DNA from: Dromaius novaehollandiae
Taxonomy: Eukaryota > Chordata > Aves > Casuariiformes > Dromaiidae
Direction of reading: 5' to 3'
Assembly: GCF_036370855.1 (NCBI RefSeq)
Contig: NC_088112.1
Coordinates: 15,244,469 to 15,308,468 of the forward strand
Length of the DNA: 64,000 nt
This document shows, piece by piece, positions 1-64,000 of the stretch. The first letter of the stretch is position 1. Each line of letters opens with the position of its first letter. The position numbers and the translations under genes are program-made. The notes below the pieces were generated by a model that saw nothing but the letters and a program-made list of their open reading frames with translations, did not search any database and was not told the DNA's origin.

Positions 1-3200
<3,200 letters not shown>

Positions 3201-6200
3201 CTATATTAACCTTTCCCTGAACCTATGCAACTATCTTATAACCATAAATTAACATAAACTCATGATACCCTTGGGAACTAAAAGAGATAGATCAATAGAC
3301 AGGCAGATATACAGACCTACTATGGTGTGTTTATCACATTGAGTCTTAAAATAGCTGACAACCAAATGTTTAACAGACACTTTTGTTTAAGACCAGGCAA
3401 AAATTTTTATATCATATTCTATGAGCAGAACATGCAGAGTATCAGCCAATCCTAAAAAAGAGCCTCACCTATTAAAAGCTCAGTCCTAAGAAATTCCACT
3501 GAAGTCAGTGTAAATTGAGGCCATTTGTTCTCTCTGACTAATCCAGTTCCTGTTAATTTTATCAAAGAAAAAAAATAAAGAGGGAAGTGTCTTATTCCAA
3601 CCGAAAAGCCTGTAAATGGCTTTTAAAAGGGTATGATCAAATTACCAAAACTGCATCTTCAATCTATGTTGAATTAATTTGTAACCCAGAATTAGCTTAA
3701 ATATTTTGGATAAAATCCACCCACCGCAACCAAAAAAAAATGCAGCACCTAATGCCAGCTAATCCCAGAGAGGACTAGCAACAGGGCTGTGCTCTGAAAC
3801 TAAAAACTCTTCAGAGGAGATCATATCCGTTCCACGAAACTTCAGAGTCCTAAAAGACTACACATGCCTGAATCTATGCAGCCAAATAACAGTTTGAGAA
3901 CATGCCAACATAGCTGCACTGTTTTAATATCGCTGGGAAATGGCAGAGAAGACAAAATGGCCCAATCTTCAACTCCGGACAACAGCTGGAGCTAGTCCCT
4001 GGAGTGCCTGGGTTGTGGCTGTGAGCACACTGTACCACTGCTCTTGTGCCTTTTCACTCTTCCCCTTACCAGCCCTGCTACGCTCACATACCCTACAGTG
4101 ATGGCTAGGCAGACAGGCTCTCTGTCTTTCTCATATTACAAGAAATTTGGAGACTGGTAATATAGGCTTTGTTTGGCAAACTCATAGGCATTTGTTGAAG
4201 GACGTCAAAAAGTTAATGAAAGACCTGTCCAGACTGGGTGGCCTGGACTGCTCCTGCTCCCAGCCATTTGTAGAGCACTGGGAACATTGTATGAATACCC
4301 GAATAGGACTCCTGAAATAGGACGAAGTTTCACAAGGCATATAGTGATTTAGTGTGGTTGCAAGGTTCAGCTAGGTTAAGCACAAGAGGATAGAACAAAC
4401 ATTGAAGCTCCCAACCCTAAGGCCAACTCTTTTGCTTTTTGGCCTCCCATTCTAAATTGCAAGACCACACAGCTGTCAGCCTTGATAAGGTGAAAGTTAA
4501 ATACTTTTAGTGTGGGGACCGGTTGATATGGCAGTGACAGGAGTGATCCTAAAGCTCTTACTTAGATACATAAAGTCTTGAAGTATTGTAGAAAAAAATT
4601 ATGAAGTGGTGTACAAGGTTGAGTTGCCAGCTTTTGAAGAACTTATTTCCAAATGAAGTCTGGTTTGGACTAGAAGGAGCTCCAGGTACTTAATCCTCCT
4701 ACACTTAATGCATGTGAAAAATCAGAGTGAAAGAAAATCAGCATGGAGTTATAAGTCAATTTTCTGGATTCTTATGCAAATCATTAAAGACCGATGAATA
4801 TTTACATCCTTCAGCAAATCCCTCTCCATAATATTTAGTACAGTAGCATTTGCAACATTACGCCTCGGGAAAGAGAGAGCAGAAAAAGCCACCCAAATAT
4901 ACTTATATTAGCATTCTGGAACTCAGATTTCTGATGACACAGCACAGATGTTGGGATAGAGCACATGGGAACAAGGTTGATTCAGCAGGTTTGAGACAAA
5001 CCTATCCCTGCTGTTCTCTGAAGTGCAGCCCAACACACGGTGGACCAGTAAGGCAAAGCTCTTGCTCCACTCAGGACAAACTGGCCCAAGTTAGTTCTGA
5101 GTTATGAACAAGTAATAATTTCATTCTCTGGCTTAAAAGGAGCCAAGTGCACTCAGGACTGTATACAGTTGAACCCAAACTTTCCAGTCTCCTTGCTGGC
5201 CTTTTGTAAACCCAGGACAGTAAATTACGGTATCAGCCATTAATGCCCAGTAACCAGTGTTCAGCAGCTGCACTCATGTTCTGTTTTTAAACCCATCAGC
5301 CACAGTATCCAGCTCCCCGCTCCTCTGCAGGCTCCTGCTGTGAACCTTTCTCCATCTAATTGCAGAAACAACTGCTGAAGCCATGCCACAGCATTCACTC
5401 TCCCTCTCTGCAGTGCCTGATTTATTTTTAGTTAACCTCTTTGAATTCTCCCAGATCCTTGCTTCCTGTTTAATATAGATCTTAGTTGTAGATAAACTCT
5501 TTAAATATACATAAGAAGGCTTTCCCACGTGCTCTGACATTAGGTCTTAATGAAGAGCCATGGGGACGGAGGGAGAATTAAAAGTCTTACTTGTTTCTAT
5601 ATATAATTTAGATATTTTTCCACCCTTTGTCATTGATCCTAGCTTTCTTACTGGTATTTTTTACTTTGTCTTTACATTGCAATATCCTGTAATTAGGAGA
5701 GCTTGACTTGTGCTATCTACAGACAGGGGTACAGTGTGAGACTAGAAATAAATCCACGCAGCCCTTCACAAGGTATCAATGTTTATCATGTCTGTGAATA
5801 AATAAATAGCCTCAGTCCCCAGCCAACACAGAAACTACTTGAAACCCATTTTGCTGACTGTGCCAGCACTAAAACTGTATGCATGGAGCCATAGCTATCC
5901 CACTGGTCAGTGTTTCACACAGAAATTTGCAGTGGTATCAAAAAGCTTTAGTACAGGAGCCAAGATGTATCCTTTGCTAAATGCCATTTGGCAATGAGAA
6001 AGCTAAATATCTGCGCTCCAGAAGTATCTTTGTCAGACACCTGGTGGAATTACGCAGCAGAAGAAAGACACGGCAGTCAGAAAGGTCTCCTCTTTAAGGA
6101 GGACACATGAATGAAAAGACAGAGGACAAACAGAAAACTCAAAACCTGTAGTGTGGGGGTAACATTCAGGACTGTGGCAGCAATAACACCACAATTTTGC

Positions 6201-8454
6201 TGAAGGCGCTGGTTGCAGATTCAGAAGAAAATAGCTACCTCTTGTCCAGTCAGCTACAGTCTAACTAAATAAGCCTGAGGATCGATCTGCAGTAACGTTC
6301 ACCCCTTCCCCATCCCACAAGCTGCCACCAGGAAGCCTCAGCAAAGGCTTCTGGAAGTTGAGTTGTGTTCATCAAATGCCCTGCGCCTCCTGCGCTACTG
6401 AGGCCATCCCAGGCAGGGCTGCTTCAGCAGTGTCCAGAACAGAAGCGAACTCTGTCAGATGACAATCTACACACGCACACAATTCCAGTGGAGTGCCCCC
6501 AGTGCTGGCAGCCTCCCATGCAACCCTCAGGTGTGAGGGCCTCTGGAGCAAGCTTAAACGAGAGCTAGTAAAAACACATTAGAGCTTTTCAGAAGCACAC
6601 AGCATTATTCAGAGTGCAAACTTAGGAAAGGAATAATTAATATTATGAAGAATTCCTCACTATATTTTTAGCATTATTAGTTTTGTTTGCTATTTTGGTT
6701 TTTGTTGGTTTGTTCTGTTTTCATTTGCCAGTTTTCTGATTTGGATTGTTAGGGTCGGACCCTCCTAACACCCTTTTTTCACCTTTTCTTTCCATTTTGT
6801 CACTGAGAGATAATTCCTGACAGTACAGTCTACCAGAAATTGTAACCACATTGCTGTTGGACTGTGCAGTAATAAAAACCCCACTGACTCCACAGTCAGT
6901 GCCATGATCAGAGTTCATTTATCACTGGCTGCCCCTAGAGCAGTTCCTTCAGAGACCAGGATACCACTGTCTGAATGCAAACAAAGTATATTCATCTCAC
7001 ACCAACACAGGTATCATGGGAGAGCTCTTGGCATTTATTATAAAACACAGCAAAATGAAAGATCCTGATTCCCTCTTCCTGTTCATTTTGCGGCCTTGCT
7101 GATTTTGGTAGAGTTATTATTGATTGAGTCTGGTGAAAGGGAGTATAAGAAGCGGGGTCCTATGTGGGTTTAAATTCAAAGCAAACTGGAGTGAAAGAAA
7201 CGCCCATCTCCTCATTTTATTCTCTGCAATGTTGTTATGGTGGAAATGGATTGCTGTAAGGAGGTAAATTCCATAGTGTGCAGTACTGCAATACTTCTAG
7301 TATTTTTCAGCCTCATGAGCACATAAGATAAATGCATACAACCAAACCTGTGCTTAAGTAGACAAGCAGCCTCTTGAATACTCCCAATATAGAAAAATCA
7401 GCTCCCTCTCCATCCCCACTGAAGCAGCACCATTCTGCCCATACTCAGTCACCTTTCAGCACGTGCCTCCTTGTTCCCTCACCTCCTCCTGCACGCTCCC
7501 CAAGACTTAATTCAACTGATACACCTCATGGTGGAAAGGGTCTGGCACTTGCAGTCAACATGCTTTCGTGCAGGTCAAATACAAACTTTCTGGGGGCAGG
7601 GAATCCATTCTCATTCATCTCATGAAGCAAGCTGCACACCAGTTACTCAATATTAAAGAGCAAGAATTTTCCCATCAACCTTTTTTTGGATTAGCTGAGC
7701 CTCTGTGATTGCTGCATAAATACCCTTTAAACTTTTTTCGGACACTTTTTCAGTCTTATTGTTTCTTTACCTCAGCCCTGATCCTGCACTGGCTTATGCC
7801 TGTGGCTCGCTTTACATGCTCTGCTTGTCCAAAGAGAGCCGCTTTCCTGCCAGCTCAGGCCAGCCCACACTGTGGATGGAGTCTCCCTGCAAATTTATGT
7901 TGCTACTCTAAGTGTTCTTAAAGTTATCACACAATTTCCTAGAGACTCCCCACCTGTAAACTGCAGAGAGACTGTGCTGTTTATGACAGATGCAATAAAT
8001 AGGACAGCATTAAATTACCTAGGGTTTTCTTCACTTTACCTCTGAAGCAAAATTGTTCTTTGAAAGCTGCTTCCTAGAAGAAGTTTGCAGACAAATTGTA
8101 AAAATACAAGAAGCATTAAAGAGAGAAAAGGGCTTCCACTGACCATCAAAAAGACATGTCTAATTACTAGAATCTACACTTCCAGTTCTTACAGCTTCCT
8201 CCAAAATTAAGTTTATCTAGCATTTGAACTCATTAAATTCCTACTCAAAGCACTTGAGCAGGTAAGTAGTCCTACTAACATCAGCAGGATTAGTCAGATA
8301 TGTGAAGTTAAGCGTGTATTTAAGTGCTTTGCCAGACCAGAGCTTAAGCCTTGCCTCAACCACCTTCCCGTAGCCAGTTATAATAGTGTTGCTTGGGGCG
8401 CCTGTTATACTCCTTGGCAAGACAACAACTTATCAGTATCTACCCAGTATCCCC

Positions 8455-8720
8455 ATGGCAAAGATGGGGGACTAGGGGAGGGGAAAGGAAAAAAAGGGGG
8501 CAGGATATTAATAAAGGTTAGCAATGTGCTGAGTCACCCCAGCAATTCGAAAGAGAGGAAGAGAGACCAGGGCTTGCTGCTACTCATAGTGCACCATGTT
8601 TTCTCAGTCTTTTCTGAACTGTGCACCTAAGGCGATAATAGCAGCTCCAGCACATTCTCCATATAAATACAGCACACTCGGAATTAGGGGCTATTAGAGC
8701 GTGCGACGTGTCTGGGGTAG
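8455..8720. promoter_or_regulatory. Possible intronic regulatory element
   Basis: This stretch inside the long NSG2 intron mixes a G/A-rich run (about 8464-8503), an AP-1/MARE-like TGCTGAGTCA at 8527-8536, a TATA-like CATATAAATA near 8659-8668 and a few CpGs in otherwise AT-rich DNA. Motif content alone supports the call. There is no exon or transcript evidence. Confidence 0.2.
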
Positions 8721-11700
8721 GGAGGGATCAGATACGCTATGGGAAATGGCAGCTCTCTGCACAACTGCTGTCCTCAGTCATTCCAGGTTAGCACACGTAA
8801 GCACCCTCCGCTTGCGTTGAGAGGTTTAAACTTTCTGTTCGCTTTCTTGCATCTTCTGATTCTTCATTCCATTCCCACATTAAACGCTTTTTCTGTGAGA
8901 GTTCAGTAGTAATCTATAGAGAACGGACTGTGAAAGTTACAGAAACACAAACGTGATAGGACACAAGCCATTTCTTTTATACTGGCCTACACAAGAAATA
9001 TTTTGGCTAATTATGCTGTTTTGCTAATTATGCTGGTTACCAATACATCTATCAAGTTCTAAAGCTAAATGTGTTTATTATACTAGGCTTAACACTGGTG
9101 ATAATACTGGAGTGGATAGGAAGCCTTTCCTAGTCTTTAATGAATGCAGGACCAGGCACCTTTTCTGTAATGATGACTTGGAAAATTACAGGTATGCTGA
9201 GGTGAGAAACAACAGATCAGAGGCTGTGTACACCAGCAGGGAATCCATCATCGACTTGGGAAAGTAAACAGTAGGAGAGTGTTGAGAAATCTAGATAAGA
9301 AAAAGAAAGCAAGCTTCTAACCCAGTGGACTCTATTAAAAGCATTTGCTTTCAGAGGGAAGAAGCAGGGTAGATGTGAAATGTGACAAATGGAAAAATAT
9401 CACATTAAGTACGGAACCTTAAAAAGGATTTTCCTGCAGTGGGATGAAGTAAGTGTTTCAGAAAATGAACTGATATGAATTCTGAGTCTTGTCTCTGTCT
9501 GGCTAAATGTAACATCATTTATTGCCACTTTATATTTGCGTTTGAGCTCTATGGTTTTCCCTGAAGAAATGAGTAATAATATTTAACATAAATGGCATTG
9601 TGAAAACTTTAAATTATTCATTTGGAAAAGGACATGCAGCCCTGCTGTAATTCCCACTTCACTGCCATGGTGCATGTAATATATTGTGGTTCAGGTGCTG
9701 CAAAGTGCAGACCATAAAAATTTAAAATACTACTTCCTGGGATTATTAATAATGAAGAGCCTCTCACTCAGAGAGGCTTTTGGATTGACAGAAGAGGGGG
9801 AAAAAATGCTTCTTTACCAAGGAGAAAGGTTTCTTCCAGGTTCAAAGCTGGCCTTCCTAGTCCCACAAAATGGTTGTAACATACCCCTCAGTTTCCATAT
9901 GGGCTAGTCATGCTCACTTAAGTAAAAATGAGACTCTCAACTTCCAAAGACACTCCTTTCTTCATTCCTTGCAAGGACAGAATAGAAAATATAAACCAAC
10001 TACTGGCACTGACGTTGTTGTTTCCTCTGTCTTGATAACCCAACTAGGCATCATTATCCAAAAAAGTCTTTAGACTGAGTCCTAGCTGTAGCATGCTGTC
10101 CAGGTTCCTTATGACAGCAAAATGGTGACCCCCAGTCCTAAATCTGCTGAGACTCAGGTGACTGCGTCTAGGCTTATGAGCTACAAGCCAAAGAATGGCT
10201 AAAATTCCCCACCTGCTCCCCCACAACATTCTCCAGTGATCTACCAGCTGAAATCCTTGCACACAGCCAGCTGCGAAGGGCAAAGGAGATGTGCATATAG
10301 CCAAGAGTAGCTGAAGTTATAATACTTAACAGTAAAAAGCACAGGAAAAGAGCTGAAAAAAAATCACATTTCAGGGCTTAAAACAATCTCATGCTGTACA
10401 GGCTTAGGATGAAACATTCATAGACAAGAAGTGCTCCACACCTGCTGCAGCATCTCCTGCACCTTCTTCTGACTGTGTTGGACCAGCTACTGCTAGAAAC
10501 GGGACACATTGGACTAGAAGAACCAGTAATCCGAGACTACCTGGAAATCATCATGTTGCAGATTCCCAAATTTTTAAACATTTAGGCCTTTAAAAACTTT
10601 CCCAAATAATTACATCTCCCATCCTATAGCAGAGGCAGCTGTGCTTCCATGTCTACTGGATGAATGCATCTCAGCATGCAGACTTCTCAGAGACTAATAA
10701 TGATTGGTACTTGGGATGTGTGTAACGGTAGTCCCCATGACATCCTAGTCACTACTTGACTATATGAAATGCCTGAAATACCAAGCAACAAAAGAAAAAA
10801 AAAATCCAAAGGACACCAAGTGATCAAATCCATAATCTCCATTGTCAATGAAGAAGGCCACAGTTAGTGGAAACAGGCTGCTTTTTTTTTTTTCTTCACT
10901 GTATCAGCTCATCTAATGGATGTTGTGCTACAAATGAGTATCACAGAGGATGGTAGAGAAAGAGTGGTCTCCTGAATCAGTGCCAGGAGAATATTCCAGG
11001 CATGAGGAACATCACAAAAGGACAAAGACAGCAAATGTAATCAGCCCTGGCATCATAGATGGAAAGTGGACATGGAAAGCAAAGGCTGCACTGGAAGCTG
11101 AAAGGAGCTGAGAAGGGAAAGGCATTGCTTGCAAGCGCAAAGAGAGCTTGTAAAATTGTTCAGCTTAGTCTCTCTGCAAATCCCCAGGTGACCATAACCA
11201 GCAGGAATCCATGGGAAGCTATGTAGGGGTGAAAAAATTGATTTCAGTAGGTTCAGCAAGGGAAAGATATAGCAAAGCAGACAAAAGAATCAATCACGCA
11301 GCAGTAGTGATGGTAAATTGGTCAGGGTAAATTAGCAGAGCTCCATTGATTTCATCTAAACTTCACTGATTTACAGTAGTCAAGAATCTTGTCCAGTCTC
11401 GCTATATAAACCAGTAAGTAACTAATAAGTGAGTTTTAATCCACAGTCTTGCTGAAATGATAGCTTCCACCTGCAGCAGTATGTTTTCATGTTAGAATAA
11501 AGAACAGACTGCAACAGGCTTAGCCAAACATCCATACTCTAACACACTTTTTCTTGTCTGTGCCCATTTCCACTGTTTCTGCAGAATGCAGATCTAGGAA
11601 TTGCAGTGTGGCCACAACCAGGTTTAAGAGAGGCAATGGAGCTCACATGAGGCAGGCATGAGCTAGCTTTAAACCACCTAATTCAGACAAAGATAGCAGT

Positions 11701-13320
11701 GAAATTAAGGAGAAAAAATTTCTGCACATGCTCAGGAGCTGCAGCCCACCCTACGGAAGCAACACGTTATCTGTATGCAAGTGAGGTAGTTTAATGCTAC
11801 CCCAGGTGTTTGCGAAGGCTGCAAACACACATTTGGATTGCAGCATAGTCCTGCCATGCACGGATCGAAAGCGAGCCGAGGTGCTTGGAGTGCCAGGGGA
11901 CGTCTGGCAGGACAGCGATTACAGCAGAACGAGAACATGAGCTGTCACGAACCTCAGGTAGAGCCGTCCGAGACAAACTCATGTGCAAACAAAACCAGAA
12001 AGGCTCCCCCAGAAACTCTGCATTGCCAGAGTGAGAGTTGCTGCAAATATTTATTACAGCTTAATGAGCAGAGGCGGTGTTTACATTCAAACCCACCTGT
12101 AGAGGACAAATGGATTTGCACAGGGCAGAAGGGGGACAAATGTCACAGGAGAGGAAGGCTCAGACTTTGGTATTTGTGGGGATTTAAGCAGAGTTTCCCA
12201 AGCAGGAAAAGGACAAGAAAAGGAAAGACAGCCTGGCCATTCCCTCATATTTGCTATGCTCTTTTTTTTCCTCCTTTTACTCATGCTTTCTTTCCCTTTG
12301 CTTCAACCTCTTCCCTTTTACTCTTCACTCTTTCAACTGCCACAGTTACTATTCCCTGCCCCATCTCTTTGCCATTTGCCCCTTCACAACAAACCCCAAA
12401 GCTCGCAGCAGTGTGAGCAGGAATGGGGATGCCAGCACCCGCACCGGATCAGGACCCAGCAGCAGAGGGTGGCGGATGCAGCTGAGCTGCCCCAGCCCCA
12501 CCACACGTAGCAGCGCCCCGAAACCAGCTCCACACCGTCCCAATTGCATGTTCAGACTGGCTAGCACTGCTGTGTGCTGCTAGGCATTGCAGAGGGCAGA
12601 CTGACATCAGTATTTCAGGAGAGAGCTGCAAGTGGTCCCCGCGGTACAAAAGCACTCATTCAGCCTACTGTTAATTACGCCAGCTCAGCTGGCTAGGACA
12701 AAACATTATTTTCTGTGAAACACATAGGGACAGGCTCTGAACACAAGGGACCCTGCTGATTTTCAGGAACTCTTGATTATTCCATATAAAAGCATGGCCT
12801 GGGCCATTCAGAGTGGGGTGCGGCCAGGGAAGATAAGAGTCAGGAACATGGGGTGGGAAAAGCATTTGAAGAGAGCAGTTACATCTATCTTTTCTTCCCT
12901 TCTTGTGTTGGGAGGCCGAAATTTGCCACCAGACAAATTATTTCTCAAGCCTCCAGATGCATTCAAAATAAAGAACAATGGACCACATGATAAGCCTTCT
13001 GCAGCTTTCCCCACAAATGACACGCCGGATGTTTCTTTCAGCCCTGACAATGGCTTTTATGCACTTTTGTGTTCTGTAAAAGTAGGATTTTTACCGTCAG
13101 AACAGAAGCATTTCCTGCTGGACTATACTGAAGCGAGCCTATGACACCAAGGGGTCCCCATTCTTGGTCTCATTTACAATTTCCGTGGAAAAGTATGGTC
13201 TGTGAAGAGCTGCATGTCTTTTAGCATTACCACTGCATGGACACATAACGATTACGTCTAAAGCACTTTGTCTATGCCTAGGAAAACAAGCGAACAGCTA
13301 GCCTTTTCCCCTCTGCTCCT

Positions 13321-13340
13321 AAAAAAAAAAAAAAAAAGGA

Positions 13341-13375
<35 letters not shown>
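13321..13375. repeat. Poly(A) plus (GA)n homopurine tract
   Basis: A run of 17 A is followed by GGAGAGGGA and about 15 GA dinucleotides on the plus strand. The tract is purine-only for about 54 bases and is followed at once by a pyrimidine run (CCTCTTTTTTC...). The pyrimidine run is partly complementary to its beginning. Confidence 0.95.
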
Positions 13376-13377
<2 letters not shown>

Positions 13378-16300
13378 CTTTTTTCTTTTTCTGAATACAG
13401 AAGAAATGAAATACAGAGACATAAAAAGCCAGGTCAAGCGGTGATAGCTATTATTCCTGTTATGTGGGTGGATTTCAGCAAAAAGGCCACACAAAAATGA
13501 TTTAAGAGCATCTTTGCCTTCTATAAATGCCCCTCCGAGCAAGAGCAGACAAGAGGGGGGGCCAAGGAAATGCTTGAAGATCATCAATAAATATAAATAC
13601 ACAGCAGGCTTAGCATCCTAGGGGAGAAATTACCATACTGGGTACATTTCTTCCCTTGCAGCTATACAACTGCTGACAGAACTACCAAAATGTTGATGCT
13701 GCAGGAGGAATAACACAAACCTTTGTAGGAGACACCCGCTTTTGATGGGAAAAGAACTAGTTAGACCAGTGGCTGAGAATTAAAAAACCAAAAAAAAAAC
13801 CCAAAAAACAACAACAACAACAAAAAACAGTTGCCAAATTCAAGCCTCCTGAATTCCTACTTCAGCATGCAAACAAGTGCCTGGATCTTTCAGCATCATC
13901 AAGGTGGAAGTCAGAGGGAGCTGCCAAGCTCTCAGCACTTCCAAGACCAAGCCTTTCAGGGAAGCATCCCCAAAAAGGACAGCCAGTAAGTTTACACTTA
14001 GCTTCAAGAAAAGGTGCATGGGGGGGTTCCCCCCTCCATAGCAATTTTTATAATTTCTATTTCTTATAATCAAGGAACTATCTGAACAGAGATGGCCTTC
14101 AGGAATTACATACCATATCACATGAGCAAAAACCACTTTTTGATGGTCTTTCTTTGTATCCTTGCTTTGAAATCAGGGCCAGACACAGAAAACACTTCGA
14201 AAGAGATCAAGCTATAATGAAACATCTACAGAAACTGATGCTGAGAATCACTTAGAGCTATTCTCTGAGTGATCCAGATACAGAAATACTCCTTAAAATG
14301 AAGAAAAATAAGGTATTTAAAGCCCTTAAAAAAAAGTTCTCAATCTACAAATTCCATGGGCTTTGTGGGTTACTTTTAAGAGCCTGCAAATGCAAGTATT
14401 CTTACAAACAACAGGTTTATTTTTCTTTGACTTGCATACAGGTGTCTAAGGCTCAGTTGGAAAAAAAAAGGTTCCTATAAATTAGCAGAGCTTGCAAACC
14501 GTTGCTGTGTGGCATACGCACACTGGAGGCATTATTGCACACAGGTAATAACAGCAGTTGGGTTGCAGCAGCACAGATCTAGCATATGCTTGAATTGCTA
14601 GACAAACACAGAGCTTCTTCACTGTTAACCTACCAGATAGAGTGAAGTTAGAGCAAGTACACAGACCCAAACAGCAGACAGGCCTCCTTTCTGCAGTTTT
14701 GATGCACCCTAGATTGCTCCTAGACCCAAGGTTAGATCCAGGTTAAGACCACTCCATATATTAAATGAAGATACCCTCTCTTGGTCAGAATAACCCCAGA
14801 AAAATGAGTATCTAACAGGGATTCTTTCTTTTTTTATAGACATCATTTACAGGACAAGGCACATCAGCTCTTTATTGCAGTGGAAACGAGATGTGATTCA
14901 CAGCAGCTGATCTGCAATCAGAGGAGCACGGAGGCCCAGGACATTGCCTCCTTGTGGTTACAGGCAAACAGCAATGGATTTATATTTAAGAAAACAGGAA
15001 AGTAAAGCCCTTCTGAGCCGTTTCCCAGAGACCCCACTACCACACTGGTTTTGACTCCAGTGATTTATGCAGCATCCCATGCAAGAGACACCAGAAAGCA
15101 GGCTGATCTGTGTGCTCACTCTTAGAAGCTACAATCAACAGCTGGCAGGTTTTAGGAATACCCTCTATACACAGAAACTCAAATTGCTTTTAGGTTTTTT
15201 AATCCTGCTTCCTGACTACAAGCAAATCCAAACAAAAATAGTCTGGAAGACTTGAAATCCATGTCTACTCTTCCTCAGGCTTACAACCTCACTCTTCAGT
15301 GTTTTGCTTTACTAAGTACAAAGATGACACTCTCCCCTATCACTTAACCTTCACCCAAGCTCTTTACATGAAGCTCAACTCCTTGTTAACAGCCCTTCAT
15401 GCAGGCCCTCTTCCCTAAGGTGCAAATCATCGCAACAGAATTTGTTCTACAAAGAATAAAGGAAAAAAAATGTGAATTATTTTGGTCTTATAATAAACAA
15501 CCTCTCTTTTTTGTAACAGATTTTCAGTCACCACTAACTCTAGGCATACTACGCTTAGGAGCTGAAGCAAAGCCTATAGAAATCAATACAACTGACTGTA
15601 ATGAGTTCTGAATCATGCTTATCACTCCTGGAGAAACAGCCCACTCTTTCAGCAAAGAAAAACACTGATGTCAGTAGATGCACTGACAGTAATGTATGCT
15701 AATGAAGGTAACGTGCCTCAACAACATGGGCATTATTGATGTAGGCATGTTTAAACACAGAAATCAGCACAGACTCGCACTAGACCGATATGCTTCAGCA
15801 TGTGTTCACCAACAGGCAATTGGAATGTGGTGATCATGAAAACACTCATTATCACTTTATTAGCTTGAAAGGATTTTTGTTAGGTTTTCCATGTCTCACC
15901 TGATACATGAGTCATTTAAATTTCACATCCTGTGACACCCAGTGTATGCTCTCCATCTCAATAAGCTATTTGTACCATCATCGAATGAGTTACTTTTACA
16001 CATCTGTAATTTTCTTCGAGCCTCTCAGACTTCTTTGATAAATCATGTTACTTTGCCTGAGTTGTTTTCCTTAATCTTATTAATTAGAGTTATAGATAAG
16101 GGCCAGTTTATCCTCTCACAACAATTCACAGAAGTGTAACTCTCCTGAAAGCTTTAAGTTGCTCCTGATTGCCATGATGCATATGGGAAATGAATCTAGC
16201 TCCTTTGGCATAGGTCTGGTTCCCAGGATGGCCAGGCAGTTGACCCAGCTGTATTGTAAAATAAACACAGTTCGTCTGTCTAAAGAGTTTTATCACATCC

Positions 16301-17147
16301 ATCATCATGTTCTTCTAATGTATTTAGAGAAAATTCATTTTGTCCTATGGTAAAAAACAGGATATATGTTCAATAATCATCAGTGTAAATGTTACTGTTA
16401 TTCCATTATCCTGCAAGACGTAATCATTCTGTCTGTACTTTCAAGTGAGTTGGCTCCATCTCTGTGTTATCTGGGAACTACACTGCAGATAGGCTTTGTT
16501 TTTGTAAGGACTGTGGGGGCATACAGATTTTTACGGTCTCATCATGTCCTCACCAGGTTATATCGATATGCATCGTCACTGCACAGAAATAGACAAAAGA
16601 TTTCATAGTACATATTGCATCTAAAAAGCTCCAGCCACCAAACCTCAGCCAATCACTGATGCACATTTCTGGACATTTTTGTGCTGCAATCACTTCTGAG
16701 AGTGTTGACTGGGTAGGGGGGAAAGCTGTCCCCTCCCCGGAGCCAATGGGGGATGAAGGCACGGATTGCTCCATCACCTCCCATCACATGGGGGACTGTG
16801 GTTGCTCTCCTCAGAGAAATCACCACCATGAATAGCCAAATAAGCTTTGCACAGCCACGGAGAAGAAAACAAACCTCAACTGAGATAATTAAAATAGCTG
16901 CCTATTTCAGAGAGTTATCATATTACTCTGAATGCAGGCAATTAATCTGACCAATAATAATGCATTATAAACTTATCCTCAGTTTCTCCAGCATTTATAA
17001 GGGAAGCACACTGAGCTTTTTCCAGCTGTACTTACAAAGGAATATTGGTTTTTTTTTCAGGGGACAGGAAAGGTTTGAGAGGACAGTTGTGTGCTTCTTT
17101 GCTATGTTAAAGCAGATAAACACACTAAGAAAGATAAATCCTTTTTA

Positions 17148-17510
<363 letters not shown>

Positions 17511-17840
17511 TTATGGGGGCTTTCACGGCCGGGTTTCCAGAGATGAAGCACGCCGCATCGGGAGCAACTTGGCGCACGCTTTGCTGCACACCCCAAGCAT
17601 CCCCTCCAAGGCCGCCCCGTGGGCCGCCGCAGCCTCCCCCCGCACACCGTGCTTCAGAGCAGGGCCGCCGTCGCTGACACTAATACTAACCGGCGCCGGG
17701 ATGCCCCATGCCGCGGCTCCGTGGGGCTGGCCCCCGCCTCCATGCAGACCCCCGGGGCTAGAGAAACGCTCCCCGGCAGCCCCCATTTTGGTGGTTCCCC
17801 CCTTTTTGGGGGTCCCCTCGCCCCCCACGCCCCTACTTAC

Positions 17841-17885
17841 TGCAAACCACGCGGTCACTGCTGGCGGCTCGGCCGGGCGCTGCGA
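17841..17885 (-). other. NSG2: Putative NSG2 exon 1 (non-coding)
   Basis: A very good splice donor (GCA|GTAAGTAGGG, cut after 17841) lies about 40 nt downstream of the point where a TATA-directed start would fall (about 17880-17885). This predicts a leader exon of about 45 nt joined to the exon at 17271-17421 across a 419-bp intron. I inferred it from signals only. The exact start site is unknown. Confidence 0.45.
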
Positions 17886-17906
17886 CGGGGCGGCACGGAG
17901 CAGGGG

Positions 17907-17918
17907 GGATTTATATAT
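17907..17918 (-). promoter_or_regulatory. NSG2: TATA-like box of NSG2 promoter
   Basis: Read on the minus strand, an alternating TATATATATATAAATC run directly borders the CpG island, about 25-30 nt before the inferred start. It could also be just a short AT microsatellite. Confidence 0.45.
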
Positions 17919-18344
17919 ATATATATTTTTTTTTATTGGGGTTAATTTTTTAATTATGACGACGACGATGACTGCGGCGGCGGCGGCCGGGGCGGTGCTG
18001 AAGGGACAGCGCTTCGCTCTGGCGCTCGGCTCGCTCCGCGCGGCGCGACTGAGGGCGGGCGCCGGCAGCAGCTCCCGCCCGCCCCGCCGCGCGCGCGCGC
18101 CCGCGCCCGCCCCGGCCCCGCGCCCGCGGCCCCGCGCTCCGCCGCCCCCCGCCGCCGCCGCGGCGCCGCGGCGCCACCTGCAGGCCGCGCGGCGGCACGG
18201 CAGGGAGGGAGGCAGGGAGGGAAGAGGCGGGGGTCCCGCGGGATTTAGCTGGGGGCGATGCCCGGGTCGCGGCTGCGCTGGGGCGGGTGCGTGCGGGCCG
18301 CTGCGCAGGGGCCGCCACCGCCACCGCGATGGGGCGGGAGCGTG

Positions 18345-18975
18345 CTGCGCCGGCACCGGTGCAGCTGCACGGGGCCACGGGCCGGGCAGGGTCACACACC
18401 AGCTGTGACACTGCAGGAACATATTGCATCTGCACCAATGCGGCTGCACAGGGCCACAGGCTGGACAGGGTCACGCACCAGCCCTGGTGCTGCAGGAACA
18501 TATTGCACCTGCACTAGTGCAGCTGTATGGGGCCACAGGCTGGACAGGGTCACACACCAGCTGTGATACTGCAGGAACATATTGTGCCTGCACCAATGCG
18601 GCTGCACAGGGCCACAGGCTGGACAGGGTCACGCACCAGCCCTGGTGCTGCAGGAACATATTGCGCCTGCACCAGTGCAGCTGCATGGGGCTACGGGCCG
18701 GACAGGACCACACACCAGCTCTGATGCTGCAGCAACGTATCACATCTGCATCAGTGCAGCTGCACAGGAGCCCATAGGCTGGAGAGGGCCACACACTAGC
18801 TGTGACACTGCAGGAACGTATTGCACCTGCACCAATGCAGCTGCATGGCACCACAGGCCAAAGATGGCCACGCGCCAGCTGTGATGGTGCAGGAACATAC
18901 TGCAGCTGCACTGGTGCACAGGAGCCCTTAGGCTGGAGAGGGCCATGCACCAGCTGTGAGGCTGCAGGAAGACAG
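18345..18975. repeat. 79-bp minisatellite, about 8 copies
   Basis: Tandem copies begin at about 18361, 18440, 18519, 18598, 18677, 18756, 18837 and 18902. The spacing is 79 bp for the first six, 81 for the sixth and about 65 for the seventh, which has a deletion. Each unit starts GCAGCTG or GCGGCTG and contains GGGCCACAGG, CAGGGTCACAC-like and TGCAGGAACATATTG segments. Units 1-4 alternate between two subtypes, so units 1-2 and 3-4 form a 158-bp dimer repeat. Copies 2 and 4 differ at only about two positions. The array abuts the NSG2 CpG island on its upstream side. Open frames through it are not coding, because 79 is not a multiple of 3. Confidence 0.95.
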
Positions 18976-20538
18976 GACTGGCACCACCACTGGGCCTCGG
19001 AGGCACCCCATTCCCCACCTTTGAACATTGCCATTGACCGCAGTTGCCCTCTTCAGCGCATCACGCAAGCTCACTCTCAGATCTTTGGGGTTTGACTCAA
19101 ATGCGGCCATGGCTGGAAGAGCATGGCAGGACCAGCAAGCCAGTGGCCCCACTCGGGGTTGTACAGGAGTCTCCTTTCATTTGCAGAAGCCAGATTGGTG
19201 GCATATCACCACCACATCTGGTATGGCCAAAGAGTCCAAGACTGGTCTGCAAACAAATTCAGTTCCACCCTTTATCATCATTTAAACCACCAGCCTCTGC
19301 AAGATGAGGTTGTAGCACTTTGCTTAGAAACAGAGGGCACTTTGGGATGACTTTAGCCTGATTTGTTTATAAATATAGAATTTGCTTCCAGAGCTTGCAA
19401 TTTGGCATCTTTTACAAGACCTAAATATACTCCTAAAAGGCGTGAACTGTTTCTGTAATAAAGCCTTTGAGAACTCACTTGTGAAAATTCATTTAAGGAC
19501 ACACTTTGGTAGGGAAAGACAAAATGTTCGATGCCTTGGTGTGAGTTTGTTTGCAGTGCCGCGGTTGAATATCTACAGCAAGAAGCCCTGCGAGACAATC
19601 AGTATAGGTGGGACACCTAGCACTACCTGCTACTAACATCACCTTACACGGGTCATAGAAGAGCCTGTTTCGAGTAGCTTTGCCAAAATTCCACATGCTT
19701 AAGCTGCAATCTTCTGTACCACATTTCTGCATCAGGCAAAACTCCTACAGAAAATTTCATCCAAAAGAGTTTCACTGTTTCCGAAAATAAGGCTCTGCCA
19801 TATCCAATCCTTTATTTTGAATAACTCTTATTCACAGGGTTGAAATTTTCAGCAGGTAGTTTTTTGATGTCCTCAGAGTCATCTGTCTAACTTTGATCTA
19901 GGTTATAAGGTCTGGGGAGTTCATATGAATTCAGGAAAGATTTTGTTAAAGTTTAATAGCTAAATTGCATTCAGATTCCATCCATTGCAGGCATGTTCAG
20001 CTCAAGACTTGACAAGATTTTCAACGTAATTGCAATTCCAGCCTGCTGCAGACTGGGCAAGGAATAGTTACCAAGAAAGCAAGCAGGTGGGCTGTGCCCA
20101 GCACTGAAGGTGTAGGACTTTTGGTAGGTAGGACTGAAGGAGTACGTAAACGACCCACTAAAGATTAATGATTAAAATACTGAGATATAACAATTTAGTG
20201 TTGTGATAATAACTGAAATCAGCCACTAATGCCCATTTGAACTAGGATCTGTGCAAATATGCGTTAAGCAATAACTCTTGCAAAGTCCTTTGCTGGTGCT
20301 CTGCACAGCGATGAATTGCACTTGGATTGTTTGGCTCAGGATGCTAATTATGGCCTTCAAAACATGGCAGTTGTAAGAAAATCAAAAGCACAGGCTACGC
20401 AAATGACAACAGAAGCCCAGTCTTGTCCCAGACATTGCCTGCTCTCTAGCTCCTGAGCTGAAGCCCCCTGGTCCTAGCAGGACTGGACCAGGCTCCTGTT
20501 AGACTGTCTCTTATCATTCGGTGCACAAATGTACACAG
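18976..20538. other. Intergenic, upstream of NSG2
   Basis: This is mixed-composition sequence between the minisatellite and the CR1 element. Short open frames occur on both strands without recognisable features. I see no gene or RNA here. Confidence 0.6.
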
Positions 20539-21140
20539 AAAGGCCAAGGTTGGCAGGGGCCTCTCGAAAGCGCCCAGTCCAACCTCCTGTCAAAGCAGGT
20601 CACCTAAAGCAGGTTGCTAAGGACTGTGTGCAGTCAGGTTTTGAGTATTTCCAAGGATGGAGAGTCCACAACCTCTCCGGGCAACCTGCTCCAGTGGTTG
20701 ATCAGCCTTACAGTAAAGAAAAGGGGGGGGGGGGTTATGCTTAAGTGGACTTTCCTGTGTTTCAATTTGTGCCCATTGCCTCTTGTCCTGGCAATGGGTA
20801 CCACTGAGAAGAGTCTGGCTCTGTCTTCATTTATACCCCCCAGTATTTATACACATTGATGAGTGTATAAATCTTCCCCAGGCTAAACAATCTCTCTCTC
20901 TCTCTCTGTATGACAGATCTGGGCTCCGAGCCCTGAATCATCTTTGTGACCCTTTGTTGAGCTTGTTCCAGTATGCCCATGTCTCTCTTGTACTGGGGAG
21001 CCCAGCCCTGGCCCCAGCGCTCCCGCCAAGGTCTTGGCAGGGCTGAGGAGATGGGAGGAACCTTCTCCTCTCCCAGCATGCTGGCAATGCTCTTCTTAAT
21101 GAAGCCCATCCCTTTTGAAAGTGCAATTGCATCATGTCTT
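20539..21140 (-). mobile_element. CR1 LINE, 5'-truncated 3' end
   Basis: The plus strand matches the complement of the well-known avian CR1 3' region: AAGGTTGGCAGGGGCCTCTC, then CCAGTCCAACCTCC, CACAACCTCTCCGGGCAACC, GTGCCCATTGCCTCTTGTCC and CATGTCTCTCTTGTACTGGG. The element therefore runs on the minus strand. In that direction the frame at 20831-21196 still shows the ORF2 carboxyl end, with WAPQYKRDMGILEQ, RVTKMIQG and a final LINVYKYW. It carries a G12 run (20723-20734) and a CT-dinucleotide expansion (about 20890-20907) that break the consensus, and it lacks the terminal ATTCTATG-type octamers. The copy is old and inactive. The upper boundary is approximate. Confidence 0.9.
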
Positions 21141-24100
21141 TTTCTAGCATTCAATATATTACAGATTATATCATCTGAAGTGATTTGACTATCCAAAGAG
21201 ACATAAAGACCACATAGTTATCTTCTGCTGAATGCATACATTTGAACTACTCTAGCCCCTCTGTCAGCCAGGTAACTATTTTTTAACTGAGGGGCTGGAA
21301 AATATTATTAAAAACATGCAAAGGAAACAGCACATTGTAACTCCACATAAACGGCATTGTGCTTTTCCACCTCCTACCTGGCATTTACTGAGTGCAATGA
21401 GAGTGCTTTGTTGAAAAGCAAACGGACATCTTTCATAGTTTGTAAAATCATTCTGTGATAAGAATACTAAATCTTTTTCATGTACATCAATATTAGTAAC
21501 AAATATCCTGCTAGCCAAAATACTATCTTAGTGATCCCTAGGCAGTCCCTCTGACTTAAGAAAAGTCTTAAGCAACACTTTACACAAACACACTGATGTT
21601 AAATCTCCAGAATCACCTGTGCAAATCCTTCAAAAGGATGGTTACACCATGAAATATAAGGCTGCAAATAAGGCATCTGCTTGTTCAGCATATCTATTCA
21701 TTTGAATATGCTGCTATGCTTGCACAGTTTAATATATTAATTTTTGTTGGTTATACTCGAATACTCTTCAGAATAACACAGGTAAGGGGCAGTGAGGTGA
21801 ATCCTATTTCTCTTGTGCATCACTAGCACTGTTTAATATCTTCCATGCAGCCGCAAATCTACTGATAACTGAAGGGAACTAAATTCCACTGAAGATATTT
21901 TGCATAACCCAGAGAGCCCAGCTCACACACTGCTAGCCCTTGAGGACTGGCAGGGTTAGAGCCACTTTATCACTAAAAGAGTTTTAGTTGTGAGTACTAG
22001 CAGGGGGAACTTGTGGTAAGTCAGCAGATGCTGCTTTTACCTCATGACTTTTCAGCATAGAAGCACTTTTTCAGCAACATGTTCAGTGCCATCATCTGAG
22101 AATTTTGGCAGTGTGGTAGGCAGAGATGTGCAGAAAGATGCTGCATCCCTCAAACCCCTCCTTAGCATTAAATAACTTGCATTTCCTCCACGAGGCTGAA
22201 CTAGCCCTCTAACTACTTAGGGGCAATATGCCCCCTTTCAGTTTGAAAACACCTTTTTTTGCAATGCTTGACAGAAGAAATGGATGTTTAAAGTTGCCAA
22301 CAAGATCCAAAAGGAGAACATTCTCTAGGGACACCATTAAGGCAAAGCCAACTGAATACAACAAATCAGAGAGTAACTTACAGCTTGCACTATGGAGCAA
22401 ATACAGTCTGACCTTTCCACCCACACATAGCACATCAGTGACTGGCAATAAGACAAAGCAGCAATATGAGCAACATGAGACTCCAGAGAAACATACAATA
22501 TATTTCCTCTGTCAACAAAAATATATGCTTTTTTTTTATTCTTTAATAAGACTCTCACGATATATTATCTATTTCCAGTTAAGCAAATCAGAGTAGAGTT
22601 ACTGTTTTCATTATCCATTCACGCTAAAGATTATTGGCTGTCTTTGAGACACCTAAGATTTTTAACAGAGCCTGGCTATGACATTTCACTCTATTTTAAA
22701 TTCTAAAACTTGTAAACAAAACGTGTCAGTCACAGCATAGTTCAACTTCTATCCAGTTCAAATCCGAACGTATAAATCAACTTCTCTTCAATGTTCATGA
22801 ATATAATTTTCCATCCTTGCTCCATGATCTATGAAATTCTTATGCTACTCATCTCTCTTTAGAAAATGTATTTCAAGCACACCATGCATTTTTCCTATAT
22901 AGCTTTTGCATACTATTGCAACTTACTAATTCTATCAATTTCCATATATTGAAAATCTGGGCTCAGATTCTCAATGAAAGTATTTGGAAACATACGGACA
23001 GGCAGTAGAAATTAGTAACAGAAGAAACTATAAAAATAGTGAGGACAAAGTCCCAGGACTTCAGACCACCTTCAGAGAAGTCAAACCATGGCAGTCCTAG
23101 GAAGAACGTCAGCCACATCAGAGACTGTTCTGCGAAAAGATCGGGTTTGTTTCTCAAGCATTCACATGAATTCCTTCCCAAATGAGTCTAACAGGTCAGT
23201 GAAAAGTAGTGAGGAGTACAGAATTTCAAGAGAGAGTTTAAGCCAAACCCAGCCCTCACCTGAGTCCTGTGATCTATATGGTCATGAATTTGGACCTGTA
23301 TTTTCCTGGAGAAAATAACATGATGTGGGTGGAAAGTGACATTTAGACAGATCATGTCAATACAGGAAGGATTCCTGCTACCTTCTCTACCTCAAATAGA
23401 ATATGGGACTATTCCCACTGAAATGCCTGCCTGAGGCAGAGGTTGTAACAGGACAAGTCTGATCTCTGCCAATGCTCAAAACTGCTCTTTCCTGCACGTT
23501 TCCAGTTATTTTGCTCTGTCTAGGATACAACAGAGCCAAGCGAGGCGGGCAGTTCTGTTCTTTTCCTTGGAAGATTGCTCCACAGACAAATTGATGTCAT
23601 AGTCAAGAATTTTATAGCCAAGAAGAATGAGTAGTTAAAGGAATTTAAAATTCCAGCAGGTATAAAAGTGATTATGTATTTTAAGTAGGGGCTAACTACT
23701 TGTAGTTATTACTATGGAGGAACTCATCCGTCATGCAAAATTACACCACACTGCTGACGTCCTATCACACATATGTTACTAACCACAAAATAAGCGTACA
23801 CTAGAACAGGGAAAAAAGCCATGTTAATTTATTATTCATTCCAAAATACAAGTATTACTATGATTCCTGAGGAGAGGCAGCATTTTTTGGTGCCTTAGTG
23901 CACCTTCCTGCACAGCTCTTATAATCTGCCTCCATTACTTGTCTATGCAAGAAGGCCAGATGTGCAATAACTTTCATGCATTCACAGCATTAATGTATTC
24001 TTGTCATGATCTCTGGGACAATACACAAATCAGACATGTTCATAAGCAGCCCAGCAACACCCGTAGTTCAGCAGAACCACTTCTCTCAGATACACGAGAG

Positions 24101-27100
24101 AGTTCACAATGCAGCGCAATAAGAAGAGATCCTCTCAATATGCCATACACATCCAGCATGGAAGATGCAATAAGGCCATGTTACGAGAGATGCCACAGTC
24201 AATGAGCGGTGAAAATACTCAACGTGTCTCAGGAAGTATTCAGCCTCTCTCTGGATCAAGGCATACTTCCTTTTTCCTTAGGGGGTCACCCTATCTTTTG
24301 CTTCTAACAAAATGAAACTGTAACTACACACAGCAGAGTTTTACCAGCTATGAGGCCAGCAGAAGCTTTCAAACACCATCTTTCACCATCAGATCAGGTG
24401 TCCCTGATGCTGTCACTAACAAGTGAGTAACTGCCTGTGAATATTTATTAAAAATTCATGGTGGTCTTAATATACTTCAATAAAATTGGCTCTATTTCTC
24501 ATAAAGTAAGCTTCCACTTAAATGATAAGTTCCCCTGCTACTTCGATTTGGTGGAACGCCTATACTGTTAAACACACCAAAGTATAGCTGCTTTGTTTTT
24601 TGTGCAAACTCCTATTGTCATAGAACTGCTTTTGCAATGAAAGTATACCTAATACACAAAGATACCTATGTCACTGAAAATTATACACAAGAACTATAAA
24701 TCAACTTGTATCCTGTTTTATGTTTAAGAATCTACTGTACATATCATGAAATGTCACATATGCCCCAAAATTTGCTTTGTCACTTTCCAAAGGAACAATA
24801 GAAATGAACTGCTTGCTGAAGGTTTCTCCTTAGTTAGAGGCCATGCAAAATGGTATTAGAACCTTTGAAGTTAAAAGAAGAATGCTGACTACTAGAGAGG
24901 GCCCTACAGACAGAAGCAATTAATGGATGTAAATGTCCAGTGAAGACAAAGGTCATCTCATAATTTCCCAAAATCTGACCACAATAGAAATTCCACATCC
25001 ACTTCTCAAGTTTTGTTTGAGAGCTGGAGTCTTTATATGGAAGAAATCAGCAATTAAATATTATTAACCTTGGTGATTGATTATATTCTTACAGCCAAGT
25101 CACAATAACCTCACAGGGCACAGGACTGCAGATTCTCTACTGTTAGGGCAGAGGAGTCTGATTCATTGCAACACCAGATAGAGAGCTAGTGGAGTTTGCA
25201 GGAAATGGGGTTTTATCTGAATCAGTGGCTTGGGTCCAAATCAGGCAGGAAACAAACTCTTTTGAAAATGCCCACAAACTGGAAATTGCCAGAAAGGTCA
25301 CTACAGAAACATCAAAACATTTCCAAAACACAGTTCCCAAGTTCCCAACCCTGCGGCTGATCAGCAACACTGTCTCCGACAACAGCAGCAGCATCTGTCA
25401 GCATCAGCTCTGCACAGTGGCTGTGGGAGCTCCCAAGTCCCTCTGGCTCCTGTGCAGCCCTGCCACTAAGGACTGCCAGAAACCTGTCCTGAAGTCACAG
25501 CTCCATGTCAGAGAGGCAGAAGCTCCAGCAGTCTTGGCTCCTGCAGACATTCTTAGAGCTTCCAGACATGGAAATCACCTAAATAAAGTTCAATCTCCCA
25601 GGATTTTCAGGCTTTTACAGCATTTGGAAATGCTAGCCTAACAACACAGGCTGGAGTTTCAAGACTCCAAGTCCTGGACAAATTCTCAGCACCACTGGGC
25701 AGACTACTCCAAGACAGAGGAGGCTGCATCTGCTGGGTTGACCTGCCAGGAAGACCACGCTGGGAACCACAGGTGTTCAATTTGGCAAGAACTCACCAAA
25801 TGGGACAACTTTCAAACAAAACAGCAGATGCGTTATTTCCATTTCAGCTTTGTTTTACCAGTAAATTTCTGACTAGCACTAAGAAGGAATATAAAAAGAA
25901 GGCCTTACTCTCCACTGCTCAACTTCACATAGAGTCATTTGTACTCTGGAAAACATGGTACAAAATAGCACTAACTCAGACCAACTACAAGATCTTGAGA
26001 CAAGTGATGGACATTTGTTGATAAGAAGAATTCAGCAGCAATGCCTTCAGTCATTCTGGATGCCCTGGCTGCTCACTCCCACCTCTCTACCACAATATAC
26101 CTCCTCAGTTCACTGAAAACTGGTTGCAGGGTTGAGCTCAAAACTATTTTCCAAATTTTTAAAATATGCTAGAGTTTGTGTTCTATGTAGAAAGGTAAAT
26201 TATTTACTGAGAAAAAGGCTGCAAAGACGGAGCACGACCACTACATTCACACACCTTCTCCGGTTCACACTCCAAGTGAGATTTGTTATTAAAAACTTCA
26301 GGTAACTGATAGGCAGGTTGAAGCACGTGAAAGAACAACACTGCTACCCAGGAACAACAGCGGGACAGTATGACACTTGCTTTTGCTTCTACAGTCATGA
26401 TTAAGGACTTGAGGGGAGGATCACTTGTTTTCTGACTCTCAAGCGTATGATCTAGTGCCCTGAGATGCCATTATTTATTTCTGATTCCTTTCAACAAAGG
26501 TGGTTTAAATAATGTATTTACTGAACAAACCAACTCTTTTTATTTTATTGCCGAAGTTGTTACTTGGATCATATAAACATGTTTTAATGCAACATGACAA
26601 TTACTTTCTCTTCTGCAGTTTAAATTTAGCTGGTCATATGAAGAATACTTTGCTGCAGTTGTTTGAATGGATGGTGATGGTGTACATTTCAGCTGGTCTA
26701 GTTTATATATCTTGAGCTAGGCTCTTCTCCAGACAGTTTTTTCAGTAGCTTAACTTCTCTGACTACTCTTGTCCATAACAGTACCTTTTGGTCCCTACAG
26801 TGGAAAGCTAGATTTCATCATCCAAAGAAAGAGTCAGAAAATGAGCCTTAATCAATACATATCTTTTTGCTCCATTGCATTAGCTGGTCTGACTCAAAGA
26901 GACTGCACTACCAATAGAAGGATCTTTTGTATCAGGACATCCCAACCAATAAATTAAACTGTCACCACCACAGGGTTTCTGGGGAATGGGCTGCTAGCTC
27001 TTATTTACAGTTTCATATGCCTCAGATTGAGAAGCACTGCTGCTCATGACAGCCTCCACTCTGGATATGAACTGCACTCTTGAGTGAACTGCACGCAAGA

Positions 27101-30100
27101 AGGCAGAACAGATACATGCTGGACAAGGGAGAAAATAGGTAAAACTACAGATTAGCTGGGATTAATAAGGAAAACTGTAGATATTTCTTTCTCCGGATTA
27201 GCAGCATGTTAACAAGCATCAAGTTATATGTCAAGGTTGATGCAGCACAGACCCTCCCATCAAACTACCATCACACCCGCATGAAAGAGCAGCAGCACAG
27301 CCCATCAGCCCTGGCTACTCTGTGACCCTGTAAAATCTAGCAAAGCCATTGAAGTTGGGCAATGCTGGGGCTAGGCTATCTCACCTCACTGGTCCCTAAC
27401 ACATGAAGCAGAGGCTGGTACCACTCCAGTCCCACATGTGTGACCAGTGAAAGACTGAATCTGCTTTATAGGGCCTGAGTCTGCCCTTGCACCTTCTGGT
27501 TATTCACACACACAAAGTGGTTGCAGCATGCAAGAAAGACATTATCAAATAACCCTGGCAGCTATTGACAGCCAACCTGTACAGACTTTTCAGATTACAA
27601 GAGATGTAAGGATAGGGATGATCTAGGTCCATAGTTTTCTTTTATGATTTCTTCCTTTTAAAATGGCCCTGAAGACATTGGTCTATATTTATCAAAAGAT
27701 TCTTAATGAGTTGGGTACATTTCATTCACAACTTCAGGTTGATGTACCTCACTATCCTCTAAAACTATGAATTACACACATGTAGGAAACGCTGGGTTTC
27801 CAGGGCCCCTTAAGTCTGTGCCAAAAAAGGTATCAATTGCAGCTGTAGTTTTCAAGAAAACAAATATTAGAGCAGCAGCTCTAGAAATTATAATCTGGGA
27901 TTGTAAACTAAATACTCTCCAGGCAAACATTTCAATGATAGAACTGTGGGAACAGGGAGACCATCTCCTTTATTTAAAAATATACATATATATATGACTT
28001 CAAATATGTATTTGGAAAATACCAAAGAACTATGATATTTTTTGCTCTGCCAGAAAAATGATCACATCTTGATGTAACACTTTGCTTTCTCACTTCTTTT
28101 TCCAAGCTGAAATGTCAACTATTTCAAGTAAAATCCAAATGTTACTCAAACACAAATCAGTGAAGAACTTTGATGCCTGAGTTCTCATAAAAAGGCACAT
28201 TCCACTTATATTTGCAGTTTTACTATTTAGAAAACAGATTAAATCCTTCCAAATGTTTTGCTGCTTAATGACACAATCACTAGCATGCTACTAAAGCTCA
28301 GAACTCTGAAATTCCAGTTGTTATATCTGCAAACACGAAGACATTATGAAATGAGAAAACTATACTTGCACTGAAAAAAAGGATGTCTAATTGTCACGGG
28401 TGAATGTTTTATCTATAGAGATGAAACCCATATACATATTATTTTTATATGGTCTTCATGTTCCTTTTACAGAATTTGCTGGTTTAAAAGGATTTAACAG
28501 TCAATCTAAAGTCTAAATATGAAACTCCATAAGAGAAAAAAATTATATCATGTTATTAAAGTCAGCCAGATAAACAATACCTTCTGATTGTGATGATATC
28601 ATTATGTGTTTCACAACGAACAATAAGACAGAAAACATTCACCTGTTTTCATATTCAAAATACTTGCTGAGATTCCTGTATAAATGGTTGAAAGAACAGA
28701 AGAGCAATTGCTTATTAATGTAATAAAGTCAAAATTATTCAAATCAGTAAGAATAAAAGTGTTTCTACATATTTTATGTGAAGTTCTACTTTACTGAATT
28801 TGTGTTTGTTTATGATTCTGACAAGCTACAAAACAGTATGATACAAACACAGTCAACACTGAATGTGTATCTCTATTCTTTTGCAAACAAACTGTCACAG
28901 CATTATGCTCATTAAAAAGCCTTCGAAAACTAATATCTACGTGAAATACTAGACTTAATGACTTCAGATAAATATCTCACAACAGAGATGTTTAAACCAT
29001 GCTAAAATCAAACCTCTTAAACCATAGAAACACATATGCCAAACAAAAAACAGAGGACCTTATCCAGTGTTCAGTGAAATCACTTGTAGTCTTGCCACTG
29101 ATGTCAGTAAGAACTAGATCAAAAGTGAAAATATCACTACTTTTTTATTTCTGTCAGATTCAATCTTCCTTTATTTTCTTGCTATACCCAGCCAAAGATG
29201 GGCTCCTCCTAGAGGAAAAAAGCAGACAAAAGTGAAGTGATACATTCCCTGTAATATAAAGAAGTCAGATACAAAGTGTGCCAAATAAATACTATTCCAG
29301 TTCTTCAGATGATATGTTGGACTGTCACGGAAAGATTTAGCTCAATAGGGCACACACCACATTTCTAGACAGCCCATGCATAGGCCACATCTATGTACAT
29401 GAAATTAAGTAGTCAGTTCAGAGCTCATGGGGAGCTTCCATAATACCTAAACATATAGGCAGCCTTAAACTTTGCTCCACCCCCAAGATATTATGCATCT
29501 ATTTCCCACTCAGACTCTTCTCAGAGTAGAGCTACATATATTTCTGTTGATAAAGTTGTGCTCTTTGTACCAAATACCAATACCACTCACGATCATGTTC
29601 TACATTCATAAAGCTAAAATAAAATCACATGATCATAAAGCTTGTAAATGAAATGATTCCTAAATGCTGTGGTATTCTGGCATCTGCGCCTGTGCTCTAA
29701 TATCTGCTGAGGGGAGATATGAAATATGCGCATATGTATGTAGGCAAGTATCATACTTGAGCAGACTTCAGGCATATTGACCCAAGTTGCTTAACATACT
29801 GTGAGTAATCTTCTGGGGGTAAAGGAGAGAAAGTATATGATGATTCACTCCCACACTCCAGCCGAAAAGTCATTAACGAGCTATGGAGACCAGGGAGGCA
29901 AACAGCTCTAGTAGCAGAAGTAGGCTAGAATAAAATGGGAAGAGTCATCAGTACAGACACACATACACGCACACAAACACACAGAGAGCCCTGAAGTGCA
30001 GGAACACGGACTATGCCTTCGAAAAGGCAAAATCCACCTCCCAACCCTGGCAATGCACACAGCCCTTCCTGCCGAGGACAGGGCTCTGCTGCTTCCCAGA

Positions 30101-32630
30101 CATGACTGAGATCTTGAAAGACGTTTGAGCCCAATGTCAGTAATACTGAAGAAGATGACTGTTACTTATTTATAATATTAAACAATATCTGTGCATCTTT
30201 TTATTTTGATTATTTTACTTATTTTAACTTATTTTACCATTTAAGTGTGCTTGGCAGTTAATGGACTACATGCATACCCTGTCCAGATAGGATGCCTCAT
30301 TCTGTGAACTTTGGTTCATATCGCTGCCTGTGGAAGAATATTATATATAGGCATGTCACCATTTTCAGTCATACTGAATCTAATCTTAACTGTAGCTTTC
30401 CAGGGATTAAATAGCTAGTATTAGACCTCAAGTAGATTTTTGTCTCTCAAGAAAACTATTTATAGAGGCAATAAAGTACAGTATTGATTTTCTAGCTCTA
30501 TTAATCTAGTAAAAAATGAAAAACTGAAGCCAGTTAATTCAGATTTGTTGATTCATATCTAAATGTCTGCCAGAATTATTCCATTTGCTTCCTGTTTAAT
30601 GAAAAATTCAGATCAATAGGAGATATCTCCTTGATGTGATGTTGTTTAAAATCTGCTAATTAGAAAGAAGATATTATAGTTGATGCTTTACAAATAAATA
30701 GAGCTTTATAGTAGATTGTCAATTAAAGCTCCTGAAAAAATGAGCAACAATTAGGACTGAGGATAGAATAAGTGCTTGGGTGGCGCTTTTTCTTTTTTTT
30801 TTTTTTAAGTTAGTGGAATTACAAATAGAGATAATACTGCCCTCTACTCCCCTCCCTTCCCCCTCCTCCCCCCAATGACAAAAAGAAATGAGTATAGGAA
30901 ATGTGAACAAGCCCTGTCCGTTCAGTCCTGAGATAAATACAAGCTTGACTAAGCAGCACACTGCATATCTGTAACAAACAGAAAAGCAGATTAGCAGCCA
31001 TTATGTTAAGATGGGAAACCCACCAAGGAGAGCTTATATCAACAGAATTCTTGGCTTTTTCACAAGAACTTGAAATTTCACAGGCAATCACATATTAAAG
31101 ATTTCTACTCCTTCCTTTTCTCCTGTTCTCCTTTTCTTTAAAAGCAAGCAAACAAAAAAACTCTGGAAGACTATTATTTTTTCTTCAGTAAATGCTAAAT
31201 CATACATTTACATTAATGGCTGTGCACACAAACTTCCACAATGATCTAAGCTGTGGGAGAAAGTATATTGAAGGTGCTAGATCAAACCTTTAAAAAGGTA
31301 GTGAAGCACAGTTTTACAATGGCTTCTGCAACAAGCTTATAGAGGAAAAAGTCCTAAGTGACTACTGGGATGAAAGACTCCCCCAGGCAAACCTCCTCTT
31401 GCCTGGCAGGAAGGGAGGAGCTCAGGAGGAGGATACTCATGCCTGACCGCTGTGGAATTCTTGGATTTAACAGGAACTTACTTGTATAGGCATGAGTCAG
31501 ATACAGTGTCAAAGCCACCAATATTTACTGTCTTTCATTAATGCAAATAAATAAGCAATAATATCAATGAACTATGAACAATTATAGAATCAGGCAGCAC
31601 CGTAATTGATGAAAAAGGTAAGAAAGATTAGCAGAACTGGGAAACAGTTTCCATATGAGAGGGTTAACAGATGGGATCTTCTCAGGTTGAGAGAGAGAAA
31701 ACTGAGCAGAAATATGACAGAGGCCAACTGAATCATGACTGGTATGAAGATTATGAATAGTAGATAATTAATACTCAGCATTCTATAATACCAGAATTAA
31801 TTGGGTAGTAGTCTTAAAACAAACAGAAAAAGAAGTGCTTTTCCACATAATACATAAATTGTGGAATATATTGTTGTAGCAAGTTGTGGAGGATAAAAGT
31901 ATAAATGGGCTAAGCAGAAAATTAGAGAAATAACTTTAGGGCAAGCCTTTTGGAAGCTAATGAACAGTGGGCTGGATAAAACCTCTGATTTCAGAAAGTC
32001 AATGAAGCTTTTATTGTCAAAAGCTGAGGGCAGTACCCAGGGAAGAACAATTCTGTACTTCCCATCTTTCTTCTATTATTCCAATAACATCCACTCTTGG
32101 TCACAGGCTATTGGAGTAGACAGATTTCCATTCTGAACCGGAATTGCACTTCTTTTGTTCTCAAGAAAAATATTTTTGAGAGAATATTCTCTTATCATGT
32201 ATGTGGAAATTTAATCGGTATGCAACATACAAACTTTTACTAAAATAAGATACTGGCAATGCTTTACATACATTTTGGTATATGTCTTAACATGCATACA
32301 TGTGCAAAACTTCTAATAATACTAACGCAAGCTAAGCAGAAGCACTGAGGGGTGAATATGCCATTTTTAACTTATCTTATAATGCATTAGTATATTCTCT
32401 TCCCTAAAAACTAATCATATTGTGATGCCAGAAATTCCAATTATGTTTGTAAGCATACACTGTATTATCTTAAATTGCACAGCAACTACAATGTCTCTAA
32501 TTGAAGCTGTCTCAATGCAGAGCACCAGTTTTAATTCCCAAGCCATTTTCCAGTAATGAAATAGCTGTATTAAGGGCACAGTATGAGGACATGTTTGATG
32601 GTTATGTTAAATTATATTACAGCTACCTTT
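21141..32630. other. Intergenic between C5orf47 and NSG2
   Basis: This is about 11.5 kb of AT-rich DNA between the 3' side of C5orf47 and the CR1 element. It includes a slightly more GC-rich patch at 25.1-25.8 kb with a 150-codon plus-strand frame (25189-25641) of no recognisable family, a CA-rich microsatellite near 29955-29988 and a T run near 30796-30807. No exon with splice support was found. A final C5orf47 exon could be hidden here, because exon 3 ends with a usable donor. Confidence 0.55.
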
Positions 32631-33089
32631 GGGGAGCATCTAATTTATTTATTGGCTGAATGAAACCAACCACTATTTTCCAATTTCTCAATGTGGAAAA
32701 AAAAATTATTATTCATCCAAGTACTGCCTTAGACCAGTCTGTGAATAATAGTTTAATTGCATATTTCATGTTTTCAGAAAAGCTTGCAGACATTTTCACA
32801 GTCTTTTATGTTCATGTTTTTCATGTTACAGACTGCAGCAAATATTTCTGCCATCTCTTCCTCCCAACTAATACACTTTCTATGAGACTCTCAATGGAGC
32901 ATAAGAGTTGTTCAGATATGGCTAGAAGTGTTTAAGGTATGCAATAATTCCATAATTTGTGAGTTCTAAAGCATATTACTCAAACCAAACAACTTAATGG
33001 ACCTTACACCTAGGGATCGTAAGTCAAAGCATATGCATTAATAACTTGCTTTCTTTAATACAATAAAACATTATCAGTTCATTACCTAC

Positions 33090-33192
33090 CTTCTCCATTA
33101 CGCTGACTGCAAGTCAACAGTCGACTTCTGAACTTTTCATTTTCCTCAAGCATTTTTGAAATTACTTTCCAGACTCTAAGCCAGACTTTAGA
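33090..33192 (-). CDS. C5orf47: C5orf47 orthologue, exon 3
   Basis: This exon encodes 34 codons plus one base. It starts SKVWLRVWKVISKMLEENEK and continues FRSRLLTCSQRNGE. This resembles the most conserved block of human C5orf47 as I recall it (VWNRVYKVISRMLEENEKYR). An acceptor TTTTATCTTTTAG ends at 33193 and a GTAGGT donor begins at 33089. The incoming phase 0 matches exon 2. If the donor is not used, the frame reads Gly-Arg-stop (TAA at 33082-33084), giving a protein of about 159 residues, close to the human 176. A minus-strand AATAAA lies near 32650, so this could be the terminal exon. Otherwise a short fourth exon remains unfound. The protein's function is unknown. The helical, charged segment is what can be seen. 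Confidence 0.87.
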
Positions 33193-34674
33193 CTAAAAGA
33201 TAAAATTGAGCTTTCTCAATGAAGCATGTAAAAAAGTTTGTATTAAAACATCTCCTATAGAAAAGAACTTTGAATTCTCCAGGATGACTTTGAAGTCCAA
33301 CTGTTTTTTCATTAAGAGCTTTTGGGGTGGAGGAGGGAGGCAAGGAAGAGAGCAGGAAGAGTGGGAGATGGATATGTATGTGGGATATACTGGAAGAATC
33401 ACCTTTATTTAGAAGTTGAAAATCATGAATTACTCCATGATTTTCCACGAGTCCTCCTCTTCCTCTCTCACCTAGCACTCTTGTTCATCCAGGACTTGTG
33501 AACTACCCTTTTGGATAAGAAGAGCTATGTGAAAACTTGTGTGGAACTATAAAATGCTCTTTAAAGTCATCCAGAAAGGGAAAAAATGAGAATAATACAA
33601 AATTGCTCACTTTTTCCAGGAGAAAAAAGTTTCCTGCCTAATCCCTCCACAGCAGCATAGTTCAAACCCAGTGCTCAGATTTCAACTCAGCAATGACCTA
33701 GCCTGTTTGACATCAAATCAGTATTAATCTGTCTTACAGACATTGATGATCTTTATTTTAGAAGCATAGATCTCCATCTATAGCTGGCACAATAAACATT
33801 AAACTGGGATTGTTGACAAAGGCAGAGGCACTCAGAGAGGCAGACTAACAAATACAAATGGCTGTTAACATGCTAATGTTATGACTTTTGCTGGACCCCA
33901 TCTGTAAAACTAGTTTAAATCTAAAGGACTCCTTTCTCATGGACATTTATTGCTAAAACATAATACATATTCCTCATTCTTATTGAAGACTACTTAATGA
34001 ACTAGAAGAGTAATATTATAGTATGTTATTAGCTGTTCCTCTGAAGTCAGTAGTATTTAGCTAGTTTTAAATCAAGTATCTGTGACATTTCTATATTATA
34101 GTGTAGCTGATTACTTGTACTTCACACATTACAAAATCTCATAATGAGTTACTGTTTTAATAAATGTGCCTTTTTAAATTTCAAACATTTGTTGAACTAC
34201 TGAACAGGAACAGAAATACTTTTATGAAATGGTAATTTTATATTGCTACTAGCATAGTGATAATACCTATTATTCTGTCCTTTGCTTATTTGTAACCTGT
34301 GGACTTTCTTTTTTCAAAATAATCAGAAGAGGAAGAGAAGCAGCAGAGTTTTTCCCTGCTGGGTTTCACCCAGCAAGGTGTGGAGCTCTCTGGCCCCAAT
34401 CCAGCAAAGCATTTCAGTACATGCTTTAAGTCAATAGAATACTCTCACTCTTCAAGGTAAGCACATACTTGAGTGCTTTATTGAACGAGAGCCAGAGTTT
34501 TAAAGCCCCAAGAGAGGGAAAATAATCCCATTTTTCTTTCCTGTAAGTAAGGTTTTCAGTAACAGACTACCAATTCAGTCTTTTAATCTCCCTCATGCTC
34601 TCACACACAAAGAACAAGTGGGAAGCTATTTTCGTAGATGCAAAGGCAGCTCATTCAACTCTCACGTTTTATAC
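33193..34674 (-). other. C5orf47: C5orf47 intron 2
   Basis: This intron of about 1.5 kb lies between a GTATAA donor (34674) and the TTTTAG acceptor (33193). Nothing else was recognised in it. Confidence 0.75.
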
Positions 34675-34763
34675 CTTTTGCTTCTTTCGTTTCATTGCTT
34701 TATCAACATTTCTTGAAGGGAAGGGAAAATCAAAGGTGTCGGCCTTATCCTCTCGACGGTCAC
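34675..34763 (-). CDS. C5orf47: C5orf47 orthologue, exon 2
   Basis: This 89-nt exon has two leading bases and 29 codons, and ends in phase 0. The peptide reads DRREDKADTFDFPFPSRNVD and continues KAMKRKKQK. It aligns with the human segment around KKYDFPIPLNEASKIMKKKKK, sharing the DFP-P core and the basic run. The acceptor is CTCTTCTTAG, ending at 34764. The donor (AAG|GTATAA) is acceptable. The two leading bases GT complete a Gly codon with the last G of exon 1. That agreement of phase and residue between three separately found segments is strong support. The basic KAMKRKKQK run could act as a nuclear localisation signal, which is inference only. Confidence 0.87.
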
Positions 34764-36248
34764 CTAAGAAGAGAGTTTAGAAAGCATATCCTGAGTGTTT
34801 ACACTGTATTCCTGGGGAAGCTGTAGATTCCCCATCTTCCAGAGAGGTATCTATTTCTGGTCCCAGCAGGTTACAAAATACCAGCCTTCACATTGTACTG
34901 ACTATCATCTTGCTTACATTCTCCATTAAAACCAGGGGGCAAATCAGGTCCTCACACACTTCGCAAAACATGTTTCAAAACAGTACAGCAACCAAAAGTG
35001 AAGACGTCAGGCTTCTGGGAAATACAACCAGTTGATAATTCCCTTTTCTCCCCTCAGTATGGCAGCTACTAGTATCCTGTCTGAGCTAAAAGAGGAAACG
35101 GTGACTGGGCTGAGGCAAGAAATCAGATGAATCGCCTCTAGTAGCACAAAAAAGCAGAAGCAAGAAGGGCAGGCCAAACTCTTGGACTGGTTTCCTCCAA
35201 CAGCAAGGTTTCAGGGAAACCAGTGTCCTCCAGGCCACTACAGCCCCTCGGCCACCCATGTGAGGTGGCCACGTCACGGGAGCAACCGCTCAAGCAACCA
35301 GCCACCTCAGGCCAGCATCGCTTAGACTAGATAGTGAACGAGCAGGACTGGTGCTTTTAATGACAAACTCATGTAGCACTTTGCTTTGTCATCCTTAGAA
35401 AAATCACTTTTACAAGAGGGGAAAAAAAAATACAAGAGGATTATAATATCTCAAGATCAGTGAGCTTGTAAAAATCAGCAGCACCCTCCCCAGTGTTTCT
35501 GGCTGGCAACCCCGCTTCTCCAGAAGCCAGGTCACGTTCCCATTTTCACTCCGTTTCATCTCGTGCAGCAAAACCATGTTTCATAACAGACTGTAAGCAG
35601 TGGAAAGCTGCCTAATCTTTTCATTTGCTTTAAAAAAAAAAAAGGCACCCACACCCATGCCCATCCCAACTTCGTTTGGTCCCAGCGACAAAGAAAGAAA
35701 ATTAAGAAACATGTTTAGGCTCTCGCAACGAGTGAGCAAAAAGTACAGTGGCACCCCGGTTAGACGGGAATCCAGTGAGAAAAGGCAGAAAGAATCCAGA
35801 AGTTTAGCGTGGAATAGAGCCGCTCCAGAGGATGTATTTTATTTTTGGCCTTATCATTTGTGTGATTGCTTTGGAAAGGACAAAGGAAGGCTAAACAGCC
35901 CGGAGCTGCCTTACCTGACAGCGTGGAGACACTGCGGCACAGCAGCGCGAGAGTTTGGGGCAAAAATAATGAATTTTTCACACACACACCCCCCACATGA
36001 ATTTCACATCTTTTTTTTTGAAATCCTGCCTAGATGCCAGTCCAGTTGTACCCAGTAAATTGAGAGAAGCGTGCAGCGTTCGCCTCAAGGCAAGCCCGAT
36101 GGGACGACACAAACAGCGCGACGCCCCTCAGGAAAATGGCGGGTCCCAGAACAGGAGGGCCTGAGGGGTGGAGGGGGGACTCGAGTTCAGCCCCACCGTC
36201 CCCCATGCCGGGAGGGCAAACGAGCTCCCTGGGGTCCTCAGCACATAC
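34764..36248 (-). other. C5orf47: C5orf47 intron 1
   Basis: This intron of about 1.5 kb lies between the GTATGT donor at 36248 and the exon 2 acceptor. A plus-strand open frame at 35600-36058 runs through it without any recognisable feature. Confidence 0.75.
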
Positions 36249-36690
36249 CATGGTGCGGGCTGACAGGCTGGGTGCCGCCGTGGCTCCTCACCACCTGCGG
36301 CCGGTCCCGGGCCCTGCCCGCCGGAGAGGGCGGCTCCGCCCTGGGGCCAGGGCGCCTCATGTCGCCGCTCCGCCTTGGGGTGCCGGCCCCTGGGCTGCCC
36401 TCGCCCTCTGGCCTGGCAGCGCCTCGGGCCCGGCCGTAGCGGATGACAGTGCCGCAGCGGTGGGCGCCGAAGCTGTGGAGGTAAAGGTGCGGCACGCGGG
36501 GCCGGCCTAGGCCAGAGCCGGGCTCCATTTTGGGGCAGCCAGGCAGGGCCATGCCTGGGGTGGCACTGCGAGGAGAGGCCGGAGGGATGGCGGGAGGCAG
36601 GGCGGCAGCACTCGCCACCGGCGCCCGTCCCTCCTTGCCCCCTCTGATCACCCCACCTCAGTGTCCCAGCTTGGAGGCGAAAGAGGGAAA
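36110..36690. promoter_or_regulatory. C5orf47: CpG island, C5orf47 promoter
   Basis: Dense CpG and high G+C cover C5orf47 exon 1 and the probable start of transcription. No TATA box was seen. Overlapping open frames on both strands (for example 36128-36748 minus in another frame, and 36071-36439 plus) come from the base composition. Confidence 0.8.
36249..36528 (-). CDS. C5orf47: C5orf47 orthologue, exon 1 with start codon
   Basis: This exon encodes 93 codons plus one base, starting MEPGSGLGRP, with a GTATGT donor at 36248. The block LYLHSFGAHRCGTVIR corresponds to human VYVTRFGSHQCSGVLQ, both about 15-20 residues from the N-terminus. The rest is low-complexity Gly/Arg/Pro/Ala, as in the human protein. 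I chose the ATG at 36528 because it places the conserved block at the human distance. In-frame ATGs upstream at 36651 and 36552 would add 41 or 8 residues without similarity. The exon lies inside a CpG island, as expected for a first exon. The alternative, that this frame is only a GC-rich artefact, is made unlikely by the matched splice phase with exon 2. Confidence 0.78.
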
Positions 36691-36895
36691 AACAGCCATG
36701 ACCGGCCTTGCACAGTTCAGAGTCGCACACCCACAACTGGTTCACCACAAAGCTTCAGCCCTCCAGGAGGCACCTCTGGCCTGGTGACCCTGCTACAAGC
36801 GCATTATAATGTCAAAAAAAGCCCAGGCTGAGAGGGTAACCTGTCGCACGAGGCTGCGCTCGGCCAGCATTAATTAAGGTTTAGCACAAAGTATG

Positions 36896-36973
36896 CTGCC
36901 TTCAGCCTCGAGCCATATATTGTCGTCTTTGATGTATATTATTGATATGGATGAGACTCCAGACCGAAGGCAG
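36896..36973. other. Imperfect 78-nt hairpin upstream of C5orf47
   Basis: CTGCCTTC (36896-36903) is complementary to GAAGGCAG (36966-36973), and CCATAT (36913-36918) to ATATGG (36945-36950). A short CTC/GAG pairing is possible between them, and the loop is about 26 nt. No known RNA family was recognised. Confidence 0.35.
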
Positions 36974-37554
36974 TGATGTCTTTACGTGTCCCTGTGGAGA
37001 TTTACAGAACAGGAACCAACGCCGTCCCTCTGCTAGAGGGGCGTCTATAGCGTCTGCTCTGATACTGTGAATTTTCACAGCAGTCTAAGGCAAACTATCC
37101 AACAGCCACCTGCCACCGCACCAGTGGGCAAGTCCAGCTACACGGTGAACAGTGTTGAAGTAACACTAGTTTTAATATGTGGGGTCATTTTGCTCTTCAA
37201 GCTTGGTATAAATGTGGGCTGTGCAATATCGAGAAGCTACCTACCATGCTTTCAATTCCTCCCCTGCCACGTTCACTAAAAAGACGCCTTCCACTGCAGC
37301 ACACGCGTTTATTGGGTACCGCCAATGGTGAGTGGGATTTCTCAAATCGCTTAAAGCCCAAGTCGTACTGAATTTTGCTTTGGCATTGAAATACTACTCA
37401 ATATTATTTCTCAGCGCTTCGGCCCATTTAAGCACTCACAGGAATGAAAGCGTTACAAATGAGAGTAAATTCCACCAAAAGACTTTTTTTTTTTTTTTAA
37501 TCCCAACACGAGAATACGAATTGCACCAACAATTTGTGCACCTTGCAAACTGGA

Positions 37555-37770
37555 TCCCAAAACTCCGGTGCGAACGGGAGCGATGTCCCGGCCGGCAGCG
37601 GGCTGCAAGGCGGCCCCCGAGCCCGCCCCGCCCCGGGGGCTGCGGCCCCCCAGCCCCGCCGGGCGTCCAGGGCCGGGGCCGTGCAGGCGGCTCCCACCAG
37701 ATGGCAGCCTTACCTCCCGCAAAGGAGCCTGGCGGTGCTCCTGCAGCAGCCACGAGTGAAATCAGGGGGG
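37555..37770. promoter_or_regulatory. GC-rich CpG patch without evident gene
   Basis: About 200 bp of CpG-rich DNA lie between a T15 run (about 37484-37498) and a G11-A8 run (about 37780-37798). There are open frames on both strands but no splice-supported or recognisable product. It is about 1 kb upstream of the C5orf47 island. It may be an alternative first exon, an enhancer or an insulator. Confidence 0.5.
37694..37707 (+). promoter_or_regulatory. CTCF-like core motif
   Basis: CCACCAGATGGCAG fits the CTCF core consensus CCASYAGRKGGCRS at every position. It lies in a CpG-rich patch between C5orf47 and the 3' end of CPEB4. Confidence 0.5.
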
Positions 37771-40700
37771 CCAGGGAATGGGGGGGGGGGAAAAAAAAGA
37801 AAAAAGAAAAGCAGAAAAAAAAGCAAGGCCCCCACCCCCAATAAAACCCACCCTTCTGCAAACCATCCTGGGATTTTCAGCTACTTTTTACACTGTCAAT
37901 AAAAAGCATTTTCTGTTCGTAGTTGAAAAAACGGAAAACAACCTCCACAGCCTGACAGTTTGCCCAAATTGTTATGTTCCAGCGATAAAAGGACCCCTAC
38001 TGCAGGCTGCAGAGCACATGCAGCGAGAAGGAGGTCACAGATATAATACAACTGCTGAGTCAAAAGCCTTGGGATCAACTGTGATCTCAAAAAAAATCTC
38101 CAAACACCAGGGGCCCCCCCTCCCCTTCAAAGACCTGAGCTAACAAATTGGTCTAGTGAGGTAACCTATGAGTTCAATTTGGGGGCATTACACAGAGAGG
38201 GAGGCAACCAAATCTGGGAACAGCTTCATTAAAAACCAATCCTGGAGTGCAAACTTTGTCACATCCATTAATCACAAAGCCCCAGTGAAGAAAGTGCTTT
38301 GCTCTCTATGCTGAACATACATGGGTCTCAATCCACCCACCCCTGACCCCCACATAAACCTAAACAGCACCCAGCTCTCTTAACGCTTTGCATGAATGCT
38401 GGCTGCTGTGTGTTCCTAACCAGGAGTTTGCTTTATTAACTGACAGGCTGCTTCCTTCCTATCATCCACTCAGTGCATCTTCATAGACCGCAGTTTTAAA
38501 AGGCCTCCCAAATGAGAGGATTTCCCAACATCTGTTTCATGGAATATTCTTCCACTCTGCTGATACAAACCCACATCCCTTGTGTGACAGGTTCTGCCCA
38601 CTTTCCCCACCAACAGATTGCCACAACTTTGATTTCAAAAGCGAATTCAGCTCAGATCCCATTTAGGATCTATTATTGCTGACAAAAATCAATGCCAGCT
38701 GAAGTCTACGAACGACCTGCAGAACGGGAAAACTCAGCTATTTTAGCTGCACGCTGTTCCTCACCCTCCTTTCCACACACACACAAATTGACTGTATCAG
38801 CTATTCACTACCTCCGGTGTTATTTGTCCCTTTGAACAATATCTCTGCTTCACCACTTCTTCAACTGTCTGGTTAAAAATAGATCAGATTCTAGCTTTCA
38901 GTCTGCAGCTCATCATGCCATTTGCTTTGAATTCAAATGTCAGCTCTCCAATTCAGAGCTTGCATTGTTCCCCAGATCCCATTGTTCGAGTTTTACTTTG
39001 GTCAAGTATGTGTTGTCTTCCTCCATTAACCTTGATCATTGTTTTAAAATACCATAGGTTTTGGTGTTAGCATGCCTACAGCCTATGCCAGGGAGAAGGA
39101 AGCAGCCAAGGGGACGTTACTGCATGCACATTCAGTGATTCATCTCATCGCTGTAGAAAGGAATCTCATTCTACTGTTCGAGATTTGTTGATTCTCTGTG
39201 AGGACTCTTTGCAGTGGACTTGCACAGAGTACTTACATGATTCAACATAACTCTGGCAAGGCAGACTGCTTGTGAAAGATTACTTTGTCTTGATCACTTT
39301 GCCATCCTCAAAGTATGAATCCATCTGAAACAGGAATCCTCAACACTGTTAGCAAGTTTTCTTGTGGAAACTATGCAAGTTCCGAGAACTACAGCTACAG
39401 TCAAACCTTGTTAATTACCCCCGCTGCAACAGTGCAGATAATTACTGTATCTCCCTCGTTTTCACAGACGAGTTAATAAGAGTCACTGGAATGAGGTGTT
39501 TTATTAGAATGTGGTTACTTTACAATATACACTGGAGACCATTTATTAGTATAACAAGGAATCATTATAAAAACAAAACTCACCACTTTCTGGTAAATCG
39601 AAGCAATGCATTATGCCTTCAATTTTTGCTTACTTTTAAATTCCGTAATTTACAATAGGTTTCACAGTTAATGTAAGCAACAGCACAGTGCAGCAGAGAT
39701 ATAAAGCGGCCAGCTGCCGTTTTAACACACCTGCATTTCATATTAATGAACTTGCATAGCTCAGATTGCTTTACAAACCATACCTGTGGGAATCACTACA
39801 TTCACACCACTCATAAGGAGAAGCATATTCTCCCATTTATCCATACTGCACATAAATATATTTAGCAGATTATAAAGTTTGTTACATAAAAGCCTGAGTC
39901 TCTCCTTGAGGGATTTTCAAATTACCCAGAAGATCCATAGACCATAGTCAGAACCCAAATCAATGAGACTGAAGCCATTGGCTTAGAAAAACCTTGTGTT
40001 AAAGTATTTAAATAAAGAATCCCAATCTGAAATAAAACTATCGGGGAACCCAAAAATCACCACTGAAATGGAACAACAGAATTAAACAGCCTTATTTTGG
40101 GGAAAGATTTATAGTCAAGTGGATGTAGCACAAAGGAGGTTAGGACTACAGTTTCTCTGACTCCAATTTCCCATGCAAATGTGCAAGTTACTGGTATTTA
40201 ATGATGACACATTTGTTTCCAGATTAAAGAGAGCAAAATTTTACCTCGGCTCTTTGAAACATTTGGCTGCAGGGACTACAACACTAACTGCTCCTATTGT
40301 TATTCTGGAGAATGGGTAGTGAGGTCTTTGGTGAGCACATACCAGTTATTCTCACCTGAGATAAACCTCCAGATACTGTTCACCTGCATCCTGGAAGAAT
40401 ATCTGTTCAGTACAGGATATAAAAAGCAAAATCACTAAATCATCCTCAGATTCAGCAGTAACCTGGATCCTCCAAGACTGTCTGTCCAAGCACAGAAAGC
40501 TCAGGTTTTCTTAGCTGTTGAAATCTAAGATAATCTCAGTCCAAAGTGTGCCTGCAGGCTAATGTAATCATCAATACATCTGTCCACATACATCAGTTTT
40601 ATTTAACTACAGTACAAATATCACTGAACATACTTGCTCCTCAGCAGTAGTTCCACTTTGTAATGGTACTAAGGTCTTTGCAGAACTGTTCCAAACCCTG

Positions 40701-41297
40701 TACCACTCCCTTCCTACTCCCAAAGACATAAGGCTTCTGCCAAAAAAGAAACAGAGTAGGGCTTCTGTTTCAAAGGATTGCTAGTTCTGCAAAGAAAATT
40801 AAAGCAGTCACTGCTTTGTTCTGCCACTGACTTCCTCCAAAGACATTCCCCTGAAAAAGCAAGCCTTGAGGAAATTTTCTTGCTGCTGACTGAAGAACTG
40901 AGTCAATTCTGCCAGTGTGTACAGAGCAGCATCTGCCTGGGAACAGCTGGCCTGCTGAAGCAAAGCTGGGGGCTATTCCGTGCTGCTTATGATGGGACTG
41001 TTCCTCGGAAATCTAAAAATCTCATTTAACTCACTGAAAGAAAATTTAGAAATACTTGGCATGAACGGACTCTCTACACAAACCGGTACTGAGCATGTGC
41101 TTAAAGCAACATGTACTGTCTTGAAAAAAGGCACTTTTCTAAAATGACCCCTTAATGCTTTCACATGCATAGTAAGGCATAAACAATCACTAAGCAAACT
41201 GATCCTGGTTCATGAGTCAGCAGCAGTTTGAGATGGTGAGTCAGACTGATCAAACATTTTCACAAGCATTGGGTTGGAGAGCTTTGGCAGAGACAAC

Positions 41298-41324
41298 TTT
41301 TTTTTTTTTTTTTTTTTTTTTTTT
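41298..41324. repeat. T27 homopolymer
   Basis: Twenty-seven uninterrupted T residues lie on the plus strand. It is either a simple repeat or the tail of a minus-strand retrocopy. I saw no recognisable parent sequence on its upper-coordinate side. Confidence 0.9.
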
Positions 41325-42284
41325 AATGCATTGCTTGGTGTGTGAATTGATACCCTCCACGGATTACAGAACTGTGTTAGTGCAGCACACAGCATGCGTC
41401 AACTGCATCTACACTATTGGTGCGTCATTTAAATAAAACCACTGTTTCTCACTCTCACGAAAAGCAGACCCAACTCATCCTACCATATAGGTTCAGAATT
41501 AAAAAACACCACATAGCTAAGAGCAACAAAACTCAGCTCATATTAAACACTAAACTTCATGCAAAACCAAAAATGTGCTCCCCCAGCTACCCTTTACCTG
41601 CTTTGTGTTTAGAGGGTTTAATCCCAGCGTTCACAATTCACCAAAATAAAATTTCAGAAAGAAAAACAAAAGCGAAACCAGACCTTATATATTTCCACAT
41701 TTTATATATATACAAGGAGGACTGATGATCTTAGTAATAGATACATTCAAATAAAGTAATATTTAGAATTCAAAAGCTTCCCCAAAACAAGCCCTCCAAA
41801 AAGCCAGCGATTTTTAGTTTGGGTACCATGAAAATAGCTGCTATCTGACAGCATTAATTAGAGCATCAAGTTTCAGAAAGACTCTCCCCCCATCACAAAT
41901 GGGGAGTTCAGAAATGTACTTAGAGCACTGGTTCAACCCTCCCTCCCCTCCATTCAATTCCTACGACTGGAAAGACAGCTGCAAGTATATTCTTATCCCA
42001 GAGGCTGTTTTTCATACTGACAGACTGAATCAGCTTATTTTACACAGAGGAAGAGATGTCAGTGTTTTTTCCTCATCTATCCTTTCTGAGGCTGTTATTT
42101 GTCTTAGATTTCCTGTAGGCAAGCAATGTGCATTTAGGACTGTGGCTGAGCAGGCTTTCATAGCACTGAATAAACAGCAGCTGGAGAATCAGGACAGACA
42201 GTAGAAACTGTCCAGCAACAATTCAACAGCTAAGAGACTCTCTTTAAAATACATCTTTGCCTTTAAATCTGTAGTAGATAGTAC

Positions 42285-42345
42285 AGATTTATCCATCTCC
42301 ATGGATATGGATATCCATCCATATCCAGACTTTATCCATCTCCAC
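42285..42345. repeat. Short nested direct and inverted repeats
   Basis: TTTATCCATCTCCA occurs twice (about 42289 and 42331). Between the copies, GGATATGGATATCCATCCAT contains a GGATATCC palindrome and repeated ATCC/GGAT units. Confidence 0.7.
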
Positions 42346-44832
42346 CCAAAATGAGGTTTTTTTCACTGACGTGGAATGTAGCAGTTCATTTACTGAAAGT
42401 AGCACCCAAGAGAAAGCTGGTGGCTAACTATGTGCTCAATGAGCAGCTTGTGCTGAAAGAAAGAGTTGAGATTCACATACTGTGGAAATCCTCAAATTTT
42501 ACCCATCAGGCATACCTCCACCTTCTGCAGTCTGCCTGTAGCATTTATTTGTAGTTTCAGGACAAACATAAATCCAAAAGGGATCTGACATATTATCTTT
42601 CCTAGAAAGTTTCTTCTCAGCAAGTTAGATTGAGCCAAGGCTGTCACTACCAAGAGTGATTATTTTTTATTTTTGAGCACTCCAGACTTTTGGCATTTCA
42701 ACTTATTGAGCTGAATTTTTTAGACTCTGCCTGTGAAATGAGATTTAATTTATTAAACATTCAGAGTATTTCTGCAATCTTCAGATGGGAAAAGTTCAAA
42801 ATGAATATACATATCCAGAACTTTAAATCAGAAGTTCTATCCTAATGCACACTTCTAAGTTTGTAACATTTGTGAATTGAAATCAATTAGACAGTGCCTT
42901 GTTTTTGAAGGATATCAGTATTTCCACTAACATGGTATCAGGAGACTTAAAAAGCCCATATTCCAAGACCAAATTTCAAGTCTATCATAGTACTTTAAAA
43001 ATCATTACCAGGTAAAACACTGATAAGCACATGCTTTCCAAAAGGCTATTTGCACTTGTAAACAATGCCAAGAACTTGTTATCACACTGGGAGAGGCTGA
43101 ACCATGACTATTTCCTAACAATACTAACACAGAGAATGGATAGATAATACTTCCGCTACCAGCCAAGTCACATGCTATAAACTGGTCAATACTGCCTGGT
43201 ATTATTTGGCTGGCACAAAAAGCAGTGGTGAGGAATTCATTATTCACTGGGTAGACATTCCCTCTCCAGCCACCATATTTGATCCAAAGCTTAACCAGCA
43301 TTTTATTTTTAAATATTGATTTCAAGTTGTTGGAAGCATGCACAGGGAGTCACCAGCAAAACTTTTTATCCTTGTTAAACACTAGTTTCTAAAAGCATTA
43401 GCTTCTAAGTTCATATCATCTAAAGCCAATGGGAATTCAAATGATTAGCATCTTGCAGTACTAGGCTTATCAGAGCTCTATTCCGTAAGATTTGCATTTC
43501 CTGAAGCACCTATGGAAAAGAAGAGTACTCAACATCTATTTAACATTTCCAACACCATTCCTCAGATGGTGGCAGAAGAGATTAGCAGCTTAGACACTCA
43601 GGCAAAATGCTGTCTGATGCAATGGACGCAGTTTAATTCCTACCGGGGTATTGTAGTTTGGGCAGTTTTTCTCTTGAGTTACATGTGCATATTTCAATGC
43701 ATGATTCTACTCAGCAGACCTGGTTCTAGACCAACCAAAATTATAGTTCACTGAAGCTTAGCTTTTTGTATCAAAATGGAAAAATGAATAAAGTTTGCGG
43801 GATTCCTAGCTGCTGAGGATGCAAAATTTATGAATCTCTTGTGCATGGTTCCTGCTGCATAGTCGATGGAGGGCAAATACACAAGGTGGTAACACCCCAC
43901 ATGGTATTTTAGACGTTTTAAGTTTAGACATTTTAAACTGACAGCTAACATTAGCAAGCTGATCTAAGAATGGTCTTTATAATGCCAGACTTCTTCCTTC
44001 TCAGAGTCTCAGATCACAACTGCAAGATGAGTAAAAAGAATCCTTGCTGTCCATGCCATGCTTGGCCATACCCAGGCCCTAACCAGTATCTTATTGCCTT
44101 GGCAGTGGTTTCTGACTGATCTGCTGCACTACATGTGCCTTAGTGGTATTCCTCTCACTGAACACGTCACCTGCCCAGTTAGTTTGATTTCTCAGCTGTG
44201 TACTGCTTTTTATCTTTGTCCCTATTACTGAGCAGCAGAGAGCACCAAGCAGAAACAAGTCATGAAACATTTGGCTACGATTCTTTGGCCTAAGTGGATA
44301 TGCTTAAGGTTGTTTAAAAAATACTGCTGAACCTGCTGAAGGGTTTTTCCAAAGCTAGATGAGATTTCTAGACAATACTCAACAAGTACCAAATTCACAA
44401 AATTAAGTAGTCAGCATTCAACATCCCCTAAGGACATCATCTGGACAGCAGCAGTAAAGATGCTGCTTCTTTCACCCTGATCCAGAATGCAGTTCTGCAG
44501 TCCTAGAGAGACACACCCTTTCCATTTCTGCAATATTGCACATTTATTTCATACCAATTTAACGCAGTGTTCAAGGTACCAGCATCTCTTAAGTGGTTAG
44601 TACTCCCCTCACACACTTACCCCCTGCAAAACCATGCTCCAAACCAGTAAGTTTTGACCAGAACAGAACTGCAGAACTTAGCCTAAAGCACTTAACACAT
44701 CATATAGTCATACATCTGCCGTACACTTCTTCAAAATCACTTCCCAAGCCCCATGCGCTTCAGCCACAAAGGAACATGTTTCTACAGGAAGCTTAAAATA
44801 AAAAGGTTAAGAAGAAAAATTGAGTTAAAAGT

Positions 44833-44838
44833 TTTATT
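44833..44838 (-). promoter_or_regulatory. CPEB4: Distal poly(A) signal of CPEB4
   Basis: A minus-strand AATAAA is followed by a T-rich stretch (about 44810-44790 on the minus strand). It is the last hexamer before the base composition changes, so the transcript end is placed near 44816. Other AATAAA hexamers in the UTR (45411, 45858, 46252) could give shorter 3' ends. Confidence 0.55.
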
Positions 44839-45595
44839 CATTCAACATCTCACATTACAAATATTTAAAAATTATATGCATACTGGTATAAATAGTCATT
44901 TGCAAACTATTTAATAACATTAATTTTTCACTAGCACTTCAACAAATGAACTCTTTAAAAAAAGTAACTTGTGTTATATAACTTAGAGTAGAACATACAA
45001 AAATATGAACTTAAACGTGAAAATGACTTTAATAAAAAATGAATTACCCTTATTTAAAATGCTATAATAAATACTACAACCTCCCCATACACAGTAAAAA
45101 CTATATGGAAATTCAGCCAAGTAGTACAATTAACTGACATACTTAAATAACTTTTCCTTCTGATAATATGAGCAATACATTGGGGGAAAAACATATTAGG
45201 GATTAGTAAAAACTAGACACCCACTTGCTAAAAGTTTCACTTCCAAAAAATATAACAAAAAATCTGATGAAAATTATAAAAACTAATTATACTTTAAAAT
45301 TTAAAAATATAAAAAATAAAACAGTTGAATACAATATTGTCCCAATTCTTACAATGCTATCACAGTAGCTTTAAAATAAGATAATAAAATAAAGCAAATG
45401 ACCAAAACCTTTTATTCCATTTTTTAAAAATAATCTCAAATTTACATTAGTAGAAAGATTGATTTCTGATTCTTTTCTTTAGAAACACCAGCAAGAAAGA
45501 GGATTTACTAGAACAGTAGAAAATGACATTTTTAAATGTCTGCAATTAAAAACAAAGAATTACACTGCAAAGATCTTCCAGAAGTCTGAAATAGG

Positions 45596-45644
45596 TATTG
45601 CACATAACTTGAAGTTAACTTGCCACAATTCATCACATTCAAGT
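45596..45644 (-). promoter_or_regulatory. CPEB4: miR-25/32/92 and miR-26 seed matches in CPEB4 3'UTR
   Basis: The mRNA sense contains GTGCAATA (complement of 45596-45603), an eight-base match to the miR-25/32/92 family. Thirty-four bases upstream in the mRNA it has ACTTGAA (complement of 45638-45644), a seven-base A1-type match to miR-26. Published work describes miR-92 and miR-26 sites shared by the CPEB2, CPEB3 and CPEB4 3'UTRs. Activity in this species is inference. Confidence 0.6.
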
Positions 45645-45880
45645 TTTAAATCACCTTTTAACAGAAGGTTTAAACTCTTCAAAAACAAAAGGGGTGAATT
45701 ATCAAGTCTTTCCAACAGCATCCTTATAAAACGCTAAATTCATTCACTGCAAGTTTTAAATTTGCATTCTGCAGAGGTCTGTGTATGGAGAAGTATATAC
45801 TATACCAAAAAGCACGGGGCAGTGGGGTTCCTTTACATATAAAATAATCAGAAACACTTTATTTTACATTGCAAAAATAA

Positions 45881-46160
45881 CCATGTAATTACTCTGTAAC
45901 TACATTGTAAATACATGGCCAGTGCCATGCTAGTGTGATAAAACTACATGCTTATTAACCCCTTTGCAAATTGAAGTGATACCCTACGACTTGTAAACTA
46001 ATTACATGTTAATTATGTTTGGAGTGACATGGTAACTCCAACTACAAATCCCATGTAATCAGAAGGACATGTAATCACCATTTAAGTACAGAGTAATGTA
46101 TATAATTGTTTATGCCCTGTAAATCGAAGTGTAACCAAATAATCTGTAAACACGCTTGTC
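45881..46160. repeat. Cluster of imperfect TGTAATTAC/ATGTAATCA repeats
   Basis: Related words recur here: CCATGTAATTAC, ACATTGTAAATACATGG, CTTGTAAACTAATTACATG, CCATGTAATCA, ACATGTAATCACC and CTGTAAACAC. The first 38 bases (45881-45918) are bounded by the inverted pair CCATGTA/TACATGG. The cluster lies within the CPEB4 3'UTR. Confidence 0.6.
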
Positions 46161-49034
46161 ACACAATCACAAGTGAATATTAGTAGAATAACAATTTCTT
46201 ACATTAGTCATGCATACTAACATTACATGCCTGCCACCTAGCAGGCTCTCTTTTATTCTTTAAATATAATTTAAAAGAGCAGACACATTTCTGCATCAAA
46301 CACCTAACATCAATTTGTTATTAATATTAAAAATGGCTAAACATTCACCAAAAACGTCTGCATTTGTGTATAATTTTTAAAAACTTAGTAAGAAGCGGTA
46401 GACAATTTTGATGTTTCTTTACTTTGAAATTTCTACACTATATTTATGCATTTAAATTTCAGGGTCTAAAGACAGTGTCATTTGTCACTTTCATGCTTTT
46501 CTTCTTTAATTCTCAACTTTACATATACTATTTCTTAAATTATATGTACACCAAATACCTGGTGCTGGGCTAAGATGTTTAAGCAACATGCTTTCTTTTC
46601 TCTGCAGATTCTAAAATAGCATTGCCAGTGCACAACATCCATAATTCAAAATGTATGCAGAGCACTGAAATGTATAAAAAGCAGAATATAAGAAAATAAA
46701 ATTTATTAAAATTATTTATATTAAAAAATGAAGTATATGAAGATCTCTCAGTAATAAAAGTACAAAAAGCTACTCTTTGCAATATGAAAAATTGAGGTAT
46801 TGCATAAAGAGATATCCCGTCAGTGAAAAGTGTGCCTAAAAATGCTCACTGTTGGAAAAACAAGATATACAAAAGTAGTGCATAACAAATATACATTATG
46901 TGCATGACAAAATAAGTTAGCTACAAAAACACTGTACCGAAATTCAGCAGGTCATGTACAAAGGGAAAAATTATTATTCAAAGCTAGTTCTCAAACAGTG
47001 TTATTTCTTGTAATGGTAACCCATCTCACCTGTTAACTGGGTAGGATCGGCACAATAGCACACCCCAAGCCACCTACAAGCATTAAAAAAATTAAAGGAA
47101 CATTCCAACTATAATTATGTACTTCAGAGAAAAAAAAGTCCCTGACAATCTACACAAGAGCACTCTGCATTTGCATTACTGTTGTCAATATTTTCAGGGA
47201 TTTCATTAAAAGCAGCTCCCTTTCTATACTTGACTAGTAGACAGCAAATGTCTCCATTTTGACCTTTGGAACTTGATAAGGTATAGTTCATTAAAGCCTG
47301 TATTGAAAATAAAAACTGCTTCTCATAAAGATAATCTGGGGTGGGGGGAACGGGATGAGGGGGGCCGGCAAAGGCTTTTATGGAGCAGATGTTTTCCAAG
47401 CAGTGCTGAGGCAAGTCTTTGGTTTGAGAGAATCGAGGATGGTACCATGCCAGTCGGGCAGTTTAGAAGATTGCCACTGAATTTGTTTGTTTGTACACTG
47501 CTAAAACTCATTTTAGAAGTTGGCCAGGGCATTAGTTCAAAAGTAATAAAAATAATTTTCAGAACTACTCCTTCATTCAACTATTTCAAACTAAACCCCT
47601 GCACCCACTCTTCATCATTCAATTAACATGTACTCTGTTAATGCTTCTCAAGGTAGAACTTATTTATAATAAAGCAGGCATTAACTTAGCAATGTTGGCA
47701 CTTCAAAATACCTACGTTTCCTTATTTCCCCATATTAAGTTCTGGAAAGGAGGAATCTTAGCTGGGATATTCTTCTACAGGAAGAGTAAGAAAGGCATAT
47801 GCATGTTTGCACTGTCTCGCACACAAATTCAGGGAACAGTGCAAAGCAAGACATGGAAATTACTTAGCTTTATGCCTTCTGTTACAACTAAGTTAGAGGA
47901 TATTTAAAACTAACTTTACATCCAAGATGGGAAACCAATAAGCAGCCAATTTTAGTTTGTGTGACACACTGGAATATCAAAACTTCAATAAAAATCAGTG
48001 ATATCCTTGAGGTATCTTCAGGTTTTCTACTTTTTCATGTCAAAATGGAGAGCAAAGGCTGGCCCCTGATGAATGTTAGTAATTAGGATATAGAGTTATA
48101 TATAGCCATCAAAAATAAAATCTATATATTCATCCTTCAGGAGAGGAAATGCCAGTTAACTAGTTGTCATTTTTCTAGCTTTGGTAGGATTTCTAGGGCT
48201 GTAACCAGACAATTGAATTCTCTTAAAGAAAAAAGAAAGTGCACTCTCCCCTCAGTAGTAACTTTACTCAACTTTTACATTCAGGAGTTCTTAAAATGTA
48301 ATCATTCTGATGAAAATATAGTAAGCTCTGCCTATCTCATTAGTAATTTGGATGTGGGTGGTAGTCAGAGGCACGGTCAGATACATACCGAGCTAAAAAT
48401 TCAGCCTCAAAACCCTTAAGAGATAAAAAAAAAAAAAAATCACTATTATAATGCTGCTTGAACTTTGCTCATGCTTTTCTGTTGCTTTAAACATGCTCTT
48501 TCCTGTTGATAGGTAAATGCTAACTTTATCTGTTGCTGGAAAAACTGAAAAGTCAAAACAAAAAGAGAGGCAAAAACAGGCTTCCCTGGGGGAAAGTGTC
48601 AGAACAGACCGATAGTGTTATTGTTACATGGTTATTTTAATAAAAGTATTCTTATGTTCTTTATTAACAATAATTTAATTAAAAAACCAAAATACTCTAT
48701 TGTTTCAATTCTCTTTTCTTAATATTTTTCTCTCCTCTAAGAAAATGTTGCATGAAATTAAGTGTTCTCTTGGTAGTAAAGACAAGAGAATGCAACTTAC
48801 TTGCAACACGTTATCAATACGAAAAGGAGTTCCCAATACAGTTTTCAATGACAAGATTCTACAAAATACCCATATTATAGGTCATTCTTTCATTATACTA
48901 TTGTTAAATTACAGACTACTACAAAAGGACATGCTATCTTGAATAAGAGAAAGGGCCGGGTGGGGTAGGGACAATCAGGATAACAGAAGAGTGCACTTAA
49001 TTTGAGGCCTGCATATGAGCACTGCAGTAATCAC

Positions 49035-49262
49035 TTAGTTCCAGCGGAATGAAATATGTCTTGGGCGATCTCCTCCCTCCTTCACCAGGGGTTTGTGGAA
49101 TTCCCTGCCAGCGCGTGAATGGATAGCAGCCCAGCAATATTCACAGTAATACTGCAGACAGGTAACATTAGCACAGAAAAATGGAGCAAATTTTCCACCA
49201 CAACGGGCCCCCTGACATTCATCGCAAAGCTGATCATCCAAGACATATGGCTTAACTTCCAC
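49035..49262 (-). CDS. CPEB4: CPEB4 terminal coding exon (ZZ domain, C-terminus)
   Basis: This exon encodes the last 75 residues and the TAA stop, in phase 0, after an acceptor ATACAG ending at 49263. The peptide begins VEVKPYVLDDQLCDECQGAR and ends RPRHISFRWN. It forms the ZZ-type zinc-binding domain, with Cys pairs CDEC, C-GGKFAPFFC and CLQYYCEYC and a following HSR...FH. This fold is found in all CPEBs and packs against the tandem RRMs. CPEB4 binds the cytoplasmic polyadenylation element UUUUAU in mRNA 3'UTRs and controls poly(A) tail length and translation in meiosis, neurons and stress. All zinc ligands are intact. The match to mammalian CPEB4 is essentially complete as far as I recall. 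It corresponds to about residues 655-729 of the human protein. Confidence 0.97.
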   Translation of the reverse strand: MEVKPYVLDDQLCDECQGARCGGKFAPFFCANVTCLQYYCEYCWAAIHSRAGREFHKPLVKEGGDRPRHISFRWN

Positions 49263-52200
49263 CTGTATGCAGAAAACAAGAAGAAAGTTTGCAATTCTTA
49301 GTAACAACGTAGGAAATGACAATTCCACATTATTTACCATCTGTATTCTAGCAGGATTGAGATCACTTGATCGTAGACATTAAACACTCAAAACTACAGG
49401 CACTTAACTTGAGAACAATCCTGCTCCCACTGCTCCTCCTTGTAGCTTAAAAAACCCAAAATTGATGCTCACCATCTTTATCACGCATGCTGTAACCTAT
49501 TTAGAAAAAGTACCAATCAACACATTGTTACAGAATTTATGTCCATAGATTCTTATCAAAACCTTGGAGAATTCTGGGGGTTTAAGTATGGTGATGCACA
49601 ATTAAGCTCCTACCCTTTTAGGGAGGAATATAAACTGTTTACACAACACTGTAACTGCAAGTTAAAAATGCACGTAGTCTGCAAATTTCAATGTCTGAAT
49701 TTCCAACTTCAAAAATTTTCATTTATTATCTTTAATGAATAGTACATTTCTGTTTCCTTCTACCGTGGCTTACTCCACTCAGCAAAAGGAGACCTACCTC
49801 ATCTTGCTGGTATCAAATGTAAAGCTTAAAACGCCAACCTACGCAGCTGGCATTAAGGACAAGATGATGCGTAGCAATTCAGCACAGGAGACAAGAAAGG
49901 AGAGGAAAATTTTCTTCAAGTTCTTAACTGATAATAACTCACAGAAACTTACCAGCTGGTGCTCCAAGGATACATCTACACTGCAACATCTGCAGGCTAC
50001 TGGCTTTTAATCTACACATTTGCATACCAAAAACAAGCCTGCTGTACCGTGGGCTACAAAACCCTGTCCGCGGCACTCCAGGACGCTTCCTCTGCGACAG
50101 GCACACAGTGCTCCCCGCTCTCAGCGCCCAAGCTGCGTGGAGTACAGCTCGTTTAGACGTGTGTACATGTTTAAATCACAGCTGCAGCACTGCCATCCCC
50201 TAAAGGCTCTGTTTCACCTCATAACTAATGATCACCTTCACTCCCATTCCTCTGCTTCTTAGGACTGCTCAAGGTCGATGCATGGACTACTCAGCAGCAC
50301 AGCACGAAACCTCAACTTAAAAAAAGTACAGCTACATTACAAGTTCCTATTCTGGAAGTGCTTGTTAGCCTTCTCTGAAGCCTATTTAATCATTTTTTTC
50401 AAAAACATTTCCAAATATCCAGACCAAGACTAGTGTCTCCAATGTTACCGTTCTGTTTCTGCATCTGGCATAGCGATGGTCTTTTGTAGACCTCAGGGAT
50501 CTCGTAGTAGTATGCCAACTAATCCAAATAAGGACATTCACAAGCTCCTGTGTTTTTAAACTTACCAAATTTTATCACAGTCCAGGCAGGTCACTGCAGT
50601 AGTTGATGCCATTTGTGCTTACAGTACAAACAAACTACTCAAAGCAGTGTAGTAGCCTTGCTTTTCCCCTCATTTTTTTCTGTTTTCCATTCCTGAAGAG
50701 TTCTGTTTCTCAAACATCCCTCCATGCTAACCCACAACAATAAATGTGTAAAACAGCAGAGGCAAACACATATTCCTAACATCATATCACCTTCCCGCTT
50801 CAACACCTAGCTTGGCTAACTAGTTTTAGATGGGCAGTCGGTGATGAGCGCCTTCTTCTATAAACGCTAAGGAGCAGAAACTACAAACATGCTATACTTG
50901 CCTCCTTAATATGGAAGCTGTCTTCCTCTATTACCAGTGTCCCAGACATACTCAGAGGCTGGTCTAGGCTGCAACCTAAAGGCCAAACTACAGCAGAAAT
51001 AATTATACCTCTGCTTGCTTTGGCCTGCAACTGCAGCCTTAGGTTTTGTGCAAGTTAGCAACCAAGAGATATTGCAGTTTTCAGTATATTTACTGTGTGC
51101 TGAAGCACATGTGCCAAACACGACTTGCAAAATATCACCTGCAAATATGATCTGTTACTTGTGCTACATATATTGAAGCTTCTCAAATGTACAGTGTAAA
51201 GTAGCTTAAATTACAGCAGTTTCATCAGACACAGTTAGGGTGGCAGTATTCCTCAGAACCTCTGCAGTGCTGGGAGCTGCAGGCCACCGAGCATTTAACT
51301 TGTATTATCTCACTGAAGGGCACACCCTTTAACAGCACCTCCATGTCTAATTTTGCAGGAAATCCTTCTTTGTTACTCATTTTATTTTTATGTATATATA
51401 AAAATGTTATTATAAGAATTGATTAAAAATTGTATCTTAATAATAAATAGTATTGTCGCTGTTGCATTTATCTCTCTCGTGCATCCAAAACAACTATTCT
51501 AACGAATCCTCTGAGCACTTATCTCCCTACATTTCTTCTGAACCACGTACAAAATGGGGAAATAAGGAGGAGTGGGAGGAGAGAAGGAAGGGGAAATAGA
51601 TTGCAAAACCTTTGCTAGAGTTCACAAGTACTTACTTAAAATCTGCAGTCCCACCAGCTTCAATGGACCTATTCACCCAAGTGTCTGCTTATGCAAGCAG
51701 AAGTTGCACAAGGTGGGGGGGCAAATTATTTGTTCAAAGCCATACAGAATTTATTTCTGAGCCAAGATTAGAACAAAGACATTCCAGTTCCCAGGCCCAC
51801 AGTCAAATTGTTGTTCCAATTCTTCTTCCCCAGCTTTATAGCCAAGCAGGGGTGAAATTATAATCGGCTAATCAGCCATTTAACAATGACAACTGACGGA
51901 AGTTTAGAGGTAAGGGCTTTAGGGCTTCCCCCCACCCAGTGGTAATTATAGAATTAAGATCAATAATGACAGTCACATAATCCTGAGTCCTGAAAATCTT
52001 GAGGCAAAGCACGAACTAGACAGAACAGTAGATGCAAGGATCTGAGTTCCTCAAAATTGTGGCCTTAAGATTACCATAATAGGCCAGTCACAGTCACGTT
52101 TTAGATTAGAGTGCAGTGAGAAGCAAGCTGCAGATCTATTTGGCATACTCCTTTAATTTCTGTTAATAAAGGAATAAAATAAGCTGTAAATAATTATAAT

Positions 52201-52755
52201 AAATTATCATTTAAGAAGTTAACTGGGCACAGCCTTTAAGCAAGCTGTGGAGGATGACTATGAGGCTGTAGTGGCCACCAAGGAGTTTACAATGCATTGC
52301 TATGATGCTCTTTAGGACCATTCAGCACATATAACATTAGGGCCAGATTCTGCCTACTCTCTACAGAGATGTAGAACAGGAACAGGAACTGCCCCATCCT
52401 TGGCAGATACCTCAGTCTCTGACTTTACAGAAACACTACAAGGGCAAACACTTGCAGTGGGAGTATACAAGTGCAATATTCTTACAGAAGGGCAAGGAGC
52501 TGAAATGCTTCCCATGATGCTAGGCAGTTCAAGAAAGTCTGCTTCACAGTTGCCACCTATGTTCCAGAAGCAAGAGCTCTGCACCACTCCTTCATTTTTA
52601 TTCTGTGTTGTATCTAACCGGCACAATCTAGCCCTAAATATGCAATGGATCTGATCTAACATTTACAGTCTTCACAGTGACGCACTCACATTTACATGGA
52701 AAACCATTTCTAGAGAAGGCATGGAGCAAAAATAGAATGTGCTTGAAGACCTTAC
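49263..52755 (-). other. CPEB4: CPEB4 intron before terminal exon
   Basis: This intron of about 3.5 kb runs from a GTAAGG donor (52755) to the ATACAG acceptor (49263). Short open frames such as 50020-50262 have no recognisable features. Confidence 0.8.
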
Positions 52756-52937
52756 CCGTTTATCTATCTCTCCATGCTGCAGCTGAACAAAGCGAGCACT
52801 GATAGCAGCTATGTAACTTTGTTGATTAGAAAATGCAACCCGCCCAGCTCCTTTTGGGTACTTCAGCTCAGGGTCTGTGTCAATTCCAGCATAGCACACC
52901 CCTCCGTACAGGCGATCCATTATCATTGCAAGTTCCA
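52756..52937 (-). CDS. CPEB4: CPEB4 exon: most of RRM2
   Basis: This exon has two leading bases and 60 codons, beginning ELAMIMDRLYGGVCYAGIDT and ending LQHGEIDKR, with a CGG|GTAAGG donor. It carries the RNP1-like KGAGRVAF of the second RRM, plus the CPEB2/3/4-type loop GIDTDPELKYPKGAG. The leading TG completes a Val codon with the last G of the previous exon. The acceptor is TTTGTGGTTTAG, ending at 52938. It corresponds to about residues 595-654. No frameshift or missing motif is seen. Confidence 0.97.
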
Positions 52938-53156
52938 CTAAACCACAAAGGAAAAGAAAACAGTGGTGTAGATTTAGTAATTTTTTTCTCCCTTCCTAAA
53001 AGCACCAAATGTGACAGTTCATTTGTATTCATGTTTCCCAGTATAAGTGTCAAGAGCACTTAACACTTCCCTTGCTGAAATAATTTGTCTCCCCCCTTGT
53101 TCCCCCAATCAGACAGCATATTCAACATGCCCAGTGCTGCAGAACACGCAGTGTAC
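52938..53156 (-). other. CPEB4: CPEB4 short intron
   Basis: This 219-bp intron has a GTACAC donor and a TTTAG acceptor. It is the shortest CPEB4 intron in the window. Confidence 0.9.
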
Positions 53157-53271
53157 CTGCTCGTAAAGGCCGAGGAACACCACCAACAAAAATGGTTTTT
53201 CGTGGGTCAAGAGGCTGTGAACCATCCATAACAAAATCACTATCACTAAGGTTCCAAGGCCGGATCTGAAC
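53157..53271 (-). CDS. CPEB4: CPEB4 exon: inter-RRM linker and start of RRM2
   Basis: This exon has 38 codons plus one base, starting VQIRPWNLSDSDFVMDGSQP and continuing LDPRKTIFVGGVPRPLRA. The RNP2 motif KTIFVGGVP opens the second RRM. VQIRPW is the end of RRM1 and the linker conserved in the CPEB2/3/4 subfamily. The acceptor is TCCATAG, ending at 53272. The donor is GCAG|GTACAC. It lies in phase with both neighbouring exons and corresponds to about residues 556-593. Confidence 0.97.
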
Positions 53272-54227
53272 CTATGGACAAAAAGCCTTTTTTTTTTTAA
53301 ACCATTCACAATTCAGAAAATATTTCAGTAACATAAATTAAAATAGTATCCTACAAAGAAGAAAATCTCTTAAAAAATTGTATTTTTTAACTCATTTTCT
53401 ACTTGTTCAGCAATCACTTCTCAAGATGAAATGGTAATAATCTCTATAAAAACAGACCTCTTGAGCATACTAAATTTCACCACTTGTTACCTAAATTTGT
53501 AGGAAAAAAACCGCTACTTACACATTTACTTAATCATGACTGAACTGTGGTATATGAACTATGTTATTGCATATGTATCTATGCTATTTGTGTTGTTCTA
53601 GTCAAGTAAAGTGAAAGCACTAGACTAGTGTTATCTCAATAGAACAGACTCCAATGCACAAGGTCGTGTGTTTATTTACTACACAGAACTTGCTACTTTG
53701 CCTACGGCTGGTCAAATTCAAAGGATAGATACACAGCATAAGTCTCTCCAACTATTAACTGACTTGTTTCAGCCCCCAAAATCATTTGCACTAGTAATGT
53801 ACAATTCACTGCCATGTTACGTTTTTTGAGGTTTAATTTGTCTCTGTCAAAACACGTTCCATACAGTACTACAGACAGCGTGAATTCTGCATCATTCAAC
53901 AATAAGCATAAAATACCTGCCTGCAAATATATTTATTACATCAACAAACATGAAATTTAGCAAATCTTTTCTATGAAAAATGTGAATTGTAACAAGACTA
54001 AAAAACCTCATGATGTGTATGTAATGCACATCACTGAGAATTAACTTCAGAGTTTAGAAATACCCAAGTTGATCTTCTCTTTGAGAACTTCTTTGATGAT
54101 TTAAAGAAATTTAAACATTAGTGCTCTAAAAACAGAAAAAAAAAGAAAAAAGAAAAAAAGGGCATCTGAAGAGCACAATTTCTAACAATCATACAGGAGC
54201 TGCATAGCCACTGAATATTTTACCTAC
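53272..54227 (-). other. CPEB4: CPEB4 intron
   Basis: This 956-bp AT-rich intron has a GTAGGT donor and a CATAG acceptor. Nothing else was seen in it. Confidence 0.85.
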
Positions 54228-54346
54228 CGGTTTGTCCTTGATAGTGGGGCTGGAGACACAAAGATAGAGTTTTCCGTCTTCTTCAATACATGCATCAATC
54301 AGTGCCTGTACAGAGCTTTCATCTTGGAACAGCAAAAATGCATATC
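54228..54346 (-). CDS. CPEB4: CPEB4 exon: RRM1 core
   Basis: This exon has two leading bases and 39 codons. With the preceding G it reads GYAFLLFQDESSVQALIDAC and continues IEEDGKLYLCVSSPTIKDKP. GYAFLLF is the RNP1 motif of RRM1. The aromatic Y and F contact RNA in this family. The acceptor is CATTTGTAG, ending at 54347, and the donor is CCG|GTAGGT. It is identical to vertebrate CPEB4 as far as I recall, at about residues 516-555. CPEB3 and CPEB2 are very similar here, so assignment to CPEB4 rests mainly on the exon at 57756-57929. Confidence 0.97.
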
Positions 54347-54982
54347 CTACAAATGGAAAAACAAACATACGATTTCCTTTTCTATTGGCATATAGATATA
54401 GTCAATAATTTAACCCAGAATTTTGCTTGATGCTATGTCATCATGCTACAGCATAATAAAAGACAGACTTTACAATGCTCTTGCACACTCCCAGCCTGGC
54501 CTGCTGCAAGTACTCTGCATTGTCAAGAAGGAAAGCAGCGACATTTGTGACCAATGTACTCTCTCCCCATCTCCTTTGGCAAAGGATAAGTCAAGAGTAT
54601 TAAATGAACAAGAGCCACAACTCTAGAAGCATGCCTCCAAGTATGGTTGTGAATATAAGCTACAGATCCTTCCAGGCTTCTGTGGAGGGCATTCAGCCCC
54701 TTTAAAAAGGGCTGATCTTGACTATTGCTATAAAAATGAGTAAAGCAGAAAAAGGAACAACAGGAAAAAAAAAAGAAATAAAGTAAAAACAGGAAGTTAA
54801 GGGAGAAGTGGATAATAATTACAGGACCCTGTTCTACAGTCCATCAGTGCACACCAACCCTAAGGATGCAACTTTTTTTTCTAAACATAGGGTCATTAAC
54901 ACAAAAATCTTGTCCAAAATGGAGCTTTACTGAGAAAAAAAAGATTCAAAAATACTCATATGATATTAATTATCAGACTTAC
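54347..54982 (-). other. CPEB4: CPEB4 intron
   Basis: This 636-bp intron has a GTAAGT donor and a TTTGTAG acceptor. Nothing else was seen in it. Confidence 0.85.
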
Positions 54983-55072
54983 CTTTAGGAGGAAAGTAAG
55001 ATTTGCTCTCTGCCTTGTGTGGCCAATCTACAATCAGAGGTCCAAAACGACGAAAACTAGCAGTGATCTCAT
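54983..55072 (-). CDS. CPEB4: CPEB4 exon: RRM1 middle
   Basis: This 90-nt exon has two leading bases, 29 codons and one trailing base: EITASFRRFGPLIVDWPHKA continuing ESKSYFPPK. The leading AT completes Asp with the G of the exon at 57756-57929. The trailing G starts the Gly of the next exon's RNP1. The acceptor is TTTATAG, ending at 55073, and the donor is AAAG|GTAAGT. It is the first helix and second strand of RRM1 and is too short to appear as a notable open frame. Confidence 0.97.
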
Positions 55073-57755
55073 CTATAAAGAGAAAGGAGAAAAAGCATGA
55101 ACTGAAAATGAAAGCATTAATCAATCAATTGTATGACATGTAAGACATCTGAGCAACACAGATCTTGGGTAACTTCTTCCCAGGCTACGAACAAACATTC
55201 TGCAACCCTAAAAGTTGAGCAGTTTGTGGAAATGCTTAGTAAATGACGACAAATCTTTCTAACAAGTCAGAGCATACAGTAGAAAACAAAACAGTTGAAA
55301 GATCAAGGTTTTCTTTCCATCGATGGTTATAAATAAAAGCTCATAACTTACTAATTCAAAGAAATGGAGTCACTCAATCTATAGAGCTATCATAACCTAG
55401 CTTCAAGCACTTTCCCACAAAAAGTTTACAGATAACTTGCTGACTTGCTAGTAAGTCATCAGATCTGCCAATCTGTCTTGTAATTGTGCAAAGACTGGAG
55501 AAAAATGAAGGGACAGCCACCTCCGTTCATATCATGTGCCAGTGCCACAGCTGCAAATATTATCTAAGCTTAAGCTCAGACTAACTTACAGTAAACTTGC
55601 AGAACACAGTTGTGTGATTTTATAGGAGAGATGGCAAACAGCACATCACTGTATCATGAAGCAACTGTTGCATCCATTTTAAATTTTTCTTCCACCTCGT
55701 ACTTCCGGAAAAAATTTACATATGCTAGTCCTCTAGAAGCCTTCTAATTACAACTCTGTTCTTCCTGAAATTGATTATTCCCTTCCCTTCTCCACAAACA
55801 TACTTGAATCATCAGTAGAGAAAAAAAAATTCTCTGGACAAGAAATTTTAATTAAAAAATTGAAACAGAGATAAAACATCCTGTTGCTGGAGTGTCATCT
55901 AAATTGGCACACTGCTCAGCAGTACTCTGCTTAAGGTATTACAGCGCTTTCTATATTAGCAATGTTTAATGCAACTGCTTTCCCCACAGTGTTTCACCAT
56001 TCTTCCTTTTGTCATCATACTTCTCAGAAAAACGTTTCATTAAGAAATCTCAGACTCTCTTGATTTTTATTCCTTACTGATACAGTCTCAAAACCAGGAA
56101 TAACTCCACTGGGGGCTGCTGACAGCTCTGACAAACAGGCGAAATGAAAAGCCTAAGAGAATGGTACTTTATGAGCGTTCCAGCCTGTCCTATCCAGAGG
56201 ATACTGCAGGACCAGGTTGGAAACTCATCAACTGTGTTTTGTTGGGGGTTCTTAACACACAGTTTAGAGGAGTTTCCTACGCTCAAACTCTGTTAGAAAT
56301 CTGCAAAGGTGTTACTAGCGCTGTCCTTTTCAGTCTGTTTATACTCTTTGCCGACATTGCTAATGTAATAGCAACTTGACAGGCCACTGCACTGACAGCT
56401 CTCTGTGCACTGCGGGTCAGCAGGATCATATACTGCAATGCAAGGGTGTCAAGGTTACATGCTGATGAAGATATAAACCACAGAAAACAATACTTACCAT
56501 GTATCTGTTCTTAAAATAGAGCTCCATTCACAACAGCACTTAACACAAGCTTAATGTTAAAGCACATACTTAAAATACCTCAAAAATTTGGTTGTGCAGT
56601 AGATTTTAAATCGCATTATCCTTACTCTAGTTGACACGGGTAATTTACAGGAAGAGTGCTGACAGAGGCAACTTTGAAAAACTCAAGCTACTCTCCAAGC
56701 ACAGGTTTAACAAGGGTCTTATGCTTCAATAACTAGTGCCTACACAGACCAACGTATTCATGCACTCAGCTGCTTTTAAAATAACAAAGGTGGAAGAAAA
56801 AAGATTAAAATAATATGTTTTCTTGTAGATGCCATGTTATAGTCAACCTTTTAAATGCTAAAGGCAAAAGCTATGGTAATCAGGATTAATGTAGCTCTTT
56901 TGTTTGACACGCAAGTCAGGTTGTCATATTACTGTAGTATGCAGTGACATGTATTACCACTTTCCCTCACATGAAAAGTGGACATTAAAACAACAAACTA
57001 AGAAAAAGCGATAAACCATGAATTTTTCAGGTTTATAGTTCTCACAGTTAACTATTGTGCCTTCAGGATGATACACAGCAAAACACCAAAGTCTAGTCAA
57101 AAAAAATTTCACAACAATTGCATACGATAAATGCTTTTCATAAAGATTGCTGTATTCTGTCGCCTCAGTCTGCGGGATGCACCCAACAGAAGTCCTTGGC
57201 TCCTCAATATATGCAACTGCCTCTGCATAGATTCATTTTTTTCTGAGTCTTCAACACACATGTATGTTAAGAGCTACTATAGGACATAATCACTGGCCAA
57301 AAACAATCTCCAAGCAATTTCACATAAGCATCTAAATAATGAATTAAGACTTATTAGGACTATACAAACTTCATAAAAAAACAGCAGCACTCCTCCTACC
57401 ACTACCTTCTGGTGCCTATAAACAGACTGTAAAGTAGTGGTGAATTTCAACAGGGGATATTTACTTATTTTCCCATCACCATCCCTTTTTTATAATTTTA
57501 TATTGTTAAATGTGTGATGAACACATGATTCTACTCTTCGAAGGTAGAACAATGCTGTAGCCGAAACTAGTTTCGAATTATCTCACATTTGACATGGACT
57601 GAGAGTGGTGACATACAGAGATCTATTTACATATCAAAGGTCTTCTGCAGAGTTTGGAAAACAATCATGCCTTAGCTACCAGACAAAAGGTTTCACACTG
57701 CAATTTTGTCACTAAGCCACAAGGTGTATTTCTGGTTAAATTTTTCCGGGCATAC
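55073..57755 (-). other. CPEB4: CPEB4 intron
   Basis: This intron of about 2.7 kb has a GTATGC donor and an ATAG acceptor. Open frames inside (for example 56161-56379 plus) show no recognisable features. Confidence 0.8.
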
Positions 57756-57929
57756 CTTCATCAATATCTGGTGGCAGTCCGCCGACAAAGACTTTACGTG
57801 AATACCGTTCCACTCTTTCTCCATTCTGGTGAGAGAAGCAGTGAGGTGATCCTAAACCACTGTGAAGAGTCTGATCCCCACGTCCATCATCCAAGAACCC
57901 GTCTTCCATTGGAAACAGTGAAGACTGAC
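57756..57929 (-). CDS. CPEB4: CPEB4 exon: pre-RRM linker and RNP2 of RRM1
   Basis: This 174-nt exon has two leading bases, 57 codons and one trailing base. It reads QSSLFPMEDGFLDDGRGDQT, then a Ser/His-rich linker (HSGLGSPHCFSHQNGE), then RVERYSRKVFVGGLPPDIDE. KVFVGGLP is RNP2 of RRM1. The linker is specific to CPEB4 and separates it from CPEB2 and CPEB3, which is why I am sure of the paralogue. The acceptor is ACCCCCTCTAG, ending at 57930, and the donor is GAAG|GTATGC. The leading GT joins the last G of the microexon to give Gly. It corresponds to about residues 429-485. Confidence 0.97.
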
Positions 57930-59951
57930 CTAGAGGGGGTTAAAAAAAAATAAATAAAAGAAGAAGGGAAAAAAAAACATACATACTAAGAGAAGAAAGT
58001 GCTGTTTAAATTTAAAAAAAGAAAACCCCACGCTGGCTGCTGTGTTAGCAGGAGAACTGTTTACAATCTTGCCTTTTAATGAGCAGTTATGGTCTCTATA
58101 TCATATGAACCTTATAGGTTCCAGTACCATTCAGTAACTCAAATACATTATTTAAGAGAAAAAGTCACTATCTTCTTCATAACTAAATTACGACTAATGA
58201 AAATTTGAAACAAAACAGTATTTCCAATGGATGCTCAAACTGACTATTTTCCATAATATTTTGTGCTTCTGAACAAATTTCTTTTAAAAGATGCAAAACA
58301 GAAGAGTGTATAAGCCCAATTATTTTCAGGGACTTTCCCAATAGCAGACATTACTCAAACCTAAGCCATATATATCACTTCCCAGTTAACTCCCTACCCT
58401 GAGCAGATACAATTTCACAGTACAGATGGGAAAACAAGGAATTCTACCAGCTAAATACATTACACATATGAATCACCTGGTATCAAAACCCTTCATAAAC
58501 CATCCACTTGTAAATAAAAAAACACCCTAATAAAAACAGTAAGATTCACTGTAAATGCCTGCAAAAGATGCCTGAAAACTAGCCAATACTGTGTAATTCC
58601 TCGGGAAGACCAGGTTTACTTAGATGTTACAAAAGATATTGGTTAATGGACTCACTCTAAGAGAAAATGTTGTAGCATGCTTCTCCTATGCAGTCCAATG
58701 TTCTCCTACTATAAACTTTTATTATAGATTTATTTAATAAGTTTTATTACTTTTAACTAAGATTCTTATTTTGTATAACATCATAAACAGAGCATACAAA
58801 CTTATCCCTTCAGTAACTTCACCCTTTAGTTACAACATTCAATAGTTAGACAATAAACTGAACAGACTTCTACTCATTTAATGGGTGTAACAGGAATAAA
58901 TAAATATATGAAAAGTAAGTAAACACATGAGGTGTGCTAGAAATGTTTGGATACATTTTATTTTTACCTATGATACAGTATACTATGTCTGCCTTTTCAG
59001 AGTTCATTACAATCTAACACAGTAGTGTACTGGTAAGGTTAATTTATCCTGCTCTGTTACTCTTCATTCAAAATGAATTACATTAATTTACCTGATTTTA
59101 AAAACAACTTCTTGAAAACAGGAAATTTGACCAGTTGCAATATCCAAACATTTTCCATGCAAAAATCAGAGAGCCCACAGGTTTAACAAATAAATAAAGA
59201 TCAACAGTCCATAGAATTTATATGAATAAAAACCAAAGACTTGATCAACTTTTTTGAATCTTCAAGAATCTTTTTATGCTTTTAATTAAAGTAACACTTT
59301 GAAAACCAACAATCAACCATAATTCAGCCTATTCCTGTAACTCAGCAAATCTGGCTTTCTACCATGACCAAAATATTGTAATATAGACTTAAACGTGATT
59401 TTGTTTCCCCCCAGTGAATTGATGCATATTTTGTTTGTCTCTTAAGACCCCAATCCTGCAGGTGTTTTTGGAAGGGAGCAGTTCTCCATGCCTAAACAAT
59501 CTTCTTTTAGGTTCATCAACATTACCACTCGTGTTGCATAACTCAACATGCATCCTTGCAGGATCTGACACTTTAACCTAGTAGGCCAGGACAAGTATTC
59601 ACTATACTCTGTACTGCATCAAGAAAACCACCAGTACCCAAAGAACCAAAGATAAACTTCTCCAGTATTGTCATTGGTAACATACACACAATGTAGCTCT
59701 CCAGTGTAAGAATTCATATAGATGATGTCCACTGAAAGGATTATGATCATTTCAGTCTAAATAGTATACTACTCTGGAATACAATGTAATTCAGTTAAAA
59801 TGTTTATTTATGGCATGCAGACTACATAAACTTATGCAAAACTGATGGTTTTTAATCTTAAATTTTGGGATTTGCTTTCTAGTAACAACTTAAGGTTATT
59901 TCTCCCATGAGACATTGTCAACATTAGAAAATTAAATAGGAATACTGTTAC
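57930..59951 (-). other. CPEB4: CPEB4 intron downstream of microexon
   Basis: This 2.0-kb AT-rich intron has a GTAACA donor (59951) and an acceptor at 57930. Intronic sequence next to microexons often carries splicing-factor sites. No further exon was found. Confidence 0.8.
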
Positions 59952-59975
59952 CTCGCCTTCTCCCATATGTCCTTG
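59952..59975 (-). CDS. CPEB4: CPEB4 24-nt neuronal microexon
   Basis: Twenty-four bases lie between an acceptor CATTTAACATGCAG (ending at 59976) and a GAG|GTAACA donor. With split codons on both sides they read (A)RTYGRRR(G), leading straight into QSSLFPMEDG of the next exon, as in mammalian CPEB4. Length, phase (2+21+1) and peptide all agree with the known 24-nt neuronal exon 4. This exon adds a basic patch with a kinase-site-like RRR-G-x-S context. In mammals its inclusion is brain-enriched and is reduced in autism brains. A pyrimidine-rich GTTTTCTTTCTC tract lies 11-22 nt upstream of the exon and a TGC sits just before it. The 51-nt exon that precedes it in mammals was not found between here and 64000. 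Confidence 0.93.
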
Positions 59976-62900
59976 CTGCATGTTAAATGAGAAAGAAAAC
60001 AGCCTTTCAAACATTGTTATAAGGACCAAAAGACCTTGTTTAATCTTCTTTATACTAGCTCAGTGATTCTCAAGCCCTTTCATACTCCAGGTTATTTAAA
60101 TTGGTATTCAAAAGCTTATCTCCCCCACCACCCACAATACCATGCCTTCCTTGCACCATCTCTCGTTACTCATTGATACGAAACATTGATAGGAGGCCAG
60201 CAAAGGATGTACGTATACTCAAGAGACTTTTTGAGAACAGTTTTAGTTCTTAATTTGCACATTCCTGTTAGTATCTATTCCTTACTTCTCTGCTGGATGT
60301 ATGCCTGTTAGTAAATTGATCTTTTCTCATGCACCAGGTCTCTTCACACTCATTCTGCAATGCAACATGCTCCCTACCTCCAGAGCTTCAAGCATACTCG
60401 AACATTGATCTCTGAACTGTCGGAAAAGCCCTAACACAAGGAACGTGAGCGACAATTGTGTTTATTTTTCGTTTGAGATTAGATCGCTAAAAACGCTTTG
60501 TGCAACCCACAAAGTGCGCGGTTAAGTTGTTAGTGGCAAATAACCAGCTAAAAAACTTAAAAGTCAGAGATAACATCTGGGCCACTAAAACTGCTTTTCA
60601 GAGCTCCTGCAGTCTGTGTTCAACAGTATAGATTTTCTTATACTAACTTACAAATTCACCATAATTATTAGACAGCTACCTACTGCCTCCTACTCTTCTT
60701 TCTCCCAAACAAATCAATTCTACCACAAGTGAGTACAACATTTTTCTGTACTGGCTTCCAGGACCTGCTGTCAGAACATGGCCAAACTTTCTAATCAAAC
60801 TTGCACATTCTTTCAGTTTTAAAGATAATCTCATTAAAATCTGTATCTGAAAGGAGGCCAATTGTTTTTGAAACGTGGATCCTCCTGGCAAGCACTATGA
60901 GAAATTCTGAACACATCGCACATTTTATTTTGCTTCCTCTTTCAAAATTGGGGCTGACAATTAGCTCAAGCATTTAAATATTTGTAAACCACAACAAAAC
61001 ATGAGTAGTTTCCTCTTTCAAAATAAAATCATATCAATCCAATTTATTTCATGCTTGTTTAACATCGGTAAGATCATTTACTTCGCTGATCTTTTGCTGA
61101 TAGAGATACTCACACTTAATGCCAAGATGACAAATAAAACCCAAGTCCTAGTGTTCAGACTAGAACATACCCTCAAGTGTTCGTGCACAGACACTAGCTT
61201 TACTGAAGGATCTTAAAGGCTGAGGGCCTTCGCAAGTATAATTTTTCCACAGTGATTTTTAATTTAGAAATTGAAGATACTTATACACTCCTCAAAGGAG
61301 AAAGTTTTAATGAACTCGTCTTTCGTGCAAAACAATCAGTAGGTTTACTGCGTTTCTGACAAAGCTCAGAAGCTTTTGCACGTTTTAGAAACCTTCAAGC
61401 ACTTTCAAAAACAGCCATGCCTATAAAGCCATAAAATCTTGCCTGTGGTTTCTAAATTACTAACAAAACCACACAAACTCCTTTGCTTGGTACACCCATT
61501 CTTGGCAACAAAGCGTTCAGCATAGACACAATTCTCACTGCAGATTTGTGACCACAATTTAGGTCAGCAGACTCCTCACTGCTTTGCCACCTGTGTCACT
61601 CCAGACAATAGGATTTTTCTCCTTTATCAGGATGGAAAAGGAGCTCAGCAACCAGCTTTAAAGCATTTCCAGTGCCAAATATTACTGAAGAGGTTTTGAG
61701 AACTGAATACTAAGATTTTTTTAATTTACAGTAGGAAGTTTTCTGCATTTGCTTCATCTAACCCACAAAATACCAAGATGTGACATTTCAAAACACTTCT
61801 CAGGAGCCACAGACTGTAAACCATCCCTGCGCAATACAGACACAAACTTTCTCTCTGTGTTGAATTCAAAGCTCATCACATGCCATTAATTTCAAGCAGT
61901 GCACTGCAACAGTGAAACAAAAGAAGGCTCTTTTGGCAGGCCAGGAAGCCAGCTAGCTGTAATTCACCCATTCTGTCCCTGCCTGCCAGCATGTCATATT
62001 CAGAGAAATCCCTGCTATGGAAGTGCCCTAGCTAAGCTTTAACACAAACAATACGTTAAGGTAGCTGTCACCAAGAGGAGTAAAAGACGTAATTCTACAG
62101 ATAATTATGCCTGCCCATTCCGCGTGGAGAAATGAGAAAACGGCAATGTGGTTTGGGACTCCTGAAATCTAGTTTTCATTTCTGCATTTCCTTAAAATTT
62201 CAGGAAAATGCCTCAAGGGCTTAGGACAGATTTACTGACCTCATGAGGTATTTGAGCAAGAATTATGTTACAAAACCTATAAAACAGAAAGTGTTTACAC
62301 AACCAGTTCAACTGCTTATTAATAATCCATGAAGAGATGTTTTCCTATACGATCAGTCCAAAATATAAAATGCTATTAAGCAGTTACTTCAATTATTTTG
62401 TCACCTCAGCCCTCCTTGCAACATTTTTGTGCAATAACGTATCTCCAATTAAATGTGCTCAGCTTTTTCTCTCTATAGGAAGCACCGAAATGACTGTCAG
62501 CATGTTGTGCAGAATCCCACATCCACTTCTGTATAAAGTACGTGCAGGCCAGCGACAGAGATCTTGCTGAGGATCCATAAAAAATGTATGAGACAGTTCT
62601 AAGTCCCTTAAGCCTCAAACTTACTACAAGCTTTTTCTACATAAAGATCGCTCTTTAATGGATTTCTTGCTGCCTTCTGCTGGTATGGAGCTACCTATGT
62701 TATGGTAGCGGTTGTAAGGATATTTTGTGCCATTAATTGTGGAGGGTTTAATTACAAAGGCCAGAGCAAGGGGTAGACTTTCAAATGAAGGGACAGCAAG
62801 CAGGAGGATCTGTACGTTTTGTGGAGAATGTCACCCCACCTTTCCAAGACCACAGGACAACCAGGAGAGCTACGCAAGCATCGAACAGCCTGCATATTAA

Positions 62901-64000
62901 ATTATTTAGTATAAGCATAACAACTCCCTGGAATGGACAGAGCAACTGTATGCTCCAAGTTAAACTATGGTTTTGTCTTCATTATCACTAACTTGCTGAA
63001 GTTGTTTTAAGAAGTGCAAAGTCCAGGTTGATGAAATACCTGTCCAGTTCGCACCCAATTCATCTTTTTAGTCCAAGAGCTCCTGGAGGCACGGATTCTG
63101 TTCTTTACCTTGGCACCGAGGCCAATACAATAACACACCGCAATTTTTTACTCTTAGACTAATCACTGATTTGCTCTCATTTCTTCCCTCTGGAATATCT
63201 AAATAGACCAGTTTTGTTAGTTCCATGTAATTTCAGGTTCCTACGCACGTTAAGGTACAAGAGAAATATTTTTAAATTTAAGACGTACAAATATTCATGT
63301 GAAGCTTTGGTTTCATAATCAAGCTTTTACATAATCCCTCCGTAAGCACAAGTATGACCCAATCACATCCTTTCACCAGGAATTAGTTCCACCTAAGAGA
63401 GAGTTTCGCGCTATCTAGCTTCACAAATGCTAGGAAATTTATGCCAATTTGAATATACTTTCATATTCTATACCAATCATACAAGCTATAGGAAAAATAT
63501 TTAAGCTGAACAAAATTTTGCTGAAGTGATCCCACTTTTACAAGCTTGAATGCATGCAGTAATGATTTCAACTGCTGATTTTTAGCGACAGAAGTGAACG
63601 ACAAACAAGCAGCTAAGGTACAAATGAGGGAACCACTATAGGGGAAACTAGGCTACAACTCTCGCACATGAAAGCAGTAAAGATTAGAAGGGCAGACAAA
63701 GGCTCACAAAGATAAAACAAAGATACCATCATCAGCCATTTGTTAAATTTTATATATATGGCTAAAAGTGTAAGTGTCCAGATAAAAAAAAAGGGGAGGG
63801 GATAATAAGGTTCTCTCTAGGATTTCTTGAAACCCCTCTGAATTATTTGAAAAACTTTCAGCTTTAGATCACAGGTGGCCAATGTTTTATCTTAGAAGGC
63901 AAATATGCTCAACACACAAACATAGCTTCAGACTTCTACTGAAACTGTTTACTCCCCTCTTCATTTTTTCCTAAACACAAGATAGGGAGATGATTTGCTG
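59976..64000 (-). other. CPEB4: CPEB4 intron upstream of microexon
   Basis: About 4 kb of AT-rich DNA runs to the window edge. I searched the minus strand for the expected NYSYPGSDSSLLIN-type exon and did not see it. CPEB4 exons 1-3 are therefore probably outside the window. Short open frames here have no features. Confidence 0.65.

Follow-up and report, generated by a model that had tools for sequence, protein, structure and literature searches.

The DNA stretch analyzed here, hereafter called the window, spans 64,000 nucleotides of the emu (Dromaius novaehollandiae) genome and carries on its minus strand a microexon of CPEB4, the exon that follows it and another five coding exons, the last of which ends with the stop codon at 49035. 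The first two exons of the gene lie beyond the edge of the window and were located in the assembly that holds it. The coding parts of the gene are as follows.

89911-88790 (extended window coordinates, beyond the window edge), minus strand: CPEB4 exon 1, 1122 nt, 374 codons
78226-78145 (extended window coordinates, beyond the window edge), minus strand: CPEB4 exon 2, 82 nt
59952..59975, minus strand: CPEB4 microexon (exon 4), 24 nt, phase 1, (A)RTYGRRR(G), from the sequence, the joined frame and the genome pattern search
57756..57929, minus strand: CPEB4 exon 5, 174 nt, joining the microexon in frame, from the junction, the 2mki match and the joined frame
54983..55072, minus strand: CPEB4 exon 6, 90 nt, RRM1
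54228..54346, minus strand: CPEB4 exon 7, 119 nt
53157..53271, minus strand: CPEB4 exon 8, 115 nt
52756..52937, minus strand: CPEB4 exon 9, 182 nt
49035..49262, minus strand: CPEB4 exon 10, the last coding exon, to the stop codon

Elsewhere in the window, a tandem array of about eight copies of a 79-base unit, visible also as a 158-base unit, occupies positions 18346-18970. A search of the window against Rfam at gathering scores returned no matches. A bird source is well supported by globin exons: beta-globin exon 2 has its nearest PDB matches in 2zfb and 3wtg, the chains ranked after them being mostly bird hemoglobins, and the alpha exon agrees with this when six doubled engineered chains heading its list are disregarded.

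Read on the minus strand, the layout around the microexon is ...TTTAACATGCAG (intron), CAAGGACATATGGGAGAAGGCGAG (exon) and GTAACA (intron), with AG before and GT after the 24-nt segment (59975-59952). The split codons read (G)CA-RTYGRRR-G(GT), namely A-RTYGRRR-G across the junctions: exon 2 ends in a single G, which the CA of the microexon completes to Ala, and the final G of the microexon forms Gly with the GT of the next exon, which begins GTCAGTCT at 57929. A first-pass annotation of this DNA had proposed such an AG/GT-bounded segment, with its split Ala and Gly codons and its exact join to the downstream exon, and our analysis confirms both the segment (on the minus strand and in phase 1) and the join at 57929. 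No stop codon occurs in the joined exons 1, 2 and 5, either with the microexon or without it. The microexon peptide corresponds to residues 402-409 of joined exons 1, 2, microexon and 5, and ARTYGRRR is reported at residues 403-410 of mammalian neuronal CPEB4 (PMC11417990). The same annotation had named the segment a CPEB4 microexon conserved in phase and peptide, an identity that holds, since the end of exon 5 matches the start of PDB entry 2mki, named CPEB4, at 19 of 19 aligned residues and the microexon encodes ARTYGRRR as in neuronal CPEB4.

The low score of the microexon donor (see below) might be taken to indicate that the AG-24 nt-GT segment arose by chance or is an unspliced dead relic, but this explanation is exceedingly improbable given the intact reading frame and the expectation of only about 3e-7 such segments in both strands of the window (AG plus the peptide in phase plus GT, under uniform bases). 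Moreover, the exact 26-mer occurs once in the 1.47-Gb assembly, and a degenerate pattern in which the second residue may be Ser or Thr matches the same assembly at three places, all within CPEB-type genes, versus none for the control. A chance segment was rejected on these three grounds, namely the single 26-mer, the CPEB-only pattern matches and the low expectation.

We assign a probability of about 0.93 to the reading of 59975-59952 (minus strand) as exon 4 of bird CPEB4, orthologous to a cassette exon of 24 nt that is included mainly in neurons and would be expected to behave likewise in this bird. Exon 4 of mouse Cpeb4 has 24 bp, and exon 1 of that gene codes for 375 residues (PMC3875571); the mammalian exon 4, abbreviated as me4, shares with the present one its length, phase 1, the peptide ARTYGRRR, a residue number differing by one at most and the same neighboring exons. 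Being orthologous to CPEB4 exon 4, the microexon itself is therefore already known, and as a genome finding its bird copy is expected.

When the exon 5 peptide of this CPEB4 was compared with the whole genome, it was found in three places: this gene (100% identity, the query being its own) and two paralogues with 83% and 76% identity. The latter lie on C6 and C4, and we take them to be CPEB3-like and CPEB2-like, respectively, from the forms of their exon 3 and their chromosome positions rather than from a tree. (C4 also harbors the one cytochrome b sequence found, an old nuclear fragment of mitochondrial origin interrupted by several stops, at L031 1501-1995; its PDB neighbors show no clear order.) Both paralogues possess a 24-nt exon that encodes (A)RSYGRRR(G) in the same phase, hence equivalent to the CPEB4 microexon in length and phase 1 but with Ser (ARSYGRRR) in place of the Thr of CPEB4. 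The elements flanking the CPEB4 microexon that are considered in this comparison, and in that of splicing control, are listed here.

59976..59983, minus strand: ACATGCAG, the last eight intronic bases before the microexon, with TGC at 59978-59980, identical in the three paralogues
59985..60002, minus strand: pyrimidine-rich tract CTGTTTTCTTTCTCATTT, at -27 to -10 of the microexon, read from the sequence; putative binding site of PTBP1 or U2AF2
59946..59954, minus strand: microexon donor GAG/GTAACA, the lowest of 21 donors by position weight matrix (PWM)
59896..59907, minus strand: TGGGAGAAATAA, 12 nt, found also in the downstream flank of the CPEB3-like (C6) microexon, of doubtful significance
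59814..59819, minus strand: TGCATG, an RBFOX-type word at +133 after the microexon donor, weak evidence

The acceptor sequence ACATGCAG is identical at the microexons of CPEB4, the CPEB3-like gene and the CPEB2-like gene of this genome. Over the 12 bases ahead of the acceptor AG, the three genes show eight identical columns, including an unbroken run of six that adjoins the AG, versus one to five identical columns and runs of zero to one at six other homologous acceptors. Among 392 mixed triples of non-microexon acceptors, no more than six columns and runs of no more than two were obtained, none equaling eight or six. Drawn from the column make-up, the corresponding P values are approximately 2e-5 (run) and 9e-4 (columns), which are to be read as rough values because the null is small and home-made. 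The pentamer TGCAG is by itself ordinary, being present in 3/22 other acceptors. We do not press the sharing of TGGGAGAAATAA, because a control pair of exons, exon 8 of the CPEB2-like and CPEB3-like genes, likewise has 12 nt in common. Among the matches listed from the open-licence literature, there was no statement of ACATGCAG being common to three CPEB microexons.

The same acceptor region displays candidate features of neuronal splicing control. The upstream pyrimidine tract noticed in the first-pass annotation is indeed present at -27 to -10 and is followed by the TGC at -5 to -3, which the same annotation had likened to SRRM4-type elements; its position agrees with the range of 2-20 nt upstream of the exon reported for the UGC recognized by SRRM4 (PMC12148930). 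The accompanying remark that this TGC is nearer to the splice site than is typical cannot be sustained, for the position falls within that range, is shared by all three paralogues and resembles that in protrudin exon L, on which SRRM4 is reported to act through a UGC "immediately upstream" (PMC5247714).

Splice sites were scored with a small, home-made leave-one-out PWM built from the three CPEB genes, in which the CPEB4 microexon acceptor ranks fourth lowest of 24, in line with a weak 3' splice-site region, and the paralogue microexons have ranks 2 and 5 for donors and 5 and 10 for acceptors. Reported hallmarks of eMIC targets are a weak acceptor with a UGC nearby, a long AG exclusion zone and a longer tract containing UCUC, a weak donor being listed for fly targets and not for mammalian ones (PMC8797185). 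The CPEB4 microexon resembles SRRM3/4-dependent (eMIC) neuronal microexons in having fewer than 30 nt, a length divisible by 3, a pyrimidine tract, a UGC between the tract and the exon and a low-scoring acceptor, but may differ from them in having one TCTC and no long UC repeat, and in an AG exclusion zone of an ordinary 26 nt (vs 13-93 nt at other acceptors here). The SRRM_C domain (eMIC, PF15230) was found above cut-off at two genomic loci, L026 and L027 (C17 and C19), which are candidate regulators of the microexon; one of them has a stop codon where the match ends.

On this basis, the pyrimidine tract and the weak splice sites would keep the microexon skipped outside neurons, by repression of the PTBP1 type, and SRRM3/4 would promote its inclusion in neurons via the UGC beside the AG. 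A contrasting explanation, to which we give little credence, holds that the exon is conserved but constitutive or broadly used, with no neural control in this bird; ACATGCAG could then be kept for basic acceptor function. It would have to be reconciled with the poor splice sites found here, with the neural-only use of the CPEB4 microexon reported in human (PMC4317164) and with the conserved cpeb4 microexon of zebrafish, the inclusion of which is reported to drop by 27 points in an srrm3 mutant (PMC13281805). RBFOX was also considered as the main driver: TGCATG is present within 300 nt of 2/3 microexon donors versus 0/18 other donors, but this evidence is weak because 127/911 background tiles carry the word as well (2/3 vs a tile rate of 14%, P approximately 0.05 by hand).

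In mouse Cpeb4, an exon 3 of 51 bp precedes the 24-bp exon 4 (PMC3875571). The CPEB2-like and CPEB3-like genes of the emu retain the counterpart of this exon ahead of their microexons, with 51 nt and 57 nt, respectively, whereas in CPEB4 ungapped peptide scans did not recognize it along the intron of 18,169 nt, free of N, that separates exon 2 from the microexon (78144-59976 in extended window coordinates, minus strand). The queries were the CPEB2-like exon 3 peptide of this genome, the CPEB2-like and CPEB3-like peptides jointly and a mammalian CPEB4 exon 3 peptide, which gave best sense scores of 21, 15 and 21 against shuffle maxima of 27 (20 shuffles), 22 (20 shuffles) and 30 (10 shuffles), respectively. 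A single antisense match scored 22.5, barely over the shuffle maximum of its scan, and is not flanked by AG/GT. The positive controls, namely the exons of the CPEB2-like and CPEB3-like genes, were recovered. A strongly diverged exon 3 may nonetheless persist, because the intron contains 31 AG-51 nt-GT segments that are open in phase 1; the unrecognized exon may reflect either loss or strong divergence. Among the matches listed from the open-licence literature, none mentions that birds lack exon 3.

Regarding the protein, inclusion of the microexon would add eight residues, four of them Arg, to the disordered N-terminus of CPEB4; residues 386-425 then carry a net charge of -2 instead of -6. Reportedly, work by Garcia-Cabau and others in 2025 found that me4 keeps CPEB4 assemblies from ageing. 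The densest 24-residue His stretch of bird CPEB4 lies at residues 223-246 and contains nine His. In neuronal CPEB4, me4 is reported to contact a His cluster at residues 229-252 of the disordered N-terminus (PMC11417990); because the His-rich stretch 223-246 lies at the corresponding place, both contact partners are present in the bird. The added residues could accordingly touch the His-rich stretch and so keep CPEB4 assemblies dynamic.

Inclusion would also create the basophilic kinase motif RRRGQS, which spans the junction between the microexon and exon 5 and is found in the inclusion form only, the skipped form lacking it. That the main consequence of splicing is this regulated kinase site (R-x-R-x-x-S) rather than the tuning of condensation seems to us rather unlikely. 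In its favor, the Arg residues of the motif are kept in both paralogues here, and CPEB3 isoforms with exon seven are reported to be phosphorylated by PKA and CaMKII, those without it not (PMC4767366). Equating CPEB3 exon seven with the 24-nt exon is our own reading of a paper in which region letters and sizes disagree (PMC4767366). The work on neuronal CPEB4, on the other hand, emphasizes that me4 touches the His cluster (PMC11417990). A kinase site and the tuning of condensation are mutually compatible.

The evolutionary age of the microexon can be considered along the same lines. Conservation since the amniote ancestor, as the first-pass annotation had it, is too recent an estimate: the exon is probably older than amniotes, given that zebrafish is reported to have a cpeb4 microexon (PMC13281805) and that the same exon is present in two paralogues of this genome. 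We infer that the zebrafish exon is the same as the one described here, the passage concerned giving no length (PMC13281805). Microexon changes in CPEB2, CPEB3 and CPEB4 are reported during mouse brain development (PMC7821500). The shared exon and acceptor suggest, as the simplest reading of a comparison of the three paralogues, descent from one ancestral exon before the split of CPEB2, CPEB3 and CPEB4.

Taken jointly, these observations may be read as follows, at odds that we place slightly short of even: ACATGCAG, whose UGC directly adjoins the AG, would be a fixed regulatory element that came down, along with the 24-nt exon, from the one gene ancestral to CPEB2/3/4; neuronal control of this switch in the disordered region would predate the split; the three exons would form one co-regulated splicing unit; and in this bird lineage the switch of CPEB4 would have become simpler through loss of the neighboring 51-nt exon.

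Exon 4 of CPEB4 is linked to disease, autism being associated with fewer CPEB4 transcripts containing it and lowered translation of CPEB4 targets (PMC8011179). The exon, the His-rich stretch and the acceptor signature are all present in the bird, and the exon has copies in two paralogues; birds may accordingly serve as fair models of the CPEB4 microexon. The ACATGCAG acceptor, in turn, provides a testable cis-element common to three genes.
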